A DNA stretch of 64,000 nt from Nitrospira sp. (lineage in GTDB: Bacteria; Nitrospirota; Nitrospiria; Nitrospirales; Nitrospiraceae). The notes below the pieces were generated by a model. That model ran no database searches and was not told the DNA's origin. It saw nothing but the letters and a program-made list of their open reading frames with translations. The stretch lies in NCBI GenBank assembly GCA_030444405.1, contig JARFPM010000012.1, positions 1-64,000 on the forward strand, written 5' to 3'. A program made the translations under genes and the position numbers. This document shows, piece after piece, positions 1 to 64,000 of this stretch. Each line of letters begins with the position of its first letter. Positions within the stretch are counted from its first letter, which is position 1.

Positions 1-309
1 GTGGCCTGGTCCGGACACCGCAAGCCGGGGAAGGACGGCAAGCTGCCGCCGGTGGGCAACACCGTGAACGTGAAAGAGGCGACCTATACGAACGCGATCG
101 GCGCGCCCTACCTGGCGGCCCACTGGAAAGACCCGAAATTCGATCCCAAGCAGCGGGCGTTCTATTACGTGCGCGTGATCGAAATTCCGACGCCGCGCTG
201 GACGACCTACGATGCGAAGGTCTTCGGCGTGAAACTGCCGGCGGACGTGCCGCCGAGCATCCAGGACCGGGCCTATACGACGCCGATCTGGTACAACCCG
301 ACACCGTAA
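1..309 (+). CDS. C-terminal part of a DUF3604-like protein, truncated by the window edge
   Basis: ORF open at base 1; C-terminal pattern ..SIQDRAYTTPIWYNP resembles DUF3604 family C-termini. Confidence 0.6.
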   Translation: MAWSGHRKPGKDGKLPPVGNTVNVKEATYTNAIGAPYLAAHWKDPKFDPKQRAFYYVRVIEIPTPRWTTYDAKVFGVKLPADVPPSIQDRAYTTPIWYNPTP

Positions 310-459
310 CATCCCTCGTTGAAACCGGCGTGAGCTGGACATGAGCATAGATGTCCAGCTCACGCCAGGCCGATGACAAAATCGCTTTCGGATTCCGAGC
401 AAATGTGACACTGTAATGTCTCGTCAGGTCGCGCCGCGTCAGGATCGCTTCGCTTCCGA

Positions 460-2022
460 ATGATTCCAGCAAGGTCTTCTGATCTCCGCCGCCATCATGG
501 TCCGTCCGGGCCCTTGTCCGTCGGGCTGGTGCTCATCCTCTGTAGCCTCGGCACGACGGAGCCGGCCATGGCTGAAGAGGACGGCAATCCCCAGCCATCG
601 AACAGCCCGATCATCGAGGGAACCCAGAAAGCGGTGGAGATCGTCGGGGAATCCCCGAAACAAGTCCACAGCTACACGATGGACAAGCTCTCAAAAGCTT
701 ATGCCGAGCCCTGGCATGAGACCGCAGACCAGATTCTCATCGAGGATCGGCAGGTGCGGTGGCACCGGTATATCAGGGCGTTGACGAACATGCCCGAGTG
801 GCTCGACATTGGACTCCATCATCGGATGCGCTATGAAGACTTGACCAACAATTTCCGGAAAGGACAACCTGAGGATATCAGCGGCGGGGCGTTCCGCACC
901 CGCTTGCGCTTCGGCCTTGATTGGAAAATGTTCCGGCTGTTTGTCGAAGGCCAGAACTCCTCCGAAGTCGGCAGCAGCGGCGCGCTGCTCGGCACGATCA
1001 ATACCTCTCTCTTCAGCTCCGATCGTCTGCTCCAGGCGTTCGTAGCGATCAGGTTGGATGATCTGTTCGGAAGCGGACTTCGCGCCGATTTTCACGCCGG
1101 GCGCATGACCTTCGACTTCGGAAGCCGGCGCCTCATCGCGAGAAACGACTATCGTAACACCACCAACACCTTCAACGGCTTCCACTGGAATCTGGTGAAG
1201 GCAGACGCCTGGCGTGTCCGGGCATTTCTGGTCACGCCGGTCTCCGACACCTTCGGCGTGCTCCGACCGGTTGAAGACACGCTGTTCTGGGGGACGCAGC
1301 TTGAATCCCGCCAACACCCCTGGCTGAACCTGGATCTCTATTACTTCGGCATCAACGGCGGACAGACCCTGGAGGAGCAACGGACATTCGGCACCTACGG
1401 CATGCGGGCGTTCCGCTATGCCGCCCCAGGCTGGTGGGATTATGAAGTCGAAGCGGCGTTTCAACAAGGGACGAAAGCCGGGCGTGATCACCTCGCCCAA
1501 TTCGGGCATGTGGAGTTCGGTCGTACGTTCAATGTCGCGTGGAATCCGCGCGTCGCCTTTCAATACGACTATGCAAGCGGCACAGAGAATCCCAACGGCC
1601 AAACAAGCCAGACCTTCGATACCCTGTTCGGGGCACGGCGGATGGAATACACGCCGACCGGCGTATTCGGCCCGTTTTTCCGGTCCAATATCAGCACCCC
1701 TGGTGTGCGGTTGAGGTTTCAGCCCCGGGATGACACGACGGTCGGGCTGAAGTACCGGGCCTGGTACCTTGCCCAGGCGAAAGATGCCTGGGTCGGCTCC
1801 GGGCTTCAGGATCCGACCGGAGCCTCGGGCAATTTCCTCGGCCAGGATTTTGAACTGCGAGTCACCTGGCAATGGATGACCGACCCGACACTCATCGAGC
1901 TTGATCTGGGTTTCGATTATTTTTTCAAAGGCTCCTACGTGCAGCGGCAGGCTGAGATTCCCGGCAACCCGTCTGCGCGGGATAGCGCCTACTTCTATGC
2001 GCAGACTGAAATACGATTCTGA
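460..2022 (+). CDS. Alginate-export-type outer membrane beta-barrel protein
   Basis: 520 aa; HHRMRYEDLTNNFRKG..., alternating aromatic beta-strand pattern, C-terminal aromatic residue. Confidence 0.7.
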   Translation: MIPARSSDLRRHHGPSGPLSVGLVLILCSLGTTEPAMAEEDGNPQPSNSPIIEGTQKAVEIVGESPKQVHSYTMDKLSKAYAEPWHETADQILIEDRQVRWHRYIRALTNMPEWLDIGLHHRMRYEDLTNNFRKGQPEDISGGAFRTRLRFGLDWKMFRLFVEGQNSSEVGSSGALLGTINTSLFSSDRLLQAFVAIRLDDLFGSGLRADFHAGRMTFDFGSRRLIARNDYRNTTNTFNGFHWNLVKADAWRVRAFLVTPVSDTFGVLRPVEDTLFWGTQLESRQHPWLNLDLYYFGINGGQTLEEQRTFGTYGMRAFRYAAPGWWDYEVEAAFQQGTKAGRDHLAQFGHVEFGRTFNVAWNPRVAFQYDYASGTENPNGQTSQTFDTLFGARRMEYTPTGVFGPFFRSNISTPGVRLRFQPRDDTTVGLKYRAWYLAQAKDAWVGSGLQDPTGASGNFLGQDFELRVTWQWMTDPTLIELDLGFDYFFKGSYVQRQAEIPGNPSARDSAYFYAQTEIRF

Positions 2023-2073
2023 CGGCAGCCCCCCGATTCAGGACCTTCGCCCACCTACGCATCGAGACGCCCC

Positions 2074-3579
2074 TTATTTCTTCTTTCCCTCGTAGGGCTC
2101 CGAGACGGCGATCTTGATGACGTGGCCCTCGCGCAGCGGTTCGTAGTCGGTCAGATTGTTGGCGACTGCAACCTGTTCGGGCTTCCAGACGGTATTGGAC
2201 CGAGCCGCGACGGCCCGCACGTTCTCCCCTTCCCGCGCTCTTACCAGCCTGATGCGGTCTTCGCGAATGGCGGCCCGTTCTTCCGCCGACAGAGGCCGGA
2301 AGCTCTGTGCCACTTGCCGAAAGACTTGCTCCGCGCCTTGAAATTCTCTCGTGGGCGCGAATGCGGCGATCTGGTAGACCGTTCCGCTATACGCAATCCA
2401 GGTCACATCCACGGTGAGATTCGATTCGGCAAACCTGGCCGTGGCGGCCGGCAACCCGTTCACTTTCGTCGGATGGGTCTTGGTCTCGAGCTTCGTCTTG
2501 CTCGCCTTCTCCAGGGCCCTCATGCCGTCCAACGGATCGTCACCCTCAGCCACCGCATGGAACACCACCGCTCTTTGTCCGTCCTTCGGCGCCGAGACGA
2601 CCTTGGTGGGCGTATTCTCGACATTCCAGCCATCCGGGAACTGCATGAAGAGATTCAGATCAGGATGGCTGAAGGTGTGTTCTTTGACGATGCCGTTTGC
2701 CGCCCGTTGTCCCACCGCCATCCCGTCGAGCCTTGCCAGGAAGGCCTGCTGTGAGGCCGAGATCGGCTCGCGGGCCGCTCGTTTGAGCTGCTTCGCATGT
2801 TTGCCCGTGTTCTTCACCCGGTCCGGCGTCGCAGGATGCGAATCGAAGAAGCTGGGCCGGCGCGGCCCATTGCTCAAGAGCGCTTCCTGCCGGCCCAACG
2901 TATGGAGAAACACGGAGAGCCCCTCCGGGTCCCAGCCGGCATTGGCCGCCATCTCCTGCCCGATTTTGTCCGCCTCGGACTCCTGTGACCGGCTGTAGGG
3001 CGAAAAGACAAGGCTCTGGGCAAGATCCCCGACGCCCCCGATGATATTTCCTACGAGCGGACTGATGATCCCGGTCAGCCCCGATGCAATCCCGAACACG
3101 ACCGCGAAGGGACCCTGTTTGGAAACGCGCTGGACTGTGTGCCTGGCCGCCACATGGCCGATCTCGTGGCCGACCACGCCGGCCAGTTCATCTTCCGACG
3201 TGACCAGCGCCAGCAAACCACGACTGACATAGACGTAGCCGCCGGGGAGCGCAAACGCATTGGGTTCCGGCATATCCGCCACGTAGAAGTGATACGTCAC
3301 GTCCTGCCGGGGGGACTCCGTTACCAGCCTCTGACCCAGCACGTTGAGATAGTCTGTCAGCGCCGGATCATCCAATACCCCCATCTGCTGTTCGACCTTC
3401 TCAGCCTCCTCTGCGCCGATCTTCTTCTCCTGCTCCACCGTCATCAGGGTCAGTTCGGGTCTCTGGCTTACGGGGTTCACCGAGCAAGCCGTCGCGCCGA
3501 GAAACATGGGGAACAGAAGCGAGAAACCGAGCAGAGCGCGTCGAACGGGAACCGGCATCATCGACAAGACCTTCGCCAT
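2074..3579 (-). CDS. M48-family metalloprotease, lipoprotein-like, with C-terminal LysM-like segment
   Basis: HEIGHVAARH zinc motif; lipobox-like ..LGATAC; C-terminal NTVWKPEQVAVANNL. Confidence 0.85.
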   Translation of the reverse strand: MAKVLSMMPVPVRRALLGFSLLFPMFLGATACSVNPVSQRPELTLMTVEQEKKIGAEEAEKVEQQMGVLDDPALTDYLNVLGQRLVTESPRQDVTYHFYVADMPEPNAFALPGGYVYVSRGLLALVTSEDELAGVVGHEIGHVAARHTVQRVSKQGPFAVVFGIASGLTGIISPLVGNIIGGVGDLAQSLVFSPYSRSQESEADKIGQEMAANAGWDPEGLSVFLHTLGRQEALLSNGPRRPSFFDSHPATPDRVKNTGKHAKQLKRAAREPISASQQAFLARLDGMAVGQRAANGIVKEHTFSHPDLNLFMQFPDGWNVENTPTKVVSAPKDGQRAVVFHAVAEGDDPLDGMRALEKASKTKLETKTHPTKVNGLPAATARFAESNLTVDVTWIAYSGTVYQIAAFAPTREFQGAEQVFRQVAQSFRPLSAEERAAIREDRIRLVRAREGENVRAVAARSNTVWKPEQVAVANNLTDYEPLREGHVIKIAVSEPYEGKKK

Positions 3580-3818
3580 GTTGCCTCACAAGATTGAAGT
3601 TCAGGAATGGACCAGCCCTATCAGCGCCGGAGTCTAGCACAGTCGGCGCTCTGAGTGGAGTGGCTAAGTGCCAGGTCCTACCCGCAGACATTGCAAGAAA
3701 TGCGGGGGGGGTGATATCGTTCGCTCCGCTTTTCCGGGAGCCGTCTGCAACATAAGAAAATAGAAGGTTCCGGTGCAACGATCTCGGGGCAAGACGATTA
3801 GGTCTCGGGAGGTGCTCG

Positions 3819-5270
3819 ATGCGTATTCTATCCGGTGACAGGTTTTGGCGAACCGCAGTGCTCTGTCTTGCCCTTGGACTCACGACTTCGGGATGTGTGA
3901 CCTCTGCAGTGCATCAATTCAAACCATCAACCGGAGACAAGCTTTGTGTGCAACCGGCTCCTGACCGCGAGGTCCTGGTCGGGCTCGCCGTGTCCGGGGG
4001 CGGGAGTCGGGCCGCGCTGTTTGCGGCCAGTGCCTACGAGACGCTCAGCCAGTTGCGGGTCGGGCCCGAGAAACGGTCGCTGCTCGAGCAGGTCTCATAC
4101 ATCTCCAGTGTGTCGGGCGGGAGCCTGGCCTCCGCCTATTACACCATGAAGAAACCGGCGCGCGAGGTGCCGATGCTCACGCCGGACGGCCAACTGACAG
4201 AGGCGTACAAGGTGTTTTTTACCGAGTTCAAGAAGATGATGGCGCGCGACTATGAACGGCCGCTCTTCTGGAGGAATCTGCTGCGTCTGCGGTGGATCAA
4301 TCCGTCCTGGACAGCCATGTCCCTCAAAGAAGTTTTGCAAGACTCCTACATTGGGGATGCCTCGTTTCGGGAACTCGCCCAGCGGCAGGCGCGCGGCGAC
4401 AGTCCGTATTTTCTCATCAACACCACGCTGTATAACGACGGGCGCCGGCTGGTATTGAGTTCGCTCGATCGCGACGCCCTGCGATACGATTTGGTTCGCG
4501 ATCTCAAGGAGCAGCCCGGGTGGGTGACGATGACGCCGGAGACCGAGCAGCTTCTGCGCATCAGCTGGTCGGACTTGGAGAGTCGCACACCCGAAGACCT
4601 GAAGCTCGACCAGTGTCAGGTGAAAATCGCGACGGCCGTGGCGGCCTCCATGTGCTTTCCCCCGATCATCGGACCGATCACCGTGAGCGCCGAAGGGGAC
4701 GACCAGTACTGGCATATCGGAGACGGCGGGATGTCCGACAATACCGGCGCCGAGTCGCTCCTCATGGTCTTCTTGAAACAGCTGCAGGAGGGGCGAGCCA
4801 AACGGGCCGTCATCTTGGTGATCGATAGCTCGTTCCCGTTCGATATCGGAGGAGAGGAACTGAATCATCGGAAAGAAGGGTTTTCGTTCTTCGACGCGGA
4901 CTATTCGCGGATTCCAAGCATCATGGAAGAGCGCGCGCTGGCCTATCGTACCCTCTTCTTCCGCGTGGCCAAAGAGGGGAATCTGTTGCCGGGCTCGGTG
5001 GAGATTGTGGTCGTGCGCCTGAAGCACACGGATGCCCAATGGAAAGACGATCTGACCGACCTGCCGGAGTCCTGCCGCAAGGAAGGCGTCAATTGGAAAT
5101 CTCCTCAGGACGTCACCAAACATGTGTCCGGGGTCGTCACACGGCTCTTTTTGAAATCCACCTGTGACCAGGATCTGGTGGTCCAGGCGGCCCAGAAAGT
5201 GATCGCCCAGCACGAACCTGCGATCAGGAAGGCGATGGGGGAAGGGAGCTCGCACCGTAGAACCCATTAG
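3819..5270 (+). CDS. Patatin-like phospholipase lipoprotein
   Basis: GGGSRAALFAA, SSVSGGSLA (GxSGG) and DGGMSDNTG motifs; N-terminal lipobox TSGC. Confidence 0.8.
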   Translation: MRILSGDRFWRTAVLCLALGLTTSGCVTSAVHQFKPSTGDKLCVQPAPDREVLVGLAVSGGGSRAALFAASAYETLSQLRVGPEKRSLLEQVSYISSVSGGSLASAYYTMKKPAREVPMLTPDGQLTEAYKVFFTEFKKMMARDYERPLFWRNLLRLRWINPSWTAMSLKEVLQDSYIGDASFRELAQRQARGDSPYFLINTTLYNDGRRLVLSSLDRDALRYDLVRDLKEQPGWVTMTPETEQLLRISWSDLESRTPEDLKLDQCQVKIATAVAASMCFPPIIGPITVSAEGDDQYWHIGDGGMSDNTGAESLLMVFLKQLQEGRAKRAVILVIDSSFPFDIGGEELNHRKEGFSFFDADYSRIPSIMEERALAYRTLFFRVAKEGNLLPGSVEIVVVRLKHTDAQWKDDLTDLPESCRKEGVNWKSPQDVTKHVSGVVTRLFLKSTCDQDLVVQAAQKVIAQHEPAIRKAMGEGSSHRRTH

Positions 5271-5505
5271 GTCACAGTCCGGCTCGGTGAAAGGATGCAG
5301 AACGTACGGAAGTCTATCCCTCCGGCCGAAACCAGACGAACTCGTCACGGCGCTTCGATAGAACTCAAGCGGGTACCAGGCGCAATAGGACATCCCAGGT
5401 TGACGACCCGTCGGGGGTACGGGTTGTAGAAAGACACGGATGCCGCAGCGTATACTCCACAGCATCCCGACGCATGGCTCCCGTATTCATTGAAAGGCCG
5501 ATCCG

Positions 5506-6087
5506 ATGCTCAGGGAACTCCTCTCGACAAACCGTTTCTCTTCACAGACCCCGTTTCTATGGACGACCGGGCTTCTGCTCCTCCTACTCGCGACGACGGG
5601 CTGTCCCCGCATCGTCTCCCTGGACTACCAGCCGGCCAATCCTCTGAAAGGGCAGGGAACTGTCGGCACGGCGCCCTTTCGCTATCAACCGTCGGATGAG
5701 CATCGTGTGCGTCCGCGTCAGGTCGAAACCGACCCCGCATCACGGAACAAGTTGTACCTCGCGCGGGAAATCGGCATCTTTTTCGAAGACGCGCTCCGCA
5801 AAGAACTGGACCGGTCGGGGTACCGGACGAAGGAGCCGAGCGACCACCTCGTGTCCGGCTCCATCACACGATTTTATCTTGACTGGAAGAGCGGACAGGA
5901 ACGATCGTTCGAACTGGTGGTCGACTATACAGTCCGCTCGGGCGAGCGCACAGTGTTTACCTGGCCGTGCACGTCGGTGCAGAGGGGGCCGAACATGCTG
6001 GTGCAGGACGGAATCTTGATTCGCGCCGGGATCGCCGATTGTATGCAGCGTTTCATTGCAGCTGCGCAGGACGCACGCGCCTTCTGA
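5506..6087 (+). CDS. Hypothetical exported protein/lipoprotein
   Basis: Signal peptide with ..LLATTGC lipobox; good coding length. Confidence 0.6.
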   Translation: MLRELLSTNRFSSQTPFLWTTGLLLLLLATTGCPRIVSLDYQPANPLKGQGTVGTAPFRYQPSDEHRVRPRQVETDPASRNKLYLAREIGIFFEDALRKELDRSGYRTKEPSDHLVSGSITRFYLDWKSGQERSFELVVDYTVRSGERTVFTWPCTSVQRGPNMLVQDGILIRAGIADCMQRFIAAAQDARAF

Positions 6088-6472
6088 CACAGGCACGGCC
6101 TGCCTGCAGCAGGACGATGCAACTGAGCCAGGCGCGACGGTATCGATTTCGAGGCCGATGGGCTATTCACTGCACGGGCCGACTGCCACCGGACAACAGA
6201 CTGCTGCATCGGCCCTGTGTAGAATTCTGCTCCATGATCTCATGAGTCGCCTGCCCCTATTCTCCACAGCACAGGCATGTTCTCCATCTCCCTCCCTGCT
6301 CGTACCCTCACCAACCCCTTGGCAACAGAGGGAGTCTCGGTGATCGCTGTTTTGTTGGCGTACGTGGCCACATGGTACCCCACATGCAGGGAATGGACAG
6401 TACACTTGTGCGCCTCGCGGAAGAAGCCGTGGAGCATATGAACAATACCTACACATACTTAAGGAGGAAGGC

Positions 6473-7183
6473 ATGATTCAGTTATTCGAGAAGTTGCGGG
6501 CACTCACATTGACAATACCTATCATGGCAGCGGCTCTTGTGGGAGGGATGATTGTGAGCGACGCCCTGCCTGTCCTGGCCACTGACGTTGAACAGCAGCA
6601 GGTCGTGGGCAAGGCAAAGATGACGCTTGAAAGTTTCCTCGCGGATCCCAGCATGGGACCGGCGCTCCGTGACTTGAAGCAGGAAACCAAAGCCCTCTTC
6701 ATCGTGCCGCAGTTTATGCGCGGTGCCTTCATCTTCGGCGGGGCCGGTGGTCACGGCGTGTTGATCGTGCGTGACCAGGCAACGAAAAAATGGTCCGAAC
6801 CGGCTTTTTACAACATCGGCTCTGCCAGCTTCGGCCTGATGGCCGGTGCCGACGTATCGGAGATCATCTTTGTCGTGCGGACCCAGAAAGGACTGGAAGG
6901 GTTCTATCGTAACGATTTTAAGCTGGGACTTGACGCCAGCATGGCGATAGGCCCGGTCGGTGAAGGAGGGTCCGTGCAAGGGATCACCGCAGACCTCGTC
7001 GGCTATGCGAAGAAGAAAGGGATCTATGCCGGATTCTCAGCTGAAGGCGCCATCGTCACGGTATCCAATGATTCCAACGCGGCATACTATGGCAAATCCG
7101 TGCGGCCAACGGACATCGTCGTCAAGGGCTCAGTCAGTAATCCAAAATCCGCCGACCTCCGCAACGCTGCCGCCAAGTTCTGA
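6473..7183 (+). CDS. SYLF (YSC84-like) lipid-binding domain exported protein
   Basis: Signal peptide; APQF..GAFIFGGAGGHGVLIVRD and SFGLMAGADVSEIIFVV typical of SYLF; upstream aaggagg. Confidence 0.8.
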   Translation: MIQLFEKLRALTLTIPIMAAALVGGMIVSDALPVLATDVEQQQVVGKAKMTLESFLADPSMGPALRDLKQETKALFIVPQFMRGAFIFGGAGGHGVLIVRDQATKKWSEPAFYNIGSASFGLMAGADVSEIIFVVRTQKGLEGFYRNDFKLGLDASMAIGPVGEGGSVQGITADLVGYAKKKGIYAGFSAEGAIVTVSNDSNAAYYGKSVRPTDIVVKGSVSNPKSADLRNAAAKF

Positions 7184-7200
7184 ACAGGCATGATCGGCCC

Positions 7201-7239
7201 GCTCCGGCCCCTGCGACACTCGTCGACAGGGGCCGGAGC
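7201..7239 (+). terminator. Strong hairpin downstream of the SYLF gene
   Basis: gctccggcccctg / loop / caggggccggagc, 13-bp perfect stem. Confidence 0.6.
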
Positions 7240-7304
7240 ATTCGACCGACGGTTGTGGTTCCCCGTTCATGTTTTCTTCCGCCTGACTCACACTACCGCA
7301 ATAG

Positions 7305-7365
7305 CATGCACGCTACGGTCGCAAGCAGCAGCGGTTGGTCGAGCCCGCCATGCAGCATTTCAAAG
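7305..7365 (+). repeat. Leader repeat copy A, also present upstream of the 11.2-kb sulfatase
   Basis: catgcacgctacggtcgcaagcagcagcggttggtcgagcccgccatgcag vs catgcactctagggtcgcaagcagcagcgatgggtcgagcgcgcaatgcag at 11173. Confidence 0.7.
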
Positions 7366-7397
7366 AAATGCAGCGCGTCAAAGAAAGGAAAGAGGCA

Positions 7398-7515
7398 ATG
7401 AGAATGAGACTGCGCACCGGAGCGGCGCTCGCGCCGGGGACGCACAGGATTCAGTAGGAGTTCATCCCTGATGAGGCCAGGCCCGGTACGGAAGGTCACA
7501 GTCGAGCAGAGGTAA
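7398..7515 (+). pseudogene. Remnant of a sulfatase gene (leader plus C-terminal scraps)
   Basis: ATG MRMRLRTGA-LAPGTHRIQ*EFIPDEARPGT... then KVTVEQR*; C-terminal pieces resemble the sulfatases at 11.2 and 16.2 kb, with the middle missing. Confidence 0.55.
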
Positions 7516-7615
7516 CGGCGACGATCAACCTCGTATGGGCTCAGCCATACTCGATCGACTAGGCGCCCGCACATTCATAGCCGGCAGAGCCGGTGCCGGC
7601 TGAGGGGGCAGGAAC

Positions 7616-7637
7616 GGCCCCGGCAAGCGCCGGGGCC
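7616..7637 (-). terminator. Hairpin at the 3' end of the glycine-zipper gene
   Basis: ggccccggc-aagc-gccggggcc, perfect stem 7 bp beyond the stop of the minus-strand gene. Confidence 0.6.
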
Positions 7638-7643
7638 AGCCGA

Positions 7644-8111
7644 CTACTTCACCGCGTAGCCTTTGCCTTCCATGCAGACTCCGTACGCGCGCTGGTATCC
7701 GTCCACACTCGCCTCGTATTGTTTCGCAGCCTGCTGCTGAGCGGCTTGCTGTTGCTGCTCGGCTTGGCGCCGCTTGAGGGTGCCGCCTGCGGCGCCGACC
7801 CCCGCCCCGATCGCCGCGCCTTTGCCGGCGTTGCCGCCGATCGCTCCACCGATGGCGCCGACTGCGGCACCCTTGGCCGCACCGGAGACCGCTCCCCCCT
7901 TAGGAGCCGGCGCACTCGCCTGCGCCACCGGCTTGGTAGGATCGAAGCCCGTTTGTTCCTTGGCCCATTTGTAACAGGTAAAGGTATCCTGCTCCTGCTG
8001 CTCCTTGCTTTGATTCTCCTTGGGAAAGACAAAGACATCGGCTGCCAGGGCCGGGGCAGAGCCGGCCATCACGACAACAGCCATCAGTACGACCATCCGT
8101 TCCATTTTCAT
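7644..8111 (-). CDS. Glycine-zipper domain exported protein
   Basis: Signal peptide; GAVSGAAKGAAVGAIGGAIGGNAGKGAAIGAGVGAAGG. Confidence 0.75.
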   Translation of the reverse strand: MKMERMVVLMAVVVMAGSAPALAADVFVFPKENQSKEQQEQDTFTCYKWAKEQTGFDPTKPVAQASAPAPKGGAVSGAAKGAAVGAIGGAIGGNAGKGAAIGAGVGAAGGTLKRRQAEQQQQAAQQQAAKQYEASVDGYQRAYGVCMEGKGYAVK

Positions 8112-8321
8112 CGAAACACCCCTTTCTTGATTTGTTCAGTTGTCGACCGCATCCGAGTGGGTCTTGAACGCGAGGTTCGTCGTCAACACTGCAAGATCTC
8201 TCCAAGATCTGTCAAGGAGGAAAATGAGGGATGCCTCGTTGTACTCGCAGGCATATTTTGCTACAGCGCGCCGCGCCGCTTGATGTCATCCACCGCTCTT
8301 TCAATTCAACGGAGGTGCCGC

Positions 8322-8805
8322 GTGCTCAGTCGAGTTTCCGTGACCTCCTGCCGACGTTCACGCACCGCGCCATGTTCGGCCATCGGTTGCTTCGCGCTGT
8401 GCTCGCTCCTCGCCATGCTGGCGCTCAATGCAGGTTGCGAAACGACTCAGCTGCGAGAGAAGCCTGAACTGAAGATGGTTGCCATTACCGATGCAGCGCA
8501 GGTGGCCGGCAAGTGGGAAGGTCTCCTGCGGTGGGTGCCCCCTCTCGGACGGATGGAGCAACCCTCATCGTGCTTCCTGACGGACGGGATTCATCAGTGC
8601 CAGAACGATCGGCGTCCTCACCGGGAAAGGCGTCTTCAGCGTCGTGGACGACCACCTCGCCCTCTCCACGGAACATGGCTCCATTGATCTCTCGCTGTTC
8701 GAGGGGGAGAGCCAGCGCCTGCTGCGCGCGACCGGCAAGTCGAGCGACGGATCGCGGTTCGGCGGCGTATCCCCGCAGCAGAGTTGTCCCCGTTGGCCCC
8801 TGTGA
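8322..8805 (+). pseudogene. Frameshifted small lipoprotein gene, paralogous to 33575..34012
   Basis: SD ggagg then GTG 8322; lipobox MLALNAGC; reading moves frame 3 to 2 to 1: QVAGKWEGLLRWVPP / RTDGATLIVLPDGR / FISARTIGVLTGKGVFSVVDDHLALSTEHG.. Confidence 0.6.
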
Positions 8806-10319
8806 CGCTGGACGGTCGGGTGTTGTTCAAGGTGCGCGGGGTCAGCGCCTTTCCGGCTGAGCAACGGGCCGGCCGCATCGAAGAACGCCTGCGCAACGTC
8901 GCTTCGAACGAAAGCCTCCCGCTGGATTCCCTCCGGGTAGAGGAAGGGACGGACCGCTCCCTCGTCAAATTTTCGGACGAGCTCGTGGTGACGGTGTTCG
9001 ACTCCGATGCGGAGATCGAAGGGGTGCCACGCCAACTTCTGGCCGAGACGTATCGAAACCGTATCAGGATCGAGGTCGCCGCCTACAGGCACGACAGGAA
9101 TCCGCAGATTCTCTACACTCATACGCTCTATGCGGTGGGTGCAATCATCGCGTTCTCGCTGTCCCTGTATCTGTTAGCCCTGGCGTTCAGGCGCGCGAAC
9201 CGGTTGCTCGAAACACGATACAAAGCAAAGGTCGAGAGCCTGCACGTCAAGACCTTCCGGATCGTGGAATCGGAGCGCATCTGGAGCGGCATCCGATCGT
9301 CGGAGTGGCTCTTGCGCACGTTACTCATCCTCTTTCTACTGTTCATCTACAGCCAGTTCGTTCTCGGCCTGTTTCCCTGGACCAAGACGCTCTCGACGAG
9401 ACTCCTGTCGCTGGTGCTCGATCCCCTCCGGACCATGGGTCTGGCCGTCATCGAGGCGGTGCCGAACCTGATCTTCCTCGGCATTCTCGCAATCGTCATC
9501 CGGTACGCCCTCAGACTGCTGAAGATGTATTGCACCGGCATTCAGCACGGTACGATCTCGCTCAGCGGGTTCGATCCCGACTGGGGAATGCCGACATTCC
9601 GCATTCTGCGATTGGCGACCATCGCTTTCGCGTTGGTCATCGCGTATCCGTACGTGCCGGGATCCCAGTCGGAGGCGTTCAAAGGGATCTCGATTCTGCT
9701 CGGCGTCATTTTCTCGCTCGGATCGTCTTCGGCCGTCTCCAATAGCATCGCAGGATATTCGTTGATTTACCGCCGCGCCTTCAAAGTCGGCGACCGGGTC
9801 AAGATCGACCAACTGGTCGGAGACGTCACCGCAACGCGGCTGCAGACGACGCACCTACGCTCGATCAAGAATGAAGAAATCACGATTCCGAATTCCACGA
9901 TTCTGAACAGCAGCGTCCTGAATTTCAGCTCGCTCGCGCGGGAACGAGGACTGATCCTTCATACGACCGTGGGAATCGGCTACGAAACCTCCTGGCGCCA
10001 GGTGGAGGCCATGTTGCTCGAAGCGGCACGGCGAACGGACGGGGTGTTGCAAAGTCCGCCGGCGTTCGTACTGCTGCTGTCGCTGGACGACTTCGCGGTG
10101 CAATACGAATTGAACGTGTATTCCGATCGCCCCCAAGAAAGTCCCCAGCTCTATGCTGCGCTGCACCGCAACATCCTGGATCTCTTCAACGAGCACGGCG
10201 TGCAGATCATGACCCCGGCCTACGAGGGCGATCCCGCAAGCCCCAAAATCGTGCCGAAGGATCAGTGGTTCGCGCCGCCCGCGAAGCCCTCGGCACCGGC
10301 CCCGTCGCCGGACTTTTGA
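8784..10319 (+). CDS. MscS-family mechanosensitive channel
   Basis: GSSSAVSNSIAGYSLIYRRAFKVGDRVKI and IPNSTILNSSVLNFS motifs; TM helices; N-terminus lacks an obvious signal peptide. Confidence 0.85.
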   Translation: MSPLAPVTLDGRVLFKVRGVSAFPAEQRAGRIEERLRNVASNESLPLDSLRVEEGTDRSLVKFSDELVVTVFDSDAEIEGVPRQLLAETYRNRIRIEVAAYRHDRNPQILYTHTLYAVGAIIAFSLSLYLLALAFRRANRLLETRYKAKVESLHVKTFRIVESERIWSGIRSSEWLLRTLLILFLLFIYSQFVLGLFPWTKTLSTRLLSLVLDPLRTMGLAVIEAVPNLIFLGILAIVIRYALRLLKMYCTGIQHGTISLSGFDPDWGMPTFRILRLATIAFALVIAYPYVPGSQSEAFKGISILLGVIFSLGSSSAVSNSIAGYSLIYRRAFKVGDRVKIDQLVGDVTATRLQTTHLRSIKNEEITIPNSTILNSSVLNFSSLARERGLILHTTVGIGYETSWRQVEAMLLEAARRTDGVLQSPPAFVLLLSLDDFAVQYELNVYSDRPQESPQLYAALHRNILDLFNEHGVQIMTPAYEGDPASPKIVPKDQWFAPPAKPSAPAPSPDF

Positions 10320-10345
10320 CCACAGACATCGAGGTGCACACCTGA

Positions 10346-10414
10346 GGAAGAGTTCTATCCTAACGATTTTAAGCTGGGACTTGACGCCAGCATGGCGATA
10401 GGCCCGGTCGGTGA
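10346..10414 (+). repeat. Displaced 69-bp fragment of the SYLF gene (copy of 6895..6963)
   Basis: Near-identical by eye with 2 mismatches (ggaagagttctatcctaacgattttaagctgggacttgacgccagcatggcgataggcccggtcggtga). Confidence 0.9.
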
Positions 10415-10651
10415 GGAAGGCGGCGATTCAATCCACGCTTCAACTTGATCTATTACCATACCCGGCGTGGTCGGTGGGGCATAAATCCGCGTGCGGGGCA
10501 CAATGGCGAGAAATTCGTGGATGCACGGCCATGGTATGGCCCATGGCGCCCGTCCCTCGTCCAATCGAAGGATGTGCGCATATGCCGCCTCATGCCAGGG
10601 AGAGTCTTCGCGATGGGAGTGCACGAGAACACGACCATTGACGGCGATCAT
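10355..10651 (-). pseudogene. VapC/PIN-domain toxin, 3' end replaced by a SYLF-gene fragment
   Basis: MIAVNGRVLVHSHREDSPWHEAAYAHIL..APWAIPWPCIHEFLAIV is PIN-like; C-terminus reads antisense through the SYLF fragment; expected VDTN reads VNGR. Confidence 0.7.
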
Positions 10652-10893
10652 CCGCCTCGGCCTTGGTAGCTCAGTTCTCGAATCTGCTCCCAGGAAGCCC
10701 CCGCGAGATGCGGCTGCAAGCCGTGGCCCTTGAACGTGGCCTTGCGGAAGTGATAACCTTTCCTCCGCTTGCGTTCTGAGACAATCCAGCGAAGCCCTTG
10801 CTCCACCAGAGCCCTCAACGTTGTCCGCTCTCGATGAGCCAACTTACGGGCCTGCTCGAATAGGCCATCAGAAATATGGATGGTTGTCTTCAT
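10648..10893 (-). CDS. VapB-like antitoxin
   Basis: MKTTIHISDGLFEQARKLAHRERTTLRALVEQGLRWIV; 4-bp overlap with the downstream PIN gene. Confidence 0.7.
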   Translation of the reverse strand: MKTTIHISDGLFEQARKLAHRERTTLRALVEQGLRWIVSERKRRKGYHFRKATFKGHGLQPHLAGASWEQIRELSYQGRGG

Positions 10894-11172
10894 AATGGCC
10901 AGCCATATCATCGGATACGGCAAGCCGTCAACCACAGCACGAAACATTACCCGTAGAAGGATCTTGATGAAACAAATGCGAATCCCGTCGCTCGCGGTAT
11001 GGTCACTTGGGTCTATCGCACGTGAAGACGCTCGTGCCCCGCAATCCCGAATGGAGGGCAAATGGTGCAAGTGGTAATGGATGAACCGAACGTCGAGACG
11101 ATTCTCCCAGTGATCCTCGGGTTTGGTGCGGACGAAATGCTCGCTTCACGCGACGATTCAGAACATCCGTGC

Positions 11173-11232
11173 CATGCACTCTAGGGTCGCAAGCAGCAGC
11201 GATGGGTCGAGCGCGCAATGCAGTATTTCTCA
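11173..11232 (+). repeat. Leader repeat copy B upstream of sulfatase 1
   Basis: See 7305..7365. Confidence 0.7.
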
Positions 11233-11247
11233 AGAGAGGAGAGAGGC

Positions 11248-13692
11248 ATGAGGCTGTACAGAGGAGCGGTGGCAATCGCGCTCATGGTGATTGGATGCTC
11301 TGCCGTGACTGTGATTGGCGGCGGCTCTGCCGAGGCTGCCGACAAGGTCGACCGTACGGTGCTGCCGATTCAGGAGCCGAAACGCCCGACTTATTCTGAG
11401 CTCGATGTCCGCAACGTGACGGCGCCACCGCATTTCGAGGTCAGGGCCCCTGAGGGTGCACCGAACGTCCTGGTGGTCATCGTCGACGATCTCGGCTTTG
11501 CCGGCACCAGCACCTTCGGCGGGCCGGTCGGCACACCCACGTTCGATCGCATTGCGAGGGAAGGGCTGTATTACAACAATTTCCACACGACCGCCGTGTG
11601 CTCCCCGACGCGCGCCGCGCTCAAGAGCGGACGCAACCATCACGTCAACAACATGGGCTCGATCATCGAGACCGGCACGGCGTTCCCTGGGAACACCGGC
11701 CAGATCCCGAACGACGTCGCCCCGCTTCCTGAGATGCTCCGCCTGAACGGCTACAGCACCGGCGCCTTCGGCAAGTGGCACGAACTCGCCGCCTGGGAGG
11801 CGAGTGTCTCGGGCCCGTTCGACCGTTGGCCGACCCATCAGGGTTTCGACAAGTTCTATGGTTTTCTCGGCGGCGAGACCAACCAGTGGGCGCCGTTCGT
11901 CTATGACGGAACCCATGCGGTCGAGCTGCCCGCCGATCCCAACTACCACTTCTTGACCGACATGACCGATCAGGCGGTGGCCTGGATCAAGTACCAGAAG
12001 GCGCTCACTCCCCAGAAACCGTTCTTCGTCTATTACGCGCCGGGCGCCACGCACGCGCCACATCATGTGCCCAAGGAATGGATCGGGCGCTGGAAGGGCA
12101 AATTCGATCAGGGCTGGGATAGGATGCGCCAAGAGATCCTGGCGCGCCAGATCGAACGCGGCATTGTGCCCAAGGGAACGACCCTCGCGCCCAAGCCTCA
12201 AGCGATTCCGGACTGGAACAGCCTGAGTGAGGACGAGAAGAAGCTGTTCGCCCGCCAGGCCGAGGTGTTCGCCGGATTCGTCGAGATGACCGACCATGAG
12301 ATCGGCCGGCTCATCGAAGGCATCGGGGAGACCGGACAGCTCGACAACACCCTCATTCTTCTGATCTACGGCGACAACGGCACCAGCGCCGAGGGCGGTC
12401 GGAACGGCATGTTCAGCGAGATGACGTACTTCAACGGGGTCCAGGAGCAGGTGTCGGACATGCTGAAACACCTCGACCAGTGGGGCGGACCCGAAACCTA
12501 CCCGCATATGGCGGCCGGCTGGGCGGTGGCGTTCGACACACCCTATCAATGGACCAAACAGATGGGGTCCGACTTCGGCGGGACCAAGGTCGGCATGGCC
12601 GTCCGCTGGCCAAGGGGCATCAAGTCGAAGGGCGAACTGCGTACCCAGTTCAGCCATGTGATCGACGTCGCGCCGACCATCCTCGATGCCGCCGGTCTGC
12701 CCGAACCCAAGACGGTCAACGGCACGCCGCAGCGCCCGATGGACGGGGTGAGCATGGCCTATTCCTTCGACAACGGCAAGGCGAAGGAGCGCCATACCAC
12801 GCAGTACTTCGAGATGTTCGGCAACCGCGCGATCTACCAGGACGGCTGGCTCGCCAGGACCATTCACAGGGCGCCGTGGGAGCCCAAGCCTCGGCGGCCG
12901 CTGGCCGAGGACATCTGGGAGCTGTACGACACGCAGAGCGACTTCAGCCTGGCGCACGACCTCTCGGCACAGCATCCGAAAAAGCTCGAGGAGATGAAGG
13001 CCCTCTTCATGCGCGAGGCCGAGAAGAACTATGCGCTGCCCATCGACGACCGGCTGTTCGAGCGCATCATTCCGGCCTTGGTCAACCGCCCCGACCTGAT
13101 GGCGGGTCGCACCTCGCTGACGCTGGCCGACGGCATGACCGGCATGACGGAAAACATCTTTCTCAACATCAAGAACCGGTCCAACACCATCACCGCCGAG
13201 GTGAACATGCCCGAGCGGACCACGGCCCATGGAATCGTCATCGCGCAGGGCGGTCGCTTCGGCGGCTGGGCATTGTACGTGAAGGACGGTGTGCCGGCCT
13301 ATGATTACAACTTCTTGGGCATGCAACGGTTTACGGTTTCCTCCAAGGAGACGCTCAAGCCCGGCAGGTCCACGATCCGCTTCGAGTTCGCCTACGACGG
13401 CGGCGGCTTGGGCAAGGGCGGCACGGGGACACTGTACGTCAACGACCGCAAGGTGGGCGAGGGGCGCATCGAACGGACCCAGCCCATGATCTTCTCGGCC
13501 GACGAGACCGCCGATGTCGGGATAGACCTGGCCTCGCCGGTGGTCGAGACAATCGGATCAGAAGGCAAGTCGCGATTCACCGGCAAGGTCCACAGGGTCA
13601 CGATTGAGGTGCAGCCGATGAAGGCTGCCGACGCACATGAGGAAGAGACCGCCCGAACCGAAGTTGCGCACAAGAAAATACTCTCGGACTAA
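11248..13692 (+). CDS. Arylsulfatase (formylglycine type), exported
   Basis: Signal peptide; NVLVVIVDDLGFAGTSTFGG; CSPTRAALKSGRNHH FGly motif. The ORF track starts at 11218, but SD plus ATG at 11248 fits better. Confidence 0.9.
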   Translation: MRLYRGAVAIALMVIGCSAVTVIGGGSAEAADKVDRTVLPIQEPKRPTYSELDVRNVTAPPHFEVRAPEGAPNVLVVIVDDLGFAGTSTFGGPVGTPTFDRIAREGLYYNNFHTTAVCSPTRAALKSGRNHHVNNMGSIIETGTAFPGNTGQIPNDVAPLPEMLRLNGYSTGAFGKWHELAAWEASVSGPFDRWPTHQGFDKFYGFLGGETNQWAPFVYDGTHAVELPADPNYHFLTDMTDQAVAWIKYQKALTPQKPFFVYYAPGATHAPHHVPKEWIGRWKGKFDQGWDRMRQEILARQIERGIVPKGTTLAPKPQAIPDWNSLSEDEKKLFARQAEVFAGFVEMTDHEIGRLIEGIGETGQLDNTLILLIYGDNGTSAEGGRNGMFSEMTYFNGVQEQVSDMLKHLDQWGGPETYPHMAAGWAVAFDTPYQWTKQMGSDFGGTKVGMAVRWPRGIKSKGELRTQFSHVIDVAPTILDAAGLPEPKTVNGTPQRPMDGVSMAYSFDNGKAKERHTTQYFEMFGNRAIYQDGWLARTIHRAPWEPKPRRPLAEDIWELYDTQSDFSLAHDLSAQHPKKLEEMKALFMREAEKNYALPIDDRLFERIIPALVNRPDLMAGRTSLTLADGMTGMTENIFLNIKNRSNTITAEVNMPERTTAHGIVIAQGGRFGGWALYVKDGVPAYDYNFLGMQRFTVSSKETLKPGRSTIRFEFAYDGGGLGKGGTGTLYVNDRKVGEGRIERTQPMIFSADETADVGIDLASPVVETIGSEGKSRFTGKVHRVTIEVQPMKAADAHEEETARTEVAHKKILSD

Positions 13693-13704
13693 CTTGGTAG
13701 TCGA

Positions 13705-13770
13705 ACGTCTTGCCCGGGTCATAACGTCTTCGCCGGCAAGATCGTCAAGGTCACGGTCGAACAGAAGTAA
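13705..13770 (+). pseudogene. C-terminal scrap of another sulfatase
   Basis: NVFAGKIVKVTVEQK* just after the stop of sulfatase 1; same C-terminal signature as FTGKIEKVTVELLK*. Confidence 0.55.
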
Positions 13771-13809
13771 CAACAACACACTTCCACATTCACAAAAGGA
13801 GCAATACCC

Positions 13810-14073
13810 ATGGCAGACGTAACGGAGCAGATGACGAAAGCAGTGGAGCATCTCAAGCAGCAGCGCGACGAGCTTCAACTTAAACTCCACCTGGCGAAGG
13901 CCGACGCGAAGGACGAATGGGCCCGCCTGGAGAATCAGTGGGAAGAGATAAAGCCCAAACTGGACGCGGCGCGTGAGGAAGTCGGCAAGACAGCGGAATC
14001 CGTCGGCGCGGCACTCGGCCTGGCAATCGACGAATTGAAGAAGGGCTATGAGCGGCTGAAGGGTCGGCTGTAA
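13810..14073 (+). CDS. Small coiled-coil protein
   Basis: 87 aa, RBS aaaggagc, helical charged composition. Confidence 0.65.
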   Translation: MADVTEQMTKAVEHLKQQRDELQLKLHLAKADAKDEWARLENQWEEIKPKLDAAREEVGKTAESVGAALGLAIDELKKGYERLKGRL

Positions 14074-14508
14074 AGATCAGGCCGTAAGTGAGTCGGAACA
14101 GATCGCTCCATGAGACCGGCGATCATCCTGCTCGAGGTGGCGCGTGCAGAATGCCGCATAATGGAAGCGATCGGACGGTTCGCCACGGCCACCGGTGAAT
14201 GTCGGCACGTAGACGCGGAACTTCAGCGAGCCGTCCCACTACATCGATGAAGGCGTGCATGCGATGTCTATGATGTCTTCAAACTGCTTTTCGTCGCTTT
14301 CTTGCTCCTCGTGCCGTTACTGGCGACGCGTATCCCGCTGGACGAAGTCCTCACGCTTCTGGTGAGGTTGTAGATGTAGGGCGACCAGAACCGAGGGCTT
14401 CGACCCGACCCGGGTAGAGCCTGCATGGCTACGCGAGGAGAGGCTGCAAGTACTGACCGAGGCCGATGTGTCCGCCACTAATCGAGTAAGTGAAACAGGC
14501 GGCTGACG

Positions 14509-14664
14509 CTATTTCGGGGTCAGCGGGTTAGTCCATTTCAGGCCTGGAAATCGCACAAGCTCTGCACCCGAGAGAATGCTTTCCAGCCACACCCTACTCG
14601 CCTCGTGCTGGTCCGACTGTGGGTGGTAGGCATAGAGGAGGAGGTTGGCGTCAACGAGGATCAT
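14509..14664 (-). pseudogene. Truncated VapC/PIN toxin (51 aa)
   Basis: MILVDANLLLYAYHPQSDQHEASRVWLESILSGAELVRFPGLKWTNPLTPK*; PIN N-terminus only. Confidence 0.65.
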
Positions 14665-14909
14665 CGATAGAGCGGGCCTTCGACCTGCTCCAGCAGATCG
14701 CCGACACTGTCAAGGGTGAGGCCGGGTACGAGCTTTCCGAGATCTCGGGTCACCACGCTGAACGGCTTCTTGGTGGACCGACTGCGCTTAATCGAAAGGC
14801 CACGCCGTAGCATCTCGTTCACAGTCTCTCGAAAGGAGCGACCCGAACGACGCCCCTCCGCCTTAAGCTTGGCTGCAATGTCATCATCAAGAGTCATGGT
14901 CGTGCGCAT
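14661..14909 (-). CDS. Ribbon-helix-helix (VapB-like) antitoxin
   Basis: MRTTMTLDDDIAAKLKAEGRRSGRSFRETVNEMLRRGL; overlaps the truncated PIN start. Confidence 0.75.
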   Translation of the reverse strand: MRTTMTLDDDIAAKLKAEGRRSGRSFRETVNEMLRRGLSIKRSRSTKKPFSVVTRDLGKLVPGLTLDSVGDLLEQVEGPLYR

Positions 14910-14989
14910 GCTTTGATGCTAATGCAAGAGCATCATGATGTCGAGATGGTGCAGATGGCACATCATCTGTCCGCTTGTTGTAGCACGTG

Positions 14990-15210
14990 AAGTCTCCGCA
15001 TTAAAATATGACGGTCCGCGCAACTCCTATCCAAGCAAACTCGGGGTCGTAGAGGAAGGGGCTTTAGCGGATCTCGTGCTGGTCAACTGCAACCCGCTGG
15101 AGAACATCAGCCTCATTGACGATCCGGACAAACTTTTCTTGCGATCATGAAAGATGGGGCGGTATACAACAACCGGGTCAGGCAAGGTGCTTCCGCAGGC
15201 TCAGGCTGAG
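14990..15210 (+). pseudogene. C-terminal remnant of an amidohydrolase
   Basis: GPRNSYPSKLGVVEEGALADLVLVNCNPLENISLIDDPDK then a +/-1 shift to TFLAIMKDGAVYNNRV; typical amidohydrolase C-terminus. Confidence 0.7.
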
Positions 15211-15245
15211 TCGTCCTATCACAATTCGCGAAGGAGATCCATCTC

Positions 15246-15755
15246 ATGCATGGTCGATCGTTTTCAAGAATAGTCGCTTCGGTCTGCTCGCTGATTCTCG
15301 TCCTCGCGTTTGCCGCCTGTTCCACGATGCCCCGTGACTTCGAACCGCCGAAGGTCTCGATCACCAACATCATGCCGAAGGACATGACTCTCATGGAACA
15401 GCGCTTCGAGGTGCAGCTCCGGATTCAGAACCGCAATAACGTCGACCTGGGGATCAATGGAGCACGTTTCGACATCGAGTTGAGCGGGAAAGAGTTCGGC
15501 AGCGGCATGTCGGGACAGAAAATCAGTATTCCTCGCTTCGGTTCCGAGGTGATGACCGGAGAGGTCATCACAAGCCTGGGCAGCGTTCTCCGACAGGTCC
15601 AGGGACTTAGTTCGGGAGGTACCAAGGTCCAATACCGACTCAAGGGCAAAGCCTTCGCCGATGCTCCCGGCTTGTTCACGATTCCATTTGAAGACACTGG
15701 CGAGGTCGATCTGAATATGGGGTCGTCCGGCGAGAAGAAGGCCGGAAGTTTCTAG
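15246..15755 (+). CDS. LEA14-like lipoprotein (LEA type 2 family)
   Basis: Lipobox LAFAAC; PKVSITNIMPKDMTLMEQRFEVQLRIQNRNNVDLGINGARFDIELSG. Confidence 0.75.
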   Translation: MHGRSFSRIVASVCSLILVLAFAACSTMPRDFEPPKVSITNIMPKDMTLMEQRFEVQLRIQNRNNVDLGINGARFDIELSGKEFGSGMSGQKISIPRFGSEVMTGEVITSLGSVLRQVQGLSSGGTKVQYRLKGKAFADAPGLFTIPFEDTGEVDLNMGSSGEKKAGSF

Positions 15756-15766
15756 AGACTTGAAGA

Positions 15767-15803
15767 ACGGTCCCGGCACGATGATGGAGCGCGCCGGGAC
15801 CGT
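15767..15803 (+). terminator. Hairpin after the LEA14-like gene
   Basis: acggtcccggc / loop / gccgggaccgt. Confidence 0.5.
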
Positions 15804-15845
15804 CCGATTCATCTCCATCCACGATTGAGAGAAGGAGTGCCTGCC

Positions 15846-16121
15846 ATGAAGAACCTACTGCTTGGAGTTGCTGTTGCGTCTATCGCCACGATCGGATTGT
15901 CGGCCGTTTCGTTGGCCGGCGAGACGACCGCCACGATCGAAAAGGCAAAAGGAGAGGCGAAGGCGATGGCGAAGGAGGCCGAGGGCCAGACCAAGGGAGC
16001 GATTGAAGATGTGAAAGGCAACAAGACGGCTGCGGAGATCGAACGCGCGAAAGGCAGCGCGAAAGCGCAAGCGGAGCGCGCCAAGGGACAGGCAAACGCT
16101 GGTGTTGAGAAGATGAAGTAG
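15846..16121 (+). CDS. Small exported Ala/Lys-rich helical protein
   Basis: Signal peptide MKNLLLGVAVASIATIGLSAVSLAG; KAKGEAKAMAKEAEGQTKGAIEDVKG repeats. Confidence 0.65.
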   Translation: MKNLLLGVAVASIATIGLSAVSLAGETTATIEKAKGEAKAMAKEAEGQTKGAIEDVKGNKTAAEIERAKGSAKAQAERAKGQANAGVEKMK

Positions 16122-16217
16122 CCCGCAGTCAGAAGAATTGCACCGTCGGCAGCCGGTTATCTGACGGCGGTGCGCCGGGTGGAGATTGTTCACCGATCGC
16201 AATCGATAGGAATGGCC

Positions 16218-18623
16218 ATGATTCGTCACGTACATGCGATTCTTGTGCTCCTCGCGATCCTCTTCGTGTCCCTGCCTGTGTCTGCCGAGACCAAGACGGT
16301 AGGGTCCAAAGGAAAAGCCGTAGCCACAAGAGCTGATGACGGCTCGGTGCTGCCGTTCCGGCCGACGCCGTCGGCGAGTGTCGCCGGCGAGACGATCAGG
16401 GAATCCACCATGAAATGGCGGACCGAGCCCCGGCGTCTGAAACCGGGTGCGCCGAATGTCCTCATCATCTTGCTCGACGACGTGGGGTTTGGGCTGGCCG
16501 AGACGTTCGGCGGCGAGGTCCATACGCCGACCCTCACCAGACTCGCGCAGACCGGCATCAGTTACAACGCCTTTCACACCACCTCCATCTGCTCCCCTAC
16601 CCGCGCTGCTCTGCTGACGGGCCGCAATCACCATCGCGTCGGGAATGGCACGATTGCAGAACGGGCATCCGACTTCGACGGGTACACAGGAGTCATCCCG
16701 AAGACCTCTGCCACCATCCCTGAGGTGCTGCATCACTACGGGTACAAGTCGGCCGCGTTCGGGAAGTGGCACAACACCCCGGCCAACCAGACCACGGCAA
16801 TGGGGCCCTTTGACCGCTGGCCGACAGGCCACGGGTTTGATTACTTCTACGGGTTCCTTGCGGGTGAAACGTCCCAGTACGAACCGAGACTCTACGAGAA
16901 CTTGAACGCCGTGGAGCCGCCGCACGACGAACGGTATCACCTCACCGAAGACATGGCCGAGAAGGCCGTCGCCTGGCTGAAGAAGCACCAGGCGTACGCG
17001 CCTGACAAGCCGTTCTTCCTGTACTGGGCCCCCGGTGCGGCCCACGGCCCGCACCATATCTTCCAGGAGTGGGCCGACAAGTACAAAGGCAAGTTTGATG
17101 ACGGATGGGACAAGTACCGCGAACGTGTCTTCGCCCGCCAGAAGGAGCTGGGCATCATCCCGGCTGATGCGAAACTCACGCCACGGGACGCAACAATGGC
17201 GCCCTGGGACAGCATCCCCGAGAGCGAGCGAGCATTCCAGCGACGGCTTATGGAGATCTACGCGGGTTTCGTCGAGCACACCGATGTTCAAGTCGGCCGG
17301 CTGGTGGACGGACTTGAGCAGCTCGGCCTCCGTGATAACACGATCATCCTCTACATCTGGGGCGACAACGGAGCAAGCGCCGAAGGACAGCGGGGCAGCA
17401 TCAGTGAGCTCCTGGCGCAAAATAATATTCCGAACACGATCGAGCAACAGTTGGCCGCGCTCGAACAGGTCGGCGGCTTGCCGGCTCTGGGCGGACCCAA
17501 GGTCGATAACATGTACCACGCCGGCTGGGCTTGGGCCGGGAGCACGCCGTTCCGATCCACCAAACTCGTCGCCGCGCACTTCGGCGGCACGCGCAATCCA
17601 CTGATCGTTTCCTGGCCAAAGGGCATCAAGCCGGACCGGACGCCGCGACCGCAGTTCCACCATGTCAATGACATTGCGCCAACCCTGTACGAACTGATCG
17701 GGATCAAACAGCCCTCCAAAGTGGACGGGTTCGCGCAGGATCCGATGGACGGCGTGAGTATGGTCTACTCGTTCGCCGATGCGAAAGCAGCAGGACGGAA
17801 GAAGACGCAGTATTTCGAAAACGCCGCCAGCCGAGGCATTTACCATGACGGTTGGTTCGCCGGCACCTTCGGCCCATCCATTCCCTGGGATTCCCCCGGC
17901 TCCATTCCTCGGATCAAGAATTGGGACGCGAAGCAGGACCGATGGGAGCTGTATGACCTCTCAAAAGACTTTTCGCAAGCCGACGATCTGGCCGCCAAGG
18001 ACCCGGCGCGGCTCGCGAGCCTGAAGACACTCTTCCTGGCCGAAGCCAAGGCGAACAAAGCCCTGCCGATCGGCGGCGGCCTGTGGACCAGACTCCGCCC
18101 TCAGGACGCGATCGGGTCGCCCTACACGACTTGGCGGTTCGATGCCACCACCAACCGTATGCCGGAGTTCACCGCTCCCGGCGTCGGCAAGCGGAGCAAC
18201 CACGTCACGATCGATCTTGAAGCGGGTGACGAAGCATCCGGCGTGCTGTACGCGCTCGGCGGCGTGAGCGCCGGTATGACCGTCTATCTGGACAAGGGGC
18301 ACCTGGTCTATGAATACAATATGCTCATCATTGAACGAACCGTCGCCAAGAGCGAAGAGAAGGTGGCGCCCGGCACCCATCGGATCGACGTGACGGAGAC
18401 CATTCCCACGCCGGGCGCTCCGGCTGATGTCGTCCTCACGGTGGACGGCAAGGCATTCGTGAAGACCACCGTGAAACGAACCGTGCCCGGCGCCTTTACC
18501 GCGAGCGAAACGTTCGACGTGGGCGTCGATCTCGGCTCCCCTGTCTCGCTCGACTATTTCGATCGCGCGCCCTTCGCGTTCACCGGCAAGATTGAAAAGG
18601 TGACGGTGGAGTTGTTGAAGTGA
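16218..18623 (+). CDS. Arylsulfatase (formylglycine type), exported
   Basis: Signal peptide MIRHVHAILVLLAILFVSLPVSA; NVLIILLDDVGFG; CSPTRAALLTGRNHH. Confidence 0.9.
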   Translation: MIRHVHAILVLLAILFVSLPVSAETKTVGSKGKAVATRADDGSVLPFRPTPSASVAGETIRESTMKWRTEPRRLKPGAPNVLIILLDDVGFGLAETFGGEVHTPTLTRLAQTGISYNAFHTTSICSPTRAALLTGRNHHRVGNGTIAERASDFDGYTGVIPKTSATIPEVLHHYGYKSAAFGKWHNTPANQTTAMGPFDRWPTGHGFDYFYGFLAGETSQYEPRLYENLNAVEPPHDERYHLTEDMAEKAVAWLKKHQAYAPDKPFFLYWAPGAAHGPHHIFQEWADKYKGKFDDGWDKYRERVFARQKELGIIPADAKLTPRDATMAPWDSIPESERAFQRRLMEIYAGFVEHTDVQVGRLVDGLEQLGLRDNTIILYIWGDNGASAEGQRGSISELLAQNNIPNTIEQQLAALEQVGGLPALGGPKVDNMYHAGWAWAGSTPFRSTKLVAAHFGGTRNPLIVSWPKGIKPDRTPRPQFHHVNDIAPTLYELIGIKQPSKVDGFAQDPMDGVSMVYSFADAKAAGRKKTQYFENAASRGIYHDGWFAGTFGPSIPWDSPGSIPRIKNWDAKQDRWELYDLSKDFSQADDLAAKDPARLASLKTLFLAEAKANKALPIGGGLWTRLRPQDAIGSPYTTWRFDATTNRMPEFTAPGVGKRSNHVTIDLEAGDEASGVLYALGGVSAGMTVYLDKGHLVYEYNMLIIERTVAKSEEKVAPGTHRIDVTETIPTPGAPADVVLTVDGKAFVKTTVKRTVPGAFTASETFDVGVDLGSPVSLDYFDRAPFAFTGKIEKVTVELLK

Positions 18624-18678
18624 ATCTGCTCGCCTCGTTCAAGAACGGCGACCGGCAAAAAACTCGAGGAGGCTGCCC

Positions 18679-19332
18679 ATGCGTGAACAACAAAATGAGC
18701 AGCGCGGTTTCTTTTCCGCGCTCCGACTTTCCGGCGCGATCCTGATCTTGACCATCGGCTTGGTCACACACCAGTCATGGTCTGAAGGCCTTCCTGAGAC
18801 CGGCGGTGAAGAGGAAACCGTCCGGAGCGCGTTCGCGACGGACAAGGCCGACCAGGGTCGAGAGACCACAATGACCGAGGCGCAGGATGCGGCACGGAAG
18901 AGATATTCGTCTTACGCAGGACGCCAGGTTCCGACCCGCGGCCACGAGTTTTCCTTCACGACGGGATTCATGTTCAACACGAAGAACGACGCAACCGACT
19001 ACTCGAGCGGGACCGAATGGCATATGGACTTCATGCTCGCGCAACACTTCTCCAAGGTGATCGCGGTCGGGCTCGACGGCTCGGTGCTCCGCGGAATCAC
19101 CGATGACAGCGGGGCCTTGCTCAACCGGGCAAATGCGACCCTCTCTGCCCTTGGACTCCAGTCCTTGGGAGGTTTTCGCGCCGAATTTCTCGGCCTGGGA
19201 CCGGCTCTCCTGCTCTCCCCGACGATCGGGAACACAACTGTGAACTTTGTTGTGAAATACCTCGTGCGGGTACTCAACGAGAACCGTTTCGACGGCAATT
19301 ACGTGAGCGCCTCGGTCGCGCTGAAATTTTAG
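18679..19332 (+). CDS. MetA-phenol-degradation-like outer membrane transporter family, short
   Basis: C-terminal half (WHMDFMLAQHFSKVIAVGLDGSVLRGITDDSG..VKYLVRVLNENRFDGNYVSASVALKF) resembles the family. Confidence 0.55.
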   Translation: MREQQNEQRGFFSALRLSGAILILTIGLVTHQSWSEGLPETGGEEETVRSAFATDKADQGRETTMTEAQDAARKRYSSYAGRQVPTRGHEFSFTTGFMFNTKNDATDYSSGTEWHMDFMLAQHFSKVIAVGLDGSVLRGITDDSGALLNRANATLSALGLQSLGGFRAEFLGLGPALLLSPTIGNTTVNFVVKYLVRVLNENRFDGNYVSASVALKF

Positions 19333-19348
19333 TACGGAGGTTATCCAT

Positions 19349-20824
19349 ATGTCTGTCCGTCTTTTGATTCCCCTCGTGTTTGTCGCGGTCTGCCTGTTCA
19401 CCGACAGTGTGGCCGCTTCTGATAGACCCAACATCGTGGTGATTCTTGCCGACGATCTCGGCAATGCGGATCTCGGCTACCGCGGCAGCCAGATCAGAAC
19501 ACCGAACATTGACGCTCTGGCCAATGGCGGCGCGCGCCTCGAATCCTATTACGGGTTGCCGCTCTGCACGCCATCGCGCGCCGCGCTGATGACCGGCCGC
19601 TATCCGATGCGGCAGGGGTTGCAGACACTCGTAATCTTCCCGAGCCACAAGTACGGTCTACCGACTGACGAACTGACGCTGCCACAAGCGCTGAAGGAAG
19701 CGGGCTACAGCACTTACATGGTTGGAAAGTGGCACCTTGGCCATGGCGATCGGAAGTACTGGCCGCAGAACCGCGGATTCGATCACTTCTACGGCAATGT
19801 CGTCGGTGAAGTCGACTACTTCGCTCATGAACGCGGCGGGGTCATCGATTGGCAACGGAACGGCACCTTTCTCAAGGAGAGGGGGTACTACATGGATCTG
19901 ATCGGCGACGAAGCCGTCAAGCTGATCGGGAAGCACGACAAGTCGAAACCGATGTTCCTGTATTTCGCGTCGCTGGCCCCTCACGCCCCCTACCAGGCCC
20001 CAAAAGCAGACATTGACGCGTACAAGGACGTGTTTCCCGACGAGGTCCACCGGACCTACGCGGGCATGATCACAAATCTCGATCGGCAGATCGGCCGTGT
20101 CGTCGCGGCGCTTGCCGAGAACGGTATGCGCGAGAACACGATCATCGTCTTTACCACCGACAACGGCGGGGCGACAAGCGCGCTGTTCGCCACGGGCGCA
20201 CGGTCGCCTGAGGAACGGGCCGAGAGCGGTGGCGTAGAACTCGGAGCGAAACCTCCGGCCTCCAACGCCCCGTTTTCTGGGGGGAAAGGTACTCTCAATG
20301 AGGGCGGTGTGCGATTGCCTGCGATCTTCAACTGGCCGGCGAAGATCAAGCCCACGGTGGTGAATGAGCCGCTGCATCACGTGGATGTTATGCCGACGTT
20401 GCTGGCTCTCGCGGGCGTGAGCGGCGATCCATCTAAGCCGTTTGACGGCAAGGATGCGTGGGGAACGATTGCCGAGGGCAAAGCGTCGCCGCATGACGAT
20501 GTTCTGATCAACGTGGAAGCCTTCCGCGGCGCGATCCGGAAGGGCAACTGGAAGCTCACGAAGATCGCTCTGCTGCCCGGAAAGACCGAGCTCTTCGACC
20601 TGGAGAAGGATCTCAGCGAAACGGAGAACGTGGCCGATCGGAATCCGGAGGTAGTGCAAGACCTCGAAGCTCGGCTGATCGCATACGCTAAGGAACAGAA
20701 GATGAGTCAGTGGATGAAATCGCAAGTGGACTTTCTCGGCTTCCAGGGCGCAACGGTCCTCGACCAGGGCTACAACGTGGATCGAGGCCTGCCTCGCGAG
20801 AAGCCGGCGTTGCCGAGGAAATAA
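19349..20824 (+). CDS. Sulfatase (formylglycine type), exported
   Basis: PNIVVILADDLGNADLGYRG; CTPSRAALMTGRYPMRQG. Confidence 0.9.
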   Translation: MSVRLLIPLVFVAVCLFTDSVAASDRPNIVVILADDLGNADLGYRGSQIRTPNIDALANGGARLESYYGLPLCTPSRAALMTGRYPMRQGLQTLVIFPSHKYGLPTDELTLPQALKEAGYSTYMVGKWHLGHGDRKYWPQNRGFDHFYGNVVGEVDYFAHERGGVIDWQRNGTFLKERGYYMDLIGDEAVKLIGKHDKSKPMFLYFASLAPHAPYQAPKADIDAYKDVFPDEVHRTYAGMITNLDRQIGRVVAALAENGMRENTIIVFTTDNGGATSALFATGARSPEERAESGGVELGAKPPASNAPFSGGKGTLNEGGVRLPAIFNWPAKIKPTVVNEPLHHVDVMPTLLALAGVSGDPSKPFDGKDAWGTIAEGKASPHDDVLINVEAFRGAIRKGNWKLTKIALLPGKTELFDLEKDLSETENVADRNPEVVQDLEARLIAYAKEQKMSQWMKSQVDFLGFQGATVLDQGYNVDRGLPREKPALPRK

Positions 20825-20826
20825 TC

Positions 20827-20905
20827 GGTGATTCTCGACAGAAATCCGCTGACCATTGATCCTCAGGCGATCAAGGAAGGGAAGACAATCTACAAGCGAT
20901 CATGA
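20827..20905 (+). pseudogene. C-terminal remnant of an amidohydrolase with a slippage-type deletion
   Basis: VILDRNPLTIDPQAIKEGKTIYKRS* vs VILDKNPLKVDPMAIKDIKVIETIKEGKTIFTRE in the gene at 28.3 kb. Confidence 0.75.
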
Positions 20906-20996
20906 GCCGGCGCGCGGAGAGTCTCACGAGCGGTCAACAATAAGGATAGAGTGTGGACATGGTGGATCTGCATCACCGTCAACGAGGGAATGCCAG

Positions 20997-22349
20997 GTGA
21001 GCGGCCATTCTGTACCGACGCCGGAAGTCCCGTTGCCGGTCGAGCCGATCGACCGTCTCGTCGAGCCGATCGTCCGTTTCCTCCGCATCGAGTCGGCGAG
21101 CGGCGTGGTCATCCTGCTGGCCACCGTGGCCGCGCTCGTGCTGGCGAATTCCCCCGCTTCAGAGATCTTCGCATTATTTTGGCAGACCCCCGTCGGGTTC
21201 TCCTTCGGCACCTTTGAGCTGCACCACCCGTTGAAGCATTGGATCAACGACGGGTTGATGGTCATCTTCTTCTTCGTGGTCGGTCTGGAGGTCAAACGCG
21301 AACTGGTGCTCGGCGAACTTCAGGACTTCCGTGTCGCCGCGCTTCCCCTCGCTGCCGCGGTGGGAGGAATGGTGGCGCCGGCGGCGTTGTATCTGGGGGC
21401 TCAGTGGGGCGAGCCCGGTCTGAGCGGATGGGGCATCCCGATGGCGACCGACATTGCCTTCGTGGTGGGTTGTCTGGCCCTCTTGGGTCCCCGTGTCCCC
21501 AGTAGCTTGCGGATCGTGCTCCTGTCGCTGGCCATTGCCGACGATGTCGGGGCCATCCTGGTGATCGCCATCGGCTATTCGAGCGATCTCCATTGGTCGG
21601 CCCTGGGCTGGGGTGTCTTCGGGCTGGGCCTTGTGATCCTCCTGCAGCGCCTCGGCGTACGGAGTGTACCGATCTACGTTCTACTCGGGGTGGAAAGCTG
21701 GTTCGGATTTCATGAGTCCGGCATCCATAGCACGATCGCCGGCGTGCTCCTCGGACTGCTGACACCGGCCAAACCGTTGGTGAGCCCGAAACGCTTCACA
21801 CAGTTTTCCAGTCAGTTCGGCGGATTTCTTCACGGAGAGGGGTGGCGGGATGCGCATCAGCGTCAGGCTGCGTTGCAGTCGGTGCGGCGAGTGGCGCGGG
21901 AAGCCACGTCGCCGGTCGAACGATTGGAAGCCACGCTCCACCCGTGGGTCAGTTTCGTGATCATGCCGTTGTTCGCATTCGCCAATGCCGGCGTTCCGCT
22001 CGAGCCGGGGGCGTTCACGGATTCGGTTGCAACGGCCGTCCTCATCGCGTTGTGCATAGGGAAACCGTTGGGTGTACTCCTGCTGAGCTGGCTCGCGGTA
22101 CGATCGGGCACGGCAAGACTGCCGGACGGGATTTCCTGGAGCATTCTGGCCGCAGGAGGGGTGCTGGCGGGCATCGGCTTTACGATGTCGCTGTTCATCG
22201 CGGAGCTGGCGCTCAGTGATCGGCTGTTGGTCGCGGCCAAGGTCGGCATCCTGACCGGTTCAGCGCTCTGCGCCGTGCTGGGCCTGACCCTGCTGTTCTG
22301 GTTGACAGCTGAGCAGGCCGGAACAAAAACCGAACCGCATTCTGTCTGA
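20997..22349 (+). CDS. nhaA: Na+/H+ antiporter NhaA
   Basis: LMVIFFFVVGLEVKRELVLGEL, GIPMATDIAFVVGCLALLG, ADDVGAILVIAI; GTG start proposed at 20997. Confidence 0.9.
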   Translation: MSGHSVPTPEVPLPVEPIDRLVEPIVRFLRIESASGVVILLATVAALVLANSPASEIFALFWQTPVGFSFGTFELHHPLKHWINDGLMVIFFFVVGLEVKRELVLGELQDFRVAALPLAAAVGGMVAPAALYLGAQWGEPGLSGWGIPMATDIAFVVGCLALLGPRVPSSLRIVLLSLAIADDVGAILVIAIGYSSDLHWSALGWGVFGLGLVILLQRLGVRSVPIYVLLGVESWFGFHESGIHSTIAGVLLGLLTPAKPLVSPKRFTQFSSQFGGFLHGEGWRDAHQRQAALQSVRRVAREATSPVERLEATLHPWVSFVIMPLFAFANAGVPLEPGAFTDSVATAVLIALCIGKPLGVLLLSWLAVRSGTARLPDGISWSILAAGGVLAGIGFTMSLFIAELALSDRLLVAAKVGILTGSALCAVLGLTLLFWLTAEQAGTKTEPHSV

Positions 22350-22389
22350 ATACCTCGATGGCTGGTCATGAGGGAGACGCACTGCTGAC

Positions 22390-23802
22390 ATGAGATGGCA
22401 CGGCATTGTGCTCCTGCTTCTGCTGGCTCCGGATGCATTCGGCGGTGAAGTGATCACCGGGACGGCGAGATTTCGTGAGCGCATTACGGTGCCGCCGGAA
22501 GCGGTGTTTGAGGCAACGTTGGAGGATGTGTCACGGGCGGATGCTCCCGCCGACGTGCTTGGGCAGGTGCGTGTGGATTCGCCGGGCAATCCGCCCATCC
22601 GGTTCGAGATCGCCTATGATGCCACCCGCATCAAACCAAACCACACCTATTCGGTGCGTGCGCGCCTCATCGTGAACGGGCGATTGATGTTCGTGACGGA
22701 TCGTATCTATCCCGTCCTGACGCGAGGAGCCGGATCCACCGTGGAATTGTTGCTCAAGAAGACCGGCGGTCCTCTTCCTCGAGACTCGGAGAAGGAGGGC
22801 GCCATGAGCGCTGAGGCGGTTCTGCCCGCTCACGGCCTGCAGCTTCCTGCGACCTTTCGCGGAGACCTGCCCTGCGCCGACTGCGAGGCGATCCGGCATC
22901 ATCTGGATCTATGGCCGGACCAGGTCTTCCACCTGCACCGCGAATGGGTGGGGAGAAACCTGGTACGTGACGAGGTCGGTCGTTGGCGCGTCGATCCGTC
23001 CAGGCAGGCACTGATCCTGTATGGCGGAGGCGAGATGCCACTGCAATTCGAGATCAAGGCCCCCAATCGCCTTCGTCTGCTCGATCAGGCCGGCAAGCCG
23101 ATCGTTTCCACCCTGCCCTACGATCTGGTGAGCGACGGCACGCTCACGCCGGCGGACCTGAATCTGATGCTGGCGGGCGAGATGATCTACATGGCGGACG
23201 CTGCGCGGTTTACGGACTGCCTGACCGGACGCAGTTATCCCATCGCCATGGAGGGCGATTTCATAAAGATGCAGCGCGCCTATCAACAAACCGTCAGCAA
23301 GCCGGGGGCGAAGTTGTATGTGAATTTCGAAGGTTCCGTCACGGACCGTCCTACAATGGAGGGGAAGGGAACCGAGCGCGCCATCGTCGTGCGGCGGTTC
23401 ATCAACGTCTGGCCGCAACAACGATGTGAGCGGGCCATGGCGGATTCGTCGCTGACGAACACCTACTGGCGCATCGTGAAACTCGGGGAGGAACCGGTCC
23501 ACGCGGTTGAGGGACGGCGGGAACCGCATCTGGTCTTACGAAAAGGGGAAGGACGTCACACGGCAGTCGCGACGGTGGGCTGCAATCACATGACTGGAAG
23601 CTACACCTTCGCGGGCGAGACGCTGCGCTTTACCGAGCTGGCCTCTACCAAGATGGCCTGTCCACCGCCGATGAACGAATTGGAAAGGCACCTCGGCGAC
23701 ATGCTTGCCAAGGTGAGGCGATGGCGTATCAAGGGCCCGACGCTCGAATTATCGGATGAATCCGGCAAGACCGTCGGTCTGCTTGAGGCGGTGTATTTTT
23801 GA
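22390..23802 (+). CDS. Multidomain exported protein: YbaY-like + NlpE-like + META-like
   Basis: VITGTARFRERITVPPEAVFEATLEDVS; LPATFRGDLPCADCEAIRHHLDLWPDQVFHL; TYWRIVKLGEEPV..VGCNHMTGSYTFAGETLRF. Confidence 0.75.
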   Translation: MRWHGIVLLLLLAPDAFGGEVITGTARFRERITVPPEAVFEATLEDVSRADAPADVLGQVRVDSPGNPPIRFEIAYDATRIKPNHTYSVRARLIVNGRLMFVTDRIYPVLTRGAGSTVELLLKKTGGPLPRDSEKEGAMSAEAVLPAHGLQLPATFRGDLPCADCEAIRHHLDLWPDQVFHLHREWVGRNLVRDEVGRWRVDPSRQALILYGGGEMPLQFEIKAPNRLRLLDQAGKPIVSTLPYDLVSDGTLTPADLNLMLAGEMIYMADAARFTDCLTGRSYPIAMEGDFIKMQRAYQQTVSKPGAKLYVNFEGSVTDRPTMEGKGTERAIVVRRFINVWPQQRCERAMADSSLTNTYWRIVKLGEEPVHAVEGRREPHLVLRKGEGRHTAVATVGCNHMTGSYTFAGETLRFTELASTKMACPPPMNELERHLGDMLAKVRRWRIKGPTLELSDESGKTVGLLEAVYF

Positions 23803-23867
23803 CAGCCGGCGCGTCGTACGACCGCACGATCAACAAAACGACGGGTGAATCAAGAAGGGAGCGTCCA

Positions 23868-24647
23868 ATGATTGGTCTCAGGCATGTAGGCAGGCACGCA
23901 GGATTGATGGCCATTCTCCTTGTGCTGACCAGCTGCAGCAGCTCGATCTACGGCTGGCAGGCCCGCACCAATTCAACCCCGACTGATTCCTCCTTTACGC
24001 CGATGATGCTGACGCAGGAACCCTCGGCGGTCTTTCTGGCGATGGCACCTGCGTCCATCAAAGGCAACGAGGTGCCGCTTGGACATCACCTTTATCGCGT
24101 GCTGAAAAAAGTGGTGTCAAACGTGAAGGTGGTTTCGCCGCACGTGGTTGCGACGCGGGTGAATCGGGAAGGGTTGGTCTCGACCTATGCCCAGCTCCTG
24201 TCTGTCTACGAGGAGACCAACATCCTTGATCGTGACCTCCTGCGGAAGATCGCGACTGCGGTCGGCGCGCGCTATGTGTTTCAACCCCGCCTGGCGTATT
24301 TTTCGCAGCGCATGACGGAGCGCTGGTCATTCTTCGATGTGCGCATCATGGAGACCCGGTCGAGCGTCATGCGGCTCACGCTGCAGTTGTGGGACAGCAC
24401 CAACGGGGAGCTCGTGTGGGGTTCCGCCACCGAGGTCACCATGCAGAACGAGGCGGTCTCGGAGGATCCGGTCTATTTTGAGGATGAGGCTGTCGTTGCG
24501 TTCGGCAGCATGGTGTCGGATCTCTTCAATAGGAAGACATCGTCGCGGTACACGCCGGTTGACAAGTTGCTGGATGACCTGATCGGAGAGGATCTGCCTG
24601 AGGAGTTCACCGACACAGCGCCCAGGGAGCCAACCGGAAAATACTGA
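23868..24647 (+). CDS. Hypothetical lipoprotein
   Basis: ATG 23868 after aagaaggga; lipobox LVLTSC. Confidence 0.65.
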   Translation: MIGLRHVGRHAGLMAILLVLTSCSSSIYGWQARTNSTPTDSSFTPMMLTQEPSAVFLAMAPASIKGNEVPLGHHLYRVLKKVVSNVKVVSPHVVATRVNREGLVSTYAQLLSVYEETNILDRDLLRKIATAVGARYVFQPRLAYFSQRMTERWSFFDVRIMETRSSVMRLTLQLWDSTNGELVWGSATEVTMQNEAVSEDPVYFEDEAVVAFGSMVSDLFNRKTSSRYTPVDKLLDDLIGEDLPEEFTDTAPREPTGKY

Positions 24648-24658
24648 AAGGAGACACC

Positions 24659-26593
24659 ATGCTTCGGCTTTCTAGATGCTACCCACGCATGATCATTGTC
24701 GCTGCGAGTTTCAGCGCAACCTTCCCGCTGCTCAACGCCGCAACCAGCGCGAGCCAGAGTCTGACGCTGCAGGATCTGTCGGCCGCTACGGCAGCGCCAA
24801 GTTCCACCACAATCTATGTGGCTCGCGAAATCCTGACTATGGACCCGGCAAAACCAAGGGCCAAGGCACTGGCCGTTCGCGACGGTCGATTTATCTCAGT
24901 CGGCACCCGTGCGGAGGTCGAGGCCGTGGCCGGCGCCGGAGCGAAGGTGGACACGACCTTTGCTGACAAGGTGGTGATGGCCGGCTTTGTCGAGCAACAC
25001 GTGCACCCCGTGCTGGCCGCCCTGACCATGAACACGAAGGTCATCTCTATCGAGGACTGGGACGCCATCGACGGGTTTTCGGCGGCGGTCAGGAACGAGA
25101 AAGGCTACATCGAACGCCTGAAGAAGGCACTGGCCGACCACAAGGACAAGACGACCCCCTTCGTGACATGGGGCTACCACCATTACTTCCACGGCGAGCT
25201 CTCGCGCAACAGACTCAACCAACTGGCGCCCGATTTGCCGGTAATCGTCTGGCACCGCTCGGCGCACGAGTTCTTTCTGAACGACGCGGCGCTCAGGCTC
25301 ACGGGCATCGACGAGGCTCTGGTCAAAGGATTCAGCAAGTCCGCGCAGGAGCAGTTGAGCCTTCCCAAGGGTCACTTCTACGAGCAGGGGGCTCTGGCGA
25401 TCCTTGGAAAGCTCGCGCCCCACCTCGCCTCCGCGTCGCAGTTCCGCAGGGGGCTCGAGTTCAGCGAGGCCTACTACCACCAGAACGGCATCACGCTCGC
25501 ATGCGAGCCAGGCGGTTTCCTCAGCAAGCCGATGCAGGACGCGATCAACGTGGTCTACTCAGACGATGCCACGCCGTTCAACCACTGTTTCATCGGCGAC
25601 GACAAGAGCTTCTACGCGATCAAGCCCAACGATGCGGCGAGCCTCCTTTCCGAGACCCGCAAGGTCGAGAGCTGGGGCAAGGGCCGCACCTGGTACATCC
25701 CAAATCAGGTGAAGCTCTTCACCGACGGCGCGATTTACAGTCAGCTCATGCAGATGAAAGGCGGCTACACCGACGGTCACCACGGCGCCTGGATCATCGA
25801 CCCACCGGCGTTCGACTTCATGTTCCAGACCTATTGGGACGCCGGCTACCAGATCCATGTGCACAATAACGGCGACGGCGGCATGGACGTGCTGCTCGGC
25901 GGGCTCGAAAAAGCGATGGCACGCAAGCCGCGCACCGGCCATCGCACGGCGCTCGTGCATTTTGGCTTTGCCAAGCCTGATCAGGTCGCGCGCTGGGTCA
26001 CACTGGGCGGAATTGTCAGCGCCAATCCCTACTACGTGACGGCGCTCGCGGGGCGGTATGCCGAGCTGGGCATCGGACCGGAGCGCTCGCAGAACATGGT
26101 TCCCATGGGCGACGTGGTGAAGCACGGCGGCTCGCTCTCGTTCCACTCCGACATGCCGATGGCACCGGCCAAGCCGCTCCAACTCGTCTGGGCGGCGATC
26201 AACCGCTTCACCGCTGAAGGCCCAGTCGCAGGTCCCCGCCACAAGGTCTCTCTCGACGTGGCGCTCAAGGCCATTACCATCGACGCCGCCTACTCGATCC
26301 AGATGGAGCAGCGGGTCGGCTCGATCGAGGTGGGGAAGGACGCGAACCTCACCGTGCTTGAACAAAGTCCGTATGAGGTGGCTCCGGAAAAGGTGAAGGA
26401 CATTCAGGTCTGGGGCACGATGTTGGAAGGCCGTGTGCAGCCGGCTCCTGCGGCCCCGAAGGCGGCCGAGGGTGCGGAGGGCCGGGCGGCCATAGAGTCC
26501 ACGGCAGACGACACAGAGGTGACGCAGGGCGCAGTGGAGAAACTCGCGGCTTTGATGAATCACGGACACGGGGAGCGGGCTGCGGGGAGATGA
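24659..26593 (+). CDS. Amidohydrolase family 3 (YtcJ-like), exported
   Basis: ILTMDPAKPRAKALAVRDGRFISVGTRAEVEAVAG; VMAGFVEQHVHP; long full-length ORF. Confidence 0.85.
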   Translation: MLRLSRCYPRMIIVAASFSATFPLLNAATSASQSLTLQDLSAATAAPSSTTIYVAREILTMDPAKPRAKALAVRDGRFISVGTRAEVEAVAGAGAKVDTTFADKVVMAGFVEQHVHPVLAALTMNTKVISIEDWDAIDGFSAAVRNEKGYIERLKKALADHKDKTTPFVTWGYHHYFHGELSRNRLNQLAPDLPVIVWHRSAHEFFLNDAALRLTGIDEALVKGFSKSAQEQLSLPKGHFYEQGALAILGKLAPHLASASQFRRGLEFSEAYYHQNGITLACEPGGFLSKPMQDAINVVYSDDATPFNHCFIGDDKSFYAIKPNDAASLLSETRKVESWGKGRTWYIPNQVKLFTDGAIYSQLMQMKGGYTDGHHGAWIIDPPAFDFMFQTYWDAGYQIHVHNNGDGGMDVLLGGLEKAMARKPRTGHRTALVHFGFAKPDQVARWVTLGGIVSANPYYVTALAGRYAELGIGPERSQNMVPMGDVVKHGGSLSFHSDMPMAPAKPLQLVWAAINRFTAEGPVAGPRHKVSLDVALKAITIDAAYSIQMEQRVGSIEVGKDANLTVLEQSPYEVAPEKVKDIQVWGTMLEGRVQPAPAAPKAAEGAEGRAAIESTADDTEVTQGAVEKLAALMNHGHGERAAGR

Positions 26594-26610
26594 AAGATGC
26601 GGAGGGGAAC

Positions 26611-28358
26611 ATGAAAGGAAATAGGATCCTGCGCCGTGTGCATGGCGTCAGCGCATCGGTGGGCCGCACTGCCCTTGTCGCCACACTTCTGCTTGTCCCG
26701 GCACGGGTCCTGGCGAAGAACCTTCCCACCGCGGACGTGATCTACGCCGGTGGCGACATCGTCACCATCAACGACGCGCAGCCGACCGCCGAGGCCGTGG
26801 CGGTGAAGGACGGGAAGATCGTTGCCGTCGGCGCGAAGGCCGCGGTCGAGAAGGCGCATCGGGACACGACGACGAACCTCATCGATCTCGGCGGTAAGAC
26901 GCTGATGCCGGGTTTTCTCGACGCCCACTCACACTATTTCAGTTCTCTGACGGTGGCCAACCAGGTCAACGTATATGCGCCACCGGCCGGCCCGGGCAAG
27001 GATCCCCAGAGCATCGTGGCCGAACTGGTCAAGTTCCGTGACCGGCACAAGATCCCGAAGGGGGTGGTCATCCAGGCCTACGGCTACGATGACACCGTCA
27101 TGCCGGACGGTCGCCTCTTGAACCGCGACGATCTCGACAAGGCGTTGCCGGACAATCCCGTACTCGTCGGGCATGTGTCGATGCATGGAGCCGTGCTGAA
27201 CTCGGCCGCCTTGAAGAAGTGGAAGATCTCGGCTGAGACCAAGACGCCGCCTGGCGGCGTGATTGTCCGCAAGCCCGGCACGAACGAACCCTACGGCTTG
27301 ATCATGGAGACGGCGTATCTGCCGATCTTCGAGTCGCTGCCGAAGCCGACGCCCAAGGAGGAGATTGAATGGTCACGCGCCGGACAGAGGCTGTACGCCG
27401 AAGCCGGCATCACCACGGCGCATGAGGGCGCTACTCACGCCGAGGATTTGGAGGTCATGAAGCGTGCCGCCAAGGGGGCGCCACCCTGATCGATGTCATT
27501 GCCTATCCGTTCATCACCGACCTTGACAAGGCCTTGAAGACATTCCCGGTACAGATCTGGGGTAAATACCATAAGCGCCTGAAGATCGGCGGCGTCACAG
27601 TGACGATCGACGGCTCTCCACAGGGTAGGACGGCATTCTTCACCACGCATTACCTGACCGGTGGACCGGGAGGTGAGAAGGACTGGCGCGGCGAGCTGAC
27701 GTTCCCTCAGGACACCATCAACACGATGGTCAAGCGGGTGTATGACCTCGGTGTGCCGCTGAACCTGCATTCGAACGGAGACGGCGCGATCGATGCCTTC
27801 CTCGCGGCTCACGAATTTGCCGCAGCAGGCGACCTGACAAAAAACCGGCACGTCACGATGATCCACGCCCAGTTCACCCGGAAAGATCAACTCGACAAGT
27901 ACGTGCAGTACAAGATCCGGCCGTCCTTCTATACCCTCCACACCTACTACTTTGCCGAAGCGCACATCGCCAACCGGGGTAAGGAGCAGGCGATGTACCT
28001 CAGCCCGATGCGGGACGCGATCGACAAGGGACTACGTCCGACCAACCACACCGACTTCGTGGTCGCCCCGCTGGACCAGATGTTCATGCTGTGGTCGGCG
28101 GTGAACCGGGTCTCGCGGGCGGGAGCCGAGATCGGACCTGACCAGCGGATCACGCCGCTCGAAGGCCTGAAAGCCATGACGATCTGGGCGGCTGAGCAAT
28201 ACGGCGAGCAGGCATCCAAGGGGTCGCTTGAGCCGGGCAAGCTCGCCGATCTGGTGATCCTCGACAAGAACCCGCTGAAGGTCGATCCAATGGCGATCAA
28301 GGACATCAAGGTGATTGAAACGATCAAGGAAGGGAAAACGATCTTCACGCGGGAGTAA
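26611..28358 (+). pseudogene. Amidohydrolase (YtcJ-like), frameshifted near 27475
   Basis: N-part ORF ends at 27489 (..MKRAAKGAPP*); the next frame continues KGGATLIDVIAYPFITDLDKALKTFPVQIWGKYHKRLK.. to 28358. Confidence 0.85.
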
Positions 28359-28403
28359 GGCCGTGTCGGGGACACAAGCGCGGTGCCACGGGAAGGAATT
28401 GTC

Positions 28404-28880
28404 ATGAGGACGCTCTGGCTGATCACGGTGATGACGGGATGGGTCGGAATTGCTTCCGTCCACGCGGCGGATCACATGAAGGCCTTTCCCCCCGCCGCGA
28501 GCGGGATGGTTCGCTATGTGCTGCAGTTACCGCCGCAGGAGAATGAATCTCTGTTCACGGTGGAATTGCTGGTCGGCAAAACGGTTCAAACCGATGCGCG
28601 CAACCGCTACTTCTTCGGCGGCAAGATTGAGGCGAGCACCATCAAAGGGTGGGGCTTCACACGATACGACGTGAAACAGCTCGGCCCGATGGCGGGCACG
28701 CTCATCGCCGTCGATCCCAATGAGCCGAAAGTGGACCGGTTCATCGCGCTGGGCGGCGAGCCGTATCTGGTCCGGTACAACAGCAAGCTGCCGGTCGTCG
28801 TGTATGTCCCGGGAGGGGTCGAGGTGCGCTATCGGATCTGGAAGGCCGGGGTAGAGACAACAACCATCGAGAAGGGTTAG
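28404..28880 (+). CDS. Ecotin-family serine protease inhibitor
   Basis: MKAFPPAASGMVRYVLQLPPQENESLFTVELLVGKTVQTDARNRYFFGGKIEASTIKGWGFTRYDV..YNSKLPVVVYVPGGVEVRYRIWKAG. Confidence 0.9.
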   Translation: MRTLWLITVMTGWVGIASVHAADHMKAFPPAASGMVRYVLQLPPQENESLFTVELLVGKTVQTDARNRYFFGGKIEASTIKGWGFTRYDVKQLGPMAGTLIAVDPNEPKVDRFIALGGEPYLVRYNSKLPVVVYVPGGVEVRYRIWKAGVETTTIEKG

Positions 28881-28959
28881 GATGGGACGACCTCCGAAAG
28901 GGAGGTGATGTCGCTGAGCTTGGCCGTGATGCTTCGCGAGGTGAGTGTGAGGAGGGACC

Positions 28960-29748
28960 ATGGGCGAGGAAAGAGAACGGGCCGCGGCCGCGATAACCAG
29001 GGCTCAACTGGAGCTTGAAGAGGCCCTGGCGGAACTCGACGCCATGCCCGCGCTGGATTCCCGTGCTGTGACGCTTGCTGCCCACCTGCTCAACAACTAT
29101 CTCACCGTCACCGGCGGAACGGTCGATTTGATTCAGAAACACCTGGCGGCGTCTGGCGATCAGCAGGTGACGACGTGGCTCGAGGCGTTGCAGCACGTGA
29201 CCAATCTGATGCACCGGACGGTCGGTCAACTCGTGATGAACTCCCAGGCCGCGATCAACCCGATACTTCGGTTCGAGAAAGTGGACCTGCCGCTGCTGCT
29301 TCAACGAGTCTGCCACTACTACCAACGGGAGGCGGATAAAAAAGGCATCCGAGTGGTTCAGGATGCGTCGAGCAGCGTCCCGCCCGTCCGTGCGGACCGC
29401 GTCATTCTCGCGACCGTCTTGGGCAACTTGCTTTCGAATGCGGTGAAGTATTCGCGGCCGGGAACGCAGATCGACGTGCACGTGCGAGATGAGAACGGCT
29501 GGGTTCACTGTGACGTGCAGGATCAGGGACCGGGCCTCAGCCAGCAGGACCAGGCTAAACTCTTTCAAGCAGGTGTTCGGCTCACCCCGCAGCCGACAGC
29601 TGGAGAGCCTTCCACGGGCTATGGTCTAGCCGTGGCCAAGCAATTGATCGAAAAGATGGGCGGCAAGGTCTCTTGCGAGAGCGTGCCCGGCCAAGGTTCC
29701 TGCTTTTCAATCTTTGTCCCCCACTACGCAGGACCGACTGACGGTTGA
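28960..29748 (+). CDS. Soluble sensor histidine kinase-like protein (HATPase)
   Basis: AAHLLNNYLTV H-box-like; NLLSNAVKYSRPG; VQDQGPGLS; GYGLAVAKQLIEKMGG. Confidence 0.8.
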   Translation: MGEERERAAAAITRAQLELEEALAELDAMPALDSRAVTLAAHLLNNYLTVTGGTVDLIQKHLAASGDQQVTTWLEALQHVTNLMHRTVGQLVMNSQAAINPILRFEKVDLPLLLQRVCHYYQREADKKGIRVVQDASSSVPPVRADRVILATVLGNLLSNAVKYSRPGTQIDVHVRDENGWVHCDVQDQGPGLSQQDQAKLFQAGVRLTPQPTAGEPSTGYGLAVAKQLIEKMGGKVSCESVPGQGSCFSIFVPHYAGPTDG

Positions 29749-29859
29749 GACTGCCCCTTACTTCCTTCGATCACTCCCGCGATTAAAACGGCATCGCCGG
29801 TTTCTCCCACGATCGATCTCCTTTCCGGTCTTCTTGTGTCGATGGCTTCGCCGTCTGCG

Positions 29860-30288
29860 CTATTTCATCACGGACGCAAGAAGACTCTTTGCCTGATCTC
29901 CGCCTGCCTTTCCGACAAAGTCCGACATGGTCTGAGAAAATTTCGGCACCATGTCCTGGCCCATTCCCAAACGGGAGAAAGCGGAGGTCAAGCCTGCTTG
30001 ATCCCCGATCGGGCCGGTCACAGCGCCAAGATCCTTGGCGGCCTTCATGAAGCCGTCCGAGCCGGGAATGAACTTAGTCAGTGTGCTGAAGTTCATGGAC
30101 GGCAACTTCTCTTTCGCGAGACTCAGGATGGATCCGACCCCGCCGTTGGCCTGATTTGATGTCACACCCAGCTGACTGGTCAAGAGTTGTGTCAACGCAT
30201 TGGTCACACCAGATGCTTGCATCTCCGCGCAGCCTACGTGAAGAAATGCGGCCGTGATGAGTACTGAGGCGAATAGTGAACGCAACAT
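29860..30288 (-). CDS. DUF2780-like lipoprotein
   Basis: Lipobox FLHVGC; LTQLLTSQLGVTSNQANGGVGSILSLAKEKLPSMNFSTLTKFIPG. Confidence 0.7.
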   Translation of the reverse strand: MLRSLFASVLITAAFLHVGCAEMQASGVTNALTQLLTSQLGVTSNQANGGVGSILSLAKEKLPSMNFSTLTKFIPGSDGFMKAAKDLGAVTGPIGDQAGLTSAFSRLGMGQDMVPKFSQTMSDFVGKAGGDQAKSLLASVMK

Positions 30289-30500
30289 AAGGAGCTTCCC
30301 TATTGTAATAATTGTAATTGTAAATGAGGAGGACGCATATTGCCTGCCGGCAAATGACCTCGTCAAGTTGTTCGCCGAGAGATCTGGCATGGACAAGATG
30401 GAGATCACGAACGAATATTACGGAATGCCACGATTGGGTGGCTGGTCTTGAGATAACTGCTGCAGAATGATCTTGCTTCAGCAGATCAACAGGAGTGACA

Positions 30501-31673
30501 ATGCCGCCCATGTCACGCCTCGCATGGACGGTTTCTACGGTTGTATTCGGCGCGGTCGTCGTCGCAGGTTTTTGGCACTGGTTTTACGACGGTTCGCGGT
30601 CGTCACCAGCCCCGACCGCTATGACCTGCGACATGGGCATTTCTGCGGCTAAAGCGGCGCGGAGCGCGTCGGCCTCGACAGTGCAGCCAGCCGCGAAGAA
30701 TCCTCAAGCACCCCAACCAGCCGACCGTCTTCCAGGCCCTCCCGGTCCGCCGCCAGGTCCGACGCCGGAGGGGATGATGTGGATTCCCGGTGGCGAATTC
30801 TGGATGGGCGCGGATGAGTTTCCGGATGCGCAGCCCTGGCATCGCGTATACGTCGACGGCTTCTGGATGGACAAGACCGAGGTCACCAACGAACAGTTTG
30901 CGAAGTTCGTCAAGGCCACCGGCTATGTCACCGTGGCCGAGCGTACACCGCGGGCAGAGGATTTCCCCGGCGCACCGCCTGAAAATCTCGTCGCCGGCTC
31001 GGTGGTCTTCTCCCCACCCGCTCACCCGGTGAAGTTGAACGACCATTTTCAGTGGTGGTCTTATGTCACCGGCGCAAACTGGCGGCATCCAGAAGGGCCC
31101 AAGAGCGAGATCAAAGACCGTGGTCGGCATCCGGTCGTCCACATCGCCTATGACGACGCGCTTGCGTATGCCAAGTGGGCGGGCAAACGGCTGCCGACAG
31201 AGGCGGAGTTTGAGTACGCGCAACGAGGCGGACTTGACCGCAAGCCCTACGCCTGGGGCGATGAGTTCAGGCCGGGCGGGAAGATCATGGCCAACACCTT
31301 CCAAGGCCACTTTCCCGACAAGAATACGATGGAAGACGGCCATGCCGCTGCAGCGCCGGTGGCGTCGTTTCCTCCCAACGGCTACGGGCTCTATGACATG
31401 GCAGGCAACGTCTGGGAATGGACGAGCGACTGGTATCGCCATGACTACTACCGAACACTGGCCGCGCAGGGAACAGTCGTGCGTAACCCGCCGGGGCCGA
31501 CAGACAGCATCGATCCCAGCGAACCAGGGGTGAAGAAGAAAGTGCATAAAGGCGGCTCGTTCCTCTGTACCGACCAGTATTGCGCCCGCTACATCGCCGG
31601 CGGCCGCGGCAAAGGTGAGCCGGACACAGGCACGAATCACCTCGGCTTCCGACTGGTGCGCACTGTTCGCTGA
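30501..31673 (+). CDS. Formylglycine-generating enzyme (FGE/SUMF1-type) with N-terminal membrane/signal segment
   Basis: MMWIPGGEFWMGADE; GGSFLCTDQYCARYIAGGRGKGEPDTGTNHLGFRLVR with the two-Cys active-site arrangement; N-terminal hydrophobic segment plus Pro-rich linker. Confidence 0.9.
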   Translation: MPPMSRLAWTVSTVVFGAVVVAGFWHWFYDGSRSSPAPTAMTCDMGISAAKAARSASASTVQPAAKNPQAPQPADRLPGPPGPPPGPTPEGMMWIPGGEFWMGADEFPDAQPWHRVYVDGFWMDKTEVTNEQFAKFVKATGYVTVAERTPRAEDFPGAPPENLVAGSVVFSPPAHPVKLNDHFQWWSYVTGANWRHPEGPKSEIKDRGRHPVVHIAYDDALAYAKWAGKRLPTEAEFEYAQRGGLDRKPYAWGDEFRPGGKIMANTFQGHFPDKNTMEDGHAAAAPVASFPPNGYGLYDMAGNVWEWTSDWYRHDYYRTLAAQGTVVRNPPGPTDSIDPSEPGVKKKVHKGGSFLCTDQYCARYIAGGRGKGEPDTGTNHLGFRLVRTVR

Positions 31674-31829
31674 GAGCCGGTGGCGGGCCGCTTATGGAAG
31701 CGCCGGCCGGTGGCCACAACAGCATTCGCCAGAAGGAACCGTGGGTATGATTATGAGATGAAGCAGCCCGCTACAACAGAGGGCTCAGTCCGGCTTTACG
31801 CCGGGGCTGGAGAAGGAGGATTATCGTTC

Positions 31830-32396
31830 ATGGAGACCCGACGACAATCAGTATGCTCTCTCATCCTATTCATGCTCGGCCTGAGCGCCTGCACACCGGT
31901 TAACGTGAAGATCGACCATGATCCCACGGCGGATTTCACCACCTTCACAACATTTACTTTCGTGGGACTGGCTGAGGCCGAAAAAGGTAGGATCCACGAC
32001 AATTCGTTGACGCACAAGCGGATTGAATCAGCCGTCGCACGGGAGCTGACCGGGAAAGGGCTTCGGCAAGTCGATCTGAGTCAACAACCCGACCTGCTGG
32101 TCTACTATTGGTTCAGCGCAAAAGAGAAGCAGCAAATTCAGAGCACCGGACCGACCGCCGGTGCCTATGGCTGGCGCGGCAGATATGGGTGGGGTGCGGG
32201 ATACGGGGGCACTGTCACCACCTATGAGTATACGGAAGGAACCTTGATTCTTGATCTGGTCGAACCAACCAAGAAGGAACTGGTCTGGCGCGCGACGATG
32301 GTCGGCACGTTGCACGAGACACCGAAAGACAATATCGAGCTCGGGAATAAGGCCATCGCGAAGGCGTTTGAAAGCTATCCACCGAAACGGAAATAG
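31830..32396 (+). CDS. DUF4136-like lipoprotein
   Basis: Lipobox LGLSAC; VKIDHDPTADFTTFTTFTFV; GTLILDLVEPTKKELVWRATMVGTL. Confidence 0.8.
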   Translation: METRRQSVCSLILFMLGLSACTPVNVKIDHDPTADFTTFTTFTFVGLAEAEKGRIHDNSLTHKRIESAVARELTGKGLRQVDLSQQPDLLVYYWFSAKEKQQIQSTGPTAGAYGWRGRYGWGAGYGGTVTTYEYTEGTLILDLVEPTKKELVWRATMVGTLHETPKDNIELGNKAIAKAFESYPPKRK

Positions 32397-32407
32397 CCGC
32401 TGCCATG
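32162..32407 (+). repeat. 246-bp direct repeat, copy 1 (3' end of the DUF4136 gene)
   Basis: Near-identical to 33222..33467 when aligned by eye, only a handful of mismatches. Confidence 0.95.
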
Positions 32408-32463
32408 GACGGATTTGAGTACTATTTGAGTACTAACGGCGATCAGCCTGCCCTCGGCAATAA

Positions 32464-32913
32464 TCAGGAGCGTCGGTGTGGCTTGCGGCTGAGTGGGTTC
32501 TCCCAACGAAGCCGCTTGAACCGGGCAAAGTCATTGTCGCATGAGACGAGTGTCGCGCCATAACTCATCGCGAGCGCAGCCAGGTGCGCATCGGTCACCA
32601 GATTGGCGGCAGTGCCAGCTTCGCTTAGTAAGGAACGCAGAATCTCCCAGTGTTCGTCTCTTTCCGGCAGGAGCCTTGTGCTGTCAAGAGACAGCCATGC
32701 GTGAACTTTGCCGATGGCCGTATCAGGATCCAGCGGTCGTGGAAAGATGTCGTGGTTGGTGGAGATGCGTAAGAATCCAAGCACCACAACCCACGGTAGC
32801 CCGAGAGGTTCGTCGCCATTGAGGGCCTGCTCCCACCAGGCCTGTATGGGACGGTGGTGAGGAGCGTCTTCGTTGATGGCATAGAGAAGGATGTTAAGAT
32901 CGACCAGTTTCAC
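32464..32913 (-). CDS. VapC/PIN-domain toxin, apparently intact
   Basis: MKLVDLNILLYAINEDAPHHRPIQAWWEQAL..LVTDAHLAALAMSYGATLVSCDNDFARF. Confidence 0.85.
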   Translation of the reverse strand: MKLVDLNILLYAINEDAPHHRPIQAWWEQALNGDEPLGLPWVVVLGFLRISTNHDIFPRPLDPDTAIGKVHAWLSLDSTRLLPERDEHWEILRSLLSEAGTAANLVTDAHLAALAMSYGATLVSCDNDFARFKRLRWENPLSRKPHRRS

Positions 32914-33176
32914 TTGCGACCGAGCACTTTTCTGACGATCTCTTCGTCCTCGAGTGCCGCGGCTAATGCAAGCGCTTTGTCGAGTTTGATCCTGGGCGGG
33001 CCCATTGCGTAGCTCCGCTCCCGATGGCGTCGGTTGCGCGCGGATAATTTGGGCGACGCACGTATGCCTGCGCGCAGAGTCCGATCAAGCAGGCGGGTCA
33101 GCGGAGTATCCTCCTTACGTGCCTGTTCCTTGAGCGTACGGAGGAGCTCGTCGTCGATGCGGATCGTCGTGCGCAT
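32910..33176 (-). CDS. VapB-like ribbon-helix-helix antitoxin
   Basis: MRTTIRIDDELLRTLKEQARKEDTPLTRLLDRTLRAGI; 4-bp overlap with vapC. Confidence 0.85.
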   Translation of the reverse strand: MRTTIRIDDELLRTLKEQARKEDTPLTRLLDRTLRAGIRASPKLSARNRRHRERSYAMGPPRIKLDKALALAAALEDEEIVRKVLGRK

Positions 33177-33221
33177 GGAGGCATCATAGCATCACCTCCG
33201 ATGATGTCAAGGCATCATTTT

Positions 33222-33467
33222 TGCCTATGGCTGGCGCGGCAGATATGGGTGGGGTGCGGGATACGGGGGCATTGTCACCACCTATGAGTATACGGAAGGA
33301 ACCTTGATTCTTGATCTGGTCGAACCAACCAAGAAGGAACTGGTCTGGCGCGCGACGATGGTCGGCACGTTGCACGAGACACCGAAGGACAATATCGAGC
33401 TCGGGAATAAGGCCATCGCGAAGGCGTTTGAAAGCTATCCACCCAAAAGGAATTAGCCGCTGCCATG
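33222..33467 (+). repeat. 246-bp direct repeat, copy 2 (orphan DUF4136 3' end)
   Basis: tgcctatggctggcgcggcagatatgggtggggtgcgggatacgggggc.. through tgccatg, as at 32162. Confidence 0.95.
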
Positions 33468-33574
33468 CATGAACAATGACGGGGGATATTCTGTAATTCC
33501 GAGCCCTCGGTTAACCATCTGAAGTCTCGGCAGAATGTCCCCATCATCGCCACGTGCGCTGATAGGGAGGCGAC

Positions 33575-34012
33575 ATGAGATCAACAGTCATCGCAGTCGG
33601 TATGGCTCGGGTTTGTGCCTGCGTGCTCGCACTGGGCTTGGTCACTGCTTGTTCCAGCAGTCCCGGTCATGGCGATCCGTCCTGGACCTCGGTTCCGATC
33701 ACCCAGGTCAGCCAGGTGGTGGGCGAATGGGAAGGCACCGTCAAAAAGAATCGGGCCATGATGCCGTCCGGATCAGTCCGTTTGATGATCCGGGAGAATG
33801 GATCCTACCTCTTCGTCGGAGAGAGCTTTTCCGACGTAGCACTTGGAGCCGGAATGCTCCAACCTGATGACGGGCGCTTGGTCAGCGCATCGGACCGGCG
33901 CGTCGTCAAGCTGTCGCTCTATGACCACAAGGGCGTTTCGGTTGTCCTGGTGGAGGGGACCAATCGCGAGACGGGGGGTCGGTATCACGGCGAATTTAAG
34001 AAGGTTCCGTGA
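33575..34012 (+). CDS. Small hypothetical lipoprotein
   Basis: Lipobox LVTAC; VSQVVGEWEGTVKKNRAMMPSGSVRLMIRENGSYLFVG. Confidence 0.7.
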   Translation: MRSTVIAVGMARVCACVLALGLVTACSSSPGHGDPSWTSVPITQVSQVVGEWEGTVKKNRAMMPSGSVRLMIRENGSYLFVGESFSDVALGAGMLQPDDGRLVSASDRRVVKLSLYDHKGVSVVLVEGTNRETGGRYHGEFKKVP

Positions 34013-34116
34013 AGGCCTCCATGCTGCCGCTCCATGTGGAACCATACCCCTGATACTGTCATTGTGTCGGACCGCATCCCTGTATGATAATGAATCAACC
34101 AATCGGAACGAGAGCA

Positions 34117-35133
34117 ATGCGCGTCTCACGACGAACCATCCTGAAGGCAACCGGTCTCGGGGCCGTGACCGCCGCGACCGGCGGCTGCGACGCCATCGGA
34201 GGTGTGTTCGGCCGTATGTTCGCCGTCCCTCCCCGTGACACCACTTACTTCACACCCAACAACAAATTCTACGTGGTCAATTATGCCGACGGAGCCGTTT
34301 CCGCATCGCGCGATCTGAATATCGAGCAGTGGAAGCTCCATGTCAAAGGCTCCGTGAAAACCCCGATGTCGCTCGGCTGGCGCGAGATTCTGAACCGCGA
34401 TTCCTACGATCAGATCTCCACCTTGATGTGCATCGACACGCTCCCTGGCGGCGACAGCATGGGCACGGCGACCTGGCGCGGTATCTCGCTCAAGCAACTG
34501 CTCATCGACTGCGGCGCGGATAGTGAGGCCGCGCGCGACGTGGTGTTTCGCGGCATCGACGGCTACGACGACAGTATTCCCTACACACGCGCGATGCAGG
34601 ATGACGTGATGCTCGCCTTCCTGATGAACGGCGAAAAACTGTCCAGGGAGCATGGATTCCCGATCCGCCTCATCGTGCCGGGCCTCTACGGTATCAAAAA
34701 CGTAAAATGGATCGTCGAAATCGAAGTCTATCCCGGCGACTACAAGGGCTACTGGCAGCGCAAAGGCTGGACCGACGACGGCACCATCAAGGTTTTTTCG
34801 CGCATCGATTCGCCCGGACATTATCAAACGCTGCGCGGACCGGAACACACCTTTCGCGGCATCGCCTTCGGCGGACCGAACAGCATCAGCAAAGTGGAAT
34901 TGAGCTTCGATGCGGGACGTACGTGGAACGAGTGCCGGATCGAGCCGCCCATGTCGCCTTATTCTTGGGTGATTTGGACTTACACGTGGCGCCCGCCAAA
35001 GCCGGGGAAGTTTCAAACCGTCGTGCGCGCGACGGATACGAAGGGGCAACTCCAGATCGCCGAAATCGTCCGGCCACAACCAGCCGGCGCGAGCGGGTAT
35101 CACACGATCATTGCCGAAGTGGAGCAGAGCTAG
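34117..35133 (+). CDS. Sulfite-oxidase-like molybdopterin-dependent oxidoreductase, Tat-exported
   Basis: SRRTILKATGLGAVTAATGG; STLMCIDTLPGGDSMGTATWRGISLKQLL; GFPIRLIVPGLYGIKNVKWIVEIEV. Confidence 0.85.
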   Translation: MRVSRRTILKATGLGAVTAATGGCDAIGGVFGRMFAVPPRDTTYFTPNNKFYVVNYADGAVSASRDLNIEQWKLHVKGSVKTPMSLGWREILNRDSYDQISTLMCIDTLPGGDSMGTATWRGISLKQLLIDCGADSEAARDVVFRGIDGYDDSIPYTRAMQDDVMLAFLMNGEKLSREHGFPIRLIVPGLYGIKNVKWIVEIEVYPGDYKGYWQRKGWTDDGTIKVFSRIDSPGHYQTLRGPEHTFRGIAFGGPNSISKVELSFDAGRTWNECRIEPPMSPYSWVIWTYTWRPPKPGKFQTVVRATDTKGQLQIAEIVRPQPAGASGYHTIIAEVEQS

Positions 35134-35165
35134 GACGATGCCGCACAACCTTTGCGAGGGAGCTT

Positions 35166-35472
35166 ATGCCCAGGGGGCGTAGGCAGGCAGTACTAAAGAT
35201 CATTGAGGAAATGCCGGACAAGTCTTCGGTGGAAGACATGATGTACGAACTCTACTTCCGACAACGAGTCGATCGTGGTCTTCAAGAACTCGCCGCTGGG
35301 AAAACCATTTCCCACGAACAAGTCAAACGGACATCGCGAAGTGGCGACAATCCTCTTGACGGGAGGAGCACGCCGAGACCTCCACGAGCTCATCAACTCT
35401 ATCGCCGAGGATTCTCCAATTTACGCTGCCGACTTTGCGGACCGCATCATCCTCGTCATTGACCGATTATAA
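35166..35472 (+). pseudogene. Degenerate RelBE/ParDE-like toxin-antitoxin module
   Basis: Antitoxin SSVEDMMYELYFRQRVDRGLQELAAGKTISHEQVKR then shift to DIAKWRQSS*; toxin VATILLTGGARRDLHELINSIAEDSPIYAADFADRIILVIDRL* ends early. Confidence 0.7.
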
Positions 35473-35512
35473 ACATTCCCCACGCTCGGGTGAACGGGGC
35501 CTGAATCTCACA

Positions 35513-36253
35513 ATGTCGCGGCCTGAAATGGATCGGATAGCACCCACAGTTACCCGGTATTCGCTTCCGCTCTTGATGCTGTTCCTTTGTGTTGTGCTTC
35601 CCGCGAATGCCGCCGCAGTGGACCTCACCGATTTGGAAGCAATCGTTGACGACGCGCGCTTGGCCTTTGCCCGTTTTGTGGGTGATCCCGATATGGCCTG
35701 GTTTCGCGAGCGAACCAAGAAGGCACGCGCGGTCTTTATCGCTCCCCGCGTCACGAGAGGCGGTTATTTCTTCGGCGGCTCATGGGGCTCGGGCATACTG
35801 CTTGTCCGGGATCCCTCAACCGGTCAGTGGAGCCAGCCGGTCTTCTACCGGGTCACCGGCCTGAGCTTCGGTCTGCAAATCGGAGCGCTGCATTCCGAGA
35901 TTGTCGCGCTGGCGACCGATGATCGGACAGCCGATGAAATGGCGGCTGGCGCCTTTACACTCGGCGTCGGAGGAGCGGTCGGTGTAGGCTCCTACGGCGG
36001 CGGCCGTAGCGGATCGCTCGAGACCCTTTCCAGGACCGGGTTCCTCAGCGTGGAGTCCCCGACAGGCCTTTATGCCGGCATTGCGGCCGGCGGAACTCTG
36101 GTGCTCGTGCGGAACGCCGCAAATGAACGGTATTATGGCCGGCCCGTCGAACTCGAGGAACTCCGGCAGAATCGGGTGCGACAGTGGTACTCGGACCGAC
36201 TGGTCAAGATGCTTACGGAGCTCTCCGCAAGTGGAGAGGATGGCTTGCCATGA
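35513..36253 (+). CDS. SYLF (YSC84-like) domain exported protein
   Basis: Signal peptide; ARAVFIAPRVTRGGYFFGGSWGSGILLVRD; SFGLQIGALHSEIVAL. Confidence 0.8.
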   Translation: MSRPEMDRIAPTVTRYSLPLLMLFLCVVLPANAAAVDLTDLEAIVDDARLAFARFVGDPDMAWFRERTKKARAVFIAPRVTRGGYFFGGSWGSGILLVRDPSTGQWSQPVFYRVTGLSFGLQIGALHSEIVALATDDRTADEMAAGAFTLGVGGAVGVGSYGGGRSGSLETLSRTGFLSVESPTGLYAGIAAGGTLVLVRNAANERYYGRPVELEELRQNRVRQWYSDRLVKMLTELSASGEDGLP

Positions 36254-37476
36254 GAGCGGTCCTGCAACTGTCCCTGGCTTTGACATGCGTGTGTCTCGCC
36301 TGGGCCTGCGCGCCTTCCCCCTCCTTATACAAGGAGGGACCCCTTGTCCCCCCGCCCGGCGCAGGACCGGCAATCTTCACGGTCCTCACCTACAATGCCT
36401 GGCATGGCTTGAACACCGGTGAATTCTGGGTCACGCCGGCTGAGACGATCGAGAGTAATCAAGCCCGGCTGAAGTTTCAGGCCGCACTGATCAAGGCCGC
36501 GAAGCCGGATGTCGTGCTGCTCCAGGAAGTCAATCCACTACCCATCCGGGCTGATCTCTACGTCCAGGCCCTCGCCGAACTGGGGCTTGAATACGACGCG
36601 ATCCATCAGGTGGACGCCTGCGGGATACGGATACGTGGCGGTAAGGGACTGATTCCTGGCCTCAACAACGGTCTGGTCATCCTCGCACGGCGCGAGCTCG
36701 CTTTGCGCAAGCTCCAAGGCCTGAAACTCAGTGGTGACTCCGGCCGCTGCGACAGCCTCTCCGGCTTACAGCTGGAAGAGCTTCGCTACGCGCTGATCGG
36801 CGACATCACGATTCCGGAAACAGGGCAACATTACCTGGTCGCCAGCACCCATTTGCATTCCGGTTTCGAAGCAGGGTCCCACTTCCTTGGACAGATGGAG
36901 CGAGCACACGGCGCCGGCTTTCTGGCCCGCTATCCCGCCTTTCGCTGGGAGATCGACCAATCGCGCCTCAGGCGGATCGGTGAGCTTGATCTATTGACCC
37001 GCACGCTCAGGAAGTTTCGACGTGACGGCGTCTATGCCGGTATCGCAATCGGGGGAGACTTCAACTTCGAGCCGGATTTTCCCGAGTACGAGGAGGCTCT
37101 CCTGCTCCGGCTGACCGACGCGCATACGTTGACCTCCAGAGACCGCGAATTATTCACGGCGGATCCGCAGCAGAACCGATGGATCCTGGTTCCAGAGGAC
37201 CTGGAACTCCCCGTTGAACTGCTGAAGGTGTTCAGGACCTTGCCGCCGGAACTTCAACCGAAAGCGCTGGAGACCTACCGATCGGAAGCGCGGCGTCCGA
37301 GGCGGATTGATTATCTGTGGCTCGAATCCTTCTTTCCCGGCTACTGCGTGAGGCAACGGTTGTTCGGCACGGAGGTAAACGAGGACGGCTTTCCCGCATC
37401 CGACCATTTCGGCGTCCTGACCACATTCGCTCGTCCGGAAGGGGCCTGCCTCCGGGATCAACCGGACGCACGGTAG
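36250..37476 (+). CDS. Endonuclease/exonuclease/phosphatase-family lipoprotein
   Basis: Lipobox LAWAC; TVLTYNAWHG; VVLLQEVNPL; IGGDFNFEPD; ASDHFGVLTTF; ATGA overlap with the upstream gene. Confidence 0.8.
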   Translation: MRAVLQLSLALTCVCLAWACAPSPSLYKEGPLVPPPGAGPAIFTVLTYNAWHGLNTGEFWVTPAETIESNQARLKFQAALIKAAKPDVVLLQEVNPLPIRADLYVQALAELGLEYDAIHQVDACGIRIRGGKGLIPGLNNGLVILARRELALRKLQGLKLSGDSGRCDSLSGLQLEELRYALIGDITIPETGQHYLVASTHLHSGFEAGSHFLGQMERAHGAGFLARYPAFRWEIDQSRLRRIGELDLLTRTLRKFRRDGVYAGIAIGGDFNFEPDFPEYEEALLLRLTDAHTLTSRDRELFTADPQQNRWILVPEDLELPVELLKVFRTLPPELQPKALETYRSEARRPRRIDYLWLESFFPGYCVRQRLFGTEVNEDGFPASDHFGVLTTFARPEGACLRDQPDAR

Positions 37477-37512
37477 CGCCCTCGCCGCCCCAGAGCGCCG
37501 GATGGCGACCCG

Positions 37513-37819
37513 ATGGCTACCGTCGGTACACCAAGGGCTTGTCCCAGCCAGCTCGTCCTTCAGCGCGGACCGAATTTGGGTTTCCCAATGCATGTGCCGC
37601 GCTACCTTCGCGGCGGGCAACTCTTCTTGAAGTTGGCCGGCAAAGGCCTTGCTTCAGAGCCATCGCCGATTCCTCGATTGCCAGTGCTTCATTCAGCAAC
37701 TTGGCGGCGGTATCCCACAACGGACCTTTGCCGCTCTGAGCGCACTTCTGGTTCGCATGCCAGACTCCTTTCTTGTTCAATTGCCGGTATCCCCCGCTTA
37801 GGCTGATACTTCGTATCAC
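37513..37819 (-). pseudogene. Possible frameshifted small hypothetical gene
   Basis: LWDTAAKLLNEALAIEESAMALKQ in one frame appears to continue as KAFAGQLQEELPAAKVARHMHWETQIRSAL in another. Confidence 0.35.
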
Positions 37820-38129
37820 TGATCGCGTATCTACTCACTTTCGGGCTTCATAACTGACATAGGACGGTGTTTTTGCTATAAGTGCGATGCGACGGATCAA
37901 CGTCGGTTCAGAATATGGGTCTCAACACGCATACTCAACATTATTAGCCGCGGAGGCGGTTCACGAATTGAAGCGCGCAGACGATTCCCTCGCTGAAAAG
38001 GTCAATGACCCTACGACATTTCTGCATCGTGTGGACCTGGACAGATGCCCCCTTACGCCGCCGATGGAGCTGGACCGCTTACTAGGGCGCCACGGAGTCG
38101 TACTGGCTGAGACCAGGAGGTGAGCTGAG

Positions 38130-39627
38130 ATGACAACCCGCACGTTTGTCGTTAGGCTGCGAGGTGCTTGGATCAGGTCTTTAGTCACTGGAGCAGCAGT
38201 GATTGGTTTGACGCTGCAAGCAGTCGCAGCAGTACCCGCCTCGCCGTTGGAGAAACCGAACATTATCATGATCATGACGGACGACGTCGGGTATTGGAAC
38301 GTAGGCGCATACAGCCATGGCATGATGGTCCCCACCCCGAATATCGACCGCATCGCCAAAGAGGGCATCCTCTTTACCGATCACTATGCGGAGCCGACCT
38401 GTACTCCTGCACGGGCGGCGTTTATCACGGGGCAGATGCCGATCCGAACATCCGACACTCGCCGAAGTGCTGAAAGCGCTGGGGTATCGTTCCGGTCAGT
38501 TCGGTAAGAACCACGTCGGCGACCGCAACGAACATCTGCCTACCGTTCACGGTTTCGATGAGTTCTTCGGAAATCTGTATCACCTCAATACCGAGGAAGA
38601 ACCGGAGCAACCGGACTGGCCGAAGGATGCCCCGTTCAACCGGCGCATGCTTCCCAGAGGCGTCCTTGATTGTGTCGCGACGGAACGCGAGACGCCGGAA
38701 GAAGACCCGCGGTTCGGGAAATGGGGTAAACAGCAATGCGCGGACACGGGCCCGCTCACGTCGAAGCGGATGGAGACCGTGGACGAGGAATTCCTGGACC
38801 GGACCCTCCGGTTCATCGACAAAGCGGTCAAAGATCGCAAGCCCTTCTTCGCCTACTACAACCCCACGCGGATGCATATCTACACGCATTTGAGGGCCGA
38901 CCATCAAAGCTGGGCCGCGCCTTTTTCGTCCGATTACGACCTTTACGGCAGCGGCATGATGGAACTCGACCAGTATGCCGGAAAGATCCTCAGCAAGCTC
39001 GATGACCTTCGTATCGCCGACAACACCATCGTGCTCTTCACTGCAGATAACGGTGCCATGGCGGCCTGGTGGCCGGACGGCGGTACAACGCCGTTCCGTG
39101 GGGAAAAAGCGACGACGTGGGAGGGCGGACTGAGGGTGCCGATGCTGATCCGGTGGCCGGGGAAAATCCCGGCTGGGAGCGTCTCGAACGGGATTCAAAG
39201 CCATATGGATCTGTTCACCACGCTGGCTGAAGCCGCCGGCGCGGCGAACGTTGCCCAAAAGCTGAAGGACAGCCACAAGGTGCACATCGACGGGATCAAC
39301 AACTTGGAGCATTGGTTTGGGAAAGGGCAGTCAAGCCGGAATCAGTTCATTTATTACAATGAGAATGAACTGACGGCGATTCGGATCGGCCCCTGGAAAG
39401 CTCATTTCAAACAGCGCGAGGGATTCTTCGACTATAACAAGCCCAGCTTTCTGATCTTTAATCTGCGGATGGATCCCATCGAGCGGCATGATGGCATCCG
39501 CTCGAACGATATGGCCATGAAGAAAGCGTGGCTGGGCGGATTGCTCCAGCAGGCGCTGGCCGAACATTTCACTTCCTTGCAACAGTTTCCTCCACGTCAA
39601 AAAGGCGGAAGTTTGCGTCCGGATTAA
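38130..39627 (+). pseudogene. Sulfatase disrupted just downstream of its FGly motif
   Basis: KPNIIMIMTDDVGYWN.. CTPARAAFITGQMPIR then frame change to PTLAEVLKALGYRSGQFGKNHVGDRNEHLPTVHGFDEFFGNLYHL. Confidence 0.85.
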
Positions 39628-40186
39628 ACGGTAATGCGATCAGATTTCCATGATCCGGCATTTGATCACAGCCTTTGCAGCGTGACTATCTACTTCTCCA
39701 GAACGATGCGGCGCTATTCAACGCCGGCTTGCAATACGGTCTTTCTCGCCTCGGACATCCCAGAGAAGAAGAGCTCCCCAGGAAATGGTCGAAGGCCTGG
39801 CGCGAATTCGCAATATCCGAAAGGTCTGCGGCATCGACATGACCGCTGTGAAATGACCCCACGAAGCCGGAGGGATGAAAGGCCACGGGTATTGGTACAC
39901 GAACCCCTGGTCACTAACGACATTCCGGCCCTGCTCAACTTCCGGTTGCCGCCTGACCGCCGTGGGCTCCTCCATTTGATGGGACGAGGACAAGATTTAT
40001 ATGCTGGTTCTTAAGAGTATCCGGAGCGCACCCTACGCACTTGAAGAGCCTATGGCTGACCACGGAGCGAACGATGCTAAAATGGGCGATCAGCCCTCCT
40101 GAATCAATAACGCGCACGATGTCCATGACCGCCTTCGTGATGGCTCTCTTCCCGGTCTTATTGTGGTTGCGGAGAGCTATCTTGCC

Positions 40187-41572
40187 ATGAATCGCATTCC
40201 CCATCATGCGCTTCTATTCCTCCTCGGCATCCTCGTCGGGTGCGACTACGTCCGTCCGACTCTCAATGCGCCGTTGAAACAATGGGAGCCTGGAGGGGGC
40301 TACCGGTTCGCGAATGTCTCCCAGGGGGGGGAGGACAACTCCGACAGTCTACTAGTCATCGCCACGTTTTCCGGCGGGGGAACCCGCGCTTCAGCTCTCG
40401 CCTTCGGAGTGTTGCGGGAACTCGCGCGCCAGCAAATAGTCTGGGAAGGACAGCGCAAGCGGTTCCTCGATGAACTGGACTCCATCTCTGCCTTGTCCGG
40501 GGGGACCTTCACGGCCGGGTACTATGTGCTGCACGGCGACCAGATCTTTCATGATTTCGAGCCCCGGTTCCTGAGAAAGGACTGGGAGAGTGAACTTCGT
40601 TCGCGCATTCTGCGTTCTCCCAGTAACTGGATTCGCTTGTGGTCGCCGTACTTTGGACGCACGCACATCTTGGCTGAATTGGTGGACGAGGCGTTGTTCA
40701 ATGGCAAGACATACGGAGATCTGCTCCAGCGGCGGCGGCGACCGATGCTCACCATCCATGCTACGGACATGGCCACGCTCTCGCGCTTCGAGTTCGAGCA
40801 AACCCAGTTCGATTGGATTTGTTCCGACCTGGCCCAATTACCGCTTGCCCGGGCGTCGGCCGCGTCGGCGGCGTTGCCGCTGATGCTCAGTCCGATCACG
40901 TTCAAGAACTACGCAGGAACGTGTGGATTCGAATACTCCAAGGGCATCGTCGAATCGGCCCTCAAGCAGAGCGGAACAGCGGCTCAACGTGCGAAGGAAT
41001 ATCTTTCCTATCTTGACGCACACAAACGACCGTATATCCACTTGCTCGATGGAGGCTTGTCTGACAACATGGCCCTCCGAGCCGTGCTGGAGGCACGCAA
41101 TCTTGCCGGAGGCGTAGAGAAGCTCCTGCAGTACATGCGCGTGACGAACGTGAAGAAATTCGTCATTCTCGCGGTGAGCGCTGAGACCAGCCCGGACGTG
41201 ATGGACTTTGGAAGCTATCAGATCCCGACTCTCGCCCAAGCCATGCGGTCTCTCGTTGATGTGCCGATCAACCGTTATTCCACCGACACGGTTTCGCTCA
41301 TGCGTCAGGCCGTGAAGCGGACGCGTGACGAACTCGGTCAACGGACGAGGCCAGCCGACAGCCCATTCGCCGAGAATGCCGACATCTATTTCATCAACGC
41401 GAGTCTCAGTGAGGTCGTCGATCCTGATGAACGGGGCGCGCTGATGAAAATTCCGACGGGCCTCTCCTTGACGGATGAACAGATCGACCGACTGCTCCTT
41501 GCTGCGTCTCGATTGATCAGAGGCGATCCTGAATTTCAACGGCTCATGAAGGATATTGATGCTGGCAACTGA
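40187..41572 (+). CDS. Patatin-like phospholipase lipoprotein
   Basis: Lipobox GILVGC; FSGGGTRASALAFGVLREL; SALSGGTFTAGYY; DGGLSDNMALRA. Confidence 0.85.
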   Translation: MNRIPHHALLFLLGILVGCDYVRPTLNAPLKQWEPGGGYRFANVSQGGEDNSDSLLVIATFSGGGTRASALAFGVLRELARQQIVWEGQRKRFLDELDSISALSGGTFTAGYYVLHGDQIFHDFEPRFLRKDWESELRSRILRSPSNWIRLWSPYFGRTHILAELVDEALFNGKTYGDLLQRRRRPMLTIHATDMATLSRFEFEQTQFDWICSDLAQLPLARASAASAALPLMLSPITFKNYAGTCGFEYSKGIVESALKQSGTAAQRAKEYLSYLDAHKRPYIHLLDGGLSDNMALRAVLEARNLAGGVEKLLQYMRVTNVKKFVILAVSAETSPDVMDFGSYQIPTLAQAMRSLVDVPINRYSTDTVSLMRQAVKRTRDELGQRTRPADSPFAENADIYFINASLSEVVDPDERGALMKIPTGLSLTDEQIDRLLLAASRLIRGDPEFQRLMKDIDAGN

Positions 41573-41950
41573 CGAAGTGGTGGACCAGGCAAGATAAAAG
41601 ACCACGCTGTATTGGTCGTAGGAGGTCCTGCCTATCAGCGTCGCGGTTGAGCCGATCGACTCCCCCGTACGAATCCCGTAAAGATCCAGATGGAGCCTGG
41701 CATACCCGCTTTGCTTTTGCAGCCTATCAGATGGAAGCCGAGGGTACACACGTCCGCATCATCAACTCTCCGCGGCTCGGTTGGATCAACGGAAGACCGA
41801 ACGATCCTTGCATCGAAGAAATACCATCCAGTCTCGTCTGAACCGTACCGTCGAGAGCCTTACGCTCATCCGAGGCTTCGAGGAAACGCATCAGCGATCT
41901 TTCCGCTTCAACGCTCGGGTCCCTTGAACTGCCTACCTCCCACGTGAGCA

Positions 41951-42184
41951 TTAAGACGATTGGTCCTTGCGTGGCCGCCCAACCGGCAGCTTTCCCTTTC
42001 TCTTCTTGAACCGTTTCCCCTTTTCCAGTTTTTGGAGCGTGGATTGGATCGCGGATTCGACAACACCGGTGAGCGTCAACTTTGGACTCCAGTAGACGAC
42101 GGTTCGCAACCGCTCGACCATATCGGCAGAAAGAGACAGCGTGACTCTTTCCTTTCGTTTCGTGGTCTGCCGTTTCTGTTTCAT
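41951..42184 (-). CDS. Orphan ribbon-helix-helix-like DNA-binding protein with C-terminal AT-hook-like GRPRK
   Basis: KERVTLSLSADMVERLRTVVYWSPKLTLTGVVESAIQSTLQKLEKGKRFKKRKGKLPVGRPRKDQSS. Confidence 0.65.
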   Translation of the reverse strand: MKQKRQTTKRKERVTLSLSADMVERLRTVVYWSPKLTLTGVVESAIQSTLQKLEKGKRFKKRKGKLPVGRPRKDQSS

Positions 42185-42466
42185 CTGTTCATCTCCTCCA
42201 CCATGTGGCTGCTCTCTGCATTCGAGGCTTATACTTGCATATCATGCTCCATTCCGTACAAGCAAGTGGACTTTGCGGTCCGGCCCCGTCTTGAACGTCG
42301 GAGGCGAAGAGAGCTGACGTGAGCACCCTCTATCGCTTATCTACGGCTTATCGATAGAAATCAACGACGCAGAGAAGGGTTGCTGGGATCACAATCCAAT
42401 GCCGAACCCTCCGCCACCGCCGATTCTGCCGCCCGAGCCTCCGAATACTCCGATCGAGAAGCCCGG

Positions 42467-42949
42467 CTATGGGCGAACACAGTCTGGAGATTGCGCCGGC
42501 CACGTGTGCAGATGTTTCACGATCAACACAGGGTACCGATATTCAACATCATCAAGGTGGTCGATCTTTGCCCCGGATACTTCTCCGACGATCGTCATCC
42601 TTGTTCCCTCGACAATGGTCGCGGGATCGAGAAACTCCTGCTGCATGGCAAGGAATCGCCCCTGCGATTGTTGACGGTCAAGAATCGGCCTCTCCTTCTT
42701 ATCGAGCGGCAATTGCAGAAGTTCGATCTGCGTTCCATTCTTCAGTCGTCTGGCCTTCAGCACCTCCCCTCCGAATGCCACGATCTTGCTCCTATATAAA
42801 TCAGGGACGGCCACGAGTTCACGAAACGTAACTGCTCGGTCGACCAGAGGCTCCACCGCTTCAGGAATCACTGGCTGCGAGGAACAGGCTGGGACCAGAA
42901 CCAACATCACCCACCACCAAGAGTTGAATGACGTAAGACGCATGTTCAT
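42467..42949 (-). CDS. Slp-family outer membrane lipoprotein
   Basis: Lipobox LVLVPAC; YRSKIVAFGGEVLKARRLKNGTQIELLQLPLDKKERP..YRYPVLIVKHLHTWP. Confidence 0.8.
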   Translation of the reverse strand: MNMRLTSFNSWWWVMLVLVPACSSQPVIPEAVEPLVDRAVTFRELVAVPDLYRSKIVAFGGEVLKARRLKNGTQIELLQLPLDKKERPILDRQQSQGRFLAMQQEFLDPATIVEGTRMTIVGEVSGAKIDHLDDVEYRYPVLIVKHLHTWPAQSPDCVRP

Positions 42950-43109
42950 ACTATAGCGCCATGGACATGCCGTTTCTACACAGTCATGCTTGTCGAGCGT
43001 CGAACAAGGGTCTTCCCCACTGTCCTTACTTCAGCTATGATGCACCGTTGCGCCGAAACATGTGAGACACGCTCACTCGTCGAGGACCTATCCGCGTAGA
43101 GAGGTGCTG

Positions 43110-43766
43110 ATGTTACGACTCATGCTGGCCGTCATGCTGCTGCTCATGCCGTTTGGCCTTTCCTCTTGTGACAAAGCGTATATGGCGACGATGGAGAAGA
43201 TGGGCTATGCCAAACGTGACATCCTCAGCAACCGCGTCAAATCAGCGCGAGACGCCCAGGAAGACGCGAAGAAAGAGATTCAGAGCACGCTGGAGCAATT
43301 CGGACAAGTGGTTTCCTATGAAGGGGGAGATCTGGAAGCCACCTATAAGAAGCTGAGCGGTGAACTGCAGACGAGTGAAGACAGTGCCAAATCGGTCCGA
43401 AAACGGATTGCGGACGTCGAAAGCGTGGCCGATGCGCTCTTTTCGGAGTGGGAAGAAGAACTGGGGCACTATTCTAGCGCCGACCTGCGACGGAAGAGCC
43501 AGGCCAAACTCACCCAAACCAAGGGCCGCTACCGAGAGATGCTCGCGGCCATGAAACGGGCCGAACAGCGGATTGAACCGGTCCTCAAACCGTTGCGCGA
43601 TCAGGTGCTCTACCTGAAACACAATCTGAACGCCCGCGCGCTCGCTGCCATCAAGGGAGAACTCGTAAAAGTCGACGCGCAGGTCGATCAGCTGGTCAAA
43701 GACATGAACCGTTCCATCGCCGAGGCCGACAAGTTCATTCAGTCGATGGAGAAGGAATCGGACTGA
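43110..43766 (+). CDS. DUF2959-like lipoprotein
   Basis: Lipobox GLSSC; YMATMEKMGYAKRDILSNRVKSARDAQEDAKKEIQSTLEQF. Confidence 0.85.
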   Translation: MLRLMLAVMLLLMPFGLSSCDKAYMATMEKMGYAKRDILSNRVKSARDAQEDAKKEIQSTLEQFGQVVSYEGGDLEATYKKLSGELQTSEDSAKSVRKRIADVESVADALFSEWEEELGHYSSADLRRKSQAKLTQTKGRYREMLAAMKRAEQRIEPVLKPLRDQVLYLKHNLNARALAAIKGELVKVDAQVDQLVKDMNRSIAEADKFIQSMEKESD

Positions 43767-43790
43767 GGTGCGGCGTGAGGGAGGGCGCCT

Positions 43791-44651
43791 ATGCGTATCG
43801 ACGGCCAACGCGAAAGCGACAACATCGAAGATCGTCGCGGCATGGGCCCGGCCCGCATCGGGAGAGGCGGCCTCGGCATCGGCACCATTGTGCTGGCGCT
43901 CGCCGTCAGTTACTTCACAGGCGTCAATCCCATGACCGTGCTGAATCTCCTTACCGGCGTCCAGAGTATGACCGAAGTGTCCGCCCCATCTGAGTCCGGC
44001 CCGGTCGGCGCCCCTCAAGACCAACTGGGCAGGTTTGCCTCCGTCGTCCTTGCAGACACCGAGACTACCTGGCGAAACCTTCTCGGTCCTCGGTATGAGG
44101 ACCCACGTCTGGTGCTCTTTTCAGGGGCCGTGCAATCGGCATGCGGTACCACGTCGTCGGCCGTTGGTCCGTTCTATTGCCCCAACGATCACCGGGTCTA
44201 TTTGGACCTTGCCTTCTTCGATGAAATGGCGCATCGTCTTGGAGCGGCGGGTGACTTTGCTCAGGCCTATGTGATCGCCCACGAGGTCGGCCATCACGTG
44301 CAAAATCTCCTGGGCATTGCGGAAAAGGTTCACCGCCTCCAGCGACAGGTATCTGAAGTGGAAGGAAACGCGCTGTCGGTCCGTCTGGAACTCCAAGCCG
44401 ATTGTTATGCCGGAGTGTGGGGTCATCACGCCAACCGAGAACGAAACTTGATCGAGCCCGGCGATTTCGAAGAAGGTCTCCGCGCGGCAGCGGCCATCGG
44501 TGACGATCGATTGCAGAAAATGTCGCGGGGCCATGTGCAACCGGAAAGCTGGACCCACGGTTCATCCGAACAGCGGATGACCTGGCTCAGGCGCGGTCTC
44601 GAGTCCGGTGACCCCTCTGTCTGTAACACGTTCGACACGAAACGACTATGA
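43791..44651 (+). CDS. Neutral zinc metallopeptidase (YpfJ/KPN_02809-like)
   Basis: MRIDGQRESDNIEDRRG; VIAHEVGHHVQNLLG; LELQADCYAGVWGHHA. Confidence 0.9.
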   Translation: MRIDGQRESDNIEDRRGMGPARIGRGGLGIGTIVLALAVSYFTGVNPMTVLNLLTGVQSMTEVSAPSESGPVGAPQDQLGRFASVVLADTETTWRNLLGPRYEDPRLVLFSGAVQSACGTTSSAVGPFYCPNDHRVYLDLAFFDEMAHRLGAAGDFAQAYVIAHEVGHHVQNLLGIAEKVHRLQRQVSEVEGNALSVRLELQADCYAGVWGHHANRERNLIEPGDFEEGLRAAAAIGDDRLQKMSRGHVQPESWTHGSSEQRMTWLRRGLESGDPSVCNTFDTKRL

Positions 44652-45094
44652 GCAACGTACCAGCACAATCTCAGAGTGGCTTTTTAGAAAAGACGCTGGG
44701 AACTCTCACGTCCGACCCTCCCTGGGCGGCCAAATCGTTTCTCACCGCCAGCGCGGCGACTGTTGCTGGGGTTGGCGCCTGGCTCACCGACATGATGTCG
44801 CCGGCTCTCGCCCGTGGGGGTGCCAGCTTCCTGGGAGGGTTTTTGCTCGGCTGGGCATTGCGGAAAACCGTGAAACTGGCTCTCTTGATCGCCGGCTCAT
44901 TGCTGGTGCTCATTGCCGTCCTGAAAACGACGGGCTGGATTCACCTGGATTGGACCTTGATCCAAGCGGATGCGACTCGTACGCTTGATTGGGCTCGAGG
45001 CAAAGCCCAGGGTTTCAAAGAAGTGCTGACCGGCTATCTCCCCTCAGCCGCTGCCACCGGCGTCGGAGCATTTTTCGGATTTCGCAATAAGTAA
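44648..45094 (+). CDS. Small FUN14-like membrane protein
   Basis: TM segments, GGFLLGWALRKTVKLALLIAGSLLVLIAVL; ATGA overlap with the upstream gene. Confidence 0.6.
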   Translation: MSNVPAQSQSGFLEKTLGTLTSDPPWAAKSFLTASAATVAGVGAWLTDMMSPALARGGASFLGGFLLGWALRKTVKLALLIAGSLLVLIAVLKTTGWIHLDWTLIQADATRTLDWARGKAQGFKEVLTGYLPSAAATGVGAFFGFRNK

Positions 45095-45112
45095 CCGCGT
45101 ATTTCATGCCCA

Positions 45113-45481
45113 TCAATTGTTTTTCCTCACTGACCTAACATCTAGTGTTCCCAGAAAATGCGCCTCGATTGTGACCTGATCGCCGCCCTTAAGCATGACG
45201 GTTCCCATTTGACAGATGGTTGCATAGATCGCAGCAACAGTCCCGGTTTCATCCTCCACTGAGAATGTCTGTATACACTTCTCCAGCTTGGTGTTGTTGC
45301 CGATAAAGTGATTCATGCGGTAGTTTCGCACTGTGCCCTCAACCTGGACGACTTTCATCTTGTAGGCTTCCGGATACGTGATCAGGGAATCGATTTTGAC
45401 CGGCTCCGCCGCCCAGCCGGCAGGAGCAAACAGCGTAAGGGTCAGCATCGTCAGTCCCACCAATCTCATCGTCAGCCTCAT
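45113..45481 (-). CDS. Small exported OB-fold-like protein
   Basis: Signal peptide; SLITYPEAYKMKVVQVEGTVRNYRM..VEDETGTVAAIY. Confidence 0.6.
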   Translation of the reverse strand: MRLTMRLVGLTMLTLTLFAPAGWAAEPVKIDSLITYPEAYKMKVVQVEGTVRNYRMNHFIGNNTKLEKCIQTFSVEDETGTVAAIYATICQMGTVMLKGGDQVTIEAHFLGTLDVRSVRKNN

Positions 45482-45543
45482 CGCAGTGCCTCCTATGTTT
45501 GAAACATGATTTTGCATCCTGAGCATTCTAGGTCACTTCGGCG

Positions 45544-46455
45544 CTACAGAACGTGGCGCAGGGCTTGACCCGTCGCCGCACTGTAGGCCTCCGCAAAGGT
45601 ATGCACCTCGATCACTTGGATGGATCGCTCAACTCCAGTGAAATTGAGATGGCTGTTATCCACTGCATCGGGCACAATCATCGTGGTCTTTCTGAGATCC
45701 CGACAGGCACTCATCTTATCCACGAGTCGCCCCACGGCTTGGATCTCCGCGTTCGGCTCGATCGTCCCCGACATACAGACATCTCCGCGAATCGGATCGC
45801 CGAGCAGTGCGGCGGCAATGCCCACAGCGAAAATCCCTCCCGCACTGGTGCCATCCAACCGAGCCGGGACCAGGATGCGCACACTCAAGTATCGGGGGTC
45901 ATATCCCACTGCCCTCGTCGCAACCGCGACAGCCGTATGAAATGAATGGACGGATACGGGCATCAAGTTTGAATCGCCAAAAATCTCAGGCCCCTTTCCA
46001 TCAGCCTTGTACGCGACCGTGAGTTGCGCCACAAATCCGGTCCATGAGCCGGTAATGGAGCCGACCTTATCCTGACCAACAGTCAAAAGGGGTACTGGCA
46101 GAGACACTTCGGGAAACGGCAACGGCTTCCTTCTCTCTTGTGGCTGGGGAAATCCGGAAGCGATGCTATTCGCAATTGCCGGGGAAAGAATGCCGCCTTG
46201 TGAAGATTTCGGCGCCGGGGAAATGGTCACCGGCGAATAGGTCTTTGCCTCGCCGAGTTGCCGACAACCCGGCCATTCACGATCCGTGTACAGATCCGCT
46301 TGCCCTCGCCGAGGACACACCCAGGTCTCGCCCAGTGCCGAATGTATGGAAACATCGTTTCCGATGAAGTAGGCCAGAAACAATAGTGCAGCCAGGCGCT
46401 GCAAGTGCTGACGATTTAGAGGGTCTTCCACCACGTATACCCTTGTCTTTGGCAC
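45544..46455 (-). CDS. Standalone Lon-type (S16) protease-domain protein
   Basis: DGTSAGGIFAVGIAAALLGDPIRGDVCMSGTIEPNAEIQAVGRLVDKMSACRDLRKTTMIVP; Ser/Lys dyad context of Lon. Confidence 0.75.
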   Translation of the reverse strand: MPKTRVYVVEDPLNRQHLQRLAALLFLAYFIGNDVSIHSALGETWVCPRRGQADLYTDREWPGCRQLGEAKTYSPVTISPAPKSSQGGILSPAIANSIASGFPQPQERRKPLPFPEVSLPVPLLTVGQDKVGSITGSWTGFVAQLTVAYKADGKGPEIFGDSNLMPVSVHSFHTAVAVATRAVGYDPRYLSVRILVPARLDGTSAGGIFAVGIAAALLGDPIRGDVCMSGTIEPNAEIQAVGRLVDKMSACRDLRKTTMIVPDAVDNSHLNFTGVERSIQVIEVHTFAEAYSAATGQALRHVL

Positions 46456-46540
46456 ATACCGGCATCTGAAGCCTATCGCTCAAAACGAGGTTCGTCAAAA
46501 ACAGCGGGGATTGTAGAACAAGAGAAGAAGACGGCGGTTG

Positions 46541-47815
46541 TTATCCCGGCAAGGCTTGATACCAGCCGTTGGCCTGAGACAGGACGATGCGGCAGTCGAA
46601 CAGGTGGCTGACGTGATCGCTGGTGAGCAACTGTAATTTCAAACCATCGGCCATGATCTTTCCCTCTCGCAGGAAGATCACGCGATCAATCTCCGGTGGA
46701 ATTTCATGCAGATGATGCGTCACAAGCAGAACGGTTTTCCCTTTTCTAATCTGAGCGCGCAGCAGCTCGAGGTACTGAAAGCAGGCCTTAGGATCGAGGC
46801 CGCTGGTTGGTTCATCAAACACGAGCACCGGGGGGTCATGCACCAATGCACGGCCCAGCAGAAATCGTCGCTGCTCGCCGGTAGACAGATGGCCGAAGCG
46901 GCGGCCTGACACGGCCAGAATCCCCAATTCCTGCATCACCTCATACGCCCTAGTCATCTGCGTTTTAGTGAAGTGTTGGTACTCGTAGGTATCGTTGCTG
47001 GCATAGAAGCCGGAAAGGATCACGTTGAGCCCTTCGGCACAGATCAGATAGTCTCGTTGGAGATCGTGCGACACCATGCCGATCTGTTTCCGCACATCCC
47101 AGACATTCCAGCGCTCATCACCCAAGAGAGCCATCCGCGTTTCGTCTCTCGGCATCACATGGACTTCGCCCGACAACAATTTGAGAAGCGTCGATTTTCC
47201 AGCTCCATTGGGGCCAAGAATGGCCGCATGTTCTCCCGCCCGCAAGGCGAAGGAGAAATCCGAGAAGACGCAGGCATCTCCTCGATAGACCGTGGCATGC
47301 TCGATATCAAGGATTGAGGCGGAACCCTCTGATCGGCTCGACTCTTGGACTGAGAAATCAATCAGACCCGAGGCTGATCGCCCGGTGCGGCGAGCCTGTT
47401 CAAGACCGGCGCGAGCCAACGCATCCGCTCGCTCATTCTCCGGGTGTCCGTTATGCCCTCTGACCCAGTGCCATTCAATGGTATGCTTGGCAACCAGCGC
47501 ATCAAGTCGCCGCCACAGGTCTTCATTTTTCACTGGGTCTTTGCCGACCGTTTTCCATCCACGCTGCTTCCAGCTGTGGATCCATTCGCTGATGCCTTTC
47601 TGGACATATTGCGAATCGGTGTAGACCCCTGCCTTCACCGACTCGGTGAATGATTGCAGCGCCTCAATCACCGCGAGGAGCTCCATCCGATTGTTTGTCG
47701 TCGCCGGCTCTCCGCCGCAGAGTTCCGTTTCAGCATCGCCGATTCGCAGCAAGACTCCCCACCCCCCAGGGCCTGGATTTCCGCTACAAGCACCATCTGT
47801 ATAGATCTCGATCAT
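46541..47815 (-). CDS. RNase HI - ABC ATPase fusion protein
   Basis: [26 protein letters not shown].. [21 protein letters not shown] (RNase HI) then [49 protein letters not shown] (ABC) in one open frame. Confidence 0.9.
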
Positions 47816-47973
47816 TCAATTCTTCGCTGTGTAACCGGCGTCAGGATTGTACTACGACACCTTCCACTTCGACTATCCCTGCCGTGACGACGTCCCGCCT
47901 GGTCGCGTGACTTGGTTGGACGACTTCAGTAGAATGGGGCGTCAATCGAGCTAATCCTTCTGGAGCGAGTCGC

Positions 47974-48360
47974 ATTCTGCGCACCCTCTTCCTCATCGGC
48001 ACAGGCGGCTTCATCGGCTCAATCCTGCGCTACCTGATGAGCGGCTATGTTCAACAGCTGAGCAAGAGCATCCAATTTCCCTTCGGCACGCTGGCCGTCA
48101 ATCTTGTGGGCTGTGCGCTGGTCGGATTTTTGGCTGAGCTGGCCGATCAGCGAGGCGTCGTCTCAGGGGAAACCAGAGCCTTTCTTATCGTCGGTCTATT
48201 GGGGGGATTTACCACATTTTCCGCGTTCGGCAACGAAACGATGAACCTCCTGCGGGACGGAGAGCTGTGGCTCGCCTGTGGAAATCTCATCGGTCATACC
48301 GTCTTGGGGCTCGTCGCCGTGTGGCTCGGCTATACGCTGGCATATCTCATCTGGAGGTGA
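47974..48360 (+). CDS. crcB: CrcB fluoride channel, apparent ATT (non-canonical) start
   Basis: LRTLFLIGTGGFIGSILRYLMSGYVQQL..FPFGTLAVNLVGCALVGFLAEL..GLLGGFTTFSAFGNETMNLL; the first ATG (48037) would remove the conserved N-terminus. Confidence 0.85.
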   Translation: MLRTLFLIGTGGFIGSILRYLMSGYVQQLSKSIQFPFGTLAVNLVGCALVGFLAELADQRGVVSGETRAFLIVGLLGGFTTFSAFGNETMNLLRDGELWLACGNLIGHTVLGLVAVWLGYTLAYLIWR

Positions 48361-48363
48361 TCG

Positions 48364-48729
48364 ATGCTTCCTTCAGACGGCACTCTTCTTCGAATCTTCA
48401 TCGGGGAACGCGACAAACATGAGAAGCAACCGTTGTACGAATGGATCGTGACTCAGGCCAGGGCCCATGGCCTGGCAGGGGCCACTGTGTTGCGTGGCCT
48501 GATGGGGTTCGGCGCCAACACCCGTGTGATCCACACGTTCAAGATCGAACGACTCTCAGAAGACCTCCCCATGATCGTTGAGCTCGTCGATACCGATGAC
48601 AAACTGGAGGACTTTCTCTCATTTGTCGAACAGCACATTCACTCGGGGATGTTGGCCACGATGGAAAAAATCCAGGTGAGGTTGTATCGGGGGAACTCCT
48701 CGTCCCAACCCGATTCACCGGCTCGGTAA
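48364..48729 (+). CDS. DUF190-family protein
   Basis: LLRIFIGERDKHEKQPLYEWIVTQARAHGLAGATVLRGLMGFGANTRVIHTFKIERLSEDLPMIVELVD. Confidence 0.9.
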   Translation: MLPSDGTLLRIFIGERDKHEKQPLYEWIVTQARAHGLAGATVLRGLMGFGANTRVIHTFKIERLSEDLPMIVELVDTDDKLEDFLSFVEQHIHSGMLATMEKIQVRLYRGNSSSQPDSPAR

Positions 48730-48980
48730 ATCCCTGCTGCGCATCGGACTTCTTTTCATACGTGGTTTCATGCAGCTATTCAAACCTTGCTTTTGGCGAC
48801 TCCTCCAGTGCGTGTAACTCTATGGTCCAATTCTCTTGACGAAGACACATATCGGCCTATAATTCCACCTTCAACTCGATGAGAAATAAGCACTTCTCTT
48901 CAGCCGAACGTTCGAGTCGTCGGGCATCAAGCTTGCTCCATTCAATATATTCCTTGCGCCTTTATTCATGGGAGGAAACT

Positions 48981-50006
48981 ATGCGATCCACATCACGTCA
49001 CCGAACCACGCCGTTCAGGAGCGCCGCCTTACCTCTACTGTGCGCGTTGGCCCTAGGAGGCTGCGTGAGTGCGCACAGTCACAAGCAGGCTCTTGATGAA
49101 CTCGAAGCGGTCAAAAAACGGTCGGCGGAACAGCAAGCGCAACTGACCGGTATGCGAGAGTCGCTCGACCGGGAAGCAGCTCAGCGGAAGGCCGCTGAAG
49201 AACAGGCCGCCTCGTTGGCGAAGGAACGGGAGGACCTCAAAGTTCGATCCGAACAGTTGGCCGGAGATCTCGACACTGTGCGTCGCCAGATTACGGATCT
49301 CGAACAGAAACATGCAAGCGACAGCGCTGCTGCGCAGGAGGAAGTCGCGAAGTTGCAGCAACAGGCTGCATCGCTGGAAGCCGAGGCAGCTCAAATCGCG
49401 AAGGAGCGTGAGCAACTCCGCCAGGAACAGGCTCGATTGGGCGCGACGCTCGATCATGAGCGGGCCGCCAAGGAGGCGAAGGAAGCGGAGATCGCGCGGC
49501 TTACCCGAACGCAGGAAGAGTTATCCAAGTCGCTCCAAGACGAGATCTCCAAGGGCAACATCACGATCCAGCAAGTCCGCGACCGCCTCACCATCAATTT
49601 GGTGGACCGAGTCTTGTTCGACTCGGGTCACGCGGAGGTGAAACCGGCAGGCCAGAAGGTGCTGAAGCAGGTCAGCGACCTCTTGAAAACCGTCACGGAC
49701 AAGCAGATCCGAATCGAAGGCCACACGGACAATGTGCCGATCAGCGTCAAACTGCAGAGCCGTTATAGGACGAATTGGGAACTCTCGACGGCACGGGCCA
49801 CGGCAGTCGTACGCTATCTGATCGATCAGGGCGGCGTGGATGCCCGGCAGCTCTCCGCAGTCGGGTATGCGGACACGCAACCTGTCGCCTCGAACGACAC
49901 CGACGAGGGGCGATCGGCCAACCGCAGGATTGAAATCGTGCTGTACCCCAAGGACCTCAAAGAAATCGCCGACCAGGTCGAAACCGGCGCGGCAGTATCA
50001 CAGTAG
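48981..50006 (+). CDS. OmpA-family lipoprotein with long coiled coil
   Basis: Lipobox LALGGC; RVLFDSGHAEVKPAGQKVLKQV..RIEGHTDNVPI..ELSTARATAVVRYLI. Confidence 0.85.
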   Translation: MRSTSRHRTTPFRSAALPLLCALALGGCVSAHSHKQALDELEAVKKRSAEQQAQLTGMRESLDREAAQRKAAEEQAASLAKEREDLKVRSEQLAGDLDTVRRQITDLEQKHASDSAAAQEEVAKLQQQAASLEAEAAQIAKEREQLRQEQARLGATLDHERAAKEAKEAEIARLTRTQEELSKSLQDEISKGNITIQQVRDRLTINLVDRVLFDSGHAEVKPAGQKVLKQVSDLLKTVTDKQIRIEGHTDNVPISVKLQSRYRTNWELSTARATAVVRYLIDQGGVDARQLSAVGYADTQPVASNDTDEGRSANRRIEIVLYPKDLKEIADQVETGAAVSQ

Positions 50007-50020
50007 GAGAGAGTCTCATC

Positions 50021-50050
50021 GGAGGCGCGCATAGGAGACGTCGCGCCTCC
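50021..50050 (+). terminator. Hairpin after the ompA-like gene
   Basis: ggaggcgcg / loop / cgcgcctcc. Confidence 0.5.
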
Positions 50051-50119
50051 TGCTCGGCTCCTTTAATCGACTGCTACTTCCTGTCCTTGGAGGATTCTTG
50101 GGGAGGCTTGTTATTCGAG

Positions 50120-50290
50120 TTATTCCAGAACCCGCCCCCTTCAGGCCCACGATTGCAGCATGTTCACCTTCTCGAAGCCTGAATGAGATGTCGGAGAAAA
50201 CGCAGGTGTCACCCCGGTAGACTATCGCGTGTTGGATGTCGAGAATCGGGCGTGCCTGAGAAGAGGAGACGCTGCATGTCGCCGTGAAGA
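50120..50290 (-). pseudogene. Truncated second copy of the fusion protein's ABC ATPase start
   Basis: SSQARPILDIQHAIVYRGDTCVFSDISFRLREGEHAAIVGLKGAGSG vs [45 protein letters not shown]. Confidence 0.85.
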
Positions 50291-50294
50291 CTCG

Positions 50295-51458
50295 CTACGC
50301 CTCGTATGGAGCTGGATTCTTCTTCACCAGGGGTTTCTGCCCACCGGTAGCGGGAGTGCTCTCCAGGGAGCCGGGAAGCTTGGGCGTCTTCGTCATCACA
50401 TCGGCATTTTGTGCGCGATGGAGCAGCGCATGATCCATAAGCACGAGCGCCAGCATCGCTTCGGCAATGGGGGTGGCGCGGATGCCGACGCAGGGATCGT
50501 GGCGGCCATTGGTCTCGACCATGACGGGGTTGCCTTGTTTGTCGATTGATCGACGCGGCACACGGATGCTCGAAGTCGGCTTAATGCCGATCGTGACGAC
50601 GATATCCTGCCCGGTGGAAATGCCACCAAGAATGCCGCCGGCGTGATTCGTGATAAAACCATCGGGAGTCAGTTCATCGCCATGTTCGGAGCCGCGCTGG
50701 GTAACCGATGCAAAACCTGCCCCGATCTCGACGGCCTTTACCGCATTGATGCTCATCATCGCTGCGGCCAAATCGGCATCCAATTTTCCATAGACCGGCG
50801 CGCCCCACCCCACCGGCACATGCTCGGCCACCGTTGTGATTCTGGCACCAACCGAATCGCCGGCCCTCCGCAATTCGTCCATGAATAATTCCAGCTTCGG
50901 AACGATATCCGGATCAGCGGAGAAAAAGGGATTCTGACCCACTACGTCCCAACCTTTGAAAGCCAATTCATGTGGACCCAACTGGCTCAGATAGCCCCGA
51001 ATCACAATGCCATATTTCTCGCTGAGCCACTTTCTCGCAATGGCGGCGGCAGCCACTCGAACCGCTGTCTCACGCGCCGATGCACGTCCCCCGCCTCGAT
51101 GGTCACGAATCCCATATTTCTGCCAGTAGGTATAGTCCGCATGGCCAGGACGGAAGGTATCGATCAAATTTCCGTAGTCGCGGCTTCGGGCATCTTCGTT
51201 GCGGATCAACAGCGCGATCGGCGTGCCAGTCGTCTTACCCTCGAAAACACCAGAGAGAATTTCAACGATATCCGACTCTTGCCGCTGAGTCACATGGCGA
51301 GAGGTACCGGGCTTGCGACGATCCAGATCCTTCTGAATATCTTCTGCTGAAAGCGAAAGACCCGGTGGGCACCCATCCACGACACAGCCGATCGCAGGGC
51401 CGTGACTCTCCCCGAACGACGTGACGGTGAAGATTCTGCCAAACGAATTGCCGGCCAT
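50295..51458 (-). CDS. aroC: Chorismate synthase
   Basis: [48 protein letters not shown]. Confidence 0.95.
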
Positions 51459-51475
51459 GAAAACGGTAGCGCTCC

Positions 51476-53239
51476 CTACTCGACCAGGTCCAGCTTGATG
51501 CGCAATTCCTTGAGTTGATCGGGACCGACGGTGGACGGCGCATCGGTCAATGGACACTGCGCCTTCTGGGTCTTGGGAAATGCGATGACGTCGCGGATCG
51601 AATCGGCGTTGCCGAGTAGCATGACCAATCGATCCAAACCAAACGCGATTCCGCCATGCGGCGGCGCTCCGTATTCAAGAGCCTCAAGCAGAAACCCAAA
51701 CTTGACCGCTGCTTCGTCTTTGCCGATGCCGAGAAGATCGAACACTTTGCTTTGTACATCGCGCCGGTGGATACGAATACTGCCGCCCCCGATCTCGCTC
51801 CCGTTCAACACCATGTCGTAGGCCTTCGCCCGCACTTTCAGAGGATCGGCCTCGAACAGCGACAGGTCTTCATCAAGCGGTGCAGTGAATGGATGATGCA
51901 TGGCCACATACCGCTTCTGCTCTTGATCGTAATCCAGCATCGGGAAATCGATCACCCAGAGCGGTCGCCATGCGGAGGTGTCAATCAACTTCAACTCTTC
52001 TCCCAAGAGAAGCCTGATTCGTCCCATCACATCATGGACGACCGCCGGCTTATCAGCACCGAATAGGACTAGATCCCCAGGCTTCGCCTCAGGCAAGGCC
52101 GAGGCAAACGCATTGGCATCGAGAAATTTCGCAATGACGGATTCCAGCTGCCCTTCAGCCGTCATCTTGAGCCATGCCAGGCCTTTTGCACCGAAACTCT
52201 TCGCTGTTTCTCCCAATGCGTCGATTCGCGTTCGCGACAGCGTCGCTCCTCCTTTTACGATTAACGCCTTGACGATACCGCCCTTAGTCGCCGCGTCTTT
52301 GAAGACCTTAAACTCACTCGCCGCGCCAAATGCCGTCATATCGTAGAGCGGCATCTCGAACCGGAGATCGGGTTTATCTGAACCGTAGCGACCCATGGCC
52401 TCCGCATAGCTCATCCGAGGAAAGGGCGTCGGCAGCGAAACATCACCGACCTTACTGAAGATGGTCACGATCATGCGCTCCATGAGACTCATGATCTGCT
52501 CGCGATCGACGAACGACATTTCTAGGTCGATTTGTGTGAATTCGGGCTGCCGATCGTTCCGGAGATCCTCGTCGCGGAAGCAACGCGCAATCTGATAGTA
52601 GCGATCAACTCCACTGACCATCAGAACTTGCTTGAACAATTGCGGTGACTGCGGCAGCGCAAAGAACTGTCCGGGATTGACGCGGCTCGGCACCAGATAA
52701 TCCCGAGCACCCTCCGGCGTACTCTTCGTCAGAATCGGCGTCTCTACTTCCAAGAATCCTTCAGCATTCACGAATTCCCTGGTGGCCTGCGTGATGCCAT
52801 GACGTAAACTCAAAAGCCGTTGCATCCTGGGCCGACGCAGATCCAAAAAGCGGTATTTCAAACGAATCGCTTCCGTCACCTCCGCATCGTCTTCGATCAA
52901 GAACGGCGGCGTCTTGGCATCATTCAAAATCTCCACCTCGTCGACGAAGACCTCGACTTCTCCGGTGGAGAGATTAGGATTCTTCGATTCGTCGGGCCGC
53001 GCCATGACCTGGCCGGTGACCGACACGACACACTCGCTGCGGAGCGAATGGGCGGCCTGATGTACTTTAAGGTTTCGCTCAGCGTTAAACACGACCTGTG
53101 TGATGCCCGTTCGATCACGAAGATCGATGAAGATGACCATGCCATGATCGCGCCGACGCTGAACCCAGCCATTCAAGACGACGGTCTGACCGACGTGTTT
53201 TGCATTCAACTCTCCACAGCGGTGAGTTCGGATGTTCAT
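51476..53239 (-). CDS. aspS: Aspartyl-tRNA synthetase
   Basis: [65 protein letters not shown]. Confidence 0.95.
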
Positions 53240-54081
53240 GCAACCTTCGCTTTCTTCCCAGAAAACTTCTTGCTTCTTTCTGGCTTGGCCCAACCTTCTC
53301 TTCTGACCGGCCGCTTCGGTCTCGATACCGGCTCCCCTCCCCGTTCAACCGAGGCCATCCGCTCATCGACCAACTCGCGCAGCGCGTTCGCCTCCCGATC
53401 CGTGAGGAACCGAAATTCCCCCGGTTCCAGATTGCCGAGCGAGAGAGGCCCCATCCTGACCCGAAGCAATTTGAGCACCGGATGCCCGACCGCGTCCAAC
53501 ATGCGCTTGACTTGATGCTTGCGGCCCTCACGGATGGTGATCTCCAACCAGGAGTTTGCCTCGACTTTTCGTACCTTCTTCACCTGGGCTGGACTCGTCA
53601 TGCCGTCTTCGAGTCTGACCCCCCTCTCCAGACGAACGATCTCTTCGTTATCCAACGCACCCTTAACTTTTATCAAATACGTCTTCGGCACGTGGTAACG
53701 AGGATGCAACAGGGCCTGCGCAAGCTCCCCATTGTTCGTCAGCAGCATCAACCCTTCGCTGTCGAAATCGAGCCGGCCGACAGGGAACACGCGAACGGAT
53801 ACACCCCGCAAGAAATCCTTCACGGTCGTCCGTCCACCCGGATCATCCAAGGTGGACATCACGTTCTTGGGTTTGTTCAGCATCAGATACACAAATGGCT
53901 GCGCCGATGTGAGGTGCCTCCCATCGACCTTCACATGATCGCGCTCCGGATCGACCTTGGTCCCGAGTTCCGTGACGACCTTCCCGTTCACCGACACTCG
54001 CCCAGAAGCGATCAACATCTCCGCCTTCCGACGGGACGAAAGCCCCGTACTGGCGATGAGTTTTTGGAGACGAATCTCCAT
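53236..54081 (-). CDS. rluB: Pseudouridine synthase RluB-like (S4 domain)
   Basis: [54 protein letters not shown]; 4-bp overlap with aspS. Confidence 0.9.
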
Positions 54082-54143
54082 TGCGTTAACCCTAATCTTT
54101 AATAGTGAATCGTGAACTACAAAACACAACAGTATCTTATGAC

Positions 54144-54195
54144 TGTAGTGCCCCCTGAAATCAAGCGAGGTGATTTGATTTCAAGGGGCACTACA
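54144..54195. repeat. 52-bp near-perfect inverted repeat, TG..CA ends
   Basis: tgtagtgccccctgaaatcaa-gcgaggtga-tttgatttcaaggggcactaca. Confidence 0.8.
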
Positions 54196-54499
54196 CAGCG
54201 TGGCTCTCACTCATCGGATATCTTCCGTCCAAATGGTACGGTTTCAAGGCCTCCCGTGAGATGTCGTTATCTAGGACCATATCCCCAATCTTCTGTTTCA
54301 GATTCTTGATCTGCTGGCCCTTGAGGGCCTCTTCGTCCTTGAGACGGCTCCGGAGCCCGTTTTATGCGCTTAAGCGAAAATTCTCCCGCCAGTCTTCCAC
54401 CTCGGCCACCGAGCTCTCGCCCTTCAAGGTACCGATGACTAATACCACGCGGCGCTTCGCCGGACACCGTTTAATCGGTTCGATTGCTTCTGCTGCCAT
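54191..54499 (-). pseudogene. IS3-like transposase OrfA remnant
   Basis: MAAEAIEPIKRCPAKRRVVLVIGTLKGESSVAEVEDWRENFRLSA*NGLRSRLKDEEALKGQQIKNLKQKIGDMVLDNDISREALKPYHL..; internal TAA. Confidence 0.65.
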
Positions 54500-54591
54500 A
54501 TCGCCATCTCCTCGGTCCGCTCAGGACCATGTCGTGACAGTGGTCTCAAGTACAAGATACGATGGCCGACACGAATCTCTCTTGCTCCAGG

Positions 54592-56229
54592 TCATTCCAT
54601 ACGTTCATAAACTACGACTTGTCTTCCCGTGCCTATATTCAGCAGCTCAACCTGCTTATACCGCGACTGAGGGTTCTTCGTGAAACATGACAAAACCTGC
54701 TCATCCGGTCGGTCTACAACGAAACGAGGCCCTTTCTGTTCAATCTTTTCACAATACTCTTCTGGTATCGTGGGGATATCAAGCCCCATGGGCTTCCGAA
54801 CCTTCACCCACCAGTTGTTGAAAATGTGCTCCGTATGTGAGGCGTGCGGAAAGCCGTGACGAGATTGATCGAGCGTCCAGTGCAAATACATATGGCTTGG
54901 ATTTAAGAAGTCCACATTAACAAGATGACGCTTCTCGAAATAGTCCTGAAGAGCCGTCCGATCTGCCGCCCATTTATGGGAATAGTCTTTCGAGAGAACA
55001 AGACTCACTACGGCTTGCTTGAAATCACCCCGTACAGCCACCAATAGGGCCGCAGTAAGAAATAACGACAAAGCCACTGCTGCTCTCGGGCCTCTCCCCT
55101 GAAACCATTTGAGCCGAGAAAGCGATGCCATTAAGAATGCGACGGAGATTGTCGCATAGGGAATAAAGAACTGCTGGTAATGCTGCCAAAAATGCTTGCT
55201 CAAGATCATCAATTCTAGCGCGAGCGGCGAAAGAACTACGGCAAAAAGTATATCGATTTTTGAGATTCGGATGTCTGGCGTCTTGCGATCATGATTGCGC
55301 ACCATACCGGCCAAAAACCAGAATGCAAACGCACACCACGCGATAATGACAAAAACGGTAAGATCATTCGCTCTCTTGAATTCACTGAACTCCTTCTGTA
55401 CTACGTCCAGCATAGACATGGGAGTCAATTTCTGAGATAAAAGCTGGAGCCCGTCAAGAAAAGAGTCTATCTGGCCTGTGAGTATGTACGGGCCAGCATT
55501 GAGAATCAGACCGATTATGCCCATTGCAGTTGCCCATAGCAGGAAATCTTGGAATGCTAAAACATACGCCCGGGCCGGTGTGCGGATGGCCGTTGCCTCA
55601 TGAAAAGCCTCAGAAACCACTGCCCCCCGAAGCGCAACCCACAATCCTGCCAGCAAGGCCGGGGCCAAAAAATGCGGTCTCATTGAGACTGCGACGCTCG
55701 CGAAGAATACCGAAACAATGAAGCTGCTCGGCGCACCCCGTAACAAGCCCTTCTTGCCCCCTCCTTTTACTAGCAGCAGAACCGTAGCCAAACTCAGTAG
55801 GGAAGCAGCCATCGGATTGATATGGCTGAGAGAGCCGGGGAGGACTGCAGTAAAGTAGAGATAGAGGGTCGCTGCCGAGAGCGCGATCGCCTGAGATTTT
55901 GAGCTGGGGAGACCCCAATCGCGCGACAAGAGCAGTTTCAATCCCCAATAGAGAGAAAATGCGCCCAAAACAACTGAGAGGATTGAAAGGAACTGCCACA
56001 TCCGTATTGACCCAGCCGCCGCAGGGAGGGCAAAAAGAATCTGAACGACGGGCAGTTTGTCATCGAACTCCCTGGTCCATACCAACTCACCATGCAAGAG
56101 TCGCCCACCGAAGTACATCATGTGATCGATGTCAATGTCGTACTTGGTACCAAGTAAGGTGGCACACACATGCAGGACAAAGATTGAGAACAACACACCT
56201 GCCGGCAGCATCCATAGACGGGGGGTCAT
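54592..56229 (-). CDS. Polytopic membrane protein, possibly GT39/DolP-sugar-type glycosyltransferase
   Basis: Multiple TM helices with N-terminal DIDIDHMMYFGGRLLHGELVWTREFDDKLP acidic motif. Confidence 0.55.
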   Translation of the reverse strand: MTPRLWMLPAGVLFSIFVLHVCATLLGTKYDIDIDHMMYFGGRLLHGELVWTREFDDKLPVVQILFALPAAAGSIRMWQFLSILSVVLGAFSLYWGLKLLLSRDWGLPSSKSQAIALSAATLYLYFTAVLPGSLSHINPMAASLLSLATVLLLVKGGGKKGLLRGAPSSFIVSVFFASVAVSMRPHFLAPALLAGLWVALRGAVVSEAFHEATAIRTPARAYVLAFQDFLLWATAMGIIGLILNAGPYILTGQIDSFLDGLQLLSQKLTPMSMLDVVQKEFSEFKRANDLTVFVIIAWCAFAFWFLAGMVRNHDRKTPDIRISKIDILFAVVLSPLALELMILSKHFWQHYQQFFIPYATISVAFLMASLSRLKWFQGRGPRAAVALSLFLTAALLVAVRGDFKQAVVSLVLSKDYSHKWAADRTALQDYFEKRHLVNVDFLNPSHMYLHWTLDQSRHGFPHASHTEHIFNNWWVKVRKPMGLDIPTIPEEYCEKIEQKGPRFVVDRPDEQVLSCFTKNPQSRYKQVELLNIGTGRQVVVYERME

Positions 56230-56347
56230 TCTGGCTCCTGTGATTTCTTAGGGGATTAGGCGACTGTGCTCACCAATGCGACTGAGAACGTGGATTTGTT
56301 TGGGACCGCGACGGAAGTCTTACTTATTTATCAGGACAATCTACCCG

Positions 56348-57673
56348 TTACTCCCGTCGATGAAGTGCAGCAATCTGGTGGCCTATTTTTCGACCTTCCC
56401 TGATTGCGTAATTGGTCCCTCTATCTTCGGGGTAGATCTGAGCCATTGAACACAGATGCAGGCCGTCTAAAGGCCCGTCATGCGAGGGAATTAATTCGCT
56501 GTAGTTCCTTACAACCACAGGCTGGGACCAACGTGCGCGCCACAGGTGGTGTGCCTTGATCCAGCTACGACTAAACGTAGGAAACATTTGTTGTAGATAG
56601 GGTAGAGCATAGTCGCGGAACTCATCGGCACTCATATGGTAAAGACGATCGGTATGTGGGAGATATTTGGATAGGTAGACGATGTGGCGGCCACCATAGG
56701 TCTGTGGTCGTTCAAAGTTCGTGTGCTCTATAACACCCACGAAGGGAAATCTCGGATCATTCACATTTAACCAATAAATCCCTGAAAGCGACCGATCGAG
56801 TTCAAGTACCAAACACACATTGCCGAGATATCGAATCTGCTCCAGTGAACGAACATACTGCGGTGGCGCCCAGTGTCGAATCATATCGGCCATCAAGGGC
56901 AGCGCGGTAGTAACAACTACACGATCAGATGTTAGAGTGCCCTGGTTGGTGTCGGCGTACCAACGTCCATCTCGCTGTTGGATAGCTGTCACCGCACTGT
57001 TGACTTCAATGCGCCCACCGAATTGACGGACTCTTTCGGCTAGCGCATGAGCCAATGCAATAAAGCCGCCTTTGAAGTAAGCAAGACGCTCCTCACCGTA
57101 TTTACCACGACTGCTTCCCCGTAGTTTGAGTTTGTTCCAGAACCACACTGCGGATACTTCGTCGGCGTAGGGGCCAAACTTCCCCTTGAGCAGAGGCTCC
57201 CAGACCACTCGGAATACATTGTCCCCACCGAGTTCCTTGAGCCACTCATGGGCTGACTTGCCCTCGAGCTTTCGCCAATCCTTGACTCGGCGCGCACGCA
57301 ACGCCAAGAGACCGAGCCGTATGCGGTCTGGGAGTTTCAGTGGCGTGAAATTCAGGAGGTCCCAAGGAGACGACAGCTTGAAGAACTGGTTCGCGTAATA
57401 GACGCCAGTGTTAGTTGGGCTGATTTCGACGCGGTCGTTTAGACCCAACTCCTCAACCAGCCCCATGACATCGAGATCATTGGTAAACCAATGATGATAA
57501 AAGCGGTCGAGCTGTTCTCCGCCTACATCAAAGGCGGCCGCCAGCCCGCCGATTTCAGGCTCGGCCTCTAAGACAGTGACAGAAATTCCTTTCTTCGCCA
57601 ACTCATAGGCGGCTGCCAATCCAGTAAAACCTCCACCTACGACGGTGACCTGGGTGTTATGATTTATGGTCAT
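56348..57673 (-). CDS. NAD(P)/FAD-dependent amine-oxidase-like oxidoreductase
   Basis: VTVVGGGFTGLAAAYELAKKGISVTVLEAEPEIGGLAAAF. Confidence 0.85.
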   Translation of the reverse strand: MTINHNTQVTVVGGGFTGLAAAYELAKKGISVTVLEAEPEIGGLAAAFDVGGEQLDRFYHHWFTNDLDVMGLVEELGLNDRVEISPTNTGVYYANQFFKLSSPWDLLNFTPLKLPDRIRLGLLALRARRVKDWRKLEGKSAHEWLKELGGDNVFRVVWEPLLKGKFGPYADEVSAVWFWNKLKLRGSSRGKYGEERLAYFKGGFIALAHALAERVRQFGGRIEVNSAVTAIQQRDGRWYADTNQGTLTSDRVVVTTALPLMADMIRHWAPPQYVRSLEQIRYLGNVCLVLELDRSLSGIYWLNVNDPRFPFVGVIEHTNFERPQTYGGRHIVYLSKYLPHTDRLYHMSADEFRDYALPYLQQMFPTFSRSWIKAHHLWRARWSQPVVVRNYSELIPSHDGPLDGLHLCSMAQIYPEDRGTNYAIREGRKIGHQIAALHRRE

Positions 57674-58662
57674 TGCGAAATAGTCTGCGTCAGGAATCTA
57701 TCTTGAACGGGGTAGCACAGCAGATAGAGACCACCTGCAATTGTTGGAGGTAGCCATAGCAATGCATGAACCAATAATGCGTAAGCTGTGGCCGCAGCAA
57801 ACGGATTGCCAAGTACTGTCATGGCCCGAGCTGAAAAGTAATCAAACGTACCGATAAAACCAGGCGTGCTCGGAATTACCGTTGCCAGCGTACCAACGGG
57901 CAGCGCCAACCACGATGCAAGTGGCTGCGTCATCGCTGGCAAGGACAAGGCAGCGAACCAGAAGACTAAGCCCTCAAACAGCCATGCGAGCACTGACCAA
58001 AATAGCAAGCGTATGATGGTGTGACTGCGCGAGGTGTGGTCTAAGGCGACAAAAACATGGTCAACTGAGGTTAATAATTTATGTCCCAACCTCGGCAGAA
58101 CACCAGTTGCGACGCTCACTAGCCCTGACGCGAGTGGTTTGAAAGAGGCTGGGAAGAGCAAGATGAACAAGATAACCACGCTACCCACGACCAAGATGCC
58201 GCCACTCAGCCCCATGAAACGTGACGACTCTACTCCAAACCAGGACAAGGTGGCGCCAAATAGGGACACCATCATCAATAGGTCCAGCAGTCTTTCGACC
58301 AACAAAGTTGTCAACGATGTCGTTGCTTTAATACCTAGCCTGCGGTTAAACCCAAATGCGCGTAGGATGTCTCCAGCCCTTAACGGTAATAGATTATTGG
58401 CGGCTACGCTCGCCATCAATGGTCCGGCACAGTGCTTCCACTCCAACTTCGGGTTTTCCGAAAGAAGCATCAGGCGCCAGCGCTGGATGCGGCAGGCGTA
58501 GCCACTGTAGAACGCTAGCACAGCTGCTCCTAACCACCAGCCGTTGGCTTCGGCGAAGGTGGCTTTCACTTCACTCAATTGGATATGTCGAAAAAGTAGC
58601 CACAGGAAAAAGCCTGTGAGCGCCATACCACCGAATAGGCGTAACCATCTCCGTGCGTTCAC
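57670..58662 (-). CDS. Flippase-like UPF0104/LPG synthase TM-region protein
   Basis: ANNLLPLRAGDILRAFGFNRRLGIKATTSLTTLLVERLLDLL; PSTPGFIGTFDYFS. Confidence 0.85.
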   Translation of the reverse strand: MNARRWLRLFGGMALTGFFLWLLFRHIQLSEVKATFAEANGWWLGAAVLAFYSGYACRIQRWRLMLLSENPKLEWKHCAGPLMASVAANNLLPLRAGDILRAFGFNRRLGIKATTSLTTLLVERLLDLLMMVSLFGATLSWFGVESSRFMGLSGGILVVGSVVILFILLFPASFKPLASGLVSVATGVLPRLGHKLLTSVDHVFVALDHTSRSHTIIRLLFWSVLAWLFEGLVFWFAALSLPAMTQPLASWLALPVGTLATVIPSTPGFIGTFDYFSARAMTVLGNPFAAATAYALLVHALLWLPPTIAGGLYLLCYPVQDRFLTQTISQ

Positions 58663-59666
58663 TTAATCACATGCACCGGACTACGTGAAACCGTGGGCTG
58701 CTTTTCCGTGAATCCTGTGTATTCTTGCACCACGTATAGGGGCCGACCCTTGATCTCGTTATAAATTCGGCCAACGTACTCGCCAAGGATGCCTAAGCTG
58801 ATCAGTTGCACGCCACCAATGAACAAGACCGCGATCATCAGAGCTGTCCAGCCCTCAACCCAGATGTTGGTGAACAACCTCAGTGTCACGGCGTAAACAA
58901 TCCCCGCCATGGCCATTACGGCGGATATCATTCCCATAGCGACCGATGCCTGGAGTGGTTTGGTTGAAAACGATAAGATCCCGTCCGTCGCAAAGCGCAC
59001 CATTTTTCGAAGCGGATACTTGCTCTCACCTGCAAATCGCTTCGCTCTGATATACGGCAAAGCCGTTTGTTTGAAGCCGACCCAACTCACCATGCCACGG
59101 ACAAAGCGGTCACGTTCAGGCATTGCCCTCAGGGTGTCGACCACATTGCGATTCATCAAACGAAAGTCTCCCGTATCGAGCGGGATTGGGATGTCGGAGA
59201 GTTTATTCAGTAGTCGATAGAAAGCACGGGCTGTAGCTAACTTGAAAACCGATTCGCCCGGCCGCTCGGTCCGAGTGCCGTAAACAACGTCGTAGCCTTC
59301 GCGCCACTTTTCGATCATTTGATGTATGACTTCAGGTGGATCTTGAAGATCGGCATCGATCAGAACCACGATATCGCCGCTGGATGCATCTATTCCTGCC
59401 GTAACGGCTATTTGATGACCAAAGTTCCTTGCAAAACCAACTACTTTGATACGAGGATCTTGCGCTGCGAATTCTTTTAATATGTCTCTGGTGCAGTCGC
59501 GACTTCCGTCGTCTACGAAAATCAACTCGACGTTCAGATCCTGCACTTCATCACAAAATTGGCGCAGGCGTTTAACCGTTTCACGTATTGCCTCTTGTTC
59601 GTTGTAACAGGGTATGACTAGTGACAACGAAGCGTCGGGGAGTGAGATGCTTTGTCTGTTATTCAT
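58659..59666 (-). CDS. Family 2 glycosyltransferase with C-terminal TM helices
   Basis: LSLVIPCYNEQEAIRETVKRL; VFVDDGSRDCT-type motif; DADLQDPPEVI. Confidence 0.9.
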   Translation of the reverse strand: MNNRQSISLPDASLSLVIPCYNEQEAIRETVKRLRQFCDEVQDLNVELIFVDDGSRDCTRDILKEFAAQDPRIKVVGFARNFGHQIAVTAGIDASSGDIVVLIDADLQDPPEVIHQMIEKWREGYDVVYGTRTERPGESVFKLATARAFYRLLNKLSDIPIPLDTGDFRLMNRNVVDTLRAMPERDRFVRGMVSWVGFKQTALPYIRAKRFAGESKYPLRKMVRFATDGILSFSTKPLQASVAMGMISAVMAMAGIVYAVTLRLFTNIWVEGWTALMIAVLFIGGVQLISLGILGEYVGRIYNEIKGRPLYVVQEYTGFTEKQPTVSRSPVHVIK

Positions 59667-60079
59667 TGACGGTGACAGTCTCCGGCCGCCCAGCAAGCGT
59701 CAGAGCGTTCTTGCGATGACATCCTTGTTTCGACATGCCAGCTAACACTGCGCAAAACACCACAATTGTCCAGTCGTCCAGTGATATGCATCCGTGCACT
59801 CTTTGATGACCAGAGCTTGCGATCGGTGTGCCAATTTGCCCCAATGTAAGCGAGAACTTTCTCCCTATTCAAGCAAGAGTCCTCAGTCTGTGAAGACGGG
59901 GGTGAGGGCAAGGTCGTTCGAAGCAAGACGAGCCCCGCCCGTAATCATTGAGGACCTCACCTGTTAAGCAGGGGAATCCATGAGACAGTGGCGGCATTTT
60001 CAAACAGGTTCTAGGCAGCTATCTACGCATCTATGCTCCAACCAATAATTCAGGCGAAAACGGCGATAACTGGGGCACT

Positions 60080-61513
60080 TCAGGAATTCCGCAAATGTTC
60101 CGACAATCGCAATGCGAGCTGAACAATCGTGAGTGTTGGGTTGGCTGATCCGCCTGATGGAAAAACTGATGAGCCAGCGATGTACAGGTTCTCTTGTCCA
60201 AATACGCGACAATTTGAATCCACAACACCATTCTTGACCGTGTCTGCCATTCGAGTACCGCCCATGTGGTGATAACCAGCGCCTGAATCGTTCGTCACGC
60301 GGTAATCGGGGAAACCATCATTGCTAAACACCCAATTAGTAAACTTGATACGTCCGAGATTCCTGGCCATCACATAATCATTGAACTGAGAGAGAGATTT
60401 CCGTAGAGTAGCAAGATCTCGATCCGTTTTTTTCCAATGAAGCTCCGTCAACGGAATTCCAAACCGGTCACGCTTCGTCTCGGATAGCTTCACATGATTG
60501 TCCCAAATAGGCTCTTGTTCCCAGTCTGCAAAGAGGGTCGTCCCACACACGAGATTCTTCCCTACTCGCGAAGCGGCCCATGCGCCCGCTTTCGGCGCAA
60601 CGCATAAAAGGTCGCGAACTAGAGCCTGTGTGCCTTCACGTGGCAGTTCTCTTACCCAGAATCGGCAATCTAACGTCGATAACTTTCTTTTTACCGCGTC
60701 TGTTAAACCGACCAAGCGCATCTTAGTCTTCGCCATTTCGAGCTGAACGAGCGCATGACCGACCCTGAAGGAGGGGTGCTCCATCCAATAGTGGCCTAAC
60801 GGCGCTCGAGGGTCAACGCATTTCCCCTTTGTCTGATGATTGCTCCACAGAAGCATCCGGCTGTTTTCTATTCCCCCCATCGCTAAAATGAAGTGTTTCG
60901 CCTTGACGTTGGCCGATTGCCCAAAAAAGTTAGTAGCCGTTACACTCACTACACGTTGGCCATCTGTTTTCAAGCCCGTTAGGTTGGCGTTGGTAACGTA
61001 GGTGACGTGTTTCGACGCATTCAGTCTCTCCCGATATTTTTCACCAAACCGAACTTGCGAATACGAAATACCAATTTCTTTGATACCAAATTCCTGATCC
61101 AACACAATGTCATCTTGTGGTTGCCGAATATCGAGAATAGACAGCGCTTTTTTCAAGAAGGGGTCTAGGCCTTTCTTTTCTATTGGCCAGTGAGCATTCT
61201 CAAACCCCTCCTTCTTTTGGAAATCACTTTCGCCTAATGGCACGCAGTGTCCATCCCAATGGCCACTCGTACCACCAAGATATCGAAGCCGAGCAGAATC
61301 AAGTTCGAAGTAGGGGTCCCCTATCACATCCCCCTTATAAATGTCCTGAGATTCATCGCTCTGATGAAGTCCACCTCCCTCTAAGAGAATAACTGAACGA
61401 CCATAGTCTCCAAGTTCTAATGCGACAGTCATTCCGGCAGGTCCTGATCCCACCACACAAAAGTCTGCAATCTTTGGGAGGCCATTTACCGAAAGGCTGA
61501 AATCAATATGCAT
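60080..61513 (-). CDS. GMC-family oxidoreductase
   Basis: DFCVVGSGPAGMTVALELGDYGRSVILLEGG; HHMGGTRMADTVKNGVVDSNCRVFGQENLYIAGSSVFPSGGSANPTLTI. Confidence 0.9.
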   Translation of the reverse strand: MHIDFSLSVNGLPKIADFCVVGSGPAGMTVALELGDYGRSVILLEGGGLHQSDESQDIYKGDVIGDPYFELDSARLRYLGGTSGHWDGHCVPLGESDFQKKEGFENAHWPIEKKGLDPFLKKALSILDIRQPQDDIVLDQEFGIKEIGISYSQVRFGEKYRERLNASKHVTYVTNANLTGLKTDGQRVVSVTATNFFGQSANVKAKHFILAMGGIENSRMLLWSNHQTKGKCVDPRAPLGHYWMEHPSFRVGHALVQLEMAKTKMRLVGLTDAVKRKLSTLDCRFWVRELPREGTQALVRDLLCVAPKAGAWAASRVGKNLVCGTTLFADWEQEPIWDNHVKLSETKRDRFGIPLTELHWKKTDRDLATLRKSLSQFNDYVMARNLGRIKFTNWVFSNDGFPDYRVTNDSGAGYHHMGGTRMADTVKNGVVDSNCRVFGQENLYIAGSSVFPSGGSANPTLTIVQLALRLSEHLRNS

Positions 61514-62143
61514 TAAACATCTCCTGTTTGTAGCACCCAGCCTTGTTTAATGAATCTTCCACTCCTGCTGCTATGAGCATTGCCGGAAATACGAGTGAGC
61601 AGAACCATTTGGCTGAGCAATAACGCTCCGATCAAGAATCCTCTGCGTGAACACATGTTCTTCACCTCCTTTGACTATCTCGCCGTCCGCTCGTTAACAC
61701 TCTGGAGATCCCAGCCCAAGCAGCATTTTGATCGAAGGCATTCTGAAAGCGCTCTTTCCATCCCACAACGCGATGGCTTTCTCCTTCTCATATCATCCAT
61801 CAAGAATGTCCACACTCCCCATCGGATGCATTTAGGGGATCTCCCTACCAATATCGAGGTCCCTGGTCAAGTCCTTTTTCCCGTAAAAGCTGTCATGGCG
61901 CTGATTGCTCCGGCGATGGTCATCACGCGACATGACTTTGCGCATGATACTGCTCTCAGTGAATCGCATCCAGCTCGCGCCAGCGCTGTGAGGCTGTCAG
62001 CATTGTGGCGAACACCAGCTTCAAACAGGCTCTCTCCGTTTTAGGAGAGCGTACGAACCTCGAAGCCGCAAAGCTAATGCCGACACCAATCAAAACCGCC
62101 CAGCTCGCTGTATCAATAACGGCAAATACAAGCTGGCCGTCGT

Positions 62144-62500
62144 TCATAAGTCCTCTATGTGCGTCGAACCGTATCCAACTAACAGGTGGCCTGCGATCCG
62201 TTGTGCCACATTGATATTTGTGGCTGTACAGAGCACCAATCTATGCCCAAGTGTTTTTTGCTGTTTCAGCCAGTCGATTAGCTGAATGTTGTAAGGTAAA
62301 GTCGCTGGATTTAACTCAACGGAGTCTGCCAACTTCTGCTTTACAAATGTCTTTCCGACAAGCAATCAAAATAGAGGATAGGGAACGGAAATGGTTTTAT
62401 CACGAAGTGACTGCAAAGCAGATTCATGTAGGATATCGGTATGGCGAAGTGACCCATCCAAATCAACCACTATCATAATCTCCGTGTTGCTTTCCAGGGC
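62144..62500 (-). pseudogene. HAD portion of a UbiA/HAD-type protein, nonsense-disrupted and truncated
   Basis: EIMIVVDLDGSLRHTDILHESALQSLRDKTISVPYPLF*LLVGKTFVKQKLADSVELNPATLPYNIQLIDWLKQQKTLGHRLVLCTATNINVAQRIAGHL. Confidence 0.7.
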
Positions 62501-62579
62501 AGGCCGCTCATGCGTGTAGGCCATGACTTCTTGTGATAGACATCGAGTCGCAATAAATCTAGCATATGTACTACAGTTC

Positions 62580-63980
62580 TTACTCCCACTCGATGGTGCT
62601 CGGCGGCTTCGAGCTGATATCGTACACGACCCGGTTCACGCCCTTCACCTCGTTGATGATCCGGTTCGACATGCGACCAAGAACCTCATTCGGTATCTTT
62701 GCCCAGTCTGCCGTCATACCGTCCACGCTGGTCACGGCTCGAATGGCGATCACGTTCTCATAGGTCCGTTGATCGCCCATCACCCCGACAGTTCGAATCG
62801 GCAACAAGACGGCAAAGGCCTGCCAGATCTCACGATAAAGACCGGCACTTCGGACTTCCTGGTCGACGATGGCTTCGGCAGCCCGCAAAATCGCCAACCG
62901 TTCCGGCGTCACGGCGCCCAGAACGCGAATAGCCAATCCTGGACCTGGGAACGGTTGTCGCCAGATGATCTCATCCGGCAATCCCAGCTCTTTTCCCAAC
63001 ACCCGCACTTCGTCCTTGAACAACTCGCGCAGCGGCTCGATAAGCTTGAGCTTCATACGTGCCGGCAACCCGCCAACATTGTGATGGGTCTTAATCGTGG
63101 CCGAGGGGCCTTTGAAGCTGACGCTTTCGATCACGTCGGGATACAGTGTCCCCTGGACAAGGTACTTGACGCCCTTCAGTTTCTTCGATTCCGCCTCAAA
63201 ATGTTTGATGAATTGCCTGCCGATGATCTTTCGCTTGCGCTCCGGGTCCGTCACACTCTTCAGGCCGGCGAGAAACTGCTTGGTTCCGTCAAGGACCTTG
63301 AGATTCAGGTGCAGCTGTGAGGCAAAGGTCTTCTGCACTTGGTCCCGTTCGCCAGACCGCAAGACGCCGTTATCGACGAAGATGCAGGTGAGTTGATCGC
63401 CGATCGCCCGGTGCGTCAGCGCCGCCGCAACCGAGGAATCTACGCCGCCGCTCAGCGCGCAGATGACTCGTTCCTTGCCGACCTGCTCGCGAATCTGCTT
63501 GATCGCCGTTTCCACATAGGACCGCATAGTCCAGGTCGGTTTGCAGCCGCAAATCTCGTAGACGAAGTTCTGTAGAATTTTCGTCCCTTCCGGCGTGTGA
63601 GCCACTTCGGGATGGAACTGCAGGCAATAGATCCGGCGCTTGTGATCGTCCCGCTTCATCGCCGCGACGGGCGAATTGCTCGTATGCGCGATCGATCGAA
63701 ACCCCGGCGGCATCCGTTCGATGCGATCCCCATGCGACATCCATACGGTCGTCTGCTTGTCGCTTCCCACCTCTTTAAAGAGATCACTGGCATCGTCGAT
63801 TGCGAGATCAGCGCGGCCATACTCACGGTGAGGTGATTTCGTGACGGCTCCCCCGGAGAGATGTGTCACCAACTGCATGCCGTAGCAGATGCCAAGGATT
63901 GGAATGTTCTGATCAAACAGTTCCTTGGCAACGACCGGCGCTTTTTTCTCGTACACGCTGGAGGGTCCTCCGGACAGCAC
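62580..63980 (-). CDS. guaA: GMP synthase (glutamine-hydrolysing), 5' end beyond window
   Basis: [46 protein letters not shown]; ..[10 protein letters not shown]. Confidence 0.95.
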
Positions 63981-64000
63981 AATGCCCTGGGGGCGATACG

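What the first reader, a model, noticed from the sequence alone, without database searches (positions are those of the whole stretch)
10346..10651. VapC toxin whose 3' end is replaced by a 69-bp fragment of a SYLF gene located 3.4 kb upstream
Seen: 10346-10414 matches 6895-6963 with two mismatches. The minus-strand PIN ORF runs antisense into it and stops there, giving a chimeric C-terminus. The PIN N-terminus reads VNGRVLV where VapC proteins normally have VDTNxLV, so the metal-binding Asp also looks lost, while the antitoxin remains. Suggests illegitimate recombination or gap repair using the SYLF gene as template at a TA locus.
Basis: partly seen in the sequence, partly recalled or inferred. 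Interest (0 to 1): 0.7.

Follow-up and report, generated by a model that had tools for sequence, protein, structure and literature searches.

The report
Broken vapC beside a copied SYLF fragment
A bacterial toxin gene (vapC) has lost its second half and some of its active-site residues, and the gap is filled by a short stray copy of a neighbouring gene; this is an ordinary dead gene, but the scar is well preserved and probably records one short copy-and-paste repair error.

Summary
Window 10346-10420 is a 95% identical, same-orientation copy of 6895-6969, inside the SYLF gene at 6473-7183, and it is unique to this genome. VapC homology in the minus-strand PIN ORF stops at codon 77 of about 144, at 10421, exactly where the SYLF copy begins. 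The last 21 residues of the ORF are antisense SYLF. The first catalytic Asp is invariant in all 79 homologues and is lost here, as are the distal Asp108 and Asp127. VapB (81 aa) is intact. This is a vapC pseudogene with a retained antitoxin.

The fragment is bounded by an 8-bp direct repeat, TGAGGAAG, at 10343-10350 and 10412-10419 (chance about 2e-4). The left copy overlaps SYLF by GGAAG and the right by TGA, as expected if repair copied 61 bp of SYLF and switched back. The copies have diverged: where the SYLF gene is changed, the fragment keeps the base seen in eight relatives, so it is not an assembly echo.

A rival is not excluded: the fragment may be a relic of an older SYLF-sulfatase duplication. 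Relatives carry tandem SYLF genes, a second direct repeat (7305/11173) lies nearby, and relatives have another gene relic beside the same MscS gene. Either way it is an ordinary pseudogene scar.

The parts
6473..7183 (+). Intact SYLF-domain gene (Pfam Ysc84), source of the copied patch
   Evidence: Pfam PF04366 E=1.9e-29; colinear with 81-85% identical genes in G002, G012, G018, G031
6895..6969 (+). Donor copy of repeat D1 inside the SYLF gene
7305..7361 (+). Repeat D2, copy 1: relic of the leader found before the sulfatase gene
   Evidence: 88% identical to 11173-11229; weaker homology continues about 50 bp further
10343..10350 (+). Left copy of the 8-bp direct repeat TGAGGAAG bounding the patch
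   Evidence: chance 1.8e-4
10346..10420 (+). Ectopic SYLF fragment (D1 copy 2); 61 bp (10351-10411) lie between the two 8-bp repeats
10412..10419 (+). Right copy of TGAGGAAG
10355..10651 (-). vapC pseudogene: codons 1-77 VapC (10421-10651), then 21 antisense-SYLF codons and a stop
10648..10893 (-). Intact vapB antitoxin gene, 81 aa, overlapping the vapC start by 4 bp
   Evidence: Pfam VapB_antitoxin E=4e-6; 69% identical to G010 VapB
10894..10944 (-). Upstream (promoter-side) end of the vapBC module, conserved with G010
11173..11229 (+). Repeat D2, copy 2, leader of the sulfatase gene at 11218-13692

Best explanation
This is a dead vapC with an intact-looking vapB. The 3' half of vapC (about 67 codons) was lost by a deletion that joined codon 77 to the region just after the MscS gene. 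At that join, repair or replication copied 61 bp of the SYLF gene 3.4 kb upstream. Proposed steps: the strand ending in ...TGAGGAAG paired with GGAAG in SYLF (6895-6899), was extended to ...GGTGA (6963), and returned to TGA of the original TGAGGAAG. This left the patch bounded by two TGAGGAAG copies. Shown: the sequences, the junctions, the 8-bp repeat, and the loss of active-site residues. Inferred: the strand-switching mechanism and the order of events.
For: VapC homology ends at the patch boundary. The 8-bp direct repeat at an offset equal to the patch length has a chance of 1.8e-4 per insertion. The fragment shares base states found only in this genome's SYLF gene, and keeps the A of all eight relatives' copies where that gene now has G, so it was copied within this lineage and both copies have since mutated. 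D1 (2-4 differences) is less diverged than the extended D2 repeat (19/103; Fisher p = 0.006-0.012, from a hand count on the alignment). vapC departs at 5 of 25 near-invariant sites, against at most 1 in 79 homologues. Asp108 and Asp127, conserved in 68 and 69 of 69 homologues, are lost. No close copy of the missing C-terminus exists elsewhere in the genome. No Ku gene was found, which disfavours classical end joining.
Against: The patch (61-69 bp) does not account for the roughly 201 bp of vapC lost. The vapBC module has no orthologue at this site in the genus, so the pre-insertion state is unknown. A second direct repeat (D2) in the same order suggests an older duplication of a SYLF-sulfatase unit, which would also give a SYLF relic here. 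The 8-bp repeat was noticed after looking, so its p-value is somewhat optimistic.
Confidence: 0.58

Rival explanations
1. The fragment is the last remnant of a second SYLF gene. An ancestral SYLF-sulfatase unit was duplicated around the MscS gene; the first copy lost its sulfatase (leaving repeat D2 at 7305) and the second lost nearly all of its SYLF gene, with vapBC inserted between them.
For: Two direct repeats in the same order, SYLF then sulfatase leader, at both places and only in this genome. Relatives G012, G018 and G031 have two or more SYLF genes within a few kb, in G012 and G018 upstream of a sulfatase on the same strand. G115 and G002 carry a short relic of another neighbouring gene just after the same MscS gene, so partly erased genes are normal at this spot.
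Against: It does not explain the 8-bp repeat exactly bounding the fragment. D1 is less diverged than D2. No SYLF sequence remains between vapBC and D2 or left of the fragment. The fragment groups with this genome's SYLF, not with the second paralogue of relatives, so gene conversion would be needed.
Confidence: 0.32
2. Assembly or chimera artefact in a metagenome-derived contig: the join of MscS, SYLF fragment and vapC is not real.
For: The genome is a 170-contig draft, and the copies share a 54-bp exact run, enough to confuse short-k assembly.
Against: The donor copy sits in an intact SYLF gene colinear with relatives, so swapping arms at the repeat would break that gene. The copies differ, and the fragment carries the ancestral base where the donor is derived; a chimeric read would carry an exact copy.
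Confidence: 0.06
3. A functional shortened VapC with a new C-terminus.
For: The reading frame stays open for 98 codons and the start overlaps vapB normally.
Against: Asp5, Asp108 and Asp127 are gone, other invariant sites are changed, and the tail is antisense to another gene.
Confidence: 0.04

Closest known systems
vapBC type II toxin-antitoxin systems (NCBIfam TIGR00028; solved relative VapC43 of entry 7vwo)
   Same: Operon layout with a 4-bp overlap, VapB fold family, and 77 codons of a clear VapC PIN domain; an intact relative matches VapC43 over its whole length
   Different: The toxin lacks three of the four conserved acidic residues and its last 67 codons
Template switching at microhomology (MMBIR/FoSTeS-type events, PMC2621351)
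   Same: Short copied patch from a nearby locus with few-base microhomology at both edges
   Different: Single 61-bp patch; mechanism inferred from one scar, with no genetics
Short-patch double illegitimate recombination described in Acinetobacter baylyi (from memory; the paper is not in the library)
   Same: A short intragenomic segment placed at extended microhomologies
   Different: As recalled, that process replaces bases; here there is a net insertion with an 8-bp repeat beside a large deletion. Not tested here.

Membership tests
vapBC toxin-antitoxin locus (functional) | Conserved acidic active-site residues of the PIN toxin | tested here: not met
   Asp5 changed; Asp108 and Asp127 absent; only Glu46 remains
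vapBC toxin-antitoxin locus (functional) | Full-length PIN domain of about 144 aa | tested here: not met
   77 codons of VapC only; most homologues 143-147 aa
vapBC toxin-antitoxin locus (functional) | Intact VapB antitoxin upstream, overlapping vapC | tested here: met
   81 aa, Pfam VapB_antitoxin over its cut-off
Microhomology-templated insertion | Patch copied from another locus in the same genome | tested here: met
   Donor at 6895-6969, lineage-specific bases shared
Microhomology-templated insertion | Microhomology or short direct repeat at both edges | tested here: met
   TGAGGAAG on both sides, sharing GGAAG and TGA with the donor
Microhomology-templated insertion | Known empty site without the patch | not testable with these tools
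   No genus member held has vapBC at this site
SYLF/Ysc84 gene | Complete SYLF domain | tested here: not met
   Fragment covers about 25 of 236 codons

The most novel reading that the evidence does not exclude
Arrival and decay of vapBC modules in this lineage may go together with short copying errors at the repair fork. Both vapBC modules in this window are bordered by duplicated pieces of nearby genes: a 61-bp SYLF patch here, and a 246-bp flanking duplication at 32162/33222.
Probability: 0.12. Interest if true: 0.5.

Novelty: new member of a known kind. Interest (0 to 1): 0.27.

Why it matters
Dead toxins with surviving antitoxins are common. The value here is a readable scar showing how a short piece of one gene can be copied into another, and a caution that the 98-aa ORF should not be annotated as an active toxin.

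Tried and rejected
An intact vapC at the orthologous site: the only close vapC in the genus (G010) lies at another locus. A relocated vapC C-terminus: no close match, only other VapC-like genes at 35-39% identity. SYLF sequence continuing beyond the fragment on either side, or between vapBC and D2: none above shuffles. The fragment as a remnant of the relatives' second SYLF paralogue: it shares this genome's own SYLF bases instead. Classical end joining: no Ku gene found. dN/dS on the vapC remnant: synonymous sites nearly saturated, uninformative. Clusters of changed codons in vapC as further copied patches: no 12-16-base match elsewhere in the window. Papers on vapBC insertion and on short-patch illegitimate recombination: nothing directly applicable in the library.

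Full report
What was checked. The direct repeat is real: 6895-6969 and 10346-10420 share 71 of 75 bases, E = 7e-27 genome-wide with no third copy. In a self-comparison of the 84-kb contig, only one longer repeat above 75% identity was found, the 246-bp pair at 32 kb. The window lies in an 84-kb contig of a 3.46-Mb, 170-contig draft genome, about 99.6% complete. Handles in the genus are unnamed; the best named vapBC relative is Nitrospira sp. CR1.3, so the host is probably a Nitrospira relative (inference).

The vapC remnant. The minus-strand ORF 10355-10651 gives 98 aa. Its first 77 residues align without gaps to intact VapC proteins, 73% identical to CR1.3 and 68% to genus member G010. Most of 80 homologues are 143-147 aa long. 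DNA homology to the vapBC modules of CR1.3 and G010 starts at 10421 and runs to 10931 and 10944; those two modules match each other up to the vapC stop codon. The window therefore keeps the module from its promoter side to codon 77 and then stops. Of 25 positions at least 95% conserved in 79 homologues, the window has lost five (D5, N7, Y11, T52, A66); no homologue has lost more than one. The homologues were found through short exact peptides, which inflates conservation around PWPCIHEF, but none of the five sites lies there. D108 and D127 are conserved in 68 and 69 of 69 full-length homologues and are absent here. Pfam PIN does not hit the remnant, while intact relatives hit it with E about 1e-10. 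The solved relative VapC43 aligns over its full length with the intact protein. VapB is complete.

The SYLF patch. The source gene at 6473-7183 is intact and colinear with genes 81-85% identical in G002, G012, G018 and G031. Within the fragment, bases unique to this genome's SYLF gene are shared. At 10351 the fragment has A, as in all eight relatives' copies, where the source gene has G; at 10360 the fragment alone is changed. Copying happened in this lineage, and each copy then mutated, which argues against a chimeric read. The fragment is bounded by TGAGGAAG at 10343-10350 and 10412-10419. In two million simulated random insertions of 69 bp, a junction repeat of 8 bp or more occurred in 1.8e-4. 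The left repeat shares GGAAG with the donor and the right shares TGA, which gives a direct template-switch reading. No Ku gene was found in the genome.

The neighbourhood. In G115, G002, G012 and G018 the MscS gene is followed by the lipoprotein-like gene of 5506-6087, or a relic of it; in the window MscS is followed by the SYLF fragment, and that gene lies 4 kb away next to the intact SYLF gene. G012, G018 and G031 carry tandem SYLF genes, in G012 and G018 upstream of a sulfatase on the same strand. The window also has a second direct repeat, 7305-7361 and 11173-11229, with homology trailing on for about 50 bp, so a sulfatase leader relic sits behind the intact SYLF gene. This keeps alive the rival that the whole SYLF-sulfatase unit was once duplicated and then eroded. 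Against it are the 8-bp boundaries, the lower divergence of D1 than D2 (Fisher p about 0.01), and the absence of any other SYLF remnant near the fragment.

Verdict. The locus is a vapC pseudogene with a retained antitoxin and a short ectopic gene patch at the break. It is a well-resolved example of known processes, not a new kind of element.

Noticed in passing
32162-33467: A second, intact vapBC module (32451-33217, minus strand) sits between 246-bp direct repeats 98% identical (32162-32407 and 33222-33467), the 3' end of the gene at 31680-32396. G012 and G031 have the empty site and carry the module (80-81% identical) elsewhere, so this looks like a recent module insertion with a 246-bp flanking duplication.
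   Followed up: partly
33468-33555: 88 bp absent from the empty site in G012 and G031, with GGGGGATATTCTG and CAGAATGTCCCC near its two ends, perhaps a remnant of a small repeat element.
   Followed up: no
7305-7440: Relic of a sulfatase leader and signal-peptide start behind the SYLF gene, matching 11173-11300.
   Followed up: partly
L148 14216-14264; L149 5538-5587: About 28 codons of the lipoprotein-like gene (window 5506-6087) remain directly after MscS in G115 and G002, a gene relic at the same site as the SYLF fragment.
   Followed up: partly
L025 10405-12114; L021 13079-16176: Tandem SYLF genes within 1-2.5 kb in G031, G018 and G012, a locally expanding family.
   Followed up: partly

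Follow-up and report, generated by a model that had tools for sequence, protein, structure and literature searches.

A toxin-antitoxin (TA) module of the VapBC type that lies between two near-identical copies of the end of a lipoprotein gene raises the question of how it came to be there, and of whether the duplication was already in place or arrived with the module. The arrangement is found in the window, by which we mean the whole stretch of 64,000 nucleotides of Nitrospira sp. DNA that was analysed. A sequence-only reading of this stretch had allowed two routes: a tandem duplication of the lipoprotein gene that was later invaded by the TA module, or a module that brought a duplicated flank with it.

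The repeat and its cargo

The target is a complete DUF4136 lipoprotein gene on the plus strand (31830-32396; PF13590, E 2e-38), an open reading frame (ORF) with orthologues in the related genomes G012, G018 and G052 and a further possible start at a GTG upstream (31680). Its 3' end, together with 11 bp beyond the stop codon, forms copy 1 of a direct repeat (32162-32407) that recurs on the same strand as copy 2 (33222-33467), where the 3' fragment of the gene is followed by native downstream DNA. The repeat search of the window gives a length of 246 nt, an identity of 98% and a spacing of 1060, and found no other direct repeat of comparable length in the 64 kb, the next longest measuring 75 nt. 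The arms differ at five sites (32212, 32327, 32384, 32388 and 32393 in the numbering of copy 1), which leaves identical runs of 50, 114 and 56 bp between them. Copy 2 is without the 5' part of the gene, but keeps its reading frame and its own stop codon, and is followed on the plus strand by the next gene, an ORF for a putative lipoprotein (33575-34012). The sequence-only reading had thus placed the near-identical repeat correctly, and was also right about the missing 5' part of copy 2, as the ORFs attest, and about the antisense VapC/VapB pair between the copies.

This pair is encoded on the minus strand. The toxin gene vapC (32464-32913) is assigned by profile matches to the PIN domain (PF01850) and to TIGR00028, where it scores 151 bits against a cut-off of 73.6, and its family profile matches VapC43 (PDB 7vwo, E 6e-46). 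Upstream of it, and overlapping it by 4 bp, lies a small ORF of 88 amino acids (32910-33176) that reached no family cut-off in Pfam/TIGRFAM-type profile searches, and which we regard as a putative vapB from its position, its size and the overlap. With VapBC modules that have VapC43-like toxins (TIGR00028) it shares a PIN toxin above the family cut-off and a small, overlapping partner gene upstream; the gene pair itself is ordinary, and it is the flanks that are unusual.

Between the two copies lie 814 bp, in which ORFs and profile searches revealed vapC and vapB only, and no recombinase, transposase or integrase. An integron cassette, an insertion sequence (IS) or an attachment-site element was accordingly rejected, given the lack of a recombinase in the insert, the variable repeat length and the unrelated targets described below. 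On the vapB side, the upstream region of the minus-strand gene (33177-33221) is conserved in orthologous cassettes up to 33216 or 33217 and then gives way to copy 2. On the vapC side, a spacer of 43 bp (32408-32450), for which no homologue was seen in the cassette comparison with G012, separates copy 1 from the conserved part of the cassette, homology to the G012 cassette starting at 32451.

The site and the cassette in related genomes

In G012 and G052 the DUF4136 gene is single, has no VapBC at the site and runs straight into the window's next gene; these are the empty sites with one repeat copy that the sequence-only reading had suggested might be found in relatives. G018, too, has one copy of the gene, followed in the intergenic gap by an IS110-type insert that carries the transposase domains PF01548 and PF02371, so that this one intergenic spot exists in three different states. 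The IS110-type transposase insert of G018 (L002 1-1500, G018:C2) is split into two ORFs. Judged against these three genomes, the duplication occurs only where VapBC occupies the site, from which it follows that the duplication goes with the insertion. Two gene copies without a TA module, which would have spoken against the sequence-only reading, were looked for among relatives in the comparison of DUF4136 orthologues, and no such relative was found.

A further stretch of about 88 bp (33468-33555), downstream of copy 2 and ahead of the next gene, is likewise absent from G012 and G052, and lies outside the VapBC insertion itself. It contains a hairpin (33482-33542) with arms GGGGATATTCTG and CAGAATGTCCCC and a DNA fold z of -2.7, and a third near-match to a hairpin arm is found at 56222; the element looks like a small repetitive or MITE-like one, older than the VapBC insertion.

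The cassette, for its part, has orthologues (window 32451-33217, 80-81% DNA identity) in G012, G018, G052 and G075, in each case elsewhere in the genome. In G012 and G018 it stands in front of an intact gene for a DUF4870-like membrane protein, a name that is a reading of the protein only, and no repeat was detected there. In G052 the cassette has the complete gene on its vapC side and, immediately past the vapB promoter, 108 bp that repeat the 3' end of that gene. The arrangement in G075 is the same, with arms of 127 bp, except that the longer copy is cut short at its 5' end beside another VapC-like module, a full copy lying a few kb away. The topology in G052 and G075 is that of the window, around a different, unrelated gene, and in every BLAST comparison cassette homology on the vapB side ends at 33217 (33216 in G018). 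The DUF4870-like gene of the window's own genome (G000:C65, L077) yields no origin for the cassette, as it aligns with relatives over the gene alone and has no VapBC beside it.

We consider it likely that an insertion with a long target duplication explains the locus. A self-contained VapBC cassette of about 0.8 kb, with no recombinase of its own, would have entered the DUF4136 gene at its 3' end and, in the same event, duplicated 246 bp of the target, so that a 3' fragment lies just past the vapB promoter, with a complete gene on the side of vapC. We infer that the two ends of the incoming DNA joined the target at points about 250 bp apart, through repair of a break or a switch of template, and posit that an intact host gene allowed the event to persist. 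Between the arms the divergence is 2%, against about 10% to relatives over the same stretch, and on that scale the insertion is recent.

The most serious competitor is homologous integration, either Campbell-type or one-sided, in which a donor carried VapBC beside the 3' end of its own copy of the gene and one of the arms is donor DNA. The mismatches between the arms bear on this. Compared with three relatives, copy 2 carries the derived base at one of the five sites (32212) and copy 1 at the other four, the 3'-terminal variants in copy 2 being the ancestral ones, an arrangement consistent with one crossover in the interval from 32212 to 32327. However, with five sites such an arrangement is not rare by chance, and the mismatches are not decisive between a duplicated target and a donor arm. 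The divergence of 2% between the arms, against some 10% to relatives, would also require a donor from the same or a sister species, and an earlier first insertion would still be needed at each of many unrelated targets. We regard homologous integration as unlikely.

Toxin-antitoxin loci across the genus

We surveyed the genus for direct repeats that span a toxin gene, with a BLASTN score of at least 40 bits and both arms no more than 800 bp from the gene. By this criterion, whose threshold was chosen once the first cases were known, and in a sample in which loci are partly dependent and many genomes are drafts, flanking direct repeats were found at 18 of 66 VapC loci, 11 of 26 ParE loci and 6 of 20 HicA loci. 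Among the controls they were found at no thioredoxin gene (0/25), no glycosyltransferase gene (0/29) and 3 of 428 random tiles, all three inside one large gene with internal coding repeats. Fisher tests against the tiles gave p values of 2e-14 for VapC and 7e-13 for ParE, and of about 3e-6 and 4e-7, respectively, when each target gene was counted once, these last counts being estimated by hand. The repeats at the other TA loci of the genus measure 42 to 283 bp; some positives, with short arms (36-45 bp), may be chance matches, and at many TA loci no repeat is present. The excess is less marked in other phyla, where 5 of 74 VapC loci and 11 of 783 control tiles have repeats (p 0.009).

The arms around VapBC modules are the ends of genes: DUF4136, DUF4870-like, a kup-like transporter, helicase-like, MFS-like (5' part) and YCII-like. 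Those around ParE modules are the ends of an aat-like gene, an S1-like gene and others; the assignment covers the inspected VapBC and ParE arms, and all names except DUF4136 are read from translations. VapBC modules flanked by a duplicated 3' end have the longer copy on the vapC side and the fragment past vapB. At the S1-like target of a ParE cassette, most genomes match over a single gene copy alone.

Three further arrangements were seen alongside the survey. On the far side of a VapC module, and separated by additional sequence, lies a second copy (91%) of the 5' end of a dnaE-like gene (L109, 536-648 and 2508-2619), a case that falls outside the 800-bp limit of the survey. In a Chloroflexi metagenome-assembled genome, an 81-bp repeat of 96% identity in a ferredoxin-like gene (L172, 7213-7293 and 8915-8995) brackets a hydrolase-like ORF, that is, cargo other than a TA module within a similar repeat. 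Within the window itself, two repeat pairs lie about 3.5-3.9 kb apart (6895-6969 and 10346-10420, 95%; 7305-7361 and 11173-11229, 88%), and their second copies flank a region of small ORFs with a weak partial VapC match (10427-10642); these pairs may go back to a similar event that was older and larger in extent.

The single-copy sites in G012 and G052, along with the recurrence of a TA module between duplicated ends at many unrelated genes, favour a single event in which the insertion itself duplicated the target, and the interpretation in the sequence-only reading is supported in part. A two-step origin, in which the gene end was partially duplicated in tandem and VapBC came to lie between the copies afterwards, is allowed by the geometry alone; yet the TA-free relatives with two copies were not found, and each of the many targets would have had to be duplicated beforehand and then invaded exactly at the junction. 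We hold it to be very improbable. An assembly artefact, which the sequence-only reading had named as a danger and which a metagenome-type draft of 170 contigs might suggest, is the least credible of all, since there are five differences between the copies, both outer flanks align collinearly with independent genomes, and the pattern recurs in other assemblies, for instance on contigs of 1.76 Mb (L237) and, as a single contig, 4.59 Mb (L123).

Insertion with target duplication need not be peculiar to VapBC. That type II TA modules of three toxin families share the same mark looks like a common route of TA spread in the genus, in which the ends of the incoming DNA would join the target some 40-280 bp apart. 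We lean towards a broader view, although with less assurance than for the locus itself: type II TA modules of unrelated toxin families would be small mobile units in this genus, sharing a transposase-free insertion that duplicates about 40-280 bp of target, mostly gene ends, as has been proposed for restriction-modification systems, with about a third of the sampled TA loci keeping the mark.

What the arms may do once they are in place is suggested by a helicase-like site common to four genomes. Here the inner ~55 columns of the arms are 93% (G061) and 98% (G092) identical within a genome, against 76-78% between G061 and G092, whereas the outer 70 columns show no such excess in G061 and a slight one in G092. 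The pattern, which the other two genomes at this site do not show, looks like gene conversion between the arms. Such patches indicate that arms of this kind recombine, and the excision geometry proposed in the sequence-only reading is sound: the reading frames show that the gene is restored wherever in the repeat the crossover falls. Loop-out would thus restore the DUF4136 gene and remove the TA module, and it is conceivable that VapC penalises this loss, as the 'addiction lock' of that reading would have it.

Significance and known counterparts

How chromosomal TA modules that lack a transposase enter and leave genomes has long been asked. A mark that recurs in three toxin families, comes with empty sites and does not occur at control genes would allow the route to be followed in sequences and tested at the bench. 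An insertion that falls at the end of a gene and spares it would also account for the spread of TA modules at a low cost to their hosts.

Some integrative elements integrate into the 3' end of a gene, where they regenerate the gene end on one side and leave a displaced fragment on the other. The arrangement described here shares the regenerated end and the displaced fragment, but differs in having no integrase, many unrelated targets, a variable repeat length and some duplications of 5' ends.

Another counterpart is the ParDE-type module of Microcystis aeruginosa PCC 7806, which, in the part of the report drawn on here, is fenced by 152-bp direct repeats (PMC7935541). The likeness lies in two direct repeats, comparable in length, on either side of a type II TA pair; the difference is that the Microcystis repeats are reported there to be identical and to contain a 16-bp inverted repeat, with no mention there of an empty site or of an origin in a gene end. 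The module may be another case of the same pattern. Beyond the papers cited here, we found none in the open-access literature on TA modules as a class inserted with target duplications, a search that cannot prove novelty.

A precedent comes from restriction-modification systems, for which insertion with long target duplication has been described (Nobusato et al. 2000, as related in passages of PMC1643837, PMC3874152 and PMC3031569). As far as those passages go, the two have in common an addiction-type gene pair without a transposase, direct target repeats whose variable length is on the order of 100 bp (246 bp here), and relatives with an empty, single-copy allele. They differ in that the cargo here is VapBC, with ParE- and HicA-type modules in relatives, and that the genus is another one. 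A pattern so far described for restriction-modification systems would thereby be extended to TA modules.
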